Shown piece by piece: positions 1 to 64,000 of a stretch of DNA of 64,000 nt (positions within the stretch are counted from its first letter, which is position 1; every line of letters begins with the position of its first letter). A program made the position numbers and the translations under genes. The DNA is from Halopseudomonas phragmitis (GTDB taxonomy: Bacteria; Pseudomonadota; Gammaproteobacteria; Pseudomonadales; Pseudomonadaceae), in assembly GCF_002056295.1 (NCBI RefSeq), contig NZ_CP020100.1:310001-374000 (forward strand). Direction: 5' to 3'. The notes beneath the pieces are model-generated. The model did no database searches and had not been told where the DNA came from. It worked only from the letters and a program-made list of their open reading frames with translations.

Positions 1-415
1 TCCCACCGGACAACGCCATGATCCGCTCGTTGCGTTTATCCCACAGCGACAGCTCACGCAAAATCCGCTCGATCAGCGCTTCGTCCGGCGCCTTGCCGAA
101 CAGTCCACGGCTCAGACGTACGGTAGCCAGCACCGTGTCGAACATGTTGTTGGTCAACTCCTGGGGTACCAGGCCGATCAGGCTGCGGGCCTTGCGATAA
201 TGCCGCACGATGTCGTGCTCCCCTACCAGCACCTGGCCGGCCGAGGGATTGACCAGCCCGCAAACAATGCTGATCAGGGTGGTCTTGCCTGCTCCATTGG
301 GGCCGAGCAAGGCAAAGATTTCACCCCGGCGAATTTCCAGACTGACACCCTTGAGCGCCTGAAACCCCGAGTCGTAGGTTTTTGCCAGATCCCTGACAGT
401 GATGATCGCGCTCAC
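1..415 (-). CDS. ABC transporter ATP-binding protein, YadG-like (partial, C-terminus off the left edge)
   Basis: ATPase subunit of an ABC-2-type exporter, expected to work with a membrane permease encoded beyond the window. The visible N-terminal 138 residues contain Walker [10 protein letters not shown] (residues 38-46), a Q-loop region (LVPQE) and, at the window edge, the LSGG signature. The stretch [13 protein letters not shown] resembles E. coli YadG. The start is a GTG at 415-413, preceded five bases upstream by GGGAG, so a search restricted to ATG would miss it. Walker B, the D-loop and the switch histidine lie outside the window. The family is certain; the cargo is unknown. Confidence 0.9.
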
Positions 416-441
416 AATAGCTCCCTGTTTGTTGCAGTCAT

Positions 442-459
442 TGACCGGCACACCGGTCA
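442..459. promoter_or_regulatory. 7-bp perfect dyad upstream of the ABC gene
   Basis: TGACCGG-CACA-CCGGTCA is a perfect inverted repeat with a 4-base spacer, 27 bases upstream of the GTG start of the ABC ATPase and downstream of the GST stop. No T-run follows on the minus strand, so a terminator is less likely than an operator or a simple mRNA hairpin. Function is inferred only from position. Confidence 0.35.
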
Positions 460-487
460 TCGCTAGCGTTCAACTTACTAACCCCGA

Positions 488-1423
488 TCAGGCCGCCGAC
501 AGGGCAAAGCCGAAGCGCGGGAAGTACACATGCAGTAGCCCGGCACGCTCGTCCTCGCGGGCAATGATGATCTGCTCAGCATCTTCGTAGACCAACGTGC
601 CAGCTACCGGATCGGTACCATAGTCTACGGCATTGACACTGACCGCTTGACCCACCTGCAAGCCAAGCGGGCTAACAAATGTGCTCTCGGGCACGGCTTG
701 CGGGGTTGCCGCCTGGGCGATGCCGATTGCCTCGGCGGCGCTCAGCTCGGTATGGGCCCCATGCCCCACATCGGCAATGCGCTGCATCCAGGCTCTGACC
801 GCCGGATAACCATCCAGCGCCTCGGCCACGGCCGCGTTGCTGGCAACGAACCACAGCGGATGGTAATAGGCGAAGTCGGCGATGCAGGCCAGTTCACCCA
901 GCAGGTAATCACCATTGCGTTCGAGCTGGGTTTCCAGCCGCCCGAGCAGAGTCGGCCACTGAGACAATGCCACCTGGGTATCCAGGCGACTGGCTGTGCC
1001 ACCGCTGAAGAGCTTCTGGCGATCAGCCACGAAGCCCTTGATCACCTCCTCCGGCATCCCGGCAAACCGTGCAGCCAGGCCCTTGGGCTGGAAATTGATC
1101 GCCACCGCGTGCTGAAACAGCACCTGATCGGCGAACTGAGCCAGCGCCGCTGCCGCCGCTTCACGCCCTTCCGGGAACAGGGCCGGGGTGGCCTTTTCCT
1201 GCTCCAGACGGCGGGCGATCAGTGCGGTATCGCAATAAATATCGGCGCCAATCTGCAGTACCGGGGTGCGCCGGTAACCGCCGGTCAGCGCGGTCAGGTC
1301 CGGCTTGGGCATGACCGGAGGAATCAGTACCGAGTGCCAGGACAGGCCCTTGAAGCCCAGTAACAGGCGGGCTTTCTCGGCGAACGGCGATTGCGGGTAA
1401 TGATGCAGGATCAGATCGGTCAT
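488..1423 (-). CDS. glutathione S-transferase family protein
   Basis: A 311-residue protein with an N-terminal thioredoxin-fold GST domain (roughly residues 1-80; TDLILHHYPQSPFAEKARLLL and the cis-Pro region RRTPVLQIG) and a helical C-terminal domain ending near residue 220. A further stretch of about 80 residues looks like a small beta domain (VGQAVSVNAVDYGTDPVAG) and makes it longer than a typical 200-residue GST. Start ATG 1423-1421 has GGAGA six bases upstream; a longer reading of the frame lacks a ribosome site. Cytosolic; substrate unknown. It is probably transcribed alone or with the ABC gene downstream. Confidence 0.85.
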   Translation of the reverse strand: MTDLILHHYPQSPFAEKARLLLGFKGLSWHSVLIPPVMPKPDLTALTGGYRRTPVLQIGADIYCDTALIARRLEQEKATPALFPEGREAAAAALAQFADQVLFQHAVAINFQPKGLAARFAGMPEEVIKGFVADRQKLFSGGTASRLDTQVALSQWPTLLGRLETQLERNGDYLLGELACIADFAYYHPLWFVASNAAVAEALDGYPAVRAWMQRIADVGHGAHTELSAAEAIGIAQAATPQAVPESTFVSPLGLQVGQAVSVNAVDYGTDPVAGTLVYEDAEQIIIAREDERAGLLHVYFPRFGFALSAA

Positions 1424-1499
1424 GGGGATTCTCCATTCAAGGTCCATGCAGCTTAGCGGTGCCGCCGGCTGATGCCCAGTTGCTCGTGGTGACTGATCA

Positions 1500-1808
1500 T
1501 CAGCCATCGAACTGACTGATCAGTCGTTCCTTGGCTTTTTTGTTCAAGGCCTTGATGGCCAGTTCGCGGCGCAGTGCCGTGCCATGGTCGCCACACAGCT
1601 CACGCCAGACCAGCGCCTGGGCCGGGCTGCGATTGAAAAAACGTGCGCCCTTGCCCTGCTGATGCTGGCGAAAACGTCGCTGCGGGTCGGTGCTGATCCC
1701 AGTGTAAAGATGACCGTTCTCAGCCCGTACAATATATACCCACCAGCACGTCGACGGTTCCTCATGGCTGCTTTGTGGCGGCGCAACAGGCATACTCGGT
1801 TCATTCAT
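1500..1808 (-). CDS. GIY-YIG endonuclease superfamily protein (YhbQ-like)
   Basis: A 102-residue single-domain GIY-YIG protein. The family hallmark appears as [18 protein letters not shown] (about residues 22-39), followed by the catalytic-type arginine region DPQRRFRQH and a conserved C-terminal lysine-rich helix [11 protein letters not shown]. Members of this UPF0213/YhbQ class are small nucleases linked to DNA repair, although the physiological substrate is unsettled. Start ATG 1808-1806; an internal ATG at 1793-1795 is possible because the first residues are not conserved. Its start codon lies only 15 bases from the divergent asparaginase start, so each promoter must lie inside the neighbouring gene. 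Frame extensions upstream of 1808 are antisense to the asparaginase. Confidence 0.85.
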
Positions 1809-1823
1809 TGTGGAGACAAGCTC

Positions 1824-2306
1824 ATGTTCGTACAGATATTCACCACCGGGGGCACCTTCGACAAAGTCTACTTCGACGCCCTGAGTGAATACAAAATTGG
1901 CGAACCCATGGCCGCTGAGCTGCTTGAGCAGGGCCGGGTCGGCTTCAACTATAGCGTGGAGTCGCTGCTGAAAAAGGACAGCCTGGATCTGGACGATGAC
2001 GACCGCACCCTGATCCATGAGCGGGTCGCCAACTGCCCGCATGAACACATCCTGATCATCCACGGCACCGATACCATGACCGTCACCGCCGCCGCGCTGG
2101 CCGATATCGAACACAAGGTCATCGTCCTGACTGGCGCCATGCAGCCGGCCCGCTTTCGCGACAGCGACGCCCTGTTCAACCTCGGGCTGGCGGTCGGCGC
2201 CCTCAACATTTGCCAGCCCGGCGTCTGGATCGCCATGAGCGGACGGGTGTTCCCCGCCGACGGGGTACGCAAGAACCGGATGGCAGGGCGGTTCGAGGCG
2301 CACTGA
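1824..2306 (+). CDS. short asparaginase-domain protein
   Basis: A 160-residue protein covering only the N-terminal (catalytic) domain of L-asparaginases, which are normally about 330 residues with two domains. Active-site motifs are present: FTTGGTFDK at residues 6-14 (nucleophile threonine), HGTDTM around residue 78 (second Thr and Asp), and a lysine near VRKNR close to the C-terminus. The C-terminal domain, which completes the active site of the partner subunit in classical enzymes, is absent, and the stop codon is clean. Start ATG 1824 follows GGAG (1812-1815). Such single-domain proteins occur in pseudomonads; catalytic activity is unproven. Confidence 0.8.
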
Positions 2307-2428
2307 GGCTCTCCCTGCCCTAAAGGTCAGGATTTTCCGCGCCCTCGACAACGCCAGGATGGGCTGCCACGGGCGCAGCCCTCGCAACACACCGGCCACC
2401 GCACCGCGCAGACCTACCCCGGCTCCAC

Positions 2429-2462
2429 CGTCATCGCGAGCCGCTGGCGGCGTAGCGATCCA
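2429..2462. repeat. REP-like dispersed palindromic element
   Basis: The stretch begins CGTCATCGCGAG and ends GCGATCCA with inverted ATCGC/GCGAT and CCGC/GGCG arms. It resembles the widespread intergenic repeats of the CGTCATTGCGAG...CAATCC type. It lies in the 177-base gap between the convergent asparaginase and tldD genes, where nothing else is apparent. I found no second copy in this window, so its repetitive nature rests on resemblance alone. Confidence 0.35.
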
Positions 2463-2483
2463 AGTGCTGTGCTGCTATTGCAC

Positions 2484-3926
2484 TCAGCCCGTACCACCCA
2501 CAGTAATCTGGTCGATTTTCAGCGTCGGCTGGCCAACCCCAACCGGCACCGATTGACCATCCTTGCCACAGGTGCCAACACCACTGTCGAGTTGCAGGTC
2601 GTTACCCACCATAGACACGCGGGTCATCACCTCTGGGCCATTGCCGATCAGGGTCGCACCCTTGACTGGCGCTGTGATCCGCCCGTCTTCGATCAGGTAG
2701 GCTTCACTGGTGGAAAATACGAACTTGCCGCTGGTGATATCGACCTGGCCTCCACCGAGATTGGCGCAGTACAAACCTTTTTTCACCGAACGGATGATTT
2801 CCTCTGGCTCGCTTTCGCCAGCCAGCATGTAGGTATTGGTCATGCGCGGCATGGTCAGATGCGCATAGGACTCACGGCGCCCGTTACCGGTCGGCGCTAC
2901 TCCCATCAGCCGGGCATTCAGCTTGTCCTGCATATAGCCTTTGAGAATGCCGTTCTCGATCAGGGTGGTGCAGTGGGTCGGCTGGCCCTCGTCATCCAGA
3001 CTCAGCGAGCCACGCCGGCCCGGCAGGGTGCCATCATCAACAATGGTACACAGGCTGGAAGCCACCTTCTCGCCCACCCGGCCGCTATAGGCCGAACTGC
3101 CCTTGCGGTTGAAATCGCCTTCCAGACCGTGCCCAACCGCCTCGTGCAGCAACACTCCGGACCAGCCCGGGCCCATCACGACCGGCAGGCTACCGGCCGG
3201 GGCGGCCACTGCCTCAAGGTTGACCGAAGCCTGGCGTACCGCCTCGCGGGCATAAGCCATGGCCCGTTCCTCAGCCTCGAAGAAGCGGTAGTCGGTACGC
3301 CCGCCGCCGCCAAAGCTGCCGCGCTCGCGGCGACCGTTGTGTTCGATGATGACGCTGACATTGAGCCGCACCAGCGGCCGGATATCACCGGCCCAGGTGC
3401 CGTCACTGGCGGCGATCAGCACGGTGTCGTGGACGCCGCCCAGGCTGATGCTGACCTGGGTGATGCGCGCATCCAGGCTGCGGGTATAGGCATCCAGGCG
3501 CTGCAGAAAAGCCACCTTGTCAGGCTGGGACATGGCCTCCAGCGGGTTGTCCGGCAGATACAGTGGCTGCCCCGCCGGCCGCTGCCAGGCCTGGACCCGG
3601 CCGCTCTGGCCGGCCCGGGCAATCGATCGGGCTGCACCGGCGGCCTGGCTCAGGGCCGGCAGACGAATGTCATTGCTGTAGGCAAACCCGGTTTTTTCAC
3701 CGGACAGGGCACGCACGCCAACCCCCTGATCGACATTGAAACTGCCGTCCTTGACGATCCCGTCCTCCAGCACCCAGGACTCGCTGATCTGGTGCTGAAA
3801 ATACAGATCAGCAGCATCCACACCTGGGCCCTTGAGCAGTTGCCCCAGTACTTCGGCAACCCCGTCAGCGCTAAGCTCGGCGGGAGCCAGCAGACGCTGT
3901 TCGGCCTGTTGGATCAGTTCATTCAT
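2484..3926 (-). CDS. tldD: metalloprotease TldD
   Basis: Subunit of the TldD/TldE (PmbA) zinc protease, which degrades unfolded peptides and matures microcin B17-type peptides and CcdA in E. coli. The 480-residue length fits. The metal site HEAVGH is at about residues 261-266, followed by [19 protein letters not shown], a typical TldD region. It is the last gene of the mre-rng-yhdP operon and its start overlaps the end of the nitrilase gene by 8 bases, indicating translational coupling. The partner pmbA is not in this window. Cytoplasmic. Confidence 0.97.
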
Positions 3927-4779
3927 GAGATTTCGGCTCCTTGGCGACCGGCTCGATACGGTCAGTCACGGCAAAACGGCGATGCTCGGCAACCGGCATA
4001 CGCGCACGGATATCTTCCAGATGCTGGCGGTCAATGGCGCCGGCAACCACACCCATGCCTTCGGGCAGGCAGGCCTGGATCACGCCCCAGGGATCAATCA
4101 GGCAACTATGTCCAAAGGTCTCACGGCCACCGGTGTGGCGCCCACCCTGGTTGGCCGCCAGTATGTAACACTGGGTTTCGATGGCCCGAGCCCGAAGCAG
4201 GACCTCCCAGTGGGCCAGCCCGGTGACTGCGGTAAAGGCCGACGGCACCACGATCAGCTCGGCCCCGGCCCGGCGCAGGGCCTGATACAGGTCGGGAAAG
4301 CGCACATCGTAACAGATGCTCAGGCCCAGGCGCCCGACCGGTGTGTCCAGGCAGACCAGTTGCTGACCATGCTCATAATCGCGCGACTCGCGATAGCTGC
4401 GGGTATTGTCCGGCACTTCGACATCGAACAGATGCAATTTGTCGTAGCGGGCGACTTCCCGCCCCTGATCGTCATAGACCAGGCAACTGGCCAGGGCCTT
4501 GCCGTCGTCGCTGGCCGGCAACGGGATACTGCCGCCCACCAGCCAGACGCCGTGCTCGCGCGCCTGACGCGCAAGAAAGTTACGGATCGGACCACTACCG
4601 CCAAACTCAGCCTTGGCAATCTCGGCCAGTGACCGATTGCCGAAGGCCGCGAAGCATTCGGGCAGCAAAATCAACTCGGCTCCGGCCGCCGCCGCTTCAC
4701 CAATCAGCACCGCCGCCTGATTGAGGTTGGCCTTGACCTCCGGGCCGCTGAGCATCTGCAGGGCTGCTACCTGAGCCAT
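3919..4779 (-). CDS. carbon-nitrogen hydrolase (Nit1/deaminated-glutathione-amidase type)
   Basis: A 286-residue nitrilase-superfamily amidase. The catalytic triad is visible as Glu41 (LLPECF), Lys114 ([11 protein letters not shown]) and Cys156 ([12 protein letters not shown]). The KLHLFDVEV and Tyr-Arg-Glu-Ser context is typical of the Nit1/YbeM group that repairs deaminated glutathione, so that role is inferred. Start ATG 4779-4777 has GGAGA eight bases upstream, lying within the last codons of yhdP; only one base separates the yhdP stop from this ATG. It overlaps tldD by 8 bases. PAO1 carries the same neighbour order. Confidence 0.92.
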
Positions 4780-4780
4780 A

Positions 4781-7700
4781 TCAATTCTCCAGAGCGGCCT
4801 TGCTGTCGAAGGCCCTATCAAACTCTACGTTGGGTTGTTGCCAGTCACCGCTGATCCGGTACTTGACCGAGGCAAAACGCGCCACCCGGTCGCCCAGAAT
4901 GCGGTCGGCCAAAAACAGTACGCCACCAATGTGCGGAGCGCCGGCCAGAATCGCCGCCAGGGGCAGATTGTTGGTAACCGGCAAAGTCACCAACAGGCCC
5001 ATATCAATCTGGTCATTGGGCAGGTCAAGCTGACCCTCTAGCTGCAACTTGGCGCTCGGCCCGTCCATGACCAGCGGCGTGCGGGTGTGCATCACCCCTG
5101 CATCCAGCCCCAGCTCGCCCTTGAAGCTGTCATAGGCTGTGCCTTTGCCAAACAGGTCGGAAAAATCCAGGCGCAGGCGGCGGGTCAAGGCGTTGAAGTT
5201 CAACAGACCGAATACCCGCAGCGCGTCGGCCGAGCCTTCGCCACTTTGCAGCGCGCCATTGCTTGCATCAAGACTGACCGTACCACTACTGCGAGCCAGC
5301 GCGAAAAAAGCCGGCGAGCCTGGCCAGCTCAACTCGGTCCGGGCCTGAAAGCGTTCGCTGGTCAGGGTCGGGGCGTAATGCCAGGCTTGCAATACCGCGC
5401 CCAGATCCGTGGCGTTGAGTTCGCCGCTAAAGCGGCTACCCGAGTTCAGCCAGTCCAGATCACCCTGCAGGCGCAGGCCACGCAGATCGACGTCAACCCC
5501 GCTGAAATGGCTACCAGTGCTGCTGGGGCGCGCGGAGAAACGCACACCACCCACCAGTTCATCACCCCAGTGCAGGGCATGGATACGTACATCCAGGCTG
5601 GGCAGGCTGGTCGGATCAAAAGCAGCCAGCGGGTCTTCCGGCACCACCGGCTCGACCAGCGCGGTGTGATCCGGGCCTGGCTCGTGACGCGGTAGTGTCA
5701 GACGCTGAAGCTCAACCACCACCGGCGCATCGTTGGCGTCGGGCCAGCCGATTTGCCCACGCAAGCTACTCTGCTCGATATCCAGCAGCCAACCATTGCT
5801 GGTACGCGCGCCACTGACCTGAACATTGTCCAGATCCAGCCCAAAGCCCTGAAAGCGATCGGTCTGGACATTGAGCCGCTGCACCAGGTCGCCCATCTGT
5901 CCAGCCGGGGCCTGCGCCAGTGGGGTATCGGCCGGCTTCAACGCGCTGCCATCGAGCCACTGCTGCCAGTGGCTCCAGTCAAAGTCACGGAACCGGGCCT
6001 GCACCGCCAGCCCGGGCCAGATCGGGGTCACTGGGCTACCACTGCGGTAGCGCAGATCACCGGCAAACTGACGCTCATCGATATGAATCAGGCCGCGCAG
6101 TTCGGGTCCCAGATTGAATTGCCAACGTTGCAGCCCTGGCGTCAGTTCCAGCAGCAGCCGGCTCGGCAAGCGCTCGGCACTCGACTTGGCCAGAGGTTCC
6201 GGTAGCACCAGACTGACGCCTTCCAATGCACTACTGACTTCAACCCGCTGACGGCCTTCGGCCAGACGCACGTCGGCCTGCCAGTCAAGAGCCCCGCTGG
6301 CCAGCCCCTTGGGCAGTGCCTCCACCCCCAGCAGTGTCCAGCCCTGCAACCGCTCCAGCGAGTGCTTGCCACTCAGACGGATGCGTTGCTGCGCATCAAT
6401 CCGATCAATCTCGGCGGCAACCGGCTCACCGAGAAAACGCAGCGTCAGACCTGAAGCCGCGAGCCCCTGCCCATCGTTGTAGGCGAACCGGCCGCGCAGT
6501 TCATGAATCGGCTCCTGCAACTGCGGAATCTGTAACTGCTCGACCTCAGCCTGCCAGCCCACGTCAACACCCAGCGGCTGGCCCTGACGCAGCGGAATGG
6601 CCAGGGCCAGCTGTCCATCGACCTGACCCTGACCTTGCCAACCGGCCAGCGGGTCACCGCTCAGCTCAGCCAGCGGGCTGTCCTGCATCAGCGTCAGGGC
6701 ATCACTCAACGGTCCCTTAAAGTCGCCAGCCACCAGCAGGCGCAATGCCGCCTCGGGACTCTCACGCCGGGTCGAGACCTGAATGCCACTGAGCTCAGTA
6801 TCCAGCAGCCGGGCCTGCCCCGGCCCGATATCCAGCAACTCATTGTCCAGATACAGGGTTGCAGATACCTCGCTCAACCCTGGCCAGCCGGGCTGGAACT
6901 GCAGGCTGCCACCCTCCAGCCGGGCATACAGGTCAATCTGACGCTCGTCCGGCTCGGCGTCCTTGAGCAGCGAACCCCGATAGGCAAAGATCGCCTGGGG
7001 TACCCGGCCGCTGAGCTGCGAGTCCTTGAGCCAATCGGCCAACGCCGGTTCGAACGCAGGGGCCAAGGTTGGCAAGTAACGCTCATGGAAACGAGCCTGG
7101 CTATCGCGTAGGGCAACACGCAGATCCATGGTCGGAACCCCTCCGGGCGGCGGCAACAGCAACTCCATCCGGGCAGTCAATGGACCTTCCTCACCTGTTG
7201 CACGCAGACCCGGGGCTATCAGGCTCAGCCCCAGCTCATCCGACCAGCGCCACTGCAGCGCTCCCTCAGCCCGCGTATAGTGCCAGGCTTGGGGAAACAG
7301 TCGTGGCAGATGGATTGCCCAGTTATCACTGGCTACTCGCAACTCGCCCTCAGCGGGGCTACCACTCAGGCTGCCACTCACCCCTTCAAAGGCCGGCACC
7401 GCTTCCCAGGCTGAGACCCCGACCCGATCAAGCCGGGCCTGCAGTCGCAGGTTGCGCCAGTCACGCCAGTCGCTCGTTCCGTTCAATTGCACATCGCGCA
7501 GGGTCCCACGGGGTGCCAGGGTGCTGATGACTTCGGCGGTCAGTTCGTGCTCGATCAAGCCCGGCAACCAGTGGCCCAGATGCTCCAGCGGTAGCTGGTC
7601 GACCCGGGCCAACCAGGCCCCGGACTCCAGCTCACGCTGCAACTGAATCCGGGTTGCCGGCCAGATCTCTTCATCCAGGCGCATGCTCAGCTCATCAACT

Positions 7701-8647
7701 CGCAGCGATTGCTGCCCGGCCTGCTCGCGCCACTCGAAACGGGCAACCAGATCATTCAGCACCGGCACCTGGCGCACCCCATTCAGTTCCAGCTGCGGGG
7801 TGATCAGCAGCCCCTGCAGATGATCCAGGCGCTGATGCTGCCAGCTACCCCAAAGCTGCCCACCGGCCACCAGCGTCTGGATCTGCATGCGCTCCATCCA
7901 GGCAGGAGGCAACCAGCGGCCCCAGTTGGTCGCCGGCAACTCCAGGAAAAACCCCAGTGACAAGCGCTGCCAGTCCAGCCCAGGCATCAGGGCGCTGGCC
8001 TGCCAACGCAGCCGCTCACCATCAGGCAGGTTGACCTGACCATCGAGTCGATGCCAGTTGGGGCCATTGAGCAGGGTCAGGTCGCCTTCGCTGAACACCC
8101 AGTCGGGTTGCTGCCAGGGGCTGATGCGAATTCGGGTTTCAAGCAGGGTGATCCGCCGTTGGCTGGAGAGCAAGCGCAGGGCCTCATCCAACCCGGCCAG
8201 TTGGGCGCTTTGGCCGCCAAGGCCATGCACCTGCCAGTGGCCGTCGGCGTTTTCGCTCAGTTCCAGCTCCAGCCCCTGAATCTGCAACGCATCCATCACC
8301 GGCCGGCGTTGCCAGAGGCTGGCAAACAGATCAAGCCGGGCGGTTACGTTGTCCAGGGCAAATAGTATCGGGCTGTCAGGATCAAGGTCGGCATGCACCT
8401 GCAAGCCACGCAGCTTGAACACCGGCTGCCCGCCCTGCATCTCGCCCTGCAGGCGCTCAAGGTGGATGGCCCGGCCGCTCAGTTGCTCGGCCTTGACCAC
8501 CAGCTCAGCCTGGTAGTCAGCCACCACCGGCATGAACTGGCGACCCAGGCTGACGTAAATCGCGGCCAGCAGCAACCAGCCCACCAAAAGCAGGATCAGC
8601 CCATCCAATAGGCGTCGCAGCCAGGTTTGCCAGAGCATCGGGTTCAC
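4781..8647 (-). CDS. yhdP: YhdP family AsmA-like phospholipid transport protein
   Basis: A 1288-residue AsmA-like/TamB-like inner-membrane protein (TIGR02099). One N-terminal transmembrane helix (about residues 13-32, LLDGLILLLVGWLLLAAIYV) anchors a very long periplasmic beta-taco structure rich in amphipathic strands. In E. coli YhdP, TamB and YdbH form the main routes of phospholipid flow to the outer membrane; that role is taken from family knowledge. It follows rng by 7 bases and precedes the nitrilase by one base. It and the DUF748 gene at 54.5 kb are the two giant AsmA-type proteins of the window. Complete, with no frameshift. Confidence 0.95.
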   Translation of the reverse strand: MNPMLWQTWLRRLLDGLILLLVGWLLLAAIYVSLGRQFMPVVADYQAELVVKAEQLSGRAIHLERLQGEMQGGQPVFKLRGLQVHADLDPDSPILFALDNVTARLDLFASLWQRRPVMDALQIQGLELELSENADGHWQVHGLGGQSAQLAGLDEALRLLSSQRRITLLETRIRISPWQQPDWVFSEGDLTLLNGPNWHRLDGQVNLPDGERLRWQASALMPGLDWQRLSLGFFLELPATNWGRWLPPAWMERMQIQTLVAGGQLWGSWQHQRLDHLQGLLITPQLELNGVRQVPVLNDLVARFEWREQAGQQSLRVDELSMRLDEEIWPATRIQLQRELESGAWLARVDQLPLEHLGHWLPGLIEHELTAEVISTLAPRGTLRDVQLNGTSDWRDWRNLRLQARLDRVGVSAWEAVPAFEGVSGSLSGSPAEGELRVASDNWAIHLPRLFPQAWHYTRAEGALQWRWSDELGLSLIAPGLRATGEEGPLTARMELLLPPPGGVPTMDLRVALRDSQARFHERYLPTLAPAFEPALADWLKDSQLSGRVPQAIFAYRGSLLKDAEPDERQIDLYARLEGGSLQFQPGWPGLSEVSATLYLDNELLDIGPGQARLLDTELSGIQVSTRRESPEAALRLLVAGDFKGPLSDALTLMQDSPLAELSGDPLAGWQGQGQVDGQLALAIPLRQGQPLGVDVGWQAEVEQLQIPQLQEPIHELRGRFAYNDGQGLAASGLTLRFLGEPVAAEIDRIDAQQRIRLSGKHSLERLQGWTLLGVEALPKGLASGALDWQADVRLAEGRQRVEVSSALEGVSLVLPEPLAKSSAERLPSRLLLELTPGLQRWQFNLGPELRGLIHIDERQFAGDLRYRSGSPVTPIWPGLAVQARFRDFDWSHWQQWLDGSALKPADTPLAQAPAGQMGDLVQRLNVQTDRFQGFGLDLDNVQVSGARTSNGWLLDIEQSSLRGQIGWPDANDAPVVVELQRLTLPRHEPGPDHTALVEPVVPEDPLAAFDPTSLPSLDVRIHALHWGDELVGGVRFSARPSSTGSHFSGVDVDLRGLRLQGDLDWLNSGSRFSGELNATDLGAVLQAWHYAPTLTSERFQARTELSWPGSPAFFALARSSGTVSLDASNGALQSGEGSADALRVFGLLNFNALTRRLRLDFSDLFGKGTAYDSFKGELGLDAGVMHTRTPLVMDGPSAKLQLEGQLDLPNDQIDMGLLVTLPVTNNLPLAAILAGAPHIGGVLFLADRILGDRVARFASVKYRISGDWQQPNVEFDRAFDSKAALEN

Positions 8648-8654
8648 CCGTTCA

Positions 8655-10112
8655 TCACATCAACACCACGTCGTACTGTTCCTGGGTATACATGGTTTCC
8701 ACCTGAAACTTGATCGGCCGCTCGATAAACAGCTCAAGATCGGCGACATTGCCCGATTCTTCATCAAGCAAACGATCAATGACCGATTGCGAAGCCAGTA
8801 CCATGTAGGCATCGGCCTGGTAGGCCCTGGCTTCGCGCAGGATTTCGCGGAAGATTTCGTAACACACGGTTTCCGGGGTTTTCTGAATCCCCCGCCCCTG
8901 ACAACTTGGACAAGGCTCACAGAGCACCTGTTCCAAACTTTCGCGGGTACGTTTGCGGGTCATCTGCACCAAGCCCAGCTCGGTGATGCCAATGATGTTG
9001 GTTTTGGCGTGATCGCGTTCGAGCTGCTTTTCCAGGGTCCGCAGTACCTGGCGCTGATGATCCTCGTCTTCCATGTCGATGAAGTCGATGATGATGATCC
9101 CGCCCAGATTGCGCAGGCGCAGTTGCCGGGCAATCGCCGTGGCCGCCTCAAGGTTGGTCTTGAAGATGGTTTCCTCAAGGGTCCGGTGTCCGACAAAGGC
9201 CCCGGTATTGACGTCGATGGTGGTCATCGCCTCGGTCTGATCGATCACCAGATGGCCGCCGGACTTGAGCATGACCCGCCGCTCCATGGCCTTCTGGATC
9301 TCATCCTCGACCCCATACAGGTCAAAGATCGGTCGCTCGCCAGGATAGTGCTCGAGCTTTTCCTCGATGCCCGGCATCAGCTCCTGAACGAACTGCTCGA
9401 TCTTCTGGAAGGTTTCCCGCGAGTCGATCCGGATCTTCTCGATCCGCGGATTGACCAGATCGCGGAGGGTGCGCAATGCCAGGGCCAGATCCTCGTACAG
9501 CACCGAAGGTGCCGGGGCCTGGCTCATCTGCTGGGAGATCTGCTGCCAAAGCCGGCGCACATAGCGGATATCGACCAGGATATCTTCCTCCCGCGCAGCC
9601 TCGGCAGCAGTACGCAGAATGAAACCACCGGCCTCTTCCACACCTTCATCTTCGACACAGTGGGCAACGATCTGCTTGAGCCGCTCGCGCTCGGCTTCAT
9701 CTTCGATTTTCAGCGAAATCCCCACATGCGGGGTCTTGGGCATATACACCAGATAACGCGAAGGTACCGACAAGTGGGTGGTCAGCCGTGCGCCCTTGGT
9801 ACCGATCGGGTCCTTGGTCACCTGCACCACCAGCGACTGGCCCTCATGTACCAGCGAACTGATCGGCTCGACCGCCGGCCCTTCGCGCTCGGAGATTTCC
9901 GAGGCATGGATAAAGGCTGCGCGTTCCAGGCCGATATCGACAAACGCGGCCTGCATGCCGGGCAGAACCCGCACGACCTTGCCTTTGTAGATATTGCCGA
10001 CGATACCACGACGCAGGGTTCGCTCGACATGGACCTCTTGCAACACCCCGTTTTCGACCAGGGCCACCCGGGTTTCCATCGGGGTGACGTTGATCAGAAT
10101 TTCTTCGCTCAT
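8655..10112 (-). CDS. rng: ribonuclease G
   Basis: A 485-residue endoribonuclease of the RNase E/G family, which processes the 5' end of 16S rRNA and degrades some mRNAs. An S1 domain covers about residues 38-125 (RRGIVGNIYKGKVVRVLPGMQAAFVDIG). The catalytic Mg site lies in DQTEAMTTIDVNTGAFVG and IIIIDFIDMEDEDH, and the zinc-link cysteines in CEPCPSCQGRG. It lacks the long disordered C-terminus of RNase E. Start ATG 10112-10110 follows GGGAG five bases upstream. The preceding 148-base gap to maf holds no clear terminator and may carry an additional promoter. Confidence 0.97.
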   Translation of the reverse strand: MSEEILINVTPMETRVALVENGVLQEVHVERTLRRGIVGNIYKGKVVRVLPGMQAAFVDIGLERAAFIHASEISEREGPAVEPISSLVHEGQSLVVQVTKDPIGTKGARLTTHLSVPSRYLVYMPKTPHVGISLKIEDEAERERLKQIVAHCVEDEGVEEAGGFILRTAAEAAREEDILVDIRYVRRLWQQISQQMSQAPAPSVLYEDLALALRTLRDLVNPRIEKIRIDSRETFQKIEQFVQELMPGIEEKLEHYPGERPIFDLYGVEDEIQKAMERRVMLKSGGHLVIDQTEAMTTIDVNTGAFVGHRTLEETIFKTNLEAATAIARQLRLRNLGGIIIIDFIDMEDEDHQRQVLRTLEKQLERDHAKTNIIGITELGLVQMTRKRTRESLEQVLCEPCPSCQGRGIQKTPETVCYEIFREILREARAYQADAYMVLASQSVIDRLLDEESGNVADLELFIERPIKFQVETMYTQEQYDVVLM

Positions 10113-10260
10113 AGGCTCTCCCGCTCAATTCATACTGGCAGAATACCGGTGAATCGAGCTGTGCAACAGCGATCACTGAGATAGAGTCAGCCAATCAACC
10201 GATTCGTTGAAGGCGGGTTGGGAGTTCAGCCGGCCGCCGGGGCTAGGGTCTGTTGACGTT

Positions 10261-10857
10261 TCATCGCAAGCCGCGTTGCTGCCAACAGGCAACCCCGAAC
10301 TGGGCCAGTAATTGTGCAGTTTCCATCAAGGGCAATCCGACCACAGCGCTGTAGCTGCCGTCGATCCGCTCGACAAAGACCGCCCCCAGTCCCTGAATGC
10401 CATAGCCCCCGGCCTTGTCGCGCGGCTCGCCGCTGGCCCAGTAGGCCTCGATCTCGGCCTCGCTCAGGCCCCGGAACCAGACCCGGGTTTCCACCAACTG
10501 GCTCAGGCAGCGCCCGTGCTGGGCCACGGCGACCGCCGTGAGCACCCGGTGCTCACGCCCGGACAGCGCCCGCAACATCTCCAGCCCCTGCTGGCGATCG
10601 ACCGGCTTGCCGAGAATCTGCTCGCCCAGCACCACGGCAGTATCCGCCGCCAGCACCACCGCGCCATCGGCAACCTGTGCCAGCCCGGCTTGAACCTTGT
10701 CGGCCGTCACCCGCAACACATAGACCTCAGCCGACTCGCCGGCCAGTTGCTGCTCATCCACTGAACATACCAGCCGCTGGCAAGGCACACCGATCTGGGC
10801 CAGCAGTTCACGCCGGCGCACAGAAGCAGAGGCCAGGTACAGGGGTTCAGTAGACAT
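10261..10857 (-). CDS. maf: Maf-like dTTP/UTP pyrophosphatase
   Basis: A 198-residue Maf/YhdE nucleotide pyrophosphatase, a house-cleaning enzyme thought to hydrolyse dTTP, UTP and modified nucleotides. Family features are [14 protein letters not shown] at the N-terminus (nucleotide-binding SxSxRR), [16 protein letters not shown] around residues 70-85, and [30 protein letters not shown] with the catalytic Asp/Lys/Gln residues. It overlaps the 3' end of mreD by 11 bases, so it belongs to the mre operon. The gap downstream to rng is unusually wide for this operon. Confidence 0.95.
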
Positions 10858-11320
10858 GGAAGCGTTTACGCAGCACCGACAGGACCGACGACACCCAGGG
10901 CCAGAGGAATACGCTGACCAGCGCCGGCATCAGGAACAGCAGGGTCGGCGGCCGGTTGCCGCTCAGGCTGTTGAGCCACAGCAGAACCATCTGGGCGATG
11001 CCCAGAACCGGCAGCATCACCAGACTCTGCTGCCACAACGGGAAACGCCGGATACGCTGATGCAGCAACAGCACCAGCCAGGCCACCAGGGTCATGACCA
11101 GTGCATGCTGGCCAAACAGCTCGCCGTACAGTACATCGGTCGCCAACCCACTGACCCAAGCGGTCAGCAGACCGACCCGGTGAGGCAGGGCCATCACCCA
11201 GTAGGCCAGCACCATCGCCAGCCACATCGGCCGCCCCAGATCCAACGGCGAGGGCATCGGCATGATGCTCAATAGCAGAGCGGCGAGAATGCTCAAGGCG
11301 ATCAACAGACTATTGCGCAT
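10847..11320 (-). CDS. mreD: rod shape-determining protein MreD
   Basis: A 157-residue inner-membrane protein of the elongasome with about five hydrophobic helices (for example [18 protein letters not shown] and [15 protein letters not shown]). It links MreC to the RodA/PBP2 machinery. Two starts are possible: ATG 11326 lies only one base after AGGAG, while ATG 11320 ([10 protein letters not shown]) sits seven bases from it, so I use the latter. It overlaps mreC by 11 bases and maf by 11 bases. Confidence 0.93.
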
Positions 11321-12275
11321 CGCCATTCTCCTCTGAAGCCTGGTCGGCCGCGTCAACTGCTACCGGCTCGGCAACCTGCTCGCCCTCATCCTGTGCGCCA
11401 TTCTTTTCTTGCTCACTCGCCAACTCCAGCGCCGGCAGCACTTCGCCATAGGCACTTTCCGGGCTGAATACCAGCAACATGTAACGACTGCGATTGAGCT
11501 GCGCAGTGGGCGCCACCTTGACCTCGGCAAACGGATGCCCAGGATCGCGATCCACAGCGACCACCCGGCCAACCGGGTAACCGGCCGGGAAACGCTGCCC
11601 CAGACCGGAGCTGACCAGAATGTCGTCGACCCGAATATCGGCGGTATCGCCGACATAGCGCAATTCCAGATATTCGTTGTTGCCGGTCCCGGCGGCGATG
11701 GCACGCAAGCCGTTGCGGTTGACCTGCACCGGCAGACTGTGGGCGGCGTCGGTAATCAGCAGAACCCGGGCGGTATGCGGCATGACCTCGACCACCTGGC
11801 CCATCAGGCCGCTGGCGTCCAGCACTGGCTGGCCAAGGAACACGCCATCACGCTCACCCTTGTTGATCATCAGGCGCTGGGTAAAGGGATTGGGGTCGAC
11901 ACCGATCAGTTCAGCCACCAGCACCCGCTCATCTACCAGCGAGGAGGAATTGAGCAGTTCACGCAGACGCACGTTCTGCTCGGTCAGCGAGGCCAGCTTC
12001 TGCAGTTGACGCTGAATCAGCAGCGACTCGGCGCGCAGCCGTTCATTCTCGGCAATCAGCTCAGCCCGGCTGGAAGTCAGTTGGTGAAAGGTATCCCAGG
12101 TCCGGGCCGGGACTTCAGCCACGTAATACAACGGCGTCAGCAGCAGGCCAAGCTGAGCGCGCAGCGGTTGCAGCGCCGCGAACCGAGCGTCGATAACCAT
12201 CAACACAACGGACAGCACCGTCAGTGCGAACAGTCGTACGCCCAGTGACGGTCCCTTGATGAATAGCGGTTTAAT
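11310..12275 (-). CDS. mreC: rod shape-determining protein MreC (probable ATT start)
   Basis: A periplasmic elongasome scaffold of 321 residues from the proposed start. It has an N-terminal membrane helix (LFALTVLSVVLMVIDARF), a coiled coil (about residues 70-105, ELIAENERLRAESLLIQRQLQ) and the double beta-barrel MreC domain. An acidic tail (SEQEKNGAQDEGEQ...) is predicted to be disordered. Other pseudomonad MreCs begin near IKPLF. Here that Ile is encoded by ATT 12275-12273, seven bases after GGGAG. The only conventional upstream start is GTG 12311, whose leader is buried in a strong hairpin and has no Shine-Dalgarno sequence. ATT initiation is rare, so the start remains an inference. Confidence 0.88.
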   Translation of the reverse strand: MKPLFIKGPSLGVRLFALTVLSVVLMVIDARFAALQPLRAQLGLLLTPLYYVAEVPARTWDTFHQLTSSRAELIAENERLRAESLLIQRQLQKLASLTEQNVRLRELLNSSSLVDERVLVAELIGVDPNPFTQRLMINKGERDGVFLGQPVLDASGLMGQVVEVMPHTARVLLITDAAHSLPVQVNRNGLRAIAAGTGNNEYLELRYVGDTADIRVDDILVSSGLGQRFPAGYPVGRVVAVDRDPGHPFAEVKVAPTAQLNRSRYMLLVFSPESAYGEVLPALELASEQEKNGAQDEGEQVAEPVAVDAADQASEENGDAQ

Positions 12276-12282
12276 GGCGGGT

Positions 12283-12287
12283 CTCCC
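12283..12287 (-). promoter_or_regulatory. ribosome-binding site of mreC that decides the ATT start
   Basis: GGGAG on the minus strand, seven bases before an ATT codon in the mreC frame. It is the only good Shine-Dalgarno match in the mreB-mreC junction; the alternative GTG at 12311 has none. Confidence 0.5.
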
Positions 12288-12314
12288 ATTGCGCCACGGG
12301 TTGACAACCACAAG

Positions 12315-12347
12315 TCCGGCAGACCGCCACCAGGCGAGCCTGCCGGA
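12315..12347 (-). other. strong two-part hairpin between mreB and mreC
   Basis: TCCGGCAG pairs perfectly with CTGCCGGA (8 bp), enclosing CGCC-ACCA-GGCG (4 bp, tetraloop). It starts 10 bases after the mreB stop. No T-run follows on the minus strand, so it is more likely a 3'-end stabiliser, RNase target or partial attenuator than a full terminator. It would reduce mreCD relative to mreB, a difference in dosage that is well known in other bacteria. Confidence 0.6.
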
Positions 12348-12357
12348 TCACAGCGAA

Positions 12358-13721
<1,364 letters not shown>

Positions 13722-14009
13722 ATGGCCTTTGACCGCTCCGATGTGGAAAAGATCGCCCATCTGGCCCGCATCGCCATCCGCGAGGACGAGATCCCCGCCA
13801 CCACCGCCAAGTTGTCCGGCATTCTCGGTCTGATCGACCAGATGCAGGCCGTGGACACTACCGGCATCGAGCCGCTGGCCCATCCGCTGGAAACCACCCA
13901 GCGCCTGCGTCCGGACAGCGTGACCGAGCAGAATCAGCGCGATGCCTACCAGGCCATCGCTCCGGCGACCGAAGCCGGGCTGTATCTGGTACCCAAGGTG
14001 ATCGAATAA
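13722..14009 (+). CDS. gatC: Asp-tRNA(Asn)/Glu-tRNA(Gln) amidotransferase subunit C
   Basis: A 95-residue subunit that wraps between GatA and GatB and stabilises the heterotrimer. The canonical N-terminus [17 protein letters not shown] and the central IEPLAHPLE motif are present. The in-frame extension upstream of ATG 13722 is not conserved; GGAG lies upstream of this ATG. First gene of gatCAB, 23 bases before gatA. Confidence 0.96.
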
Positions 14010-14032
14010 TCCGTCGCGACGAGAGCTTCCCC

Positions 14033-15484
14033 ATGCATGAGAAAACCCTGGCCGAGCTATCCCAGGCCCTGCGCAGCAAGGCGATTTCCAGCGTCGAGCT
14101 GACCCAGCACTACCTCAAGCGCATCGAGCAGTTCGATGGCGCGCTCAACAGCTACATCACCGTAACCCCGGAACTGGCCCTGGAACAGGCCCGTACCGCC
14201 GACGCGCGAATCGCCGCCGGTGACGCTGGCCCACTGACCGGCATTGCCCTGGCACACAAGGACCTGTTCTGCACCCAAGGCGTGCGCACCAGTTGCGGCT
14301 CTAAGATGCTCGACAACTTCATTGCCCCCTACGAATCCACCGTGACCCAGCGTTTTATCGACGCCGGCACAGTGATGCTGGGCAAGACCAACATGGACGA
14401 ATTCGCCATGGGCTCGTCGAACGAATCGAGTTTCTATGGCCCGGTGCGCAACCCTTGGAACAGCGAACACGTCCCCGGTGGCTCATCCGGCGGCTCGGCG
14501 GCTGCCGTGGCCGCCCGGCTGTGCGCAGCGGCCACCGGTACCGATACTGGCGGTTCGATCCGCCAGCCGGCTGGCTTCACCGCCCTGACCGGACTCAAGC
14601 CGACCTATGGTCGGGTCTCGCGCTGGGGCATGATCGCCTACGCCTCGAGCCTCGACCAGGGCGGCCCTATGGCCCGCAACGCCGAAGACTGCGCCCTGTT
14701 GCTGCAGGCCATGGCCGGTTTCGACCCTAAGGACTCGACCAGTGTCGATGCGCCGGTGCCGGACTACTCGGCCAGCCTTAACGACTCACTCAAGGGTTTG
14801 CGCATCGGCCTGCCTAAGGAATACTTCAGCGCCGGGCTGGACAGCGCTACCGCCGCCGCTATCGAAACCGCCGTCCAGCAGTTCCAGGCCCTGGGTGCCG
14901 AGATCAAGGAAATCAGCCTGCCCAATGCCGAGCTGGCGATCCCGGCCTACTACGTAATCGCCCCGGCCGAGGCCTCGTCCAACCTGTCACGTTTTGACGG
15001 CGTGCGTTTCGGCTATCGCTGCGACAACCCGGCAGATCTGACCGACCTCTACACCCGCTCACGCGGCGAAGGCTTCGGCGCCGAGGTCAAGCGGCGGATT
15101 CTGGTCGGCACCTATGCGCTGTCGGCCGGCTACTACGACGCCTACTACCTCAAGGCCCAGAAGATCCGCCGGCTGATCAAGAACGACTTCATGGCCGCCT
15201 ACGAGCAGGTCGACGCGATTCTCTGCCCAACCTCACCAACCCCGGCCTTCCGCATCGGCGAGAAAATCGACGACCCGGTCAGCCTGTACCTGACCGATAT
15301 CTACACCATCACCGCCAACCTCGCCGGCGTGCCGGGCATCGCCCTGCCGGCCGGGTTCGCCAATGGTCTGCCGATTGGCATGCAGTTGCTCGGGCCCTAC
15401 TTCAGCGAGGCGCGCCTGCTGAACATTGCCCACCAGTACCAGCAGCACACCGACTGGCATACCCGCGCACCCGCAGGTTATTGA
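14033..15484 (+). CDS. gatA: Asp-tRNA(Asn)/Glu-tRNA(Gln) amidotransferase subunit A
   Basis: A 483-residue glutaminase subunit of the amidase-signature family. It liberates ammonia from glutamine and channels it to GatB. The Ser-cisSer-Lys triad is visible: Lys76 (ALAHKDLF), Ser151 ([11 protein letters not shown]) and nucleophile Ser175 ([10 protein letters not shown]). The GatCAB system implies that Gln-tRNA or Asn-tRNA can be made indirectly. Shine-Dalgarno GAGAG precedes ATG 14033. Confidence 0.98.
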
Positions 15485-15502
15485 GAGGACTGAGGACAGA
15501 CT

Positions 15503-16951
15503 ATGCAATGGGAAATCGTCATCGGCCTGGAAATCCACGCCCAGTTGACCACCGCCTCGAAGATCTTCTCCGGCAGCGCCACCACCTTCGGTGCCGAGCC
15601 TAACACCCAGGCCAGCCTGGTTGACCTGGGCATGCCCGGCAGCCTGCCGGTGCTCAATGCCCTGGCGGTGAAGAACGCAATCAAGTTCGGCCTGGCGGTG
15701 GATGCCGAGATCGGCATGACCAACGTGTTCGCGCGCAAGAACTACTTCTACCCTGACCTGCCCAAAGGCTACCAGATCAGCCAGATGGAACTGCCGATCG
15801 TCGGCAAGGGCCACCTAGATATCACCCTGGAGGATGGCACGGTCAAGCGCGTCGGGATTACCCGGGCACACCTGGAAGAAGACGCTGGCAAGAGCCTGCA
15901 CGAAGACTTTCACGGCATGACCGGCATCGACCTGAACCGCGCCGGCACTCCGCTGCTGGAGATCGTCTCCGAACCGGACATGCGCAGCGCCAAGGAAGCG
16001 GTGGCCTATGCCAAGACCATCCACTCGCTGGTGCGCTATCTGGGCATCTGCGACGGCAACATGGCCGAAGGCTCGCTGCGTTGTGACTGCAACGTCTCGG
16101 TACGACCCAAGGGCCAGACCGAGTTCGGCACCCGCTGCGAGATCAAGAACGTCAACTCGTTCCGCTTTATCGAAAAGGCCATCAACCATGAGGTGCAGCG
16201 CCAGATCGACCTGATCGAGGACGGCGGCGCCGTGGTCCAGGAAACCCGCCTATATGACCCGAACAAGGACGTCACTCGCTCCATGCGCAGCAAGGAAGAA
16301 GCCAACGACTACCGTTACTTCCCCGATCCGGACCTGCTGCCGGTAGTGATTGAGCCGGCGTTCATCGAGGCAGTGCGTGGCGAGTTGCCGGAACTTCCGG
16401 CGCAAAAGCGCGAGCGTTTCGAAAGCCAGTTCGGCCTGTCGGCTTACGACGCCAGCGTCCTGTCGGCCCAACGTGAATTGGCTGACTACTTCGAACAGGT
16501 CCAGCAGAGCTGCGGTGACGCCAAGCTGGCGGCCAACTGGGTCATGGGTGAGCTGTCCAGCCTGCTCAACAAAGCCGATCTGGAGATCGATCAGTCGCCG
16601 GTCAGCGCCACACAACTGGGCGGTCTGATTCAACGGATCCAGGACAACACTATCTCCGGCAAGATTGCCAAGATGGTGTTCGAAGCACTGGCCAATGGCG
16701 AGGGCGACTCGGCCGATGCGATCATCGAAGCCAAGGGGCTCAAGCAGGTGACCGACAGCGGCGCCATCGAAGCCATGCTCGACGAGGTGCTGGCCGCCAA
16801 CGCTGCTCAGGTCGAACAGTATCGCGCCAGCGACGAGGCCAAGCGCGGCAAGATGTTCGGCTTCTTCGTTGGCCAGGCGATGAAAGCCTCCAAGGGCAAG
16901 GCCAACCCGCAACAGGTCAACGAGTTGCTGAAGAAAAAGCTCGAAGGCTGA
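15503..16951 (+). CDS. gatB: Asp-tRNA(Asn)/Glu-tRNA(Gln) amidotransferase subunit B
   Basis: A 482-residue subunit that phosphorylates the misacylated aminoacyl group and amidates it. Present are [14 protein letters not shown] at the N-terminus, the kinase-like cradle ([30 protein letters not shown]) and a C-terminal YqeY-like tRNA-binding tail (about residues 330-480). It starts 18 bases after gatA with GAGAGGA upstream. A GGCGTG/CACGCC hairpin about 20 bases after the stop lacks a T-run. Confidence 0.98.
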
Positions 16952-17021
16952 ACCGTAGGCGTCCGGGCGTGGTCACAGATCACGCCTCGCGGCACTGGCT
17001 CATTTGAAGTAGGAGGCTGTC

Positions 17022-17420
17022 ATGCGCCGGACTGCGCTACTTGGTATGCTGTTAACCCTGCTGGCCTGCACCAGCGCACCAGCCGTGGCCAGCCATGGCA
17101 ACAGCATTGAGGCCGACTGGAGCGAAGTCGGCAAGGCCTCGTTCTACTCTTCCCGCCTGCACGGCCGCCGCACCGCCAGCGGCGAACCCTACGACCAGGG
17201 CAGCATGACCGCCGCCCACCCGAGCCTGCCGTTCGGCACCCTGGTGCGGGTCACAAACCTCAACAACGGCCGCAGCGTGGTGCTGCGGATCAATGACCGT
17301 GGACCTTTTGTCGGTGGCCGGGTGATCGATGTTTCTCGGGTTGCCGCCGAACAGCTCGGCATGGTCCGCGCCGGCAGCGTCCGGGTCCGGGTCGAACTGG
17401 AGAACGAAGACACGCTCTGA
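17022..17420 (+). CDS. RlpA-like double-psi beta-barrel lipoprotein
   Basis: A 132-residue exported protein with a lipobox ending at Cys16 (LTLLAC). A single RlpA-like DPBB domain (residues about 36-127) includes [38 protein letters not shown] with the conserved Asp, and RVIDVSR. RlpA of P. aeruginosa is a septal lytic transglycosylase, but this protein lacks the SPOR domain, so it is a short paralogue rather than RlpA itself. Shine-Dalgarno AGGAGG is strong. It lies 70 bases after gatB, as in PAO1. Confidence 0.88.
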
Positions 17421-17454
17421 CCCCCTCCGGTCTGCCCCTTAGTATCTGCCCGCT

Positions 17455-17474
17455 ATACTGAACGCAACGTTCAC
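17455..17474 (+). promoter_or_regulatory. -10 element plus TGAACG-CAA-CGTTCA dyad upstream of betT
   Basis: TATACT (17455-17460) is followed by a perfect 6-bp inverted repeat TGAACG-N3-CGTTCA (17460-17474), 46 bases before the betT ATG. No good -35 is seen. The position, overlapping the likely transcription start, suggests a repressor operator. A TetR-type regulator such as BetI is the obvious candidate for a choline carrier, but this is inference. Confidence 0.4.
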
Positions 17475-17520
17475 TGGCCGCGCCCCCAGCGGAACGGCCC
17501 GGCATGCCAAGGATTTTGCA

Positions 17521-19590
17521 ATGACCGACAAACCGCTCTGGAAGACCACCATTCTCGTTCCGGTATTCGCTCCGGCCGTCATCGTCGCCCTGCTGCTGGT
17601 GATTGGTACCATCAGCAACCCGGACCAAGCTGGCAAGGCGTTCTCTGCAACGCTGGCCTTCATCACCGAAACCTTCGGCTGGTTCTACATGCTGGCGGTG
17701 GCGATCTTTCTGGTATTCATCGTCGGTATAGCCTGCACATCCTGGGGCAATATCAAGCTCGGCCCCGACCATGCCGAGCCGCAATACAGTTTCCCGGCCT
17801 GGTTCGCCATGTTGTTCTCAGCCGGTTACGGTATTGCCCTGCTGTTTTTCGGAGTTGCCGAACCGGTACTGCACTACGCATCGCCGCCGGCCGGCGCGGC
17901 TGAAACCGTTGACGCGGCCAAGCAGGCGATGCAGATCGCCTTCTTCCACTGGGGCTTCCATATCTGGGCGATCTACGGTCTGGTGGGGCTGGTACTGGCC
18001 TATTTCTCGTTTCGCCACGGTCTGCCACTGTCGATCCGCTCAGCGCTCTATCCATTGATCGGCGAGCGTATCTATGGCCCGATCGGCCATGCAGTCGACG
18101 TGTTTGCCATTCTCGGCACCCTGTTTGGCATTGCCACCACCCTAGGGTTGTCGGTGGCCCAGATCAATGCCGGCCTGAACTATCTGTGGGACAGCATACC
18201 GGTGAGTGTCACAGTACAGATCATCGCCATCGCGGCCATCACCGCCCTGGCATTGATTTCGGTAGTGGCCGGCCTGGACAAGGGTGTCAAGCGGCTATCG
18301 ATTCTCAACATGGTGCTGGCCGTATCCTTGATGTTGTTCGTGTTCGTGGTTGGCCCCAGCATCATGATCCTTGAGACCTTCCTGCAGAACACCGGCAGCT
18401 ACCTGAACCACATCGTCGAGCGTACCTTCAACCTGCAGGCCTATACCCGTAGTGACTGGATCGGTAACTGGACCCTGTTCATCTTTGGCTGGACTATTGC
18501 CTGGGCACCATTCGTCGGCCTGTTCATCGCCAAGATCAGTCGCGGCCGGACAATTCGCCAGTTTGTTTTCGGCGTGATGCTGGTACCGACCATGTTTACA
18601 TTTTTATGGTTCTCGATCTTCGGCGACACCGCTCTGCACCTGATCATGAACGAAGGCTACACCGCTCTGATCAGCGAGGTGCAGAACGATACTGCAATCG
18701 CCCTGTTCAAACTCTACGAGCGCCTGCCGCTAACGTCGATCGTGTCCTTCATCACCGTAGTGCTGATTATCACTTTCTTCGTCACCTCTTCGGACTCAGG
18801 CTCACTGGTGGTCGACTCGCTAGCCTCTGGCGGCGCACTGCAAACTCCGGCCTGGCAACGGGCTTTCTGGGCGATTCTAGAAGGCGTGCTGGCCTCGGTC
18901 CTGCTGCTGGCCGGTGGGCTCAGCGCATTGCAAACCATGACTATCGCCAGCGCCCTGCCATTCGCCATCATCATGCTGATCGCTGCGACTGGGATGTGGC
19001 GCGCGCTGACCATCGAAGGCCACCGTGACGCCAGCCTGCAGTACGCCATGCAGAGCGGTCGCCACAGCAGCGGCCGCGATCCTGGCCACTGGAAGAAACG
19101 ACTGGCCGGTATGCTGCACTTTGCCAGCCGCGAGCAGATTGAAAGCTTCATCTCGGGCACTGCGATGAAAGCCATGCAGCAGGTCAGCCGAGGTCTGCAG
19201 GAGCAGGGCTGGCCAGCCAGCGTAAGCTTCGATCAGGAACATTGCCGGGTCTATCTGGAAGTCAGTCGCGACGACGAGCTGGATTTTATCTACGATATCC
19301 GTCTGCGTGACTACGCCCGGCCCAGCTTCGCCTTCCCGGAACAGGATCGCAGTCCCGCAGGCGACGCCCACTACTACCGCGCCGAAGTGTTTCTGCGTCG
19401 GGGCGGACAGTCCTACGATGTGCATGGTTACGATGAGCAGGAACTGATTGGCGATCTGCTCGATCAGTTCGAAAAATACCTGCATTTTCGCCACATTTCC
19501 CCCGGCACCCTGCCGTGGAACATGGCCGAACATGATGAGATGCTGCAACCTGCCGAGTTGCAGCCGGATCACAAAGACCCGGGTAGTTGA
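17521..19590 (+). CDS. betT: BCCT family choline/betaine transporter, BetT-like
   Basis: A 689-residue sodium- or proton-coupled osmolyte importer with twelve transmembrane helices in about residues 12-500. It carries the aromatic betaine site region (FGWTIAWAPFVGLFIAKISRGRTIRQF) and VTSSDSGSLVVDSLASGG. The roughly 180-residue hydrophilic C-terminal extension is typical of BetT-type carriers, where it takes part in osmotic activation, and distinguishes it from shorter BetP or OpuD members. AAGGA precedes ATG 17521. It appears monocistronic, with a candidate operator in its leader. Confidence 0.88.
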   Translation: MTDKPLWKTTILVPVFAPAVIVALLLVIGTISNPDQAGKAFSATLAFITETFGWFYMLAVAIFLVFIVGIACTSWGNIKLGPDHAEPQYSFPAWFAMLFSAGYGIALLFFGVAEPVLHYASPPAGAAETVDAAKQAMQIAFFHWGFHIWAIYGLVGLVLAYFSFRHGLPLSIRSALYPLIGERIYGPIGHAVDVFAILGTLFGIATTLGLSVAQINAGLNYLWDSIPVSVTVQIIAIAAITALALISVVAGLDKGVKRLSILNMVLAVSLMLFVFVVGPSIMILETFLQNTGSYLNHIVERTFNLQAYTRSDWIGNWTLFIFGWTIAWAPFVGLFIAKISRGRTIRQFVFGVMLVPTMFTFLWFSIFGDTALHLIMNEGYTALISEVQNDTAIALFKLYERLPLTSIVSFITVVLIITFFVTSSDSGSLVVDSLASGGALQTPAWQRAFWAILEGVLASVLLLAGGLSALQTMTIASALPFAIIMLIAATGMWRALTIEGHRDASLQYAMQSGRHSSGRDPGHWKKRLAGMLHFASREQIESFISGTAMKAMQQVSRGLQEQGWPASVSFDQEHCRVYLEVSRDDELDFIYDIRLRDYARPSFAFPEQDRSPAGDAHYYRAEVFLRRGGQSYDVHGYDEQELIGDLLDQFEKYLHFRHISPGTLPWNMAEHDEMLQPAELQPDHKDPGS

Positions 19591-19595
19591 AGGCC

Positions 19596-19625
19596 GGCCG
19601 CCGCCTCGATCAGCAGGCGGCGGCC
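19596..19625. other. 11-bp GC hairpin between convergent betT and yajG
   Basis: GGCCGCCGCCT pairs perfectly with AGGCGGCGGCC across an 8-base loop. It occupies most of the 57-base gap between two converging genes. Neither strand has a T-run, so it may be a Rho-independent-like stopper of low efficiency or a 3'-end protector acting on both transcripts. Confidence 0.5.
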
Positions 19626-19647
19626 ATCAAGGTGTTGCGGGCCGTGC

Positions 19648-20232
19648 TCAGCGTTGCAGTATCTCGACGATGGTGGGGTCCTGAAACACCCGGGTCAGCG
19701 CGTCACTCATGACCTCTGTCACCAATCGGGTATTAGTCGCCTGATTGGGTGCATAACCGAACCGGTGCTGGGCCGAAGCGCTGTAACGTCCCTGGTACTG
19801 CTGATTACTCGAGCGAGCCTCGGCGGCAAAAGTCGCGCTGATATCAGCCTGGGTCACATAGGCGCTACTCTTGGGCGACTGATAACGCAAGTCAGCCAAG
19901 CTGACCGTCAGGCGGTTGGCGTTCGGCGTACCTTCGGGCACCACATTAAAGCCGAGTTGACGCACAGCCTGTTCAACCTGATGACGCACCTGCCCCAGGC
20001 TCTGCTCATTGATGGTGATGTTGCTGGAGTCGGGGTAGATCCCACCCCGGGTACCAAGCACCTTTGAAGGACGGGTATCCTGCACCACCACCACGACCGG
20101 CTGCTGCCGGGCGACTGGGTTGAGCGGCACCTGCACTTGCGGCTGCACATTCAGTTGTTGCGGGCTATGGGCACAGCCCACCAGCACCAGGGCCATCGCG
20201 GCCACTACCAGCATCCCCAAACGACCAAACAT
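19648..20232 (-). CDS. yajG: YajG family lipoprotein
   Basis: A 194-residue lipoprotein of the YajG family. Signal peptide with lipobox LVGC gives Cys20 as the acylated residue; the next residues are AHS, with no Asp at +2, consistent with outer-membrane sorting. The core matches YajG in VVVVVQDTRP and in the alternating-strand C-terminus. Function is unknown in any species. AGGAG lies nine bases before ATG 20232. Confidence 0.88.
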   Translation of the reverse strand: MFGRLGMLVVAAMALVLVGCAHSPQQLNVQPQVQVPLNPVARQQPVVVVVQDTRPSKVLGTRGGIYPDSSNITINEQSLGQVRHQVEQAVRQLGFNVVPEGTPNANRLTVSLADLRYQSPKSSAYVTQADISATFAAEARSSNQQYQGRYSASAQHRFGYAPNQATNTRLVTEVMSDALTRVFQDPTIVEILQR

Positions 20233-20396
20233 GAATCAACACTCCTGCATCAAGTTGAGGTAACACCATAAAACCTGCTTTGTGCCTGCGGTTTGACTCA
20301 TCCGAGGCCAACACGGTTCCACCGCTCTCACCGTCATCAACTTGCAATGCCCCGCATCGATACTGGCGGCATTACCTGATCAGGGGAGATGGGCTG

Positions 20397-20627
20397 ATGA
20401 TCGGTTTACTGTTGCGGCGCGCACCGATGCGCCACTTTGCCCGGCTCGACAACCAGGGCCGCTGCCAGTCGCTGTGGCAACTGGCCGAGCCACCCGACAG
20501 CGGGCACTGGGTCGAAATCACTCACAGCGATCCTCGCTGGCTTGGCCAGACCATACCGCCCGACGCCCTGGCGCCGATGCCTGGCGCCCGGCGCCAGCGG
20601 CAATCCTGGCAGGCCCAGCCAGTCTGA
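20397..20627 (+). CDS. conserved small hypothetical protein
   Basis: A 76-residue soluble basic protein (MRHFARLDNQGRCQSLWQLAEPP, then GHWVEI and a Pro-rich end). Similar short proteins are annotated as hypothetical in other pseudomonads. Start ATG 20397 follows GGGGAG eight bases upstream; the frame continues upstream but without a ribosome site or conserved sequence. It converges with the next gene, with three bases between their stops. No domain recognised. Confidence 0.65.
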   Translation: MIGLLLRRAPMRHFARLDNQGRCQSLWQLAEPPDSGHWVEITHSDPRWLGQTIPPDALAPMPGARRQRQSWQAQPV

Positions 20628-20630
20628 ACC

Positions 20631-20924
20631 TCAGCGAGCGCCTGCCGCCTCCAGTACTGTCACATAGTCACCGCCCAGGGCGTGCTCACGGACATGCTGA
20701 AGGAAAGTCCGGCCTTGGCCGTCGGTGGCATTGAGATCATGTCCCGCCGCCTTGAACATCACCAGAAAACGCTCAAAATCATCCACCCGCAGGCCGCGGT
20801 AGGCCCGGGTCAGGATATGCAGTTCTACCGACTCGTCTGCCGCATAGGGCCGAGCCTGCAGAAACGCGGCAACCTGCTCGTCGCTCATCTCCTCGCCAAT
20901 GACCTTCTTCTTGTCCTTACGCAC
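20631..20924 (-). CDS. PA4642 family protein
   Basis: A 97-residue conserved hypothetical protein. The N-terminus (V/M)RKDKKKVIGEEMSDEQ and the segment LTRAYRGLRVDDFERFLVMFKAAG match the pseudomonad PA4642 family; the C-terminal half (DATDGQGRTFLQHV-like) resembles a single ankyrin-type hairpin. I choose GTG 20924-20922, six bases after GAGG, rather than the upstream in-frame ATGs, because family members begin at this point. Function unknown. Confidence 0.75.
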   Translation of the reverse strand: MRKDKKKVIGEEMSDEQVAAFLQARPYAADESVELHILTRAYRGLRVDDFERFLVMFKAAGHDLNATDGQGRTFLQHVREHALGGDYVTVLEAAGAR

Positions 20925-20983
20925 GCCACACCTCATTCGCAGATTCGCCAAAACGCCATTGTACCCAGCCGCCCTAACAGCCG

Positions 20984-21472
20984 CTAGCGACTGACCGGTC
21001 CGCCATGCACATCGGCCCAGACCGTGCCGTTGCCATGGAAGCGGGCTTGTACATAGCTCGGGCCGGCCTGATCCAGAACCCGCAACAGGGTATCCATATA
21101 GCTGAGCGGATAACTCAGATGCAGGGTCTGACTGCGACTATCGAGCCGGGTCGGGCGGGTTCGGGTGCCTGCATCAACAAAGCTGATTTCGGCCCGCCGG
21201 ACCGGGCTGCCCGAAATCAGTGAGCGCCCCTCCAGCAACAGCCAGACTCCATGCCCGGCGCCCACCTGGGTTGCTCCCGGGCGCTGTTCCGTACCCACAG
21301 TCAGGCGATAGTGTTCAACCTGGAACAGCATCTGCTCGGGCTTGTCCCGGCGCACGCCGTAAACATCCTCAGGCATGAACTCGTCATGCGGCAAACTGAC
21401 CGGATTGGCCAATACCGCACTGCCGAGTACACTCAGGAGCATTCCAACAAAGTAATGGCGAATGGTACGCAC
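20984..21472 (-). CDS. exported hypothetical protein
   Basis: 162 residues with a clear Sec signal peptide (charged MRTIRHYF, hydrophobic VGMLLSVLGSAVLA, probable cleavage after VLA, residue 22). The mature part is about 140 residues, mainly predicted beta, with no transmembrane segment and no cysteine. Likely periplasmic. No family recognised. The start is GTG 21472-21470, preceded by GAGG at eight bases. It is divergent from the SulP gene with 117 bases between. Confidence 0.7.
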   Translation of the reverse strand: MRTIRHYFVGMLLSVLGSAVLANPVSLPHDEFMPEDVYGVRRDKPEQMLFQVEHYRLTVGTEQRPGATQVGAGHGVWLLLEGRSLISGSPVRRAEISFVDAGTRTRPTRLDSRSQTLHLSYPLSYMDTLLRVLDQAGPSYVQARFHGNGTVWADVHGGPVSR

Positions 21473-21589
21473 GGGCTTTTCCTCGTTGCCGGGCCGTGAA
21501 TCACTCCGCTGTATTAGCAGTAAGTCGAGTTGTCATTCAAGCCCCATCGCCGCACAGTCCCTTTGATTCCCTCTGGAACAGGATGCCCC

Positions 21590-23314
21590 ATGGCGACTCC
21601 CCGGCGTTTTGCCTTGCCGTTGTTCAGTGCCCTGCGTGACAGTTATCAGGGCTACGGGCTGGCTGCCCTGCGCGGTGACCTGCTGGCCGGAATCACGGTC
21701 GGGATCATCGCCATTCCACTGGCCATGGCGCTGGCCATCGCGGTCGGAGTGGCGCCTCAGCATGGTCTCTATACCGGAATCGTTGCCGGCCTGATCATCG
21801 CGGTGACCGGAGGCTCGCGTTTCAATATTTCCGGCCCTACCGCCGCCTTCGTGGTGATTCTGCTGCCCATCACCCAGCAATACGGCCTCGGCGGCCTGTT
21901 GCTGGTAACCATCATGGCCGGCCTGATTCTGATGACCCTGGGGCTGGCCCGACTTGGCAACCTGATCCAGTTCGTACCCTACCCGGTGGTGATGGGCTTT
22001 ACCGCTGGTATCGGGATCGTCATTGCCATCTTGCAGGTCAAGGACCTGTTCGGCTTGCAGCAGGTTGGCCAGCACAGCCATACCCTGGAACAGTTGCAGG
22101 CGCTGGTTTCGGCCCTGCCAAGCCTGCAACTTGGGGATACCCTGGTCGGTCTCAGCACTCTGGCGGTTCTGATTCTCTGGCCACGCCTGACCAAACGCAT
22201 CCCCGGCCACCTGATCGCTCTGCTCGCCGGCTCGCTACTGGCCGCCAGCCTGCTGTACTGGGACATTCCAGTGGCAACCCTGGGCTCACGGTTCAGCTAC
22301 GAAGTCGATGGCGTACTGCATGCCGGCATCCCGCCCTTCGCCCCCCAATGGGTACTGCCCTGGCAGTTGCCAGGCGCCGACGGTCAGCCCTTGCTGGTTA
22401 ACTTCGCCCTGCTACGCGAATTGCTGCCCTCAGCCCTGGCAGTGGCCATGCTCGGGGCCATCGAATCGCTGCTCTGCGCGCTGGTCGCCGACGGCATGGC
22501 CAATACCCGTCACGATCCCAATGCCGAATTGATGGGCCAAGGTTTGGGCAATCTGGTCGCCCCCTTCTTCGGCGGCATCACCGCCACCGCGGCCATCGCC
22601 CGCACCGCCACCAGCGTCCGCAGCGGCGCACGCTCGCCCCTGGCGGCAGTGATCCACGCACTGGTCATGCTACTGGCAGTGGTGTTGCTGGCTGATCTGT
22701 TCGCCTACCTGCCAATGGCCTCGTTGGCCGCCATGCTGCTGATGGTCGCCTGGAACATGAGTGAGGCCCCCCATGTTCTTCATGTACTGCGCATTGGCCC
22801 ACGCCAGGACGTGGTGGTACTACTGGTCTGCCTGCTGCTGACCGTACTGTTCGATATGGTGCTGGCTGTAGGGGTTGGCCTGCTGCTGGCCTCGGCGCTG
22901 TTCATTCGCCGCATGGCCGGGCTCAGTCGTGGCCAGGCACTGCCCTTGCAGCGCCACCAGGCGCTGGCGAACCTGCCGGACAGCGTGGCGCTGTATCGAA
23001 TCGACGGGCCGCTGTTCTTTGCCGCCGCCGACAAGGCGCTGGATGCGATCAGCCGCTTCGATGACCGGGTTGTACATTTGGCTCTGGACATGCAGGCGGT
23101 ACCAAGTATCGATATGAGCGCGCTGGTCCTGCTGGAGAAAGCCCTGCAGGACCTGCAGCGGCGTGGCATCAGAGTCTACCTGATCGGCGTACGGGCGGAA
23201 CTACGCCTGAAACTCAAACGCGCCGGGCTGGGTGCCAGGACAGGAGAACGTTACTACCTGGCCACCCCGGAGCGGGCTGCGCAGAAAATTCAAGAGTATC
23301 TGGCTCAGGACTGA
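21590..23314 (+). CDS. dauA: SulP family anion/C4-dicarboxylate transporter, DauA-like
   Basis: A 574-residue SLC26/SulP carrier. The membrane part (about residues 25-420) contains LLAGITVGIIAIPLAMALAI, the GGSRFNISGPTAAF signature and ESLLCALVADGMANTRHDPN. A cytoplasmic STAS domain (about 445-560) contains VPSIDMSALVLLEKAL. Resemblance to E. coli DauA (YchM), an aerobic succinate importer at acidic pH that also interacts with fatty-acid synthesis proteins, extends along the whole length. The substrate could instead be sulfate or bicarbonate. AGGA lies six bases before ATG 21590. Confidence 0.88.
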   Translation: MATPRRFALPLFSALRDSYQGYGLAALRGDLLAGITVGIIAIPLAMALAIAVGVAPQHGLYTGIVAGLIIAVTGGSRFNISGPTAAFVVILLPITQQYGLGGLLLVTIMAGLILMTLGLARLGNLIQFVPYPVVMGFTAGIGIVIAILQVKDLFGLQQVGQHSHTLEQLQALVSALPSLQLGDTLVGLSTLAVLILWPRLTKRIPGHLIALLAGSLLAASLLYWDIPVATLGSRFSYEVDGVLHAGIPPFAPQWVLPWQLPGADGQPLLVNFALLRELLPSALAVAMLGAIESLLCALVADGMANTRHDPNAELMGQGLGNLVAPFFGGITATAAIARTATSVRSGARSPLAAVIHALVMLLAVVLLADLFAYLPMASLAAMLLMVAWNMSEAPHVLHVLRIGPRQDVVVLLVCLLLTVLFDMVLAVGVGLLLASALFIRRMAGLSRGQALPLQRHQALANLPDSVALYRIDGPLFFAAADKALDAISRFDDRVVHLALDMQAVPSIDMSALVLLEKALQDLQRRGIRVYLIGVRAELRLKLKRAGLGARTGERYYLATPERAAQKIQEYLAQD

Positions 23315-23366
23315 GCCAGGGACACACTGATTAAATCGACTCAGTGCGTCAGCCGATTGTCACAAG

Positions 23367-23924
23367 TTAATGGCCCTTGAGCGCGAAGATCCCTGCCGCG
23401 TTGCGCCAGTAGCCCTTGTAATCCAGGCCGAAACCGAAGATGTAGCGGTCCTCCACCTCCAACCCGGTAAAGTCGGCGCGCATGCCCGGATAGGCCTTGC
23501 GGTCGTGTTTTTTGTCCAACAACACAGCAGTCAGCACCTGCTCGGCACCGGCATCCTTGCAGTATTCGACGATCGCCGCCAGGGTATGCCCCTCATCGAG
23601 AATGTCGTCGATGATCAGCACCGTGCGACCCACCAGCGAGTGTTCGGCCTTGGCTTTCCAGAACAACTCACCGCCGGACAGCTTGTTGCGATAGCGGGTG
23701 GCATGCAGATAGCCCACTTCCATAGGGAAATCCAGCCGGGTCAGCAACTGTCCGGCAATGATCAGCCCGCCATTCATCACGCTATAGACAATCGGATTGC
23801 TGTCGCCCAGAGCCTGGTTGATTTCAGTGGCCATGCTTGCCATGGCCGCCTCGACCTGCTCCTGACTGAACAGGCAGTCGGCCTCGGCCATTACCTGCTT
23901 GACGTGTTCCAGATCGATCGACAT
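23367..23924 (-). CDS. hpt: hypoxanthine-guanine phosphoribosyltransferase
   Basis: A 185-residue purine-salvage enzyme that converts hypoxanthine or guanine and PRPP to IMP or GMP. The PRPP-binding motif TVLIIDDILDEGHTL is at about residues 97-111, the flexible-loop region at TRYRNKLSGGELFW, and base-contacting residues near the C-terminus (VEDRYIFGFGLDYKGYWRN). CGGAG lies seven bases upstream of ATG 23924. It is divergent from upp across 164 bases, so both salvage genes are transcribed from the same gap. Confidence 0.96.
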   Translation of the reverse strand: MSIDLEHVKQVMAEADCLFSQEQVEAAMASMATEINQALGDSNPIVYSVMNGGLIIAGQLLTRLDFPMEVGYLHATRYRNKLSGGELFWKAKAEHSLVGRTVLIIDDILDEGHTLAAIVEYCKDAGAEQVLTAVLLDKKHDRKAYPGMRADFTGLEVEDRYIFGFGLDYKGYWRNAAGIFALKGH

Positions 23925-24088
23925 AGCTAAACTCCGGGGAAGGTCTGAAAAAGGGGCGAAAAATACTGATCTTGTCGCAGAAACGCAAGTATAGCGGGAC
24001 TTTCCCGACAGATAGACGGGTGACCGCAGTGGCTCATTGGTTTAACCTATGGCGATTTTGTCTGCGCCCTGCATGAGAGCCCGTCTGC

Positions 24089-24730
24089 ATGAATATCAAA
24101 GAAATTCGCCATCCGCTGATACGCCACAAGCTCGGACTAATGCGCCGCGCCGACATCAGCACCAAGAACTTCCGTGAGCTGGCTCAGGAAGTAGCTGCCC
24201 TGCTGACCTACGAGGCCACCCAGGATATGCCGGTTGAGACCCACAGCATCGAAGGCTGGTGTGGTCAGGTCGAAGTGGAAAAGCTGTCCGGCAAAAAGGT
24301 TACCGTGGTGCCGATCCTGCGCGCCGGCCTGGGTATGCTCGATGGGGTACTGAGCCTGATTCCAAGCGCCAAGGTCAGCGTCATAGGTCTGGTTCGCAAC
24401 GAGCAAACCCTAGAAGCCGATGCCTACCTGGAAAAGCTGGTCGGCGAGCTGAACCAACGCATGGCGCTGATCATCGACCCGATGCTGGCCACTGGCGGCT
24501 CCATGGTTGCGACTATCGACATGCTCAAGCGTGCCGGTGCCCGGGAAATCCGCGCACTGGTACTGGTGGCTGCGCCTGAGGGTATCGAGCGGGTCAACGC
24601 TGCCCATCCCGATGTACAGATCTACACTGCCTCAATCGATCAACGCCTGAATGAGCACGGCTACATCATTCCAGGCCTGGGCGATGCCGGGGACAAGATC
24701 TTCGGCACCAAACAGAAGGACACGCACTGA
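24089..24730 (+). CDS. upp: uracil phosphoribosyltransferase
   Basis: A 213-residue enzyme that makes UMP from uracil and PRPP. The family start [19 protein letters not shown], the PRPP loop [12 protein letters not shown] (about residues 129-140) and the uracil site [24 protein letters not shown] are intact. The Shine-Dalgarno sequence is weak (GAGAG, nine bases). The stop TGA shares one base with the uraA ATG, giving tight coupling between uptake and salvage. Confidence 0.98.
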
Positions 24731-25992
24731 TGCAGGACCTCGAAACCCACGGCTGGCGCACCGCCCTGGCCGGCTCGCAGATGCTGTTCGTGGCGTTTGG
24801 CGCGCTGGTGCTGATGCCACTGATCACCGGCATGGACCCCAGTGTCGCCCTGTTCACTGCCGGCCTTGGCACCCTGCTGTTCCAGTTCACCACCCAGCGT
24901 CAGGTGCCGGTGTTTCTGGCTTCCAGCTTCGCCTTTATCGCCCCGATCATGTACAGCAACCAGACCTGGGGGCTACCGGCCACCCTGGGCGGCCTGCTGG
25001 CGGCCGGGATGGTCTACATACTGCTGAGTCTGCTGGTTCACCTGCGCGGCCCCGGCTTCATTCAGCGTCTGTTGCCACCGGTGGTGGTTGGCCCGGTGAT
25101 CATGGTGATCGGCCTGGGGCTGGCCTCGGTGGCAGTTAACATGGCCATGGGCAAGAGCGGCGACGGCGCGACGCAACTGGTGGATTACAACCTGGCAATT
25201 CTGATCGCCCTGGCCTCGCTGGTAACCACCATCGTGGTGGCGGTCTTCGCCAAGGGGCTGTTTCGGCTGGTACCGATTCTGGCCGGGGTCGTGGTTGGCT
25301 ACGGCCTGTCCTGGGCCCTGGGCATCGTTGATTTCAGTCAGGTCAACGAGGCCAACTGGCTGGCCATGCCCGGCTTCGTCACTCCTGAGTTTCAACTGGC
25401 GGCAATTCTGTTCATGATCCCGGTGGCCATCGCTCCGGCCATCGAACATATCGGCGACGTGCTGGCGATCGGCTCGGTCACCGGCAAGGATTACATCCGC
25501 AAGCCAGGTCTGCAGCGCACCCTGCTGGGTGACGGGGTGGCTACCTCGGCTGCGGCCCTGCTCGGCGGGCCACCGAATACCACCTACTCGGAAGTGACCG
25601 GGGCCGTGATGCTGACCCGCAACTTCAACCCCAATGTGATGATCTGGGCTGCGGTGTTCGCCATCGGCCTGGCCTTCGTCAGCAAGTTCGGCGCGATACT
25701 GCTAAGCATGCCGGTACCGGTCATGGGCGGCATTCTCTGCCTGCTGTTCGGCTCGATCGCAGTGGTTGGCATCAACACCCTGATCCGCCACCAGGTGGAC
25801 CTGAGCCAGGCCCGCAACCTGTGCATCGTCTCGGTCACCCTGGTGTTCGGGATCGGCGGCATGGTGATTGGCAACCAGAGCATCAGCCTGCAGGGCATCA
25901 GCCTGTGCGGGGTGGTGGCCATCGTGCTCAACCTTATCCTGCCCCAAACCAGCCCTGCGGCTGAGACCAAGCCCGGCGAAGAGGCAGCCTAA
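24730..25992 (+). CDS. uraA: uracil permease UraA
   Basis: A 420-residue NCS2-family proton/uracil symporter with about 14 membrane segments. It shows the substrate-site helices with PVAIAPAIEHIGDVLAIG and the conserved GGPPNTTYSEVTGAV. It overlaps upp by one base. At its 3' end it overlaps the converging pilE gene by 4 bases, with no terminator between them. Confidence 0.97.
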   Translation: MQDLETHGWRTALAGSQMLFVAFGALVLMPLITGMDPSVALFTAGLGTLLFQFTTQRQVPVFLASSFAFIAPIMYSNQTWGLPATLGGLLAAGMVYILLSLLVHLRGPGFIQRLLPPVVVGPVIMVIGLGLASVAVNMAMGKSGDGATQLVDYNLAILIALASLVTTIVVAVFAKGLFRLVPILAGVVVGYGLSWALGIVDFSQVNEANWLAMPGFVTPEFQLAAILFMIPVAIAPAIEHIGDVLAIGSVTGKDYIRKPGLQRTLLGDGVATSAAALLGGPPNTTYSEVTGAVMLTRNFNPNVMIWAAVFAIGLAFVSKFGAILLSMPVPVMGGILCLLFGSIAVVGINTLIRHQVDLSQARNLCIVSVTLVFGIGGMVIGNQSISLQGISLCGVVAIVLNLILPQTSPAAETKPGEEAA

Positions 25993-26390
25993 CGGCGCCA
26001 GCACTTCGGCTCGGTCGGCGTTCGCCGGCCGAGCTGATCCAGCCCATAGTGGGCACATGCATCCTGCGCCATTATCCCGCCAGGGGTAGCGATGGCTCTC
26101 AGCTGAAAAGTCTCCGCCGTTCGCTCCAACTGAATATTGAATAGCGCCGGACCTGACGCCGGACTCTGACTCACCAATCCGACGACCTGACCGCTATCAT
26201 AACGGCCATGGCGGGTGTAATGACGCTCCAGAAGCTGGGCGTTTTCCAGTAGCAGGGCACCCACTTCGGCACGCCGGGTCTGACGTACGTGCTCCTGATA
26301 CGAGGGATAGGCCAGACTGGCCAGAATCGCCACGACCACCAGTACAATCAACAATTCCATCAGGGTGAAGCCTGTCGTCCGCGTCGGCAC
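25989..26390 (-). CDS. pilE: type IV minor pilin PilE
   Basis: A 133-residue minor pilin. The prepilin-peptidase site is TTG|FTLMELLIVLVVVAILASLAYPSY, with Glu at +5 of the mature protein, followed by the N-terminal helix and a short globular domain with a C-terminal cysteine pair (DACAHYG ... PKCW). In P. aeruginosa PilE joins the pilus-tip priming complex with FimU, PilV, PilW, PilX and PilY1. The start is GTG 26390-26388, with GGGGG upstream. Last gene of the pil operon, nine bases after pilY1; no pilY2 between them. Confidence 0.9.
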   Translation of the reverse strand: MPTRTTGFTLMELLIVLVVVAILASLAYPSYQEHVRQTRRAEVGALLLENAQLLERHYTRHGRYDSGQVVGLVSQSPASGPALFNIQLERTAETFQLRAIATPGGIMAQDACAHYGLDQLGRRTPTEPKCWRR

Positions 26391-26399
26391 AAGAACCCC

Positions 26400-28520
26400 C
26401 TACATCAGTTGGCGCCAGAGCGCCTGGGTAAAGCGGCAGTTGTTGGTCAGCCGCTGCCGGGCCAACCCGCCACTGCCCGGCGTTATTACCTGCTGTTCGA
26501 CACAGGCTGGCCGCCGATGCTCGCTAAGGCATGCACTGGCCCGCTCCGGGCACTGACAGGTTTCACGCCGGTTGTCGCAAAACAGCCCCTGACCACCACC
26601 CGAGACCGGTTGCCCGGTTTCATCCAGCGCCAGATCCGGCACATCGAGCAACAGGATCTCGCCAGGCAGGCCAACCCCCTGCTCCAGCCCGGCGATGGCA
26701 CTACCGGTTTCATCACCGTTTTCATCACCCTGCCCATCAGTAGCGCTGCCGAGCAGCGCTGTGGGCAGCATTGCCCCCGAATAAAGATCCAGCACCATCA
26801 ACCAGCCGCCCGCCTCGCTGAGACAGGCATCCTGCCCATCGCTGCGCAGGTACGCGGTAGTGAACAAAACCCGCCCAGCGCTCACTTGCGCCGCACGCGT
26901 GACCCGCTCGCCCGCCACCCCCAGCGGCAAATACCAGCCACGCTGAGTACTCCAGTCAACCCGCTCCTGACTGACCTGACGAGACTGCCCCTGGGCGGTA
27001 TCGAACTCATCAGTGATGCGCTGGGCCAGCAGATCCGCAGGACCAATCGCCGGCTGCCCGCCCGGCCGATCCCAAATCGCATAAAACGCCTGCCCTTCGA
27101 GATCCATGCGATCAGCCGCTTCAAGGAACTTGCCGGTACCAAACAGCAGCAGATGACCACCTTGCGGATGCCTGACTGCTACCGGCGCCACGCTAATCGG
27201 CTGACCGGCGGCGGCCTGGAATAAAGGCTCGCCTGCGAACGCCACCCGCCAGCCCGCTGCGCCGCCGCTCAGTTCGAACTTCCACAACCGGCCCTGCAGG
27301 TCACCGGCGTAGGCCACCTGCACCTGCCCTTGGGCATCATGCACCAGCACCGGGGCCGACAGCCCATTAGCCCCCGCCTCTCCGACGTCCAGCTGGCGTA
27401 GCAGCCGACCATCATCCAGCGCCAACACATACAGGGCGGCCTGAGCCCGACGACTGCCGTAGCCATTGCCACTGATCACCACCCAGCGGCCATCCAGATA
27501 GGCAATCTGAGGCTGGCCATAGCTATACCCCAGATCGGCATAAGCGGGGTCACTGGCATGCACATCCCACAACCCGCCCAAGGCGCCGGCACCGCGTGCC
27601 TGATCGAACAGGCGCACTGCCGACAGGCCCTGACCACCCGCGCCCATGCCGGCGACAGCGACTGTGGACCACTGACCGGCAATCTGCGCATCGGCCAGGG
27701 TGATCGGCCCATCCATACCGGAGCGGTGTTCAGCACTATGGCCATAATCGACCCGCGCCCGCTGCTCCAGCCCGGTAATCGCAGCCGCTGGCAGGTAAGC
27801 CAGCTGTGGATTGCCGGTCTCGGCATCAAGAATATGAAGAAAACCGTCATTGGCGCCCAGCACCAGGAGCGAGGTCATACTGGTCTGCTTGAATTGCCAG
27901 TAGCCGGTGTAACCAGCAACCCCGTAATCGTGGGCAACCTGTGCCGGGGCGGCGTAGCGCAACTCAGCATTGATTACATCCCCCAGCAGCCGCTGCCGTG
28001 GACGCAGTGACGCTACTGTCTCGCCCCTGGCCCAGTCCAGTAGGGCCTGATCTTGCCCGGCTGGCAATCCGGCCCGCTGTGCGGCCTCGCTCAGTTGCTG
28101 GCGCTGAGCCGGCCCGAAACTATCGGCGGTAAAAGCATCCAGAGGCACCGCCGCGCCAGCGAGCGCACCCACGGCCTGACGCCAGGTCTGGTACAGCCGG
28201 GGCTGCTGTATCGGGGTCAAACGCTCATCGCTGCTCCATAGTCGCCGCCCCAGTTCGCCGCCCTGCTCCAGGGCATAGGCTTCGACCCGGCCACTCCAGT
28301 CTTGCCGATCGAAGCTGGTGCGAAACAGCCGACTGTCAGCCAGCAACTCACCCGTGCTGAGCGCAGCCTGGCTGGTCGCCGTCGTGCAACCCGTCAAGGG
28401 GCCACTCAACGGGTTGAAGGCCTGTGCCGGCCAAGGTATGGCCATCCCCACCAGCAGCCCTAGCCAGCCAGCCGCCAATCGGCGAATCAACCCTGTCTCA
28501 GATTCCTCCACCAAGGACAT
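26400..28520 (-). CDS. pilY1: short PilY1-type pilus tip protein (beta-propeller half only)
   Basis: A 706-residue protein with a signal peptide (LAAGWLGLLVGMAIPWPAQA) followed almost directly by a PilY1 C-terminal beta-propeller (about residues 150-600; LLVLGANDGFLHILDAETGNP is a hallmark). PAO1 PilY1 is about 1160 residues, with an N-terminal von Willebrand A-like domain of several hundred residues that is absent here. An Asp/Gly-rich segment at residues 595-607 could bind calcium. The last 60 residues hold six cysteines. Start ATG 28520 has GGAG seven bases upstream inside pilX and overlaps pilX by 23 bases; sequence further upstream in this frame is antisense-like and not conserved. Confidence 0.85.
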   Translation of the reverse strand: MSLVEESETGLIRRLAAGWLGLLVGMAIPWPAQAFNPLSGPLTGCTTATSQAALSTGELLADSRLFRTSFDRQDWSGRVEAYALEQGGELGRRLWSSDERLTPIQQPRLYQTWRQAVGALAGAAVPLDAFTADSFGPAQRQQLSEAAQRAGLPAGQDQALLDWARGETVASLRPRQRLLGDVINAELRYAAPAQVAHDYGVAGYTGYWQFKQTSMTSLLVLGANDGFLHILDAETGNPQLAYLPAAAITGLEQRARVDYGHSAEHRSGMDGPITLADAQIAGQWSTVAVAGMGAGGQGLSAVRLFDQARGAGALGGLWDVHASDPAYADLGYSYGQPQIAYLDGRWVVISGNGYGSRRAQAALYVLALDDGRLLRQLDVGEAGANGLSAPVLVHDAQGQVQVAYAGDLQGRLWKFELSGGAAGWRVAFAGEPLFQAAAGQPISVAPVAVRHPQGGHLLLFGTGKFLEAADRMDLEGQAFYAIWDRPGGQPAIGPADLLAQRITDEFDTAQGQSRQVSQERVDWSTQRGWYLPLGVAGERVTRAAQVSAGRVLFTTAYLRSDGQDACLSEAGGWLMVLDLYSGAMLPTALLGSATDGQGDENGDETGSAIAGLEQGVGLPGEILLLDVPDLALDETGQPVSGGGQGLFCDNRRETCQCPERASACLSEHRRPACVEQQVITPGSGGLARQRLTNNCRFTQALWRQLM

Positions 28521-29010
28521 ACATGCTCTCCAATACAATCCGTGTATTGCCACTGAGCCCAACCACCACGACCCGATACAGGTGGGCGGGCGCCTCGCCC
28601 GGCGCCTTAACTGGCACCAGACTTTCCCCCAGGCTGTAAACCTGATACCAGAGCTGCACGCCATTGACGGACTGATCATGCTCCAATTGCCGCCAGCCAA
28701 TGCCGGCCAAACCCTGGGCATCCAGATCCAGCACTTGCGGGGCAAGTTCACAGGTTTCCGCCTGACAGGGGGCCGGCAGGGGCCGGTTATTCAGCACCTC
28801 CGAGCGCAGCAACTCCTCTACCCGGCGCAGGCCCGCCTCGGCAGCCTGAAACCCGTCATGACGTTGTCTGCTATTGGCGGCCATGCGTTCCTGCAAGGTC
28901 GACATCTGAATGCCGGCACTGCTGATCAGGCTCAACAACAGCAAAAACACCAGGCTGGCCACCAGTGCCGCGCCGCGCTGACGCGGTCCTGCGCCCATAC
29001 CGGCATCCAC
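28498..29010 (-). CDS. pilX: type IV minor pilin PilX
   Basis: A 170-residue minor pilin. It has the PilX N-terminus QRG|AALVASLVFLLLLSLISSAGIQ, lacking Glu at +5 as PilX proteins usually do, then the MSTLQERMAANSRQRHDGFQAAEAGLR segment typical of PilX_N, and a globular domain with a Cys pair (APCQAETCEL). The start is GTG 29010 or ATG 28998; neither has a strong ribosome site, and coupling to pilW (one base between) is likely. Confidence 0.87.
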   Translation of the reverse strand: MDAGMGAGPRQRGAALVASLVFLLLLSLISSAGIQMSTLQERMAANSRQRHDGFQAAEAGLRRVEELLRSEVLNNRPLPAPCQAETCELAPQVLDLDAQGLAGIGWRQLEHDQSVNGVQLWYQVYSLGESLVPVKAPGEAPAHLYRVVVVGLSGNTRIVLESMYVLGGGI

Positions 29011-29011
29011 T

Positions 29012-29803
29012 TCACAGCACCAGGTTGCGGATAGCTACCACCATCCGATAGTCCTGTGCCCGAACTCGACCCGCATCCGGTGCCTGCGGGTTATCGCTCA
29101 GGCGCAACGCCAGCCGCACGCTGCGAATCCGCGCCAGATCCGTGCTGGCCAGTGTGCTGACATACTGGCCGCTGACCGCCGAGTCCTCAGCACTAGCAGC
29201 CAAACCAAAGCTGAACTCAAGGCTGACCACGCCTCCCAGCAGGGTCTCGAAGTTGCCGCTGCCATTGAGCCGAGACTGCACCTGATAATTGCGTAACCGA
29301 TACTCCTGCAGTCGTACCGGTATCACCATGTCACCGGGCTGAATATCGAGACTGGCATCCTCGACCAGGCGAAAATCGTTGCCGTCCCGACAGTTGCTCG
29401 CAATCAGCCAGCGGGCGTTGTAATCCTGCGGGCTGCGCACACTCGGGCTGGCAAACAGTTCGCCGGTGGGGTCAGCGGTGATCAGCGACAGCACCTCGCC
29501 ATCGAAACGAATCGGAGTAGCGAACTGCGCCGGTACCCAGGCACGCTGCTCATCCGGCAAACGCGTCAAGTCCAGGCAACCATACATGCCGACCATGCGC
29601 AGCTCACGCGTCAGTCGATTGAGAATGAAACGCGCATCCTCCTGAACCCCAGCAGACAGACGCTGCACCTCGAACGATTGCTTGCTGGCGACAAACAGCT
29701 GGACCACACCAAGCACCAACACCACACCAAGCACCATGGCAACCAGCAATTCGACCAGCCCTACCCCAGACTGGCGACTGGACAGGCAAGCTCGCCTACT
29801 CAC
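29012..29803 (-). CDS. pilW: type IV minor pilin PilW
   Basis: A 263-residue minor pilin with cleavage site RQSG|VGLVELLVAMVLGVVLVLGVVQLF and Glu at +5. The globular domain contains the conserved LNRLTRELRMVGMYGCLD segment. Begins with GTG 29803-29801, which overlaps the pilV stop by three bases (GTGA), indicating translational coupling. Part of the core initiation complex of type IV pili. Confidence 0.9.
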   Translation of the reverse strand: MSRRACLSSRQSGVGLVELLVAMVLGVVLVLGVVQLFVASKQSFEVQRLSAGVQEDARFILNRLTRELRMVGMYGCLDLTRLPDEQRAWVPAQFATPIRFDGEVLSLITADPTGELFASPSVRSPQDYNARWLIASNCRDGNDFRLVEDASLDIQPGDMVIPVRLQEYRLRNYQVQSRLNGSGNFETLLGGVVSLEFSFGLAASAEDSAVSGQYVSTLASTDLARIRSVRLALRLSDNPQAPDAGRVRAQDYRMVVAIRNLVL

Positions 29804-30240
29804 AAACCTATCTCACTGGAGACGACAAACCGGGTATCGGTCTGGCCGGCCACAATACGCGTTTCGGACCAGGCGATAGTCACAATGACCCGCGCGCCCT
29901 GACGCTCAACCGTAGCGGTACCACCAGGCAAAAGGCAGCTTACAGCTTCATGCAGGTCGGCCAGATCACGGGCCAGAATATCCTGCGCGAACGCAGGCAC
30001 CCGTTGGCAGTCACCACTGATCTGGGTGACATACTGGTCAAGCTGCTGATAGTTGGCCCGCATCCGATCAAGGATGTCATAGGCAATGAAACTGGCCAGA
30101 GTGCTATGCGCAGCACTGGCATTGAAGCGCAAGGCATTCAGTTGCAGTGATGCGGCCCCGAGCACTCCGATGGCCAAGACCAGTACGGCGATCAACACTT
30201 CCAGCAGACTGGAGCCGCGCTGGCAGGATAGACATGACAT
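29800..30240 (-). CDS. pilV: type IV minor pilin PilV
   Basis: A 146-residue minor pilin with prepilin site QRG|SSLLEVLIAVLVLAIGVLGAASLQLNALR, Glu at +5 and the extended LGAA(S)LQL motif of the PilV family. Start ATG 30240 has GGGGAGG ten bases upstream. First gene of the cluster here: no fimT or fimU precedes it, unlike the fimU-pilVWXY1Y2E order of P. aeruginosa. The 136 bases upstream carry a GAGACA-N11-TGTCTC dyad but no recognised promoter. Confidence 0.9.
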   Translation of the reverse strand: MSCLSCQRGSSLLEVLIAVLVLAIGVLGAASLQLNALRFNASAAHSTLASFIAYDILDRMRANYQQLDQYVTQISGDCQRVPAFAQDILARDLADLHEAVSCLLPGGTATVERQGARVIVTIAWSETRIVAGQTDTRFVVSSEIGL

Positions 30241-30376
30241 GATGACCCAGCCTCCCCGTCTGATGACCTGGCCAGATGCCAGATCAAGGCTCGGGGAGAC
30301 TAGAAGCAAGCCAGGGGGCTGACTATCCCCCAAACAGGCGAGACACTATTGATACATGTCTCAAAACAGAGATTTT

Positions 30377-31339
30377 TTAGCTCACCACCCGCAATGACTG
30401 CCCGGCGAAAAAACCCGCCAGATTCTCAGCCATCTGTCCGACAATGCGCTGACGCGCCTCACGACTACCCCAGGCACTATGCGGCGTGATCACCAGGTTG
30501 GGTAATTGGGCATCGAGCAGTGGATTGCCATTGACCGGTGGTTCCTGAACCAGCACATCAGTAGCGGCCCCAGCCAGATGACCACTGCGCAGGGCAGCCA
30601 GCAACGCCGCCTCATCGACAATTCCACCGCGGGCGGTATTCACCAGCAGACTGCCGGGCTTCATCCGCGCCAGAGCGGCGGCGTCGATCAGGCCACGGGT
30701 CTGCTCAGTCAAGGGGCAATGCAGACTGAGTACATCAACCTGTTCCAGCAGCTCGGCCAGCGCCAGCCGCCCCGAACTCTCCCGCCCCGGCAAGGCTCCC
30801 ACCAGCACACGCATACCGAAGGCTTCGGCCAGCCGGCCCACCGCCTGGCCCAACTCGCCGTAACCGAGAATACCTAGAGTACGACCGTGCAGCTCGCCAA
30901 TCGGAAAGTCGAGCAGACAAAACTGGCTGCTGCGCTGCCAGGCCCCCTCGCGTACCGCCTGACGATAGGACTCGAAGCGGGTGATCAAGACCAGCATCAG
31001 CATCAGGGTGTGCTGAGCCACCGAGGGCGTACCGTAACCCCGGCAGTTGCATACCGTGATACCGCGGCGCCGGGCGGCGTCCAGATCGACATTGTTAGTG
31101 CCGGTTGCGGCCACCAGGATCAGCCTCAGATTGGGGCAGGCCTGCATCACCGCGTCATCGATCACCACCTTGTTGGTGATGACCACCGGGTGCCCGGCAA
31201 TGTGCTCAAGCACCTGTTCCGGAGCTGTTGCGGGGTACAGTTGCAAGTGCCCGGCCTGACGCCGTAGCGGGTCCAGGTCGAGGTCGCCGAGATCGAGAGA
31301 CGCATGATCGAGAAATACAATCGAATCGAGTTCAGACAT
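30377..31339 (-). CDS. D-2-hydroxyacid dehydrogenase (glycerate/hydroxypyruvate type)
   Basis: A 320-residue NAD(P)-dependent oxidoreductase. The Rossmann motif is GILGYGELGQAVG (about residues 152-164). The catalytic Arg lies in LVNTARGGIVDE, Glu in LVQEPP, and His in ITPHSAWGS. The N-terminal lid resembles HprA-type hydroxypyruvate/glycerate dehydrogenases, including the QHTLMLMLVL segment. Substrate specificity is not readable from the sequence. Transcribed toward pilV. Confidence 0.9.
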   Translation of the reverse strand: MSELDSIVFLDHASLDLGDLDLDPLRRQAGHLQLYPATAPEQVLEHIAGHPVVITNKVVIDDAVMQACPNLRLILVAATGTNNVDLDAARRRGITVCNCRGYGTPSVAQHTLMLMLVLITRFESYRQAVREGAWQRSSQFCLLDFPIGELHGRTLGILGYGELGQAVGRLAEAFGMRVLVGALPGRESSGRLALAELLEQVDVLSLHCPLTEQTRGLIDAAALARMKPGSLLVNTARGGIVDEAALLAALRSGHLAGAATDVLVQEPPVNGNPLLDAQLPNLVITPHSAWGSREARQRIVGQMAENLAGFFAGQSLRVVS

Positions 31340-31402
31340 GAATCTGTATCTACCTTGCGGGGGACAAGCTCTCTAGAATGAGGACTTTGCCGGGAGACGT
31401 CC

Positions 31403-32032
31403 ATGTATTTGAATGAGTTTTTGCTGGTGGCGCTGGTCCATCTGCTGGCGGTAATGAGCCCTGGGCCGGACTTTGCCGTGGTAATTCGCAACAGCGTTGG
31501 TGCCGGCCGCCAGGCCGGCTTGCTGACCGCCGCGGGGGTCGGCAGTGGCATCCTGCTGCATGTCGGTTATTCGCTGCTGGGTATTGGCCTGATCGTGTCG
31601 CAGTCGGTCTGGCTGTTCAACCTGCTCAAATGGCTGGCCGCCGCCTACCTGCTGTATATCGGCATCCGTGCCCTGCGGGCCAAACCCCAACTGCTGCCCG
31701 ACGGCCATACTCCTCCGCTGGCCATGGCGCCCGGCAAGGCCTTCATCAACGGTTTCATCACCAATGGTCTGAACCCCAAGGCCACCCTGTTTTTCCTGTC
31801 CCTGTTCACCGTGGTGATCAATCCGCAGACCCCACTGGCGATCCAGGCCGGCTACGGGCTGTATCTGGCACTGGCGACCGCCGCCTGGTTCTGCCTGGTG
31901 GCCCTGCTGTTCAGCCATCACAGTGTCCGCCGGGGTTTTGCCCGACTGGGCCACTGGTTCGACCGGTTGATGGGCGCCATCCTGGTCGGTCTGGGCCTGC
32001 ATCTGGCCTTGTCCGAATGGCTTCGGCGTTAG
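31403..32032 (+). CDS. LysE/RhtB family amino-acid exporter
   Basis: A 209-residue inner-membrane protein with about six helices. The LysE hallmark HLLAVMSPGPDFAVVIRNSVGAGRQAG appears near the N-terminus (PGPD), and KAFINGFITNGLNPKATLFFLSLF in the middle. RhtC-like (threonine/homoserine efflux) by general look; substrate uncertain. Start ATG 31403 with GGGAG six bases upstream. Divergent from the hydroxyacid dehydrogenase and convergent with hemH. Confidence 0.9.
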   Translation: MYLNEFLLVALVHLLAVMSPGPDFAVVIRNSVGAGRQAGLLTAAGVGSGILLHVGYSLLGIGLIVSQSVWLFNLLKWLAAAYLLYIGIRALRAKPQLLPDGHTPPLAMAPGKAFINGFITNGLNPKATLFFLSLFTVVINPQTPLAIQAGYGLYLALATAAWFCLVALLFSHHSVRRGFARLGHWFDRLMGAILVGLGLHLALSEWLRR

Positions 32033-32052
32033 TGTCCCGTAACTAGCAACAC

Positions 32053-33075
32053 TCAGGCCGCTCGCGGCGTGGTCCGACACCACTGGGCCAGGGTTGCAAC
32101 CCACTGCGGGTGGTCGTTCAGACAGGGGACCAGCACCAGCTCCTGGCCGCCCGCTTCAATAAACTGTTCGCGGGCCCGGTCGCCAATCTCCTCCAGCGTC
32201 TCGATGCAGTCGGCCACGAACGCCGGACACAGCACCAGCAGGCGCTTGACCCCCTGTGCCGCCAACTCGTCGATCCGGGTTTCGGTATAGGGCTCGATCC
32301 ACTTGTCCCGTCCCAGCCGCGACTGGAAAGCCTGCGACCACTGCTCCGGCGCCAGCCCCAGGCGCTGGGCAAACTGCTTGCTCACCGCTGTGCACTGGGC
32401 CCGGTAGCAGGTTGCATGGGCCGGTGACGGACGCTCGCAACAGTCGGGAGAGGCCAGGCAATGTGAGCCGGTCGGGTCGGCCTTCTTCAAATGCCGCTCC
32501 GGCAAGCCATGGTAACTCAGCAGCACATGGTCGAATGGCTGCTCGAAGTAGGGTTTGGCACTGGCCACCAGCGCCTCCAGATAGTCGGACCGGTCATAAA
32601 AGGCCGGCACCACCGTCAGAGTCAACGGCAATTGATGCTTGGCAATGACCCGCTGCGCCTCTCGAACTGAAGTGGTAATGGTGCTGTCGGCATGCTGAGG
32701 GTATTGCGGCATGAACAATACCTCGCGCACCCCAGGCTGCTGCGCCAGTTTCAGCAGGCCCTGCTCAATCGAAGGCTGGCCGTAACGCATGGCCAGTTCG
32801 ACCGGCATATCCAGTTGCGCCTGCAGCGCCTGCTGCACCCGGCGACTGATCACCACCAGGGGCGAGCCTTCATCCCACCAGATCGAAGCATAGGCCTCGG
32901 CCGAGGCCTTGGGTCGGCGCAGCAGAATCATGCTGACCAGCAGGCGGCGCAACGGCCAGGGCAGGTCAACTACCAGAGGGTCCATCAGAAATTGATTGAG
33001 ATAGCGCCGCACATCGGCCACCTCGGTACTGGCAGGCGAGCCGAGATTGACCAGCAAGACCCCACGATCAGACAT
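32053..33075 (-). CDS. hemH: ferrochelatase
   Basis: A 340-residue enzyme that inserts ferrous iron into protoporphyrin IX, the last step of haem synthesis. Family motifs are [10 protein letters not shown] at the N-terminus, [24 protein letters not shown]-like, [17 protein letters not shown] (catalytic His) and [16 protein letters not shown]. Cysteines in [12 protein letters not shown] and ATCYRAQC hint at an iron-sulfur or zinc site. Lies downstream of the TIGR01777 epimerase (18 bases apart). In P. putida I recall hemH being part of the light-induced LitR regulon, consistent with the dyad upstream of this pair. Confidence 0.97.
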
Positions 33076-33093
33076 GTAACCTCTTCCCCAACA

Positions 33094-33993
33094 TCAAGAT
33101 GAATGCAAAATATCCGTCAGCGCCTCGTCGAGGTGCTGATAACGAAAGTCAAAACCCTGCTCCTGTGCCCGCTTGGGCAAAGCATTCTGCCCAGTCAGCA
33201 GCAACCGTGACATTTCCCCCAACCCCAGCTTCAATACCGGAGCCGGCAGCGGCATGAAGGCCGGGCGCTTCAGGGCCCGGCCCAGGCTGCGGGCAAACTC
33301 ACGATTGGTCACCGGGTGCGGCGCACTGCCATTGAAAACCCCACGGCACTCGGGATTGCTCAGCAGCCATACGATCAGTTCGATCAGATCAGCCCGGTGA
33401 ACCCAGGGAATATACTGCCTGCCGGAACCCAGCGCGCCACCCAGCCCCAGCTTGAACGGCAGCAACAGACGCTTGAGAAAACCACCGTCGGCCGCTAGCA
33501 CCAGGCCGGTGCGCAGCAGGCAAACCCGCACGCCATAGGCCGAGGCCCGCCGCGCCGCCGACTCCCAGGCATCACAAAGCATATGGGTGTATTCAGGATG
33601 AGCAGGGCTGTCTTCCGTCAACGGCTGGTCACCACCATCGCCATACCAGCCGACTGCCGAGCCACTGATTAACACCTCGGGCTTTTGCGCCCGCGCGCCC
33701 ATCCAGGCCACCAACTGTTCAGTCAGGGTCACTCGGCTGGACCAGAGTTCGGCCTTGCGCTTGGCGGTCCAGGGCCGGTCAGCGATCGGCGCCCCGGCCA
33801 GATTGACGACCGCATCGAGATGTTCGCCATCCAGTTGCGCCAGGCTCGATACCCCACGAACCTGAGTCCCACACAGCGTGCCCACCTGATCCGCCCGACG
33901 ACTCCAGACACTCACTTGGTGACCATCCGCCAACAGTCGCTGACAGAGCGCTCGTCCGATCAAGCCGGTGCCACCGGTAATCATTATGTGCAT
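33094..33993 (-). CDS. TIGR01777 family NAD-dependent epimerase-like protein (YfcH)
   Basis: A 299-residue extended-SDR-like protein. The Rossmann motif MITGGTGLIGRALCQRL begins at residue 4, VVNLAGAPIADRPWTAKRKAELWSSR is the TIGR01777 signature, and a C-terminal DUF1731 domain (ALKRPAFMPLPAPVLKLGLGE) ends the protein. Biochemical function is unknown. ATG 33993 is chosen since the family begins just before the ITGGTG loop. It is divergent from the renalase gene and probably heads a hemH-containing unit controlled by the dyad at 34087. Confidence 0.92.
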   Translation of the reverse strand: MHIMITGGTGLIGRALCQRLLADGHQVSVWSRRADQVGTLCGTQVRGVSSLAQLDGEHLDAVVNLAGAPIADRPWTAKRKAELWSSRVTLTEQLVAWMGARAQKPEVLISGSAVGWYGDGGDQPLTEDSPAHPEYTHMLCDAWESAARRASAYGVRVCLLRTGLVLAADGGFLKRLLLPFKLGLGGALGSGRQYIPWVHRADLIELIVWLLSNPECRGVFNGSAPHPVTNREFARSLGRALKRPAFMPLPAPVLKLGLGEMSRLLLTGQNALPKRAQEQGFDFRYQHLDEALTDILHSS

Positions 33994-34086
33994 AGCCCAC
34001 CCCCATCCTCGGCGTGACAGTTGGTTCATCAAGCTTAACAGCTACGACTGCATTCGGCTTGCAGGCTGGTTCCAGATCGGGGATGC

Positions 34087-34110
34087 TATACAGACCGCGT
34101 GCGATGTACA
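34087..34110. promoter_or_regulatory. LitR/PplR-type (MerR photosensor) operator, perfect consensus
   Basis: TATACA-N12-TGTACA matches every position of the operator I recall for class II LitR of P. putida, T(G/A)TACA-N12-TGTA(C/T)A. It lies in the 197-base gap between the divergent epimerase-hemH and renalase genes, 94 bases from the former ATG and 81 from the latter, so one site could serve both promoters. Binding is inferred. Confidence 0.65.
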
Positions 34111-34190
34111 AGTTCTGTCCAACAGATAGGCACCATAGCGAACCTCTATCAGTCATCCGCCCCGATCACTTCCTCGCCTGCACGGATACC

Positions 34191-35177
34191 ATGGCCATGA
34201 CCCACAACCACAATATTGCCATCATTGGCGCCGGCCTGGCTGGCATCAGCGCCGCACAGGCCCTGACCCAGTCCGGTCACCGCGTCACCCTGTATGACAA
34301 GAGCCGCGGCAGCGGTGGGCGCATGTGCAGCAAACGCACGACTGAAGGCGATTTCGACATAGGCGCACAGTACTTCACCGCGCGCGACAGCCAATTCCGT
34401 CAGGAGGTCAAACGTTGGCTGGATCAGGGCTGGGTCACCGAATGGAACCCGCGTCTATACCGCTACGACGACAACGGCCTGACACCGTCGGAGGACGATC
34501 AGCAGCGTTTCGTCGGCACGCCACGCATGACCGCCTGGTCCCGCCACCTGCTCGAAGGCCTGGAACTGGTTGGTGAAACACGCATCGTCCGGCTGCACCC
34601 CGAGGCCGACCGCCAGTGGCTGCTGGTCGACGAGCATGACCGCCATTACGGCCCCTACGACCGGGTCGTGATCGCCACCCCGGCCCCGCAGGCCGTGCCG
34701 TTATTGGAAGCCGCGCCACAACTGGCGCAGACTGCCGCACAGGTTCAGATGGAAGCTGGCTGGGCCGTGGCCATGGCCTTTGAACAGCCGCTCACAACCA
34801 ACGTCGATGCCTGTTTTGTACGCACCGGCCCACTCGACTGGGTCGCCCGCAACAGCAGCAAACCCGGCCGGGCCGGGCTCGACACCTGGGTAGTGCAGTC
34901 CACCGCGAGCTGGGCCGAAGGTCACCTGGACCTCAAGCCCGAAGCAGTCACCCAGCAACTTGGCCAGGCTCTGGCTGAGGTTCTGGGCCTGCACCTGCCG
35001 CCCCCGGTGCAAAGCCACGCCCATCGCTGGCTGTATGCCCGCCCCAATGGCGAATACAACTGGGGAGCACTGGCAGCCCCGGAACTGGGCGTCTATGTCT
35101 GTGGCGACTGGTGCCTGGGCGGACGGCTGGAAAATGCCTGGCTGAGCGGACTACAGGCGGCTCGCACCCTGACCTGA
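34191..35177 (+). CDS. bacterial renalase-type FAD oxidoreductase
   Basis: A 328-residue flavoprotein. The dinucleotide motif IAIIGAGLAGISAAQAL is followed by YDKSRGSGGRMCSKR and DIGAQYFTARD; the C-terminus VYVCGDWCLGGRLENAWLSG closes the FAD site. It is very similar in length and motifs to the Pseudomonas renalase that oxidises the inhibitory 2- and 6-dihydro isomers of NAD(P)H back to NAD(P)+. Start ATG 34191 (or 34197) lacks a strong Shine-Dalgarno sequence. Transcribed toward the photolyase operon and 89 bases from it. Neighbourhood and operator suggest light control. Confidence 0.88.
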   Translation: MAMTHNHNIAIIGAGLAGISAAQALTQSGHRVTLYDKSRGSGGRMCSKRTTEGDFDIGAQYFTARDSQFRQEVKRWLDQGWVTEWNPRLYRYDDNGLTPSEDDQQRFVGTPRMTAWSRHLLEGLELVGETRIVRLHPEADRQWLLVDEHDRHYGPYDRVVIATPAPQAVPLLEAAPQLAQTAAQVQMEAGWAVAMAFEQPLTTNVDACFVRTGPLDWVARNSSKPGRAGLDTWVVQSTASWAEGHLDLKPEAVTQQLGQALAEVLGLHLPPPVQSHAHRWLYARPNGEYNWGALAAPELGVYVCGDWCLGGRLENAWLSGLQAARTLT

Positions 35178-35202
35178 GGCAGCATAGAAAAACTTGTACA
35201 AG

Positions 35203-35234
35203 ATGACAGAGTGATGCACACTAAAACTTATACA
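35203..35234 (+). promoter_or_regulatory. candidate promoter of the photolyase operon with MerR-like long spacer
   Basis: ATGACA (35203-35208, five of six to TTGACA) and TATACA (35229-35234) are separated by 20 bases, the long spacing typical of MerR-regulated promoters. The -10 coincides with the left half of the operator. A palindromic CTTGTACAAG at 35193-35202 lies just upstream. Confidence 0.4.
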
Positions 35235-35257
35235 AACTAAGCAATACGTATAAGTTT
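35224..35257. promoter_or_regulatory. LitR/PplR-like operator inside a perfect 10-bp inverted repeat
   Basis: AAACTTATAC at 35224-35233 is repeated in perfect inverse as GTATAAGTTT at 35248-35257, with a 14-base spacer. Inside it TATACA-N12-CGTATA matches 11 of 12 fixed positions of the recalled LitR-type operator. The right arm ends nine bases before the ATG of the DUF523 gene and nearly touches its GAGG ribosome site, so bound protein would block transcription. Confidence 0.65.
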
Positions 35258-35266
35258 GAGGTTCCC

Positions 35267-36226
35267 ATGCGCACTGTCAGTCGCACCATCCCCATAGGCA
35301 TCAGCGCCTGCCTGGTTGGGCAACCGGTTCGCTTCAACGGTGGCCACAAGCATTCGTCGCTGTGTACCGCTCAACTGGGGCCAGCCTTCACGCTGGTCCC
35401 GTTCTGCCCAGAGGTTGCGGTCGGGCTCGATACTCCGCGCCAACCCATCCGCCTGGTCGGCGAGCCTCAGGCGCCGAGAGTACTTGGCAGCCAGGATCCT
35501 ACGCTTGACCTGACCGAACCCCTACAGCGCTATGGTGCCCAGGTAGCCGCCAACCATCCGGAACTGTGTGGTTTCATCCTGATGCAGAAATCTCCCAGTT
35601 GCGGCCTGCAACGGGTCAAGCTCTATCAGGCCGATGGCCAGTTGCAGCCCAAAACCAGCAGCGGCGCCTTTGCCAGCGCGCTACGCCAGGCCAACCCCTG
35701 GCTGCCGATCGAAGAAGAAGGGCGACTGCACGATCCGGTACTGCGTGAAAATTTCATCACCCGGGTTGAAGTCTATGCCCAATGGCGCCAGCAACTCGAG
35801 CCGCAGCTCAGCGCCGCCGCTCTGCTGGCCTTTCATGCCCGGCACAAATATCTGCTGCTGGCCCATCACCCCGAAAGCTACCGCCGCCTTGGTCAACGTC
35901 TGGCCAACCTGCGCCGGGCCGACCTGGGCGCGACAGCACAGGCCTATTTTCAGGAGTTGATGGAAGCACTCAGCCGCCCGGCCAGTCGCCAGCGCCACAG
36001 CAACGCCCTGGAGCATATCGCCGGGCATTTCAAGCGCGCCCTGAATCCGGCCGAGAAACATGAACTGGCGGAGCTGATCGGCCATTACCGACAGGGCCTG
36101 GTTCCGCTGGTGGTGCCAATCACCCTGCTCAAACACCACCTGCTCAAGCACCCGGACAGCTACCTGCAACAACAAAGCTATCTGCAGCCACACCCACCCG
36201 AACTCAGCCTGCGCAACGCGATTTAA
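35267..36226 (+). CDS. DUF523 and DUF1722 domain protein (YbgA/TudS-like fusion)
   Basis: 319 residues with two domains. DUF523 (about 8-150) keeps three cysteines, Cys15 (ISACLVG), Cys47 (PFCPE) and Cys112 (SPSCG), which in the related TudS thiouracil desulfidase bind an iron-sulfur cluster. DUF1722 (about 185-305) is as in E. coli YbgA, which also sits next to phrB. Desulfidase activity is possible but untested. First gene of a seven-gene operon; GAGG five bases before ATG 35267. Ten bases separate it from phrB, where PAO1 and P. putida carry a merR gene. Confidence 0.9.
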   Translation: MRTVSRTIPIGISACLVGQPVRFNGGHKHSSLCTAQLGPAFTLVPFCPEVAVGLDTPRQPIRLVGEPQAPRVLGSQDPTLDLTEPLQRYGAQVAANHPELCGFILMQKSPSCGLQRVKLYQADGQLQPKTSSGAFASALRQANPWLPIEEEGRLHDPVLRENFITRVEVYAQWRQQLEPQLSAAALLAFHARHKYLLLAHHPESYRRLGQRLANLRRADLGATAQAYFQELMEALSRPASRQRHSNALEHIAGHFKRALNPAEKHELAELIGHYRQGLVPLVVPITLLKHHLLKHPDSYLQQQSYLQPHPPELSLRNAI

Positions 36227-36236
36227 GCCGGAGACG

Positions 36237-37667
36237 ATGATGAACGCCATTCAGCTGTGCTGGCTGCGCAACGACCTGCGCTGCACCGATAACCAGGCAC
36301 TCTGGCACGCCAGCCAGCAAGGCCCGGTGGTGGCGGTCTGGCTGATCAGCGGCGACACCTGGAAAGCCCATGACGACGCACCGGTCAAGATCGACTTCTG
36401 GTTGCGCAACCTCAGGGAGCTGGGCCTGAGTCTGGCCACCCTGAATATCCCGCTGCGCATCATTGATGTCGGCACCTGGAGCCATTGCGCCGAAGCGCTG
36501 CTTGAGCTGGCCAGCCAGCTCAATGCCCAAGGCCTGTTCTTCAATGACGAATACGGAATCCACGAACAGGCCCGCGATGCCGAAGTCGAACGCAAGTTTC
36601 AGCACGCAGGGCTAGATTGCCGGCGCTTCACCGACCAGTTGCTGTTTGCTCCGACCAGCCTGAAGACCCAGGCCGGCACCCCGTTCAAGGTCTTCAGTCA
36701 GTTTCGCCGCCAGGCCTATGCCCAACTGCACAGCCACCTTCCAGCCTGCCTGCCGGCGCCGCAGCGCCAGAGTGCGCTGCCGCTGACCAGCGACACGCCA
36801 CCAGCCCAACTGGATGACTTCCCTGCGGCCAGCCCCTTGCAGCAACAGCTCTGGCCAGCCGGCGAGGCAGCGGCCCAGCAGCGGCTTGAGCAGTTCTGTC
36901 ATGACGCGTTGATGGACTATCACGCAACCCGCGACCGGCCTGACCTGCAAGGCACCAGCCAGCTGTCACCCTATCTGGTCAGCGGCATATTATCCGTGCG
37001 CCAATGCCTGCACGCAGCCTTGCGGGTCAATCAGGGCGAATTCGCCAGCGGCTCGCCCGGTGCCGTGGCCTGGATCAACGAACTGCTGTGGCGCGAGTTC
37101 TATAAATACATCCTGGTTAACTTCCCTCGGGTATCGCGCCACCGGGCCTTTCGCCCGGCCACCGAAGCCATCCCCTGGCGCAATGATCCGGCCGCCCTGG
37201 AGGCCTGGCAACAAGGCCGCACCGGCTTCCCGATAATCGATGCAGCCATGCGTCAACTGGCGACCACCGGCTGGATGCACAACCGGCTACGGATGCTCTG
37301 CGCCATGTTTCTGAGCAAGAACCTGCTGCTTGACTGGCGCAGCGGTGAGCGCTGGTTCATGCGTCAGTTGATCGACGGTGATCTGGCAGCCAACAACGGC
37401 GGCTGGCAGTGGAGCGCCTCCACCGGTACTGATGCCGCGCCCTACTTCCGGCTATTCAACCCGATCAGCCAGGCCCGCAAGTTCGATCCCCAGGGAGATT
37501 TCATCCGCCAGTGGGTCAGCGAGCTGGCCAACACCCCAACCGTCAGCATCCATGCGCCGCAGCCCGACAGCCTGTTGAAAGACAACGACTACCCGGCGCC
37601 GATCATTGATCTGGCCAGCAGCCGTGAACGCGCGCTGACCGCCTTCCGGGAGCTCGCTACCCCATGA
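36237..37667 (+). CDS. phrB: deoxyribodipyrimidine photo-lyase
   Basis: A 476-residue class I CPD photolyase that repairs UV dimers with blue light, using FADH- and an antenna chromophore. N-terminal Rossmann domain IQLCWLRNDLRCTDNQAL; C-terminal FAD domain with TSQLSPYLVSGILSVRQC, NELLWREFYKYI, TGWMHNRLRMLCAMFLSKNLLLDWRSGE and ASTGTDAAPYFRLFNPISQARKFDPQG. Two adjacent ATGs occur; the second (36240) has better spacing (six bases) from GGAG. The 3' end overlaps the NTF2-like gene by four bases. Confidence 0.97.
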   Translation: MMNAIQLCWLRNDLRCTDNQALWHASQQGPVVAVWLISGDTWKAHDDAPVKIDFWLRNLRELGLSLATLNIPLRIIDVGTWSHCAEALLELASQLNAQGLFFNDEYGIHEQARDAEVERKFQHAGLDCRRFTDQLLFAPTSLKTQAGTPFKVFSQFRRQAYAQLHSHLPACLPAPQRQSALPLTSDTPPAQLDDFPAASPLQQQLWPAGEAAAQQRLEQFCHDALMDYHATRDRPDLQGTSQLSPYLVSGILSVRQCLHAALRVNQGEFASGSPGAVAWINELLWREFYKYILVNFPRVSRHRAFRPATEAIPWRNDPAALEAWQQGRTGFPIIDAAMRQLATTGWMHNRLRMLCAMFLSKNLLLDWRSGERWFMRQLIDGDLAANNGGWQWSASTGTDAAPYFRLFNPISQARKFDPQGDFIRQWVSELANTPTVSIHAPQPDSLLKDNDYPAPIIDLASSRERALTAFRELATP

Positions 37668-38098
37668 ACACGCACTCGGCCTTCGCCCAGCAGTTTGCCG
37701 ATACCTTCGCGCGCCTGGATCGCGACAACCTGCATTTGCTTGAACAGATCTACAGCGAGGATCTGCACTTCAGCGACCCCCTGCACGAGTTGCACGGGCT
37801 CAGCGCCATGCGCCACTACTGCGAAGCGCTGTATGCCAATGTCAGCCTGATCAGCTTCGAGTTTCAGCAATGCCATGAACTGACCCAGGATCAGGCCGTG
37901 CTGCGCTGGATCATGACCTACCAGCACCCGCGCCTGGCCGGTGGCCGACCGATCCAGGTACCCGGTTGCAGCTTTATCGAATACCACGACCTGCGGGTCC
38001 ACCGACATGCCGACTATTACGACGCCGGGGCCCTGCTGTACGAGCACGTGCCGCTGCTTGGGCGGGTTATCCGTTATTTGAAAGCGAGACTGATATGA
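37664..38098 (+). CDS. NTF2-like (SnoaL-type) protein
   Basis: A 144-residue single-domain protein of the nuclear-transport-factor-2 fold. The typical N-terminal helix (FADTFARLDRDNLHLLEQIYSEDLHFSDPLHELHG) and the C-terminal strand ending in DYYDAGALLYEHVPLLGRVIRYLK match the small SnoaL-like proteins found beside photolyase and Cfa genes in other proteobacteria. Catalytic role unknown. ATG overlaps the phrB stop. Such loci often have an SDR gene next to this one; it is not present here. Confidence 0.85.
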   Translation: MNTHSAFAQQFADTFARLDRDNLHLLEQIYSEDLHFSDPLHELHGLSAMRHYCEALYANVSLISFEFQQCHELTQDQAVLRWIMTYQHPRLAGGRPIQVPGCSFIEYHDLRVHRHADYYDAGALLYEHVPLLGRVIRYLKARLI

Positions 38099-38120
38099 CT
38101 CAGCAACGGGAGAAAGTCTG

Positions 38121-39368
38121 ATGCGTATCGCCATCGTGGGCAGTGGTATTGCCGGGCTGGCTTGCGCTCATCTGCTGGCACGCCGGCATCAGGTCCAGGT
38201 TTTTGAGGCCGCTGAACGACTGGGCGGACACACGCATACCGTCACGATTGAACTGGACGGGCAACGCTACGCAGTCGATACCGGCTTCATTGTGTTCAAT
38301 GACTGGACCTACCCAAACTTTATCCGCTTGCTGGAGCAGCTCGGCGTTGCCTCACAACCAACCGAGATGAGCTTCTCGGTACAGGACCCACTCAGCAGTC
38401 TGGAATACAACGGGCACAATCTCAATACGCTGTTCGCTCAGCGGCGCAACCTGCTATCACCCGGTTTTATCGGCATGCTGCGCGACATTCTGCGCTTCAA
38501 TCGCCAGGCTCCATACGATCTCGAACAAGGGCTGCTAAGTACGACCACGACCCTCGGTGACTACCTGCGGGCAGGCAATTACGGCCAGCGTTTCATCGAT
38601 CATTACATCGTGCCGATGGGCGCGGCCATCTGGTCGATGCCACTGGCCAGCATGCTGGAGTTTCCGCTGTACCTGTTCGTTCGGTTCTTTCGCAACCACG
38701 GCCTGCTGTCGGTCAACCAACGCCCGCAGTGGCGGGTGATCAAAGGTGGCTCAAGCGCCTACCTACCGGCCCTGACCAAGCCCTTTCACGACACTATTCA
38801 ACTCAACTGCCCGGTGCGAACAATCCGCCGGGACGCCAAGGGTGTAACCCTGATCAGCGTGCGTGGCGAGGAGCGCTTCGACAAGGTGGTGCTGGCCTGC
38901 CACAGCGATCAGGCCCTGGCCCTGCTGGAGCAACCCAGTCAGGCTGAACAGAGCATTCTCGGCGCCATCCCCTACGCCGACAACGACGTGGTGCTGCATA
39001 CCGACACCCGGCTGCTGCCGCGCAATCGGCGCGCCTGGGCCAGCTGGAACTATCGCTTGAGCGGCAACCCCGCGCAGCCGGCAGCAGTAACCTACGATAT
39101 GAACCGACTGCAAGGCATCCAGGCCAGTCACACCTTCTGCGTCAGTCTGAACCAGACCGTGGATATCGCCGAGGACAAGATCCTCGGCCGCTTCCGCTAT
39201 GCCCACCCACAGTTCAGCCTGGCCAGTCAGGCCGCCCAAGCCCGCTGGCAGGAACTACTCGGCGTCAACCATACCTATTTCTGCGGCGCCTACTGGGCCA
39301 ACGGGTTCCATGAGGACGCGGTGGTCAGCGCACTGCGGGTCGCCGCTGATTTCGGGGAGCAGCTCTGA
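38121..39368 (+). CDS. FAD-dependent amine-oxidase-like protein of the Cfa cluster
   Basis: A 415-residue flavoprotein with IAIVGSGIAGLACAHLLARRH at the start, GGHTHTV, a central FDKVVLACHSDQALALL and the C-terminal CGAYWANGFHEDAVVSAL flavin segment. It belongs to the branch of the amine-oxidase/desaturase superfamily always found beside DUF1365 and Cfa-like methyltransferases. In Rhodobacter a protein of this type (UfaD, as I recall) desaturates methylated fatty acids in furan-fatty-acid synthesis. That assignment here is inference. GGGAG lies eight bases upstream; the stop shares one base with the next ATG. Confidence 0.85.
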   Translation: MRIAIVGSGIAGLACAHLLARRHQVQVFEAAERLGGHTHTVTIELDGQRYAVDTGFIVFNDWTYPNFIRLLEQLGVASQPTEMSFSVQDPLSSLEYNGHNLNTLFAQRRNLLSPGFIGMLRDILRFNRQAPYDLEQGLLSTTTTLGDYLRAGNYGQRFIDHYIVPMGAAIWSMPLASMLEFPLYLFVRFFRNHGLLSVNQRPQWRVIKGGSSAYLPALTKPFHDTIQLNCPVRTIRRDAKGVTLISVRGEERFDKVVLACHSDQALALLEQPSQAEQSILGAIPYADNDVVLHTDTRLLPRNRRAWASWNYRLSGNPAQPAAVTYDMNRLQGIQASHTFCVSLNQTVDIAEDKILGRFRYAHPQFSLASQAAQARWQELLGVNHTYFCGAYWANGFHEDAVVSALRVAADFGEQL

Positions 39369-40165
39369 TGCCCCTGGCCAGCGCTCTATACCGTGGCCGG
39401 GTGTGGCACAAGCGCCGCAGCCCCCGGGTTCACGCCTTCAGCTACCGGCTCAGCCTGCTGTGGCTTGATCTGGATGAGCAGGCCCAGGTGTTCGGCCTCA
39501 GCACCCTGTGGTCCGGCCACTGGTATTCACCCATGCGCTTTCGCGAATCAGACTACCTAAGCCGTCACCGCCATGCCCATGAGTCGCTGGCCTGCTGCGC
39601 CCGCCGGTTGGCCCGCGAGCACCTGGATCTGCCGCTCGATGGCCCGGTCAGACTGCTGACTCAGGTGCGCAGCTTTGGCTTATTGTTCAATCCGGTGTCG
39701 TTCTTTTACTGCTACCACGCCAACGGTCAGCTCGGTGCGATCATTGCAGAGGTCAGCAACACCCCCTGGAATGAACGCTTCTGCTACCTGCTACCCGCCC
39801 AGCCGGACTCAGCGGCTCAGAGCTTCAGCCTGGACAAGGCCTTCCATGTCTCACCGTTCATGCCGTTAAGCCAGACCTACCGGATGCGTTTCAGCACGCC
39901 AGACCGGCAGGCACGGGTGCTCATTCAGAGTCAGCAAAACGGCCAACCAGTGTTCGACGCTGCATTGCAACTGCAACGCCTGCCATTGAGCCCCGCCGTA
40001 CTACGTCGTGAAGCCCTGAGCTTCCCGTTCATGGTCATCAAAACCGTCACTGGTATCTACTGGCAAGCCTTGCGCCTGTGGCTCAAACGCACTCCTGTTT
40101 TCTCTCACCATCCTGCCGCCAACAACGCCCTGGCCGCTCGCCAGCCGCCCAACGACATCTCTTGA
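39368..40165 (+). CDS. DUF1365 family protein
   Basis: A 265-residue conserved protein of unknown biochemistry. The DUF1365 hallmark runs from SALYRGRVWHKRRSPRVHAF to VRSFGLLFNPVSFFYCYH (about residues 98-115), then EVSNTPWNERFCYLL and HVSPFMPLSQTYRMRF. Always next to the flavoprotein and Cfa-type methyltransferase in photo-oxidative stress clusters, so a role in fatty-acid modification is inferred. Coupled to the preceding gene by a one-base overlap; 14 bases before cfa. Confidence 0.85.
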   Translation: MPLASALYRGRVWHKRRSPRVHAFSYRLSLLWLDLDEQAQVFGLSTLWSGHWYSPMRFRESDYLSRHRHAHESLACCARRLAREHLDLPLDGPVRLLTQVRSFGLLFNPVSFFYCYHANGQLGAIIAEVSNTPWNERFCYLLPAQPDSAAQSFSLDKAFHVSPFMPLSQTYRMRFSTPDRQARVLIQSQQNGQPVFDAALQLQRLPLSPAVLRREALSFPFMVIKTVTGIYWQALRLWLKRTPVFSHHPAANNALAARQPPNDIS

Positions 40166-40179
40166 GGGAGCACACGCCC

Positions 40180-41487
40180 ATGAGCCAAGTCAATTCCAGC
40201 AGCACTAGCCGGCCCGGCAGCGACCGGCCGCAACTTCAGCAACGAACGACTGAGCAGTCCCGTTGGCTGATCAGCCTGTGCCGCCGACTGGTCCTGCGCC
40301 AGCTCGCCACCCTGCGCTATGGCTGCATCAATATCCATGAAGCCGGCCAGGTCAGCCGTTTTGGTCAACCAGCGGACGATGGCCTGCAGGCCGAGATTCA
40401 TGTGCACGACCCGGCGGCCTACTCGATGATTACCTGCAATGGCAGCGTTGGCGCCGGCGAATCCTACATCCACGGATTCTGGAGTAGCCCGGACCTGACT
40501 GCGGTTACCCGCATCTTTGTCCGCAACCTGGAGGTGCTCGATGGCCTTGAGCGTGGTCTGGCGCGCCTGGGACTGCCAGCGCTGAAATGGCTGCACTGGC
40601 TCAACCGCAATACTCTGGCCGGTTCCAGGCGCAACATTCGCGCCCATTACGATCTGGGCAACGAGTTGTTCGAGAACTTCCTGGACCCGACCATGATGTA
40701 CTCGGCGGCGGTTTTCCCCAGCGGCTGCGATAACCTTGAACAGGCCCAGCGCCATAAGCTCAAGCGTGTCTGCCGCAAGCTCGAACTGTCTCCCCAGGAC
40801 CATCTGCTGGAGATCGGCAGCGGCTGGGGCAGCATGGCGATTTACGCAGCCCAGCATTATGGCTGCCGGGTAACCACCACGACCCTGTCCCAGGAACAAT
40901 ATCGTTACGCCCAGGCCCGGATTCGCGAGCTCGGGCTGGAGCAGCGGATAACCCTGCTGTTGCAGGACTACCGCGAGTTGACCGGGCAGTATGACAAACT
41001 GGTCTCGATCGAGATGATCGAAGCCGTCGGTCATGACTACTTTCATACTTACTTCAAGACCTGCTCGAACCTGCTCAAGCCGCACGGGCTGATGCTGCTG
41101 CAGGCGATCACCATCCGCGATCAGCGCTATCAACAGGCCCGTCGCAGCGTCGACTTCATCCAGCGCTACATATTCCCCGGCGGCTCGCTGCCGTCGGTCA
41201 GCCTGATCGCCGAACTAACCCGCGAGCACTCCGATCTGGCCATGCTGCATCTGGAAGATATCGGCGGGCACTACGCCAGAACCCTGCGTCATTGGCAGCA
41301 CAATCTGAAAACCGCCCACGGCCATCTGCAACAACTGGGGTATGATGATGCTTTCTTCAGGCTCTGGGAGTTCTATCTGTGCTATTGCGAGGGTGGCTTC
41401 ATCGAACGGTCGATTGGCGCAGCACAAATACTGCTAAGCAAACCTCAGGCACGTCCGACACTGGCGTTCACAACCCAGGGGTTCTGA
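40180..41487 (+). CDS. cfa: cyclopropane-fatty-acid synthase-like SAM methyltransferase
   Basis: A 435-residue enzyme of the Cfa/MMA-synthase family that transfers a methyl from S-adenosylmethionine to membrane unsaturated fatty acyl chains. It has an N-terminal lipid-binding domain (about 30-130), RAHYDLGNELFENFLDPTMMYSAA, SAM motif LEIGSGWGS (about 210-217) and VSIEMIEAVGHDYF; the C-terminal CYC (401-403) carries the catalytic-type cysteine. It differs from housekeeping Cfa by its cluster context and could be a UfaM-type methylase. Start ATG 40180, preceded by GAGGGAG. Confidence 0.9.
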   Translation: MSQVNSSSTSRPGSDRPQLQQRTTEQSRWLISLCRRLVLRQLATLRYGCINIHEAGQVSRFGQPADDGLQAEIHVHDPAAYSMITCNGSVGAGESYIHGFWSSPDLTAVTRIFVRNLEVLDGLERGLARLGLPALKWLHWLNRNTLAGSRRNIRAHYDLGNELFENFLDPTMMYSAAVFPSGCDNLEQAQRHKLKRVCRKLELSPQDHLLEIGSGWGSMAIYAAQHYGCRVTTTTLSQEQYRYAQARIRELGLEQRITLLLQDYRELTGQYDKLVSIEMIEAVGHDYFHTYFKTCSNLLKPHGLMLLQAITIRDQRYQQARRSVDFIQRYIFPGGSLPSVSLIAELTREHSDLAMLHLEDIGGHYARTLRHWQHNLKTAHGHLQQLGYDDAFFRLWEFYLCYCEGGFIERSIGAAQILLSKPQARPTLAFTTQGF

Positions 41488-41488
41488 C

Positions 41489-42028
41489 ATGGCGGTAAAA
41501 ACCGGCGCGAACGCCGTTCTGTTCGTGCTCGGCGCCCTGACCTGCCTGCTCGCCAGCGCCAATCCCTGGTGGCTGCTGGCCCCCGTCGCCATCCTGCTGG
41601 TCCACTTCAGTTGGATCAGTTCCTGGGCACGCGAAGGCAAGCTGGTTGTCAGTGTACTGCTGGCAGGCTCGGCACTGGACTCCTTTCTGTTACAGCTGGG
41701 AGTGTTCGAATTTCCCGGTGACGCCACCCTGATCCCGGCCTGGCTGGCGCTGCTCTGGGCCCTGCTCGGCACCACTCTGAATCACTGTCTGGCCTGGACC
41801 GCCAAACGCTGGTGGCTGGCCAGTTTGGTCGGGCTGGTGATCGGCCCCTGCGCCTACCTGCTCGCTCAGGCCTGGGCCGATCTCAGCCTGGTCCACGGGC
41901 CACAGACCAGCCTGCTGATCCTGATCCCGATCTGGGCCGCGGTACTGCCCCTGCTGCAGGGGTTTGCCAACCTATATCAGGAGCAGTACCGGCTTCGCCA
42001 ACTGGGCCGCCGGCCACCCAAAAACTGA
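41489..42028 (+). CDS. DUF2878 membrane protein
   Basis: A 179-residue inner-membrane protein with five or six hydrophobic helices and no long loops. Short polar motifs (PAWLALLWALLGTTLNHCLAW, then KRWWLASLVGLVIGPCAY) match DUF2878, a family tied to Cfa/DUF1365 clusters. Function unknown; it could anchor or feed the modification enzymes at the membrane. One base after cfa; last gene of the operon. No clear terminator in the 26 bases before the converging pagL. Confidence 0.82.
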   Translation: MAVKTGANAVLFVLGALTCLLASANPWWLLAPVAILLVHFSWISSWAREGKLVVSVLLAGSALDSFLLQLGVFEFPGDATLIPAWLALLWALLGTTLNHCLAWTAKRWWLASLVGLVIGPCAYLLAQAWADLSLVHGPQTSLLILIPIWAAVLPLLQGFANLYQEQYRLRQLGRRPPKN

Positions 42029-42054
42029 GTGGCAGGCAGTTCCATGCTGGGGGC

Positions 42055-42579
42055 TCAGAAACTGTAGCGGTAATGCAGGGCCGTGGTCTCGATCCCGTTA
42101 TTGGGATTTTTCAGCCCGGCATTGGAGTAGTGGTAGACCCGAAGACCGACTTCGGAGCCGGAAGCGAAGCGAACGCCTGCCCCGAGCCGGTCTTCAAACT
42201 GAAACTTGGAACCCAGGTCACGATCATGGTCCAGATCGGTTTTGGTGAAATACGACACCCCAATGCCGGCTTCGATGTAAGGGGTCCAACTGGCCTGAAC
42301 CGGAAAGCTCAATACAAATACCGGCGCCAGGGCAAAGGTGGTCGCATCCAGCCCACTCCAGCGAATCACCCCCGTATCCCAGTAACCGCCCAAGTGCACA
42401 CCGCCAGATTGGCTCTGCCACAGGGTCCGACCAAAATCGAACTGAGCCCCCAGACGGTAAGTGGTGGTCGACTCGGAGCTGTGCCCAATCTCCAGGGTCA
42501 GACCATCGATAGCCGAAGCTACCGGACTCAAAGCCAGCACAGACAACGCGGTTGCCATCACCAGTACGGATTTCTTCAT
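42055..42579 (-). CDS. pagL: lipid A 3-O-deacylase PagL
   Basis: A 174-residue outer-membrane beta-barrel with a signal peptide (MKKSVLVMATALSVLALSPVASA, cut near residue 23). It removes the 3-position acyl chain of lipid A. The active-site motif HYSNAGLKNPNNGIE gives His150, Ser152 and Glu164, the same spacing as the His-Ser-Glu triad of P. aeruginosa PagL, and the C-terminal residue is Phe as in many outer-membrane proteins. ATG 42579 has AAGGA seven bases upstream. It follows murI by 66 AT-rich bases, so it may have its own promoter. Confidence 0.93.
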   Translation of the reverse strand: MKKSVLVMATALSVLALSPVASAIDGLTLEIGHSSESTTTYRLGAQFDFGRTLWQSQSGGVHLGGYWDTGVIRWSGLDATTFALAPVFVLSFPVQASWTPYIEAGIGVSYFTKTDLDHDRDLGSKFQFEDRLGAGVRFASGSEVGLRVYHYSNAGLKNPNNGIETTALHYRYSF

Positions 42580-42645
42580 GGACATTTCCTTATTGATTGA
42601 TGCGTATTTCTCAAATACTGCGCTTGAATGCAAAGTGCGCTTTTT

Positions 42646-43434
42646 TTAAACCGGCAATCGCTCGACCTTACCCCCTTCCCCCCAGAGTAGCGGCAGAATC
42701 GTCGCCATGCTCTGAGGATCGGCGCTGGTCCAAAAACGCGTAGCCACTCCCGCCTCACCACTAAGCAATCCGGTTTCCCCCAGGCGCACCTGCAACTGCC
42801 GGGCAACGGCTGCACCGGTATCGATCAGCCGGACTGAAGCAGGCAACAATCGCTGCAGGGCCGGGCGAACAAAGGGATAGTGGGTGCAACCTAAAATCAG
42901 GGTGTCGCAGCCAGCTGCTAGCAAAGGTTCGGTATAGCGGCGCAACAGGGCTTCGACGGCAGGGCCTTCAAGCTCCCCCCGCTCGATACACTCGACCAGC
43001 CCCGGACAAGGCTGGGTCACCACCTTGACCGACTGGGCAAAACGGTCGAGCAGGGCCGCAAACTTGGCGCTCTGCAAAGTGCCGGTGGTAGCCAGCACGC
43101 CGACCACGCCATTACGGGTGGCCAATGCCGCCGGCTTGACCGCCGGTTCCATGCCGATGATCGGCAGGTCGTACAGCCCACGCAAATCGTTGATCGCTGC
43201 AACCGTGGCGGTATTACAGGCCAGTACCAGCGCCTTGGCACCCTGCTCCAGCAGAAAGCCGGCAATCGCCTGACTGCGGGCCCGGATCTGTTCCGGCGTT
43301 TTCTCGCCATAGGGCACATGGCCGCTGTCAGCGACATACAGCAGCGACTCATTGGGCAGCAGTCGACGAATCTCAGCCAGCACCGAGAGCCCACCCACCC
43401 CCGAGTCGAAGACCCCAACCGGCGCCTGATTCAT
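42646..43434 (-). CDS. murI: glutamate racemase
   Basis: A 262-residue enzyme that makes D-glutamate for peptidoglycan. Asp10-Ser11 (FDSGVGG), catalytic Cys73 (LACNTAT) and Cys183 (LGCTHYPF) are all present. ATG overlaps the moeB stop by four bases. It ends the hemA-prfA-prmC-moeB-murI operon. Confidence 0.97.
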
Positions 43435-44189
43435 GCCGACACCCCTCGTTGAGCACAGCAGGTGCAGGCAGGGTCGCGGCGAACCTTGAGTTCGCGAAAA
43501 CGGCTACCCAGCGCATCGATCAGCAGCAGCCGCCCCACCAGCGGTTCACCAAATCCGGCCAGCAGCTTCAGCGCCTCCAGCGCTTGCAGACTGCCGACCA
43601 GTCCGACCAGCGGCCCGACCACCCCGGCTTCGCTACAGCTCAAGGCAGTGTCGTCACCTTCGCCGTACAGACATTGATAGCATGGGCTGTCGGCCCGGCG
43701 CGGATCAAATACGCTGAGCTGGCCTTCCAGGCGAATGGCAGCGCCCGACACCAGCGGTTTCCCTTCGACCATGCAGGCTGCATTGATGGCCTGGCGGGTA
43801 ACAAAGTTATCGGTACAGTCGAGCACCAGATCGACGCTGGCCACCGCCTGGCTCAGCGCCCGATCGGCCAGCCCTTGCTCCAGGCAGCGAACCTTGACCT
43901 CGGGATTGATCGCTCGGACCCGCTCGGCGGCCGAACTGACCTTGGCCCGGCCAATGTCGGCCTGATGATGGATCACCTGACGCTGTAAATTGGTCAGATC
44001 GACCTGATCATGATCGGCCAGGACCAGTTCACCGACCCCGGCAGCGGCCAGATACAAGGCCACGGGCGCCCCCAAGCCACCGAGGCCGACAATCAACACC
44101 CGGCTGTCGAGCAGCCGCTGCTGACCATCGATATCGATCTGCGCCAGCAGTATCTGCCGGCTGTAGCGCAGCAGTTGCTGATCATTCAT
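43431..44189 (-). CDS. moeB: ThiF/MoeB family adenylyltransferase
   Basis: A 252-residue E1-like enzyme. It activates the C-terminus of a ubiquitin-like sulfur carrier (MoaD for molybdopterin synthase; ThiS is also possible). Nucleotide motif [16 protein letters not shown] (33-48), the Arg-finger region [17 protein letters not shown] (125-132), and two Cys pairs for zinc (Cys170/173 and CTCC near the C-terminus). ATG 44189 with GGAGG eight bases upstream, overlapping prmC by 8 bases. No rhodanese domain. Confidence 0.92.
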
Positions 44190-45012
44190 CGGCACGTCCT
44201 CCACTGACCCGCTCATGTCCACCCAAATCGTGCCAGGAATCGACCTCAACAAACCCGGCAGCCACCAACAACTCGCGCACTGCCGCCGCCTGTTGCCAGC
44301 CATGTTCGAGCAGCAGCCAGCCACCAGGCGTCAGGTGGCGCCGAGCCTGACTGACGATCCGACGAATATCATCCAGCCCGTCACTGCCACTGACCAGTGC
44401 ACTATGCGGCTCATAGCGCACATCCCCCTGCTGCAGATGCGGGTCATCGGCGGCAATATAAGGCGGATTGGACACGATCAGGTCGAAGCGGCCAAGCGGT
44501 AGCTGGGCAAACCAGTCGCTCTGAACGAAGTTGGCGTTGCCAATCCCCAGGCGCTGACGATTTTCCTCAGCCAAGGCCACTGCCTCGGCCACCCGGTCAC
44601 AGCCAAATACCTGCCATTGCCTACGCTCACTGGCCAGCGCCAGGGCAATCGCACCAGTACCGGTCCCCAGGTCCAGTACCCTGGCGTCCTCTGCCGGCCC
44701 CAGACGCAAAGCCAGCTCGACCAGCAGTTCGGTGTCCGGACGTGGAATCAGGGTGCTTGAGGCGACTTTCAGATCCAGATTCCAGAAGCCTCGCTGACCA
44801 AGCAGATAGGCTACCGGCTCACCGGCACGGCGACGGGCCAACAACTCAGCGAAGCACTCGAGCTGCTCGGTACTCGGCACGTGCTCCGGCCAGGTCCGCA
44901 GGTAGCTGCGCGGCTTGTCCAGCACATGCGCCAGCAGCAGTTCGGCATCCAGCCGAGGGCTGTCGGAATCCGGCAGCTCGGCCTGGGCCAGCAGCTCGGC
45001 GATGCTGCTCAT
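44182..45012 (-). CDS. prmC: peptide chain release factor N5-glutamine methyltransferase
   Basis: A 276-residue SAM methyltransferase that methylates the GGQ glutamine of release factors, including the RF1 encoded just upstream. N-terminal helical substrate domain, SAM motif [16 protein letters not shown] (112-127) and the catalytic NPPY at 182-185. Overlaps prfA by four bases and moeB by eight. Confidence 0.97.
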
Positions 45013-46094
45013 GCGTTGTCCAGGGCCGCCAACTGATCGGCCTGATATTCACGCAGCAAAGGCTCGATAACGTTATCCAGACTGCCCTGAATCACCTCAT
45101 CGAGGCTGTACAGCGTCAAATTGATGCGATGGTCGGTCACCCGGCCCTGAGGGAAGTTGTAGGTGCGGATGCGCTCGGAGCGGTCGCCTGAGCCAACCAG
45201 CAGCCGTCGGGCATCGGAGACTTCCTTCTCCTGGGCTTCGCGCTGCTGGCTGACCAGCCGCGACTGCAGCAGGCTCATCGCCTTGGCCCGGTTCTTGTGC
45301 TGCGAACGCTCTTCCTGGCATTCAACGACCATTCCGGTCGGAATATGGGTAATCCGGATCGCCGAGTCGGTCTTGTTGACGTGCTGACCACCGGCACCGG
45401 AAGCCCGGTAGGTATCGACGCGCAGGTCAGCCGGGTTGATCTCGATGGCGGCCTGTTCGTCCATTTCCGGCAGAATCGCCACAGTACAGGCCGAAGTGTG
45501 GATACGTCCCTGCGATTCGGTCTCCGGCACCCGCTGCACCCGATGGGCTCCAGACTCGAACTTGAGTTTGGCGTAGACGCCTTGCCCCTCGACCCGGGCG
45601 ATCACTTCTTTATAGCCGCCATGCTCACCTTCGTTTTCCGACAACACTTCTACCCGCCAACCCTGCCGCTCGGCGTAGCGCGAATACATGCGAAACAGGT
45701 CACCGGCAAACAGCGCCGCCTCATCACCACCGGTCCCTGCCCGCACCTCAAGGAACACGTTGCGCTCATCATTGGGGTCCTTGGGCAGCAGCAGCCGGTT
45801 GAGTTCGGCATCCAGCGTCGCCAACTGCTGTTCGCAACTGGCGGCATCGTCCTCGGCCATGGCCCGCAGATCCGGATCGCTGTCCTTGAGCAGACTGCGC
45901 GCCTCTTCCAGGTCGTCCTGCACCTTGCGCCACTCTATGTAGCACTGGATGGTCGGCTCCAGCTCGGCATACTCCTTGGAGTAGGCGCGAAAACGGCTCT
46001 GGTCGCTGATAACTTCGGCGTCACTGAGCAGCGCCGACAGCTCTTCGAAGCGTTCACGCAGGCTGTCCAGTCGATTCAACAAAGATGGCTTCAT
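45009..46094 (-). CDS. prfA: peptide chain release factor 1
   Basis: A 361-residue release factor for UAA and UAG. GGQ is at 235-237. The stop-codon-recognition tripeptide of the PxT type reads Pro-Glu-Thr at 190-192, where PAT or PVT is more usual. No frameshift site is present (unlike prfB). ATG overlaps the hemA end by four bases. Production of the factor is coupled to that of its methylase PrmC. Confidence 0.97.
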
Positions 46095-47368
46095 GATCTG
46101 CCTTGTGCATTGTGGGTGTCATCCAGGGCAAACAGTTCCTGAGCCAGGGCCAGCGCTTCGGCACGCCCCTCGGCACTCATCTGTTTCAACTGAACGCTGG
46201 GGTCATGCAGGAGCTTGTTGGTCAGCGCCCGGGCCATTTCGCTCATCAGCGCAGCCGGGTCACCACCACGTTCCAGTTTGCCTAACGCCTTGCTCAATTC
46301 CTGATCCCGGAACTGCTCAGCGCGCTGGCGGTAGCGCCGCAACACATCGACAGCCGCCAACGCGCGCAGGCGCTGCATGAATTCGTCGGTGCCGATCTCG
46401 ATCAGACGCTCGGCGGCTTCGGCCGCCCCCTGGCGCGAACGCAGGTTTTCTTCAATCACCTCGTGCAAATCGTCGACGGTATACAGATACACATCCCCCA
46501 GACTACCCACTTCAGGTTCGATATCCCGCGGCACGGCGATATCAACCATGAACATTGGTCGGTGCTTGCGCTGCTTCAGGGCCCGCTCGACCGCGCCCTT
46601 GCCCAGAATAGGCAAGGGGCTGGCGGTGGAACTGATGACAATATCGCAGTGGGCCAGCACCTCGGGAATCTGATTGAGAATGATCGCCTGCCCGCCCAGC
46701 GGCTCACTCAGCAGTTCAGCCCGCTCAAGAGTACGATTGGCCACGATCAGGCGCTTGACGCCCTGCTCGAACAAATGCCGGGCGACCAGCCCGATGGTTT
46801 CGCCGGCCCCGATCAGCAATGCGGTGCTGCGCTCCAGGTCCGAGAAAATCTGCCGAGCCAGGCTGACGGCGGCAAAGGCAACCGACACGGGGTTCTCACC
46901 AATCGCGGTGTCGGTACGCACCTGCTTGGCGGTATTGAAGGTGCTTTGGAACAGCCGGTCCAGATAGGGCCCCAGGGTACCCGCCGTACGTGCTGCCTGC
47001 CAGGCATCCTTCATCTGCCCAAGGATTTGCGGCTCACCGAGCACCATCGAGTCCAGCCCGGCCGCCACCCGCATCATGTGCCGAACGGCACCAGCCTCGC
47101 GGTGCAGATAGCTGCAGCGACGCAGTTCCTCGACCGACAGGCCGTGAAATCCGGCCAACCAGTCGATCAGCGACTGGTCGTTGAGCTGGTCCTGGGCACA
47201 GTAGATTTCGGTCCGGTTGCAGGTGGACAAAATCGCCACCTCCTGGGTCCGCGTCTCATCACGTAAACGCTGCAGGGCATCCGCCAACTGTTCAGGCGAA
47301 AAGGCGACCCGCTCGCGCACGTCGACCGATGCCGTCTTGTGATTGATGCCTAGTGCCAGAAAACCCAT
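46091..47368 (-). CDS. hemA: glutamyl-tRNA reductase
   Basis: A 425-residue first enzyme of the C5 route to tetrapyrroles, reducing Glu-tRNA(Glu) to glutamate-1-semialdehyde. Catalytic Cys50 in [17 protein letters not shown]-binding [20 protein letters not shown] and a C-terminal dimerisation helix. GAGG lies four bases before ATG 47368. First gene of the operon; the 180-base divergent gap to the TPR lipoprotein carries its promoter. With hemH at 32 kb it gives the window both ends of haem synthesis. Confidence 0.97.
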
Positions 47369-47548
47369 GCTGCCTCGTTTATCCTGGGACGGATAGATTC
47401 AAACGTGTAATTGTCCTATGTATGCCAGCGCCGATCAATTACCAGGAGCGGTTCGCGATAAAGCGGCAACAGCCCCAACTTGCGCGCTATGGGTTTGCAC
47501 GAGATCCTGTGTCATGATGAGCATTACGCCGAAACGATTCGAGATTCC

Positions 47549-49279
47549 ATGAAGGCTTCATTCAATCGCACCCTGCTCGCGCTGGGCCTGAGCCTGTGGT
47601 TAGGCGGCTGCGCGGTTACCGGCCAGCAGGCCGAAACCCCGGACCACAGCGCGCCGGACTACGATCTGAGCAGCGAAGCGCAGCCCCCCGTGGTCTACGG
47701 CCAGTTCAGCAAGGACAGCCTGTTCGCTTTGCTGACCGCCGAGATTGCCGGCCAGCGCAACCGCTTCGATATCGCCCTGGGCAACTATCTGGATCAGGCT
47801 CGCCAGACCCGCGACGCGGGTGTAACCGAACGCGCTTTGCGGGTTGCTGAATTCCTCGGCGCCCAGGATCAAGCGCTGGAGATGGCCGAGTTGTGGGTCA
47901 GCATCGCCCCCGACAATCCCGAGGCGCTGCGCGCTGCCGCACTGCATCTGGCGCGCGCCGGGGAACTCCAGCAAGCCATGGCGATGATGCGCCAGGTATT
48001 GGAACTGCATGGCGAAACCCATTTCGATTTCCTCGCGCTGGCCGCCGTGCAAACCGACCCACCAACCCGCGCCGCCCTGCTCAACACCTTGCAACAATTG
48101 CTAGGCGAGTACCCGGACAATGCCCAACTGGTCTTTGCCCAGGCCTTGCTGCTGCAGCAGGAAGAGCGTGACGACGAGGCTCTGGCCCTGTTTCGCAGCC
48201 ACCCTCAGGCCGCCAAGGCCCCAGCCGCAATTCTGTTGCAGAGTCGGCTGCTGACCGCCCGCGGCGACAGCGCCCAGGCCATAAATTTGTTGCAGGGCGG
48301 TTTGCGCGAACACCCGAATGATCAACGCATGCGCCTGCTGCTAGCCCGTCTGCTGGTCGCCGAGGGCGAACTGCAAGCCGCCGCCCGTCAGTTCAGTCTT
48401 CTGCAACAGGACAACCCTGACGACCCTGACCTGCTGCTGACTCTGGGGCTGATCAACCTCGAAGCCGGTAACAGCCAGGCAGCCATCGAGCAACTGGAAC
48501 AGGCCCTGGCCATCGACCCGGACAACAACACCGCTCGCTATCATCTGGGCCTGGCCTATGAGGACCAGGGCCAACAGCAGCAGGCACTGGAGATCTGGCA
48601 GGCGGTCGGTAGCGGCAACGAGTTCCTGAGTGCCCGGCTGCGCGTCAGCCAGGCGCTCAGCCAGCAAGGCCGTACCGATGAGCTGCACGATTATCTGGAA
48701 AGCGAGCGGGCCGCCTACCCGGGAGCGGCCCTGCAACTGCACCTGATCGAGATCGAAACCCTGGTCGAGTCCGATCCAACCCTGGCCATGCAGCGGGTCA
48801 ACCAGGCTCTGCAGCGCTTCGAACTGGACAGCAATCTGCTCTATACCCGCGCCCTGCTGGCCGAGCGCCTGGGCCAGCCAGACACCCTGGAAGCCGACCT
48901 GCGCAGCATCCTCGAACGCGAGCCGGACAATGCCATGGCCCTCAATGCCCTGGGTTACACGCTGGCCGACCGTAACGAACGGCTGGAAGAGGCCCTGGAG
49001 CTGATTGAGCGGGCCATGGCTCTGAACCCCAACGACCCCGCTATTATCGACAGCCTCGGCTGGGTTCACTTCCGACTCGGTAATCTGGAGCTGGCTGAAG
49101 AGCTACTGCGCCGCGCCTATGCCGCCTTCCCCGACCAGGAAGTTGCCGCACATCTGGGCGAGGTCCTCTGGGTCCAGGGCCGCCAGCGCGAAGCACGCAA
49201 GATCTGGGACGAAGCCCTGAAGAAAGACCCGGATAGTCCGCTGGTGCGGGAAACCCGTCAACGCCTGGAACAACGCTGA
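47549..49279 (+). CDS. tetratricopeptide repeat lipoprotein (PA4667-like)
   Basis: A 576-residue lipoprotein with lipobox LWLGGC (Cys21), followed by about a dozen TPR-like helical pairs, for example LLTLGLINLEAGNSQAAIEQLEQALAIDPDN and NALGYTLADRNERLEEALELIERAMALNPND. It probably faces the periplasm from the outer membrane and acts as a protein-interaction scaffold. Start ATG 47549 is chosen for the signal peptide; the ribosome site is weak. Directly followed by lolB (three bases), an arrangement conserved in pseudomonads, so a link to lipoprotein transport is possible. Confidence 0.88.
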   Translation: MKASFNRTLLALGLSLWLGGCAVTGQQAETPDHSAPDYDLSSEAQPPVVYGQFSKDSLFALLTAEIAGQRNRFDIALGNYLDQARQTRDAGVTERALRVAEFLGAQDQALEMAELWVSIAPDNPEALRAAALHLARAGELQQAMAMMRQVLELHGETHFDFLALAAVQTDPPTRAALLNTLQQLLGEYPDNAQLVFAQALLLQQEERDDEALALFRSHPQAAKAPAAILLQSRLLTARGDSAQAINLLQGGLREHPNDQRMRLLLARLLVAEGELQAAARQFSLLQQDNPDDPDLLLTLGLINLEAGNSQAAIEQLEQALAIDPDNNTARYHLGLAYEDQGQQQQALEIWQAVGSGNEFLSARLRVSQALSQQGRTDELHDYLESERAAYPGAALQLHLIEIETLVESDPTLAMQRVNQALQRFELDSNLLYTRALLAERLGQPDTLEADLRSILEREPDNAMALNALGYTLADRNERLEEALELIERAMALNPNDPAIIDSLGWVHFRLGNLELAEELLRRAYAAFPDQEVAAHLGEVLWVQGRQREARKIWDEALKKDPDSPLVRETRQRLEQR

Positions 49280-49282
49280 TTC

Positions 49283-49891
49283 ATGTCCATTATTCGCCTT
49301 TGCACCGTAGTTGGCCTGAGCCTGGCCCTGGCCGCCTGTAGCAGCTTTCATCAACGTGAGACCCTGGAACTGGGCGGCGACAGTCGCGCCTGGCAACAGC
49401 ACCGCAACAGCGTCGAACCTCTGACCGCCTGGACTCTGCAAGGCAAGATCGGCGTGCGCGCGCCACAAGAGTCGGGCAGCGGCACCCTGTTCTGGCTGCA
49501 GCAGCAGGACTACTATGACATTCGCCTGTCCGGCCCGCTGGGCCGTGGCGCCACCCGCATCCAGGGTGACCGCGAAGGTATCGTGCTGGATATCGCCGGC
49601 CAGCAAACCCTGCGTGCCGCCTCAGCCGAAGACCTGCTGGAGCAGGAAATTGGTTGGCGTCTGCCGGTCGATCACTTGCTTTGGTGGGTCCGCGGCCTGC
49701 CCGCTCCCGACAGCCCCAGCCGCCTGCAACTGGACACCGAAAGCCGCCTGGCCCGACTCAGCCAGTCCGGCTGGACCATCGAATACAGTCGCTACCAACA
49801 AGTAGGCGAGCGGCAGCTGCCGCAACGCCTGCAACTGTCCGGACACGATGTCTTGCTGACCCTGGTAGTCACCCAGTGGGATCCGCGCTGA
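49283..49891 (+). CDS. lolB: outer-membrane lipoprotein receptor LolB
   Basis: A 202-residue lipoprotein that accepts lipoproteins from LolA and inserts them in the outer membrane. Lipobox LALAAC gives Cys19. The LolB barrel shows WTLQGKIGVRAPQESGSGTLFW, the conserved hydrophobic loop region and LLWWVRGLPAP. It sits between the TPR lipoprotein and ispE, three bases from each, in one operon. Confidence 0.95.
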   Translation: MSIIRLCTVVGLSLALAACSSFHQRETLELGGDSRAWQQHRNSVEPLTAWTLQGKIGVRAPQESGSGTLFWLQQQDYYDIRLSGPLGRGATRIQGDREGIVLDIAGQQTLRAASAEDLLEQEIGWRLPVDHLLWWVRGLPAPDSPSRLQLDTESRLARLSQSGWTIEYSRYQQVGERQLPQRLQLSGHDVLLTLVVTQWDPR

Positions 49892-49894
49892 ACC

Positions 49895-50749
49895 ATGTCT
49901 GCTCCCACTCTGAGCCTGCCCGCCCCGGCCAAACTGAACCTTTTTCTGCATATCACCGGACGCCGTGCCGACGGTTACCACACGCTGCAGACGCTGTTCC
50001 AGTTTCTCGATCATGGCGACACCCTGCACTTCAATGCTCGCCCTGACGGCCAGATCACCCTGCAACCCGAACTGCCCGGCGTGCCGGCCGAGGCGAATCT
50101 GATCGTTCGTGCCGCCCGCCTGCTGCAACAGGCCAGCGGCACCTCACAGGGAGCCGACATTCAACTGGACAAACGCTTGCCCATGGGCGGCGGCATTGGT
50201 GGCGGCAGCTCGGATGCCGCCACTACCCTGGTTGGTCTCAATCATCTCTGGCGTACCGGCCTGAGCCTTGAACAACTGGCCGAACTGGGCCTGAGCCTGG
50301 GCGCGGATGTGCCGGTCTTTGTCCGCGGCCACGCCGCCTGGGCCGAAGGGGTCGGCGAACAACTGACGCCAGTGACCCTGGATGAGCCCTGGTATCTGGT
50401 GGTGGTTCCACCCTGCCAGGTCAGCACTGCGGAAATTTTTTCCGACCAGAGGTTGACGCGCGATTCTCCGGCCATTACATTAGCGGCCTTCCGTGAGCAC
50501 GGTGGTCGGAATGACTGCTTGCCGGTTGTTGCAGCGCGTTACCCAGAAATTCGTAACACGTTGATCTTGCTAAACAAATATTGTGAGGCTAAGATGACCG
50601 GGACTGGCAGTTGCTTGTTTGGGGCCTTCCCAAACGAACGCGAAGCTGATAAAGTTCGCGCCCGGTTGCCAGCCACACTGCAAACCTTTGTTGCACAGGG
50701 TTGTAACGTTTCACCGTTGCATGCCCAGCTCAACAAAGCGGCGTATTAA
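49895..50749 (+). CDS. ispE: 4-diphosphocytidyl-2-C-methyl-D-erythritol kinase
   Basis: A 284-residue GHMP kinase of the MEP isoprenoid pathway. It has [21 protein letters not shown] at the N-terminus, the ATP-binding [16 protein letters not shown] at 95-110 and a C-terminal [11 protein letters not shown]. The last 300 bases (about 50430-50740) switch to AT-rich and otherwise rare codons (TTA, CTA, ACA, AGG), unlike the rest of the gene, while the protein remains a normal IspE. A possible internal promoter lies there. Three bases after lolB. Confidence 0.96.
50567..50595 (+). promoter_or_regulatory. candidate promoter inside the ispE 3' end, reading into tRNA-Gln and prs
   Basis: TTGCTA (50567-50572) and TAAGAT (50590-50595) are 17 bases apart in an AT-rich patch of ispE. 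Each box matches four of six consensus positions. Transcription would start about 175 bases before tRNA-Gln. Confidence 0.3.
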
Positions 50750-50777
50750 GGATGCAACCGAGCATCCGGACAGTTAC

Positions 50778-50852
50778 AGGGGCGTAGCCAAGCGGTAAGG
50801 CAGCGGGTTTTGATCCCGCCATGCGTTGGTTCGAATCCAGCCGCCCCTGCCA
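50778..50852 (+). tRNA. tRNA-Gln (anticodon TTG)
   Basis: A 75-base cloverleaf. Acceptor AGGGGCG pairs with CGCCCCT, the D-arm contains AGCCAAGCGGTAAGGC, the anticodon loop TTTTGAT gives TTG, the T-arm is TTGGTTCGAATCCAG, and the terminal CCA is encoded. It lies 28 bases after ispE and 124 before prs, a placement conserved in pseudomonads. No promoter of its own is visible close by, so co-transcription with ispE or prs is likely. Confidence 0.97.
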
Positions 50853-50976
50853 TTTTCTCTCCGGCAGCAATCAAGACATCGTGAGACCGAAGTATTCGGC
50901 CGGATGGCTTTGCCGTTTCCGTCGAACCTCGCTCTCCAATCGCCTCGACCACTACCCAAGTTAAAGGTATTGCAGC

Positions 50977-51918
50977 GTGTCCAAGATGATGGTTTTTACG
51001 GGGAACGCCAACCCCGATCTGGCACGACGCGTCGTGCGTCAACTGCACATTCCCCTCGGTGATGCCTCGGTTGGTCGCTTCAGTGATGGCGAAGTCGCCA
51101 TCGAACTGAACGAAAACGTGCGCGGCAAGGACGTCTTCATCATCCAGTCCACCTGCGCGCCAACCAACGACAACCTGATGGAGCTGGTGGTCATGGCCGA
51201 CGCCCTGCGTCGTTCCTCTGCCAGCCGCATCACCGCAGTGGTCCCCTATTTCGGCTACGCCCGTCAGGATCGTCGCCCACGCTCGGCCCGTGTACCGATC
51301 AGCGCCAAGGTCGTAGCCGACATGCTCGACGTCGTCGGCGTTGACCGCCTGCTGACCGTCGACCTGCATGCCGACCAGATTCAGGGCTTCTTCGATATCC
51401 CGGTCGACAACATCTACGGCTCGCCTGTTCTGGTCGATGACATCATCAGCCAGCGCCATGACAACCTGATGATCGTATCCCCGGATATCGGTGGCGTAGT
51501 CCGCGCCCGCGCCGTGGCCAAGCAGCTGGGCGTTGACCTGGCAATCATCGACAAGCGTCGGCCCAAGGCCAACCAGTCGGAAGTGATGCACATCATCGGC
51601 GACGTTGAAGGTCGTACCTGTATTCTGGTCGATGACATGGTCGATACCGCCGGCACTCTGTGCCATGCCGCCAAGGCCCTGAAAGAGCACGGTGCCTCCA
51701 AGGTTTTCGCCTATTGCACCCACCCGATCCTGTCGGGCAAGGCCATCGAGAACATCAGCGGCTCGGCACTCGACGAACTGATCGTCACCAACACTATTCC
51801 GCTGTCGGCGGCCGCAACGCATTGCGAACGCATCCGCCAACTGGACATGGCGCCGATCGTCGCCGAAGCCATGCGCCGGATCAGCAACGAAGAATCCATC
51901 AGCGCCATGTTCCGCTAA
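50977..51918 (+). CDS. prs: ribose-phosphate pyrophosphokinase
   Basis: A 313-residue enzyme that makes PRPP from ribose-5-phosphate and ATP, supplying the salvage enzymes encoded at 23-25 kb as well as de novo nucleotide, His and Trp synthesis. Motifs are [35 protein letters not shown], the ribose loop [17 protein letters not shown] and the C-terminal [11 protein letters not shown]. The start is GTG 50977 (MSKMMVF matches pseudomonad Prs), with AAAGG upstream. Followed by a terminator. Confidence 0.97.
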
Positions 51919-51940
51919 GGAGCAGGCACTGGGTAAACAG

Positions 51941-51963
51941 CCCGGACAGGTGTCCGGGTTTTT
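51941..51963 (+). terminator. intrinsic terminator of prs
   Basis: CCCGGACA pairs with TGTCCGGG (tip bases GG), followed by TTTTT. It starts 23 bases after the prs stop. A textbook Rho-independent terminator. Confidence 0.9.
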
Positions 51964-51970
51964 CATCAAT

Positions 51971-52006
51971 CATCCGCCGCGTTGGTCGCAAACGCCCGGA
52001 TGTTTT
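51971..52006 (+). promoter_or_regulatory. terminator-like hairpin in the rplY leader
   Basis: CATCCG pairs with CGGATG; inside, GCGTT pairs with AACGC around a seven-base loop; TTTT follows. It lies 8 bases after the prs terminator and ends just before the AAGGAG of rplY. It may be a second terminator or, being adjacent to the ribosome site, an attenuator or ribosomal-protein autoregulatory hairpin for L25. The latter is inference. Confidence 0.5.
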
Positions 52007-52021
52007 AGCAAGGAGACTACA

Positions 52022-52648
52022 ATGGTCGACTTCACTCTGAATGCGAAAGCGCGTAATGACCTGGGGAAAGGTGCGAGCCGCCGCCTGCGTCGTAACGCCG
52101 ATCTGGTACCGGCCATCGTTTACGGTGGCGAGCAAGAGCCGCAGAGCATCGCTCTGGAAGCCCGTGAACTGAAAAAGGCCCTGGAAAACGAGGCGTTCTA
52201 CTCCCACGTTATCAGCCTGTCGGTTGATGGCAAGAGCCAGGAAGTTCTGCTCAAGGCCCTGCAACGTCACCCGGCCAAGTCGCACGTCATGCACGCCGAC
52301 TTCCTGCGCGTCGTTGCCGGTCACAAGGTTACCGTTCTGGTACCCCTGCACTTCATCAATGAAGATGCTTGCGTTGGCGTCAAGAAAAGCGGCGGCGTGA
52401 TCTCCCACACCATGACCGAAGTGGAAGTATCCTGCCTGCCCAAAGACCTGCCGGAGTTCATCGAGGTCGATATGGCCAAAGTTGAACTGGGTCAGATCGT
52501 TCACCTGTCCGACCTCAAGCTGCCCAAAGGCGTGACCGCCGTTGCCCTGACCCAGGGTGCCGATCACGATCTGCCGGTTGCCAACGTCCACGCTGCCCGC
52601 GTAGCTTCTGGCGACGCAGCTGCTGAAGGCGAAGAGTCGGCTGAGTAA
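52022..52648 (+). CDS. rplY: 50S ribosomal protein L25/general stress protein Ctc
   Basis: A 208-residue long form of L25 (Ctc type), with an N-terminal 5S-rRNA-binding domain ([33 protein letters not shown]) and a C-terminal TL5-type beta domain (about 98-190) plus an acidic tail. It binds the 5S rRNA loop E in the large subunit. AAGGAG lies seven bases before ATG 52022. It begins the rplY-pth-ychF unit. Confidence 0.97.
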
Positions 52649-52679
52649 TTGATCCGCTGACCCAAGAGGGGCGCCGGTT

Positions 52680-53267
52680 GTGACGCAGGGAATCAGGATG
52701 TTGGTGGGGCTGGGCAATCCCGGCACTGAATACGCACTGACCCGTCACAATGCCGGCGCCCTTTTTGTTGAGCGCCTGGCCGCGCAGCACAATACGTCGC
52801 TACGCGCCGAAAGCAAGTTTTTCGGCCTCACCGGCCGCCTGACCCTCAAGGGCCAGGATATCCGCCTGCTGATCCCCACCACCTACATGAACCGCAGTGG
52901 CCAGGCCGTGGCCGCACTGTCGAGCTTCTACCGTATCGAACCCGAACAGATTCTGGTCGCCCATGACGAACTGGACCTGCCGCCGGGGGTGGTCAAATGC
53001 AAGAAAGGGGGCGGCCATGGCGGTCATAACGGCTTGCGCGACATCATCGCCAAGCTGGGCAACAACAACGCTTTTCATCGCCTGCGCCTGGGCATCGGTC
53101 ATCCCGGTCACAGCTCGCAGGTCACCGGTTACGTACTGGGCCGTGCCCCCAAAGACGAACAGCAGGCCCTGGATGACTGCATCGATGCGGCCATCGCCGA
53201 ATTGCCTGGCATGATCGACGGCGACTGGACCCGGGTCATGCAACGCCTGCACAGTTTCAAAGCCTGA
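52680..53267 (+). CDS. pth: peptidyl-tRNA hydrolase
   Basis: A 195-residue enzyme that recycles peptidyl-tRNA. Conserved elements are [18 protein letters not shown] (catalytic His23 with Asn13), [38 protein letters not shown] and [12 protein letters not shown] 52680 with GAGGGG upstream is preferred over ATG 52698, because other pseudomonad Pth proteins have the same few extra residues. Confidence 0.96.
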
Positions 53268-53302
53268 ACCTTTACCCGCCGGACACGGCAGAGGACACGA
53301 TT

Positions 53303-54403
53303 ATGGGATTCAATTGCGGTATCGTCGGCCTGCCCAATGTGGGCAAATCGACCCTGTTCAACGCCCTGACCAAAGCCGGCATCGGTGCCGAGAACTTCCC
53401 GTTCTGCACCATTGAGCCGAACAGCGGCATCGTGCCCATGCCCGACCCACGCCTGAGCGCACTGGCAAGCATCGTCAAGCCGGAGAAGGTCATTCCCACC
53501 AGCATGGAATTCGTCGACATCGCCGGTCTGGTCGCAGGCGCCTCCAAGGGTGAAGGTCTGGGCAACAAGTTCCTGGCCAACATCCGCGAGACCGACGCCA
53601 TTGCCCACGTGGTCCGCTGCTTCGAAGACGACAACGTAATCCACGTCTCCAACAGCGTCGACCCCAAGCGCGACATCGAAATCATTGATCTGGAACTGAT
53701 CTTTGCCGACCTCGACAGCTGCGAAAAGCAGTTGCAGCGCGTCAGCCGCAACGCCAAGGGTGGCGACAAGGAAGCACTGGCCCAGAAAGCCCTGCTGGAG
53801 CAACTGATCCCTCACTTCACCGAAGGCAAGCCGGCCCGCTCACTGCTGAAGAATCTCAGCCCGGAAGAGCGCACCCTGGCCAAGGGTTTTCACCTGCTGA
53901 CCAGCAAGCCGGTGATGTACATCGCCAACGTCGCCGAGGACGGCTTCGAGAACAACCCGCACCTTGATGTGGTCAAGGCCATTGCCACTGAAGAGGGCGC
54001 CGTGGTGGTCCCGGTGTGCAACAAGATCGAAGCGGAAATCGCCGAGCTCGATGACGACGAGGAAAAGCAGATGTTCCTCGAAACCATGGGCATGGACGAG
54101 CCGGGCCTGAACCGGGTAATTCGCGCCGGCTACGAACTGCTCGGCCTGCAGACCTACTTCACCGCCGGAGTTAAGGAAGTCCGCGCCTGGACCGTCAAGA
54201 TCGGCGCCACCGCCCCGCAGGCAGCCGGCGTAATCCATACCGACTTCGAAAAGGGCTTCATCCGCGCCGAAGTGGTCAGCTATGACGACTTCATCCAGTA
54301 CAACGGCGAAGCCGGCGCCAAGGAAGCCGGCAAATGGCGCCTGGAAGGCAAGGAGTACATCGTCAAGGATGGCGACGTGATGCATTTTCGCTTCAACGTC
54401 TGA
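53303..54403 (+). CDS. ychF: redox-regulated ATPase YchF
   Basis: A 366-residue Obg-like P-loop protein (OLA1/YchF) that binds ribosomes and prefers ATP. Walker A is [14 protein letters not shown] near residue 9, with the FPFCTIEPN switch [18 protein letters not shown] (G3), a coiled-coil insert and a C-terminal TGS domain (from about residue 283, ending in MHFRFNV). The rplY-pth-ychF order is conserved in many gammaproteobacteria. A terminator follows. Confidence 0.98.
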
Positions 54404-54420
54404 TCAGCAGCCATCCTGGA

Positions 54421-54444
54421 AAGCCGCTTGCTCAAGCGGCTTTT
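54421..54444 (+). terminator. intrinsic terminator of rplY-pth-ychF
   Basis: AAGCCGCTT pairs with AAGCGGCTT around GCTC, followed by TTTT then CTGTTTTT. Located 17 bases after the ychF stop. Confidence 0.92.
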
Positions 54445-54528
54445 CTGTTTTTGTCCGGTCCTGTTGCAGCCCTGCCTGACGCCAAACGTGCCATACTCTG
54501 ACGGACCGGTTTATGGAGAAGTCTGTCC

Positions 54529-57417
54529 ATGGAAGAGCGCGCCAAATCCATCGCCACCAAACTGCTGATTGCCCTGTTCCTGTATTGCCTGCTGGGTTTT
54601 CTGCTGGTCCCCGGCATCATCCTGCATACCCTCAACCATCAGCTCAGCAAACTGGCGCTGGTCCCGGCCAAGGTCAGACAGGTGGAGTTCAATCCGTTTA
54701 CCCTGGAGCTGACCCTCTGGCATTTTCACCTGGGCGAACCGGACAGCCCGCAACTGGCTTTCCGCCGCCTGCACGCCAACCTGCAACTCAAGAGCCTGTG
54801 GAGCGGTGCCCTGCATCTGGCCGATGTCGAACTGGAACGCGCCCACGCCGAAGTATTGTTCAACGCTCAGGGCACCCTCAACCTGACCCAGTTGTTCGAG
54901 CTGCCGGCCAGCGAACCCGAGAACGACAAGCCAGAACAAGACGGCATCTTCCCCCTGCGCATCGATCGCCTGAGCCTGATCAGCAACAGCCTGCACTTTC
55001 AGGATCTGCGCCCGCAGGAGCCGGTTGAATTCGGCTATGACGCCCTGGACCTGACCCTTTATAACCTCAGCACCCTGCCTGAAGATCGCGCCGACATGCG
55101 CCTGCTTGCCGAAGGCCCCTATGGTGCACAACTGCAATGGCAAGGCCAGGTTAGCCTGAGTCCACTAGGCTCTACCGGCCAGCTACAGCTCAGCGACATT
55201 CAGTTTGCGCCGTTCTGGCCCTATGTCCTGGAGACAATTCCTCTGCACCTCAAGGATGGCCAGGGCGAGTTCAGCAGCCACTACCAGCTTGATCTGGCAC
55301 AAGGCACCGAACTACGCCTGGAAAACGCCCAACTGCAGGTGACCAACCTGGCGCTCGACAGCGCCAGCGCACAGCCCCTGCTGCGCCTGGGCAATCTGGA
55401 AATCGATATCAGCCAGGCAGACCTGGCCGCTCAGCAGGTGCTGATCAGCCGCCTTGCCAGCCAGGATCTTGAAGCTTGGGCTGCACGCGAGGCCGATGGC
55501 GAACTGGACTGGCTTAAACTCCTGCCCAGTGACAACGGCACGCAGCCACCTGCCGAGCAAGACCACGAAAGCAGTGAGGCCAGCACTACCACCCGGCCCT
55601 GGCAACTCATCGTCGAACAGGCGCAATTGAGCAATTACCACCTGCATCTGCAGGACCGCCAGCCCGAGCAACCGGTAGCCCTGGAGGTCGGGCCGCTGAA
55701 CCTGACGCTGAGCGACTTCGACAGCCTGAGCGAAAGCCCATTCAACCTGGTTCTGGACACCGGCCTGGGGCCCCAGGGCCAGCTTAAGCTGCAAGGACAG
55801 GCTGGCCTCAACCCAATCAGCGCCAACCTGCAAACCGTACTCAGCGACATAGACCTGCGCCTGAGCCAGTCCTATATCGCTCCCTTCATCAATATCGACC
55901 TGCGTAGCGGCCTGCTCGACAGCCAGTTGCAGATCGCACTGAACGCGCTGGAACCACTGAACCTGAATGTCAGCGGCGATGCTCGTGTACGCCAACTCCA
56001 TGTACGCGATTCGGCACGCGAGCGCGACCTGCTCAAATGGCAGCAGCTCAGCGTGGAGGCCATCGACTACCGCTCAGACCGACTCAAAACCGGCCTGATT
56101 CGTATCCACCAGCCCTATGCCCGCCTGATCATCAATGACGACCTGAGCACCAACTTCAGCGAGTTGCTGGTTCCACAGCCCGAGTCCACCAGCAGCGCAA
56201 ACGACCCCGGTCAGCCCCTGGCCATCCAGATTGCCGGCATCGTCATCGAAGACGGCTCAGCCAACTTCGCCGATTTCAGTCTCCGGCCGAATTTCGCCAC
56301 CGCCCTGGAACAGCTCAACGGCCGCATAGGCACGCTCGACAACCAGCGTAATCTGGCAGCCAGTGTCAACATCACCGGCAAGGTCGACCGCTACGCGCCG
56401 GTCGAAATCAAGGGCGAACTGACCCCCTTCGATCCACTCAACAGTCTCGACATCGCCACCACCTGGCGCAATCTGGAACTGACCACCCTTACGCCCTACT
56501 CCGGCAAGTTCGCCGGCTACCGAATCCGCAAGGGCCGGCTCAATCTGGATCTGCATTACCGTATCCAGCAAGGCCAGCTGAATGCCGCCAACAAGCTGTT
56601 GCTCGAAGACTTGCAACTGGGCGAACGGGTCGACAGCTCGGATGCCGTGAACCTGCCGATTCGCCTGGCCGTAGCCCTGCTCAAGGACACTCGTGGCAAT
56701 ATCGATATCGAACTACCAATCAGCGGCGACCTGAACAACCCAGAATTCAGCGTTATGCCGATTGTCTGGCAAACCCTGCGCAACCTGGTGCTGCGGGCAA
56801 CCCAGGCGCCGTTCAAATTCATCGCCGGGCTGGTTGGCGCCAGTGACGCCGACCTCAGCCAGATCAGCTTCGCACCGGGCAGTGTCGAACTCGACACCAA
56901 TGCACTACAGGCCCTCGACACCCTGGCCAACGCTTTGAACGAGCGACCCAATCTGGCACTTGAGGTTGAAGGCACCAGCGCTCAGGACAGCGATGGCCAG
57001 TACATTGCCGAGCGACGATTGGAACGTGCCTACCAGGAACTTTGGTATCAAACCCTGCAGAGCAGCGGTCAGGCCGTACCCGCCACAGCCGCCGACCTGC
57101 AGGTCGATGACAAACAGAAGCCGGTGCTGCTGGAAGCCATCTACCGCTCAGAGCTTGGACAGCAACCCCCGGAAGAATGGCAGGAGCTGAACCGGGAAGA
57201 GCGCAGCAACCAGCTGCGCGAAGCACTGCTGACCTATTGGGGCCACAGCTCACAACTGCTACGCCGCCTGGCCCAACTACGCGCCAACAGCATCAAGGAT
57301 TACCTGGTAGACCGGGCCGGGCTGGACGCCGAACGTATCTATATGGTCGATGTCAGCAGCGCCACCCCTGCCACTGACGGCAGCATCGCCAGCCTCTTGC
57401 ATCTGGACAGCCGCTAG
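54529..57417 (+). CDS. DUF748 (AsmA-like) domain protein
   Basis: A 962-residue inner-membrane-anchored periplasmic protein. N-terminal helix LLIALFLYCLLGFLLVPGIILHTL, then AsmA-like DUF748 repeats rich in amphipathic strands, with VNITGKVDRYAPVEIKGELTPFDP and YSGKFAGYRIRKGRLNLDLHY as recognisable family stretches, and a C-terminal OmpA-like segment with FAPGSVELDTNALQALDTLANALNERPNLALEVEG. AsmA relatives move phospholipids or influence outer-membrane assembly; the specific role of this one is unknown. It stands alone between a terminator and the tRNA-Met promoter. Confidence 0.88.
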   Translation: MEERAKSIATKLLIALFLYCLLGFLLVPGIILHTLNHQLSKLALVPAKVRQVEFNPFTLELTLWHFHLGEPDSPQLAFRRLHANLQLKSLWSGALHLADVELERAHAEVLFNAQGTLNLTQLFELPASEPENDKPEQDGIFPLRIDRLSLISNSLHFQDLRPQEPVEFGYDALDLTLYNLSTLPEDRADMRLLAEGPYGAQLQWQGQVSLSPLGSTGQLQLSDIQFAPFWPYVLETIPLHLKDGQGEFSSHYQLDLAQGTELRLENAQLQVTNLALDSASAQPLLRLGNLEIDISQADLAAQQVLISRLASQDLEAWAAREADGELDWLKLLPSDNGTQPPAEQDHESSEASTTTRPWQLIVEQAQLSNYHLHLQDRQPEQPVALEVGPLNLTLSDFDSLSESPFNLVLDTGLGPQGQLKLQGQAGLNPISANLQTVLSDIDLRLSQSYIAPFINIDLRSGLLDSQLQIALNALEPLNLNVSGDARVRQLHVRDSARERDLLKWQQLSVEAIDYRSDRLKTGLIRIHQPYARLIINDDLSTNFSELLVPQPESTSSANDPGQPLAIQIAGIVIEDGSANFADFSLRPNFATALEQLNGRIGTLDNQRNLAASVNITGKVDRYAPVEIKGELTPFDPLNSLDIATTWRNLELTTLTPYSGKFAGYRIRKGRLNLDLHYRIQQGQLNAANKLLLEDLQLGERVDSSDAVNLPIRLAVALLKDTRGNIDIELPISGDLNNPEFSVMPIVWQTLRNLVLRATQAPFKFIAGLVGASDADLSQISFAPGSVELDTNALQALDTLANALNERPNLALEVEGTSAQDSDGQYIAERRLERAYQELWYQTLQSSGQAVPATAADLQVDDKQKPVLLEAIYRSELGQQPPEEWQELNREERSNQLREALLTYWGHSSQLLRRLAQLRANSIKDYLVDRAGLDAERIYMVDVSSATPATDGSIASLLHLDSR

Positions 57418-57472
57418 CCTCGGCACCAGGTTAAGCACTTGAAATGGCAGACAAAAAAATGCGGACAAAGAC

Positions 57473-57501
57473 TTGACTTTAGGCGCTGGCAACTGAATAA
57501 T
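57473..57501 (+). promoter_or_regulatory. sigma-70 promoter of tRNA-Met
   Basis: TTGACT at 57473-57478 and AATAAT at 57496-57501, 17 bases apart, are close to consensus. A GC-rich discriminator (GCGCGCC) follows, as in stringently controlled stable-RNA promoters. Transcription would begin about eight bases before the tRNA. Confidence 0.75.
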
Positions 57502-57514
57502 GCGCGCCTCGGAT

Positions 57515-57591
57515 GGCTACATAGCTCAGCTGGTTAGAGCACAGCATTCATAATGCTGGGGTCCCTGGTTCAAGTCCAGGTGTAGCCACCA
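57515..57591 (+). tRNA. tRNA-Met, elongator (anticodon CAT)
   Basis: A 77-base cloverleaf. GGCTACA pairs with TGTAGCC, D-arm AGCTCAGCTGGTTAGAGC, anticodon loop TTCATAA (CAT), T-arm CTGGTTCAAGTCCAG, CCA encoded. The fully paired acceptor end, without the initiator-type C1-A72 mismatch, marks it as elongator rather than initiator; an Ile2 tRNA with a lysidine-modified CAT cannot be wholly excluded by eye. Confidence 0.95.
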
Positions 57592-57599
57592 ACCTTTTC

Positions 57600-57629
57600 A
57601 AGGGCTTAGCTTCGGCTAGGCCCTTTTTT
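57600..57629 (+). terminator. intrinsic terminator of tRNA-Met
   Basis: AAGGGCTTAGC pairs with GCTAGGCCCTT across a TTCG tetraloop, followed by T-residues up to 57629. A very stable terminator. Confidence 0.93.
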
Positions 57630-57679
57630 ATTGCCCGCTAACCAGCCCAATGCTACGACCCTAGTCGCTGATCAACGAC

Positions 57680-58672
57680 TCACAACCGCCGCAACACCTC
57701 ACGTTCCAGAGTCAGCGTAGTGCTCCGCCCAAGCTCAAGACTACCAAGGCTCTCCAGCGTAGCAGCCACCGCGCTCTCCAGTCGTTCAGCCTGCTCCGGC
57801 AACGCCCAGTGATGGCGTAACAGCAAGGCAGCACTGAGCAGCGCCGCCAGCGGATTGGCCTGACCGGTACCGGCAATATCCGGGGCACTGCCATGCACCG
57901 GTTCGGCCAGGGCGATACCCTCCCCCAGATTCAGTGACGGCGCCATACCCAGACCACCGGACCAGTAGCAGGCCAGGTCGGAGAGGATGTCGCCAAACAG
58001 ATTGGTGGTCAGCAGAATATCGAACGCGTCGGGACGCTCGACCAACTGCAGCGCTGCCACATCCACCAGCCGCTCATCCACAAGATGATCGAGCCCCTGC
58101 TCGGCCAGGATCTGCCGACAACTATCGCGGAACAGCCCGCAAGTCAACGGCAGCACATTGGCCTTGTGAACCAGGGTTATCCGCCGCGCCGAGCGCTGAC
58201 GAGCCACCTGCGCGGCAAAACCGGCGATCCGTTCACTGGCCTGGCGGCTGATGTGTCGCTCGGCTATTGCCTTGTCAGGCCCCGACATGGACTCGCGCCC
58301 GACATACAGACCTTCACTGTTTTCCCGCAGGATCAGCATATCGATGCCCGCCCGGGGTGATACCAGCGGCCAACTTCTGACCGGACGAAGATTGACGGCC
58401 AACCCCAACTGCTGACGCAAGGTCAGGATCGCACTGCGGTAACCTTCGACCGGCCGGGTCGGTGAGGACACTGCACCAAACAAGCCAGCCCCGCACTCTC
58501 GCATCGCCGCCAGGGTCGCTGCCGGAACCACCTCACCGCTACGCTGAAAGCAGTCCCAACCGGCCTGCGCCTCGATAACTTGCAGCTCGGGTAACAAACG
58601 CATCAAAGCGCCGACCGCGACCGGAACCACTTCACAGCCAATGCCATCACCAGGGATTACACACAGCCGCAT
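57680..58672 (-). CDS. homoisocitrate/isopropylmalate dehydrogenase family protein
   Basis: A 330-residue NAD-dependent beta-decarboxylating dehydrogenase. IPGDGIGCEVVP at the N-terminus, LRENSEGLYVGRE, VHKANVLPLTCGLF (catalytic Lys), TTNLFGDILSDL (metal-binding Asp) and VHGSAPDIAGTGQANP are present. The overall pattern is closer to homoisocitrate dehydrogenases than to LeuB, but substrate specificity cannot be read. ATG 58672 with GGAG six bases upstream, sharing one base with the upstream stop. It lies at the far end of the leuA unit, so a 2-oxoacid-elongation role is possible. Confidence 0.85.
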   Translation of the reverse strand: MRLCVIPGDGIGCEVVPVAVGALMRLLPELQVIEAQAGWDCFQRSGEVVPAATLAAMRECGAGLFGAVSSPTRPVEGYRSAILTLRQQLGLAVNLRPVRSWPLVSPRAGIDMLILRENSEGLYVGRESMSGPDKAIAERHISRQASERIAGFAAQVARQRSARRITLVHKANVLPLTCGLFRDSCRQILAEQGLDHLVDERLVDVAALQLVERPDAFDILLTTNLFGDILSDLACYWSGGLGMAPSLNLGEGIALAEPVHGSAPDIAGTGQANPLAALLSAALLLRHHWALPEQAERLESAVAATLESLGSLELGRSTTLTLEREVLRRL

Positions 58673-59571
58673 CAATGACTCCTGCGCCCTGACCAGGTCG
58701 CCAACAGCAAGCCGAGGAAGGTCAGAACACCTCCCAGCAGATGGAACCAGCGCAAATGCTCACCCAGCAACAGCACCCCGAGCAGAGCAGCAAAGACCGG
58801 CATCAGATAACTGAACAGTGACGCAGTTGCCGGGCCCAGGACCCGGACTCCATTGTTCCAGGCCCAGTAGGCCAGCAGCGAGGCGAACACTGCGGTATAT
58901 GCCACCGCGCCCAAAGCAGGCAAACTCAAGGGCATGCCGCCGACCCGCGCCAGCTCCCACAGGTAGAACGGCAGCAGCAGCGGCACTCCGCACAACAGCA
59001 TAGCTGCCAACAGCGTCAACCCTGGCACCGCCACCGGCCAGCGCCGCAGCAAGACCGAGTACAGCCCCCAAGTCATGACCGCCAGCACCATGATCAGGTC
59101 GCCATTGTTGAAGGCCAGTTCCAGCAGATTGGCCGGCTGACCGGAAGTCAGAATCACCAGCAGGCCACAGAACGACAACAGCGTGCCGGCCAGGGTCAAC
59201 AGACTTGGCCATTCGCGCAGCAACAGCACTGACCAGATGAATGCCGCTACCGGCAAGCCGGTGTTGACCAGAGTGATGTTGATCGCCGTGGTACTCTGGG
59301 CCGCTAGATACAGCAGCGTGTTGTAGGAGGAGATACTCAGCGCCGCCAGCACTGCGACCCGCCAGCGCTGACGCCATAGCGTTTGCCGGTGCAGCCATAG
59401 CCCCTGTGCAGTAAAAGGTAACAGCAACAGCAGCGCCGTGGTCCAGCGCCAGAAAGACAGCCCGATCGGTGGCAACAGCCCGGCAGTGGCACGAGCCAGC
59501 AAGGCATTCCCGGCCCAGGCCAGAGCGCAGACCACCAGGCCTACCATGGCCATGTGCCGGGCAGAAAGCAT
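58672..59571 (-). CDS. EamA/DMT family transporter
   Basis: A 299-residue drug/metabolite transporter with ten membrane helices in two EamA repeats (about 6-140 and 150-290). Typical elements are WAGNALLARATAGLLPPIGLSFWRW near the start and YLMPVFAALLGVLLLGE in the second half. Probable amino-acid or metabolite efflux. ATG 59571 shares one base with the stop of can (TGATG coupling); its downstream gene begins the same way. Confidence 0.88.
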   Translation of the reverse strand: MLSARHMAMVGLVVCALAWAGNALLARATAGLLPPIGLSFWRWTTALLLLLPFTAQGLWLHRQTLWRQRWRVAVLAALSISSYNTLLYLAAQSTTAINITLVNTGLPVAAFIWSVLLLREWPSLLTLAGTLLSFCGLLVILTSGQPANLLELAFNNGDLIMVLAVMTWGLYSVLLRRWPVAVPGLTLLAAMLLCGVPLLLPFYLWELARVGGMPLSLPALGAVAYTAVFASLLAYWAWNNGVRVLGPATASLFSYLMPVFAALLGVLLLGEHLRWFHLLGGVLTFLGLLLATWSGRRSH

Positions 59572-60206
59572 CAAGGCAAGCTCAACCGGTACTGTTCGGG
59601 AATCTGCTCCAGCCCCCGGACAGTTACATTGAGGTTTTTCAGATGGCCGTCCTTGATCCCATAAATAAAGCCATGCACCGCTAGATCCTGACCGCGGTGC
59701 CAGGCATTCTGGACAATGCTGCTGTGACTGACATTGGCGACCTGCTGAATCACATTCAACTCGCACATCCGATCAAGCTTGGTTTCGTCGTCCGGCAGTT
59801 TCTCAAGCCGATCCCAGTTTTCGTAGTACAGATCGCGAATCGAGCGCAGCCAGCCATCGATCAGTCCTAACTGGCGGTTGCGCATCGCCGCCTGCACGCC
59901 GCCACAACCATAATGGCCGGTGACAATGATGTGCTTGACCTTGAGCACATCGACGGCGTATTGCATGACCGACAGACAATTGAGGTCGGTATGCAACACC
60001 ACGTTGGCAACATTGCGATGGACGAACAGCTCACCCGGCAACAAGCCAACGATTTCATTGGCCGGTACCCGCGAGTCAGCGCAGCCGATCCACAGATACT
60101 CGGGGGCCTGCTGGCCAGCCAGCTTGCTGAAAAACTCGGGGTCTTCTTCTTTGATCGCTTCGGCCCATTGCCGGTTATTGACGAACAACTGCTTCAGATC
60201 CGGCAT
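59571..60206 (-). CDS. can: beta-class carbonic anhydrase
   Basis: A 211-residue zinc enzyme that interconverts CO2 and bicarbonate. Cys42, Asp44, Arg46 (IGCADSRVP), His98 and Cys101 (GHYGCGG) form the zinc site with exactly the numbering of E. coli Can when the second of two adjacent ATGs (60206) is used; that ATG is also six bases from GGGAG, against three for the first. Followed by the EamA gene through a one-base overlap. Confidence 0.96.
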   Translation of the reverse strand: MPDLKQLFVNNRQWAEAIKEEDPEFFSKLAGQQAPEYLWIGCADSRVPANEIVGLLPGELFVHRNVANVVLHTDLNCLSVMQYAVDVLKVKHIIVTGHYGCGGVQAAMRNRQLGLIDGWLRSIRDLYYENWDRLEKLPDDETKLDRMCELNVIQQVANVSHSSIVQNAWHRGQDLAVHGFIYGIKDGHLKNLNVTVRGLEQIPEQYRLSLP

Positions 60207-60265
60207 CATCCGCTCCCTTTTGATTGGTTACCGGTGTCGGACGCCGATAGCTCCAGCCACGTCAC

Positions 60266-60718
60266 CTAATCAAGCAACGAGTAGGCCATGACCAGGGCAT
60301 CCTCACGCCCACCGACTGCCGGGTAATAGCCTTTGCGTCGACCAATTTCGTTAAAACCAAAACGCTCATAGAGACGGAAAGCACTCTGATTCGATTCACG
60401 CACTTCCAGAAACGCCACCTCAGCCTGGCGTGCCCGGGCCTGCTGCATCAAATGCTCGAGTAACTGCAAACCCAGGCCATTGCCCTGATTCTCCGGCTTG
60501 ACAGTGATATTGAGCAGATGAGACTCATCGCCAGCCGTCATCAGCACACCATGCCCGACTTGCTGATCGCCGGCAAACATCAGCCAGCACTCGTAACCGG
60601 ATTTCAGGCAATCGAGAAAAATTCCCCGGGTCCAGGGATGGCTGAAGGCGGCAAACTCGACTTTCAGAACCGCATCGATATCGGCCTCGGTCATCGGCCG
60701 AAAACGCACTGCACTCAT
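60266..60718 (-). CDS. rimI: ribosomal-protein-alanine N-acetyltransferase RimI
   Basis: A 150-residue GNAT enzyme that acetylates the N-terminus of ribosomal protein S18. LLNITVKPENQGNGLGLQLLEHL contains the acetyl-CoA loop, and EVRESNQSAFRLYERFGFNEIGRRKGYYP is the RimI signature. Overlaps holD by four bases, as in the E. coli holD-rimI operon. Confidence 0.95.
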   Translation of the reverse strand: MSAVRFRPMTEADIDAVLKVEFAAFSHPWTRGIFLDCLKSGYECWLMFAGDQQVGHGVLMTAGDESHLLNITVKPENQGNGLGLQLLEHLMQQARARQAEVAFLEVRESNQSAFRLYERFGFNEIGRRKGYYPAVGGREDALVMAYSLLD

Positions 60719-61491
60719 TCACGCTCCTGCCAGCGCCGCATGACCCGGCGCAACAACGCCCATAGCCGGGCCTTTTCTGCTGGTTCATTCATCAGGCTCT
60801 GCAGCTCCGGGCAGAACCAGGCCGGAGCCAGTTGATCCAGAGCCAGCTCACGCTGGAACAGCTCAAGCGCCTGCTCAGGGACCGGCTCGCCCAGCAGCGC
60901 CGCACGCGGACCGAAGCAGCCGATCGACACCACCCCTTGTTCTTCCAGGCGCCCCTGCATGAAAGCCTGCAAGGCCAGATGCGCCGCCTGGGCGCTACGA
61001 TCAAACTGCGGATTACGGCTCAGCGGCCAGCGGAAATCGGCCAGCAGACGCACACCAGGCAACCCGGCCGCCCGGACAATATCGTCCAGCAAGCGCCGCG
61101 CCGACATGCCACTTTCCAGGCCCGGTTCCGGCAGTTCCAGCAATAGGGCACAGGGACCGGCCAGCCACAGCTGCAGATAGAACGGTTCCAGAGCAACCTG
61201 GCTGCGAGTGTCCGCGGGTTCAACTGGCGGTTCGGCTACCGGGGGGACTGGTGCTTCGACCGCCCGCCCCGGACGGACCAGCTCAGGCCGGCGCCGGATC
61301 ACCGGAGCCTCAACGCCCGGTGACAGGCTTTCACGGGAGGGCGGCGCTGCGGTCTCGGGCTCCTGCGGCGGCTGCGCCAGTACTGGCCACTCGGCCGGCA
61401 GGCGTGGCGGCGCGTGTGTCAGTGGCTCGCGTGGCAGCCAGGAGCTGATGCCCATGGCTTGCAGATATCCCAGTCGTGTAGGCTCCAGCAT
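60715..61491 (-). CDS. holD: DNA polymerase III psi subunit, pseudomonad type (HolD-like)
   Basis: A 258-residue protein, much longer than E. coli HolD (137). The N-terminus RLGYLQAMGISSWLPREP resembles the chi-binding start of HolD (LQQLGITQW) and the C-terminal EKARLWALLRRVMRRW its final helix. Between lies a proline-rich linker (about 28-98). From memory, the cryptic psi subunit of the P. aeruginosa replicase is the homologous gene upstream of rimI. It would link the clamp loader to SSB through chi. ATG 61491 overlaps the leuA stop by one base. Confidence 0.8.
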   Translation of the reverse strand: MLEPTRLGYLQAMGISSWLPREPLTHAPPRLPAEWPVLAQPPQEPETAAPPSRESLSPGVEAPVIRRRPELVRPGRAVEAPVPPVAEPPVEPADTRSQVALEPFYLQLWLAGPCALLLELPEPGLESGMSARRLLDDIVRAAGLPGVRLLADFRWPLSRNPQFDRSAQAAHLALQAFMQGRLEEQGVVSIGCFGPRAALLGEPVPEQALELFQRELALDQLAPAWFCPELQSLMNEPAEKARLWALLRRVMRRWQERE

Positions 61492-63032
61492 CAAACGTCA
61501 GCCGCCTGCGGATGGGCTTTGTAAGCCCCAGCCTGCATCAGGTTCAGCGCATTGATATAGGCCTTGGCCGATGCCACGACGATATCGGTATCGGCCCCGT
61601 TGCCATTGACGATACGTCCGGCCTTTTCCAGTCGCACGGTCACCTCACCCTGGGAGTCGGTGCCTTCGGTAATCGCGTTGACCGAGTACAGTTGCAGGGT
61701 GGCCTGCGAACCGATGATCTTCTCGATGGCCTTGAACGTGGCATCGACCGGCCCGGAGCCCTGGGCCCGTGCCTCGCGCTCTTCGCCATCGACACTGATC
61801 TGGACATAGGCCTCGGGCACCTCGCCCATCCGTGAAGCCACCTCCAGATGCACCAGCCGGGTGTGTTCAACCACCTCGGTCAAGGTATCGCTGACCAGCG
61901 CCTGCAGATCCTCGTCAAAGATCTCGTGCTTGCGGTCAGCCAGTTGCTTAAAACGGGCAAAGGCGGCGTTCAGCTCTTCACCGCTGAGCTGAATACCCAG
62001 CTCTTCCAGCCGCGAGCGGAAGGCGTTGCGCCCGGACAGTTTACCCAGCGACAGTTTGTTAGTGTGCCAGCCGACCGACTGGGCACTCATGATTTCGTAG
62101 GTTTCGCGATGCTTGAGCACCCCGTCCTGATGAATCCCGGACTCATGGGCAAAAGCGTTGGCGCCGACAATCGCCTTGTTCGGCTGGACCGGGAAACCGG
62201 TAATGCCCGACACCAGGCGCGAGGTACTGAGAATATTTTCGGTGACGATCCCGGTGCTGACACCCAATACGTCATGGCGGGTCTTGATCGCCATCACGAT
62301 CTCTTCCAGCGAGGCATTGCCGGCCCGCTCGCCCAGACCATTGATGGTGCATTCGACCTGACGCGCACCAGCCGTCACTGCCGCCAGCGAGTTGGCCACC
62401 GCCAGCCCCAGATCATTATGACAGTGCACCGAAAAGACCGCCTGATCGGCATTCGGCACCCGCTCGATGATCGCCCGGATGGTCTCGGCGAACTGGTGCG
62501 GAATGGCGTAGCCAACGGTATCGGGAATGTTGATGGTGCGAGCGCCGGCAGCGATTGCAGCTTCGATGATCCGGCACAGGAAGTCGATTTCCGAGCGCCC
62601 GGCATCTTCGCAGGAGAACTCCACATCCGCGCACAGGTTGCGTGCACGCTTGACCGCGCGCACCGCCTGCTCGACAACCTGATCAGGCTCGAGCTTGAGC
62701 TTGTACTGCATATGGATCGGGCTGGTGGCAATGAAGGTATGAATGCGGCCACTGTTGGCCCCGGCCAGCGCCTCGGCGGCGCGATCGATATCGGCATCCA
62801 CCGCCCGTGACAGACTGCACACGGTGCTGTCTTTGATGGTATCGGCAATCGCCTTGACCGCCTCGAAATCGCCGGGACTGGCAATAGCGAAGCCGGCCTC
62901 AATCACATCGACCCGCAGCTTCTCCAGCGCCTTGGCAATACGCAGCTTCTCTTCTTTGGTCATGGACGCGCCGGGGCTCTGTTCACCATCGCGCAGAGTG
63001 GTGTCGAATATGATCACACGGTCCTGACTCAT
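61491..63032 (-). CDS. leuA: 2-isopropylmalate synthase
   Basis: A 513-residue first enzyme of leucine synthesis, condensing acetyl-CoA and 2-ketoisovalerate. Catalytic start [18 protein letters not shown], metal site [36 protein letters not shown] and a C-terminal LeuA regulatory domain (from about residue 390) for leucine feedback. This is the E. coli-like type 1 enzyme, whereas PAO1 LeuA, as I recall, is the longer type 2. ATG 63032 has GGAG eight bases upstream. Heads leuA-holD-rimI. Confidence 0.96.
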
Positions 63033-63062
63033 CGGTCTGTCTCCTCGATTTTGCATCCCCAT

Positions 63063-63068
63063 ACTATA
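63063..63068 (-). promoter_or_regulatory. candidate -10 element of leuA
   Basis: TATAGT on the minus strand, 31 bases upstream of the leuA ATG; no good -35. The 216-base gap to the divergent acyl-CoA synthetase gene shows no leucine-rich leader peptide or attenuator. Confidence 0.35.
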
Positions 63069-63248
63069 ACTCATCCACTATGAAGACGGTGCTTTGAGCC
63101 GGCGTGCAAGCGGACTACCTGCGTTACAGTTATGACCGGACAACACCCGTGTGACTGGCTGTTCACAGCGTGACGCAGCAGGGTTTAACCTAGGGCCATA
63201 CAACCTTGATCCAGATAACGACAACCAGTACGGCAAGGGGGCTAAGGC

Positions 63249-64000
63249 ATGTTCGATCGGCACTATCAGGTATGGCCGGATCAGGTACCCAGGCAGCTTG
63301 AACTGCCCAACACCAATCTGTTCCACAACATCACGGTATCGGCGCTGCGCTACCCCGAGCACCCGGCGATCCTGTACTACGGCTCGGCAATCAGCTATCG
63401 CCAACTGCTCACCGAGGCCGAAGCACTGGCTGGCTATCTGCAGCAGGCCGGCGTCAAGGCCGGCGACCGTGTCCTGCTGTATATGCAGAACAGCCCGCAG
63501 TACATCATCGGCTTCTTCGCCATCCTGCGCGCCAATGCTGTCGTGGTGCCGGTCAACCCGATGAACCGCAGCGCCGAACTGGCCTATCTGATCGACGATA
63601 CCCAGGCCCAGGTCGCACTCTGCGCCGAAGAACTGCTGGAGTTCATCGCCCCGCAAGTAGGCATCAGCCATCTGCGAGAAATACTGGTCACGGCCTATAG
63701 CGAATACCTGAGCGAGCCGACCGACTTGTCGCTACCCGAAGCGGTTCTGCTCAAGCCCAGTGCTAGCGTTTCAACTGGAGTGACCCGCTGGCAACAGGCC
63801 CTGGCAGCCGCTTGTGCACCACCACCTCTGAGTGCCGGCCCCGATGATCTGGCGGTAATCCCCTACAGCTCCGGCACCACAGGCAATCCCAAGGGCTGCG
63901 CCCACACCCATCACAGCGTACTGGCCTCAGCGGTATACGGTGCGGTCTGGACCAACGCCCAGCATGACGTGGTACACCTGGTCTCAGTCCCGATGTTTCA
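63249..64000 (+). CDS. AMP-dependent acyl-CoA synthetase/ligase (partial, C-terminus off the right edge)
   Basis: The first 250 residues of an ANL-superfamily enzyme that activates a carboxylic acid with ATP and CoA, probably a medium- or long-chain fatty-acid CoA ligase. The N-terminal domain shows HPAILYYGSAISYRQLLTEAEALAGYL and the P-loop IPYSSGTTGNPKGCAHTH. Start ATG 63249 follows a GGGGG stretch. Neither the later adenylation motifs nor the C-terminal lid is visible. Divergent from leuA. Confidence 0.88.
   Translation, partial: MFDRHYQVWPDQVPRQLELPNTNLFHNITVSALRYPEHPAILYYGSAISYRQLLTEAEALAGYLQQAGVKAGDRVLLYMQNSPQYIIGFFAILRANAVVVPVNPMNRSAELAYLIDDTQAQVALCAEELLEFIAPQVGISHLREILVTAYSEYLSEPTDLSLPEAVLLKPSASVSTGVTRWQQALAAACAPPPLSAGPDDLAVIPYSSGTTGNPKGCAHTHHSVLASAVYGAVWTNAQHDVVHLVSVPMF

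Follow-up and report, generated by a model that had tools for sequence, protein, structure and literature searches.

Renalase as a probable further target of the LOV-LitR blue-light switch in Pseudomonadaceae

The renalase gene is probably a conserved further target of the LOV-LitR blue-light switch, with the element at positions 34087-34110 of the window as its class II LitR-like operator. The window is the whole 64,000-nucleotide stretch of DNA analyzed, corresponding to positions 310001-374000 of the genome contig. This proposal builds on the observation of a conserved site that occurs once in the genome, on where that site lies with respect to renalase, and on the observed regulator and photoreceptor genes; it suggests that related bacteria make renalase in response to light. 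In the dark, the LitR-like MerR protein of this genome would bind 34087-34110 and hold down transcription of renalase, the gene presumed to be controlled and to be responsive to light. Under blue light, LitR would be bound and taken off the DNA by the short LOV protein encoded next to it, and renalase would then be made together with the RudS and photolyase genes, which have an operator of their own. The scheme of dark repression and LOV anti-repression is taken from Pseudomonas mendocina, in which, according to PMC9758184, PmlR2 acts as a repressor in darkness and is removed from the DNA by illuminated PmSB-LOV.

The operator, its neighbours and its rarity

The letters at 34087-34110 are TATACA-GACCGCGTGCGA-TGTACA, a dyad to which no strand was assigned and which agrees at all fixed positions with the class II LitR (PplR/PmlR) consensus T(G/A)TACA-N12-TGTA(C/T)A. 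A preliminary description of this DNA had reported the same dyad and had given the consensus; the dyad was read directly in the window letters, and the consensus was found printed in this form for P. putida PplR1 in PMC9758184, where the PplR1-3 regulon of P. putida KT2440 is cited as its source. The site lies in a gap of about 200 bp between two divergent genes, and its centre (34098.5) is within 10 bp of the gap midpoint, as had been claimed. Downstream on the plus strand is the proposed target, the renalase gene (34191..35177; ATG at 34191 or 34197), whose product has a predicted renalase activity and matched the solved bacterial renalase PDB 4zcc at full length (371 bits; residues 8-326 of the 327). 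A search of genome contigs placed one close relative only, Pseudomonas sp. WN033, next to this renalase, with 97% identity over the protein. The divergent neighbour on the minus strand is an epimerase-like oxidoreductase of the TIGR01777 family (33094..33993; ATG at 33993; NCBIfam TIGR01777, 345 bits, cut-off 207), followed after 18 bp by the ferrochelatase gene hemH (32053..33075, minus strand; PF00762, 320 bits). All three gene identities given in the preliminary description were thus upheld.

Exact matches to the consensus were rare. The window contained one (expected number, 0.00; 0 of 100 shuffles contained one), and the single-contig genome of 4,035,153 bases contained the same one and no other, with none for a control pattern read backward. 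When one mismatch was allowed, 10 places were detected in the genome versus 2 for the control. Across 148 sampled genomes of the family there were 314 exact sites versus 34 for the control, and at least one exact site was present in 119 of the 148. As the control gave 34 matches across 148 genomes, chance matches amount to about 0.2 per genome.

One of the one-mismatch places is a second operator, TATACA-N12-CGTATA (35229..35252, no strand assigned), which ends 14 bp before the RudS gene. No clear further light gene was detected among the other eight such places of the genome, and five of these eight overlap an ORF of 120 or more amino acids in a mechanically produced ORF list. Four genomes of the genus share the element TATACATGCCAGCATGCATGTATA, exactly or nearly so, with an unchanged spacer (L005:1501-1524; G011:C24:57170, G032:C1:3128823 and G031:C62:1341); this element lies across ORFs and probably has no relation to LitR. 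A TGTC.A-like word was also seen 5 bp past the operator (window positions 34111-34121), which is possibly a third half-site; it was enriched in three genera (g1, the genus of the window, g32 and g30; g numbers are our labels for genera) but not in g29.

Conservation of the site in Pseudomonadaceae

Conservation was assessed in 140 renalase loci, 30 of them from the genus and 110 from other members of the sampled family. The family sample held 129 genomes with a renalase match at an E value of 1e-40, 17 from the genus and 112 from outside it; 110 of the latter were used, G138 and G151 being left out as genomes with matches at a contig edge. A strong renalase match was found in 32 genomes of the genus, of which all but G003 and G009 served as loci. 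A divergent epimerase gene was present within 600 bp of renalase in 118 of the 140 loci, and these 118 formed the set of orthologous gaps. Two of the 22 loci outside this set, L162 and L208, carry an exact upstream site.

The site was found exactly in 68 of the 118 orthologous gaps and with at most one mismatch in 79, counts that do not represent independent events, the compared genomes being related. It was present in 8 of the 13 genera with an epimerase/renalase pair. Exact sites were detected in 20 of 27 gaps of g1, 17 of 17 of g29, 18 of 18 of g32, 6 of 8 of g30 and in the single gaps of g23 and g40 (1/1 each). Genus g35 had 5 exact sites in 18 gaps, rising to 15 with one mismatch, and g31 had no exact site in 2 gaps and one site with one mismatch. 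No upstream site was found in the 26 gaps of the five remaining genera (g25, 0/2; g26, 0/13; g34, 0/1; g38, 0/4; g39, 0/6). Altering the spacer in the same 118 gaps gave no exact matches with spacers of 6 to 10 and 14 to 18 bp, 3 with a spacer of 11 and 7 with a spacer of 13; with one mismatch, spacer 10 was found in 8 gaps and spacer 13 in 17. Four scrambled half-site pairs gave no exact match and at most one match with one mismatch. A 12-bp spacer is preferred in the orthologous gaps.

Sites were also examined in relation to the light genes. A site was present in 76 of 102 gaps with RudS, phrB or LitR in the fetched flank and in 3 of 16 gaps with none of them (Fisher's P = 3e-5, uncorrected for relatedness); the three were L156 and L160, both with the site 39 bp before renalase, and L185. 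The presence of LitR does not always imply a renalase site: such a rule was rejected, as it fails in g26, in which all 13 loci had the usual order of epimerase, renalase and RudS together with a LitR-like protein, but in which an operator was found before renalase in 0 of 13 and before RudS in 4 of 13. The renalase site was likewise absent from four loci of the window's genus with an adjacent RudS gene (L042, L043, L045 and L046).

The second operator recurs in these genomes. An exact site was present in the renalase/RudS gap of 69 of 94 orthologous loci, with two or more sites in 47, and 33 of the 58 exact sites detected in total in 37 genomes of the genus were inside the two gaps flanking renalase. 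The first gene past this operator encodes RudS, a TudS desulfidase fused to DUF1722 (35267..36226, plus strand; PF04463 and PF08349), and the second is the DNA photolyase gene phrB (36237..37667, plus strand; NF007955, 523 bits, cut-off 506). RudS was so named in PMC11417400, which places an operon containing PhrB, LitR and RudS under this kind of light control. Genes with Pfam matches follow on the plus strand at 37664..42028 in the order SnoaL-like, FAD oxidoreductase, DUF1365, fatty-acid synthase-like CMAS (ATG at 40180) and DUF2878; they are presumed to belong to the light operon, on account of their spacing and by comparison with the P. mendocina cluster.

A chance match, or a site of another regulator that reads TGTAC-type words, is a very improbable origin for the dyad. 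Such an origin would fit the five genera without a site, and other inverted repeats containing TGTAC exist in the genome, such as AAGTTGTAC-N14-GTACAACTT at L007:1497-1528; however, it is at odds with the low chance rate per genome, with a position and spacer conserved in 8 of 13 genera and with the partner site before the photolyase operon, a known type of target. Chance was rejected on the grounds of genome uniqueness, the family control counts and the spacer controls. The identification of 34087-34110 as a LitR-type operator is well supported because the site is unique in the genome, is kept in orthologous gaps with its 12-bp spacer and is accompanied by a LitR-like/LOV pair. As a separate observation, the L007 element is a long inverted repeat located between two divergent ORFs and could serve another regulator.

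Distances, promoters and the gene controlled

The preliminary description had proposed that one site could put hemH, the TIGR01777 gene and renalase under light control. Distances from the site were measured to the position aligned with query residue 1 (window position 34194) instead of to annotated start codons; distances to the epimerase are about 3 bp short, the protein having been taken one codon late. Outside g1, the renalase start position followed the end of 57 of 59 sites at 31 to 45 bp, and only L151 (181 bp) and L185 (187 bp) deviated, whereas the epimerase start was 44 to 337 bp from the site. Renalase is the likely target of the operator because, outside g1, the distance to renalase is near constant and that to the epimerase drifts. 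Further support comes from loci in which the neighbours are separated: L156 and L160 retain the site with fetched flanks that revealed no light-operon gene, and L208 retains it with no epimerase detected. On balance this separation evidence favours renalase; it is less telling against hemH, which in L208 faces renalase directly with an exact site between the two genes, 41 bp before renalase. The part of the earlier proposal that concerned renalase is therefore supported, and the epimerase and hemH were rejected as main targets on their drifting distance to the site. In L208 (positions 93-2769) a LOV gene, hemH and renalase are neighbours, the LOV gene being located beyond hemH.

A bidirectional operator that also controls the epimerase-hemH unit, making haem synthesis light regulated too, is a rather unlikely alternative for which there are several indications. 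One is the nearly central position of the site in the divergent gap, and inside g1 neither distance is fixed (renalase, 8 to 90 bp; epimerase, 96 to 209 bp). As read by eye on the minus strand, TGTACA and TAGCAT, 16 bp apart, could form a promoter inside the operator. The placement of hemH opposite renalase in L208 is compatible with dual control, as is L185, where only 44 bp separate the site from the epimerase and 187 bp from renalase. Distances of 180 to 187 bp to renalase were seen in two g23 genomes; L162, with its site 180 bp before renalase, is a locus in which the epimerase was not detected. Against this alternative are the contrasting ranges of the two distances outside the genus. Cells require HemH in darkness as well, and full repression of hemH in the dark is hence unlikely. 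Moreover, the main text of PMC9758184 makes no mention of hemH.

Candidate promoter elements for renalase were also noted. In the window, TTGCAG (34059-34064) and GATGCT (34082-34087), separated by 17 bp, may form a renalase promoter on the plus strand (34059..34087) that abuts the operator, and a similar arrangement (TTG..., 17 bp, (G/A)ATGCT abutting the operator) was observed in 14 of the 20 site-bearing loci of g1. In other genera the second half-site would itself be the -35 element of the renalase promoter, as a -10-like hexamer with the key A and T occurred 16 bp past the operator in 78% of loci in g32, 93% in g35, 82% in g29 and 100% in g30, compared to 5% in g1. These hexamers match TATAAT weakly (mean of 2.7 to 2.9 of 6 positions), and the offset of 16 was picked from 18 offsets, of which 10 (g30) and 11 (g32) score in single genera and 16 alone scores in four. 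As a sigma-70 consensus scan of 33950-34260 detected no promoters, the case for these elements, which were chosen after looking, is one of conservation.

Regulator, photoreceptor and possible role of renalase

The window starts 32 kb after the gene for a LitR-like MerR regulator, which occupies contig positions 277057-278004, approximately. The genome gave six MerR_1 matches, and the LitR-like protein itself was matched at one place only. This protein has an N-terminal MerR-type HTH (PF13411, 63.5 bits, cut-off 21.6). As regards the B12-binding_2 (four-helix) domain of class II LitR proteins, Pfam at an E value of 0.001 gave only MerR models for it. The AdoB12-dependent (class I) LitR/CarH proteins share this DNA-binding domain, and the CarH model and CarH structures reach past the HTH of the LitR-like protein, to residues 215 and 224, respectively, the structures aligning from residue 19; the model score, 78 of 400 bits, is nevertheless below the cut-off. 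The cobalamin-binding motif is [DE].H..G. A search for this motif in the LitR-like protein found none, and B12 sensing is therefore unlikely, in contrast to the class I proteins. A short LOV gene encoding a protein of 151 amino acids adjoins litR in convergent orientation. The best solved relatives of the LOV protein are named sensory box proteins (248 bits), several of which we take to be Pseudomonas short LOV proteins. On the other side, folM adjoins litR in divergent orientation (306 bits, cut-off 249).

These features resemble those of the P. mendocina PmlR2/PmSB-LOV switch, which, according to PMC9758184, uses the same operator consensus and has pmlR2, pmSB-LOV and folM together; the likeness of the present LitR to PmlR and PplR is judged from features and gene context. 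The light-inducible cluster of P. mendocina (PME6650-PME6610) contains genes for a photolyase, an FAD oxidoreductase and the furan fatty-acid synthase UfaM, and target operons with photolyase, FAD oxidoreductase and fatty-acid synthase genes are common to both organisms. Unlike in P. mendocina, only one LitR-like protein was found in the present genome and none within the photolyase operon. The same source speaks of 19 light-inducible genes in P. putida, including phrB and ufaM, and its main text does not mention renalase.

Renalase as part of a light regulon had been presented in the preliminary description as a little-described link, a view that may need to be tempered. PP_0742 of P. putida is presumably renalase. 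PP_0738-PP_0742 were up-regulated together in co-culture and were called possibly connected to light-induced stress in PMC11014904, so that the link could be partly known. Our literature search found no paper joining renalase, Pseudomonas and light-inducible, and searches on related topics likewise returned no such link.

Renalase is thought to repair mis-reduced NAD(P)H through its 2-/6-dihydro-NAD(P) oxidase activity and, to our knowledge, when bacteria need it is not settled. Sumi et al. (2020) reportedly studied the P. putida LitR proteins (PplR1-3), and it is possible that renalase is already described as a light target in that work. We tentatively suggest, as a reading with somewhat less than even prospects, that Pseudomonadaceae have in renalase an enzyme dedicated to photoprotection. 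Under blue or near-UV light, the levels of mis-reduced (2-/6-dihydro) nicotinamide cofactors would rise, and to clear these cofactors LOV-LitR would induce renalase along with DNA photolyase and the removal of tRNA 4-thiouridine. If so, bacterial renalase would gain a defined physiological setting, and a light regulon known for DNA repair and for tRNA and lipid changes would be extended to cofactor repair. A conserved light operator at the renalase promoter makes the need for renalase in bacteria testable.

The litR/folM gap contains a further inverted repeat, TTGTAC-N7-GTACAA (L013:1835-1853; contig positions 278072-278090), the layout of which is unlike that of the N12 operator and which is possibly a LitR site of its own.
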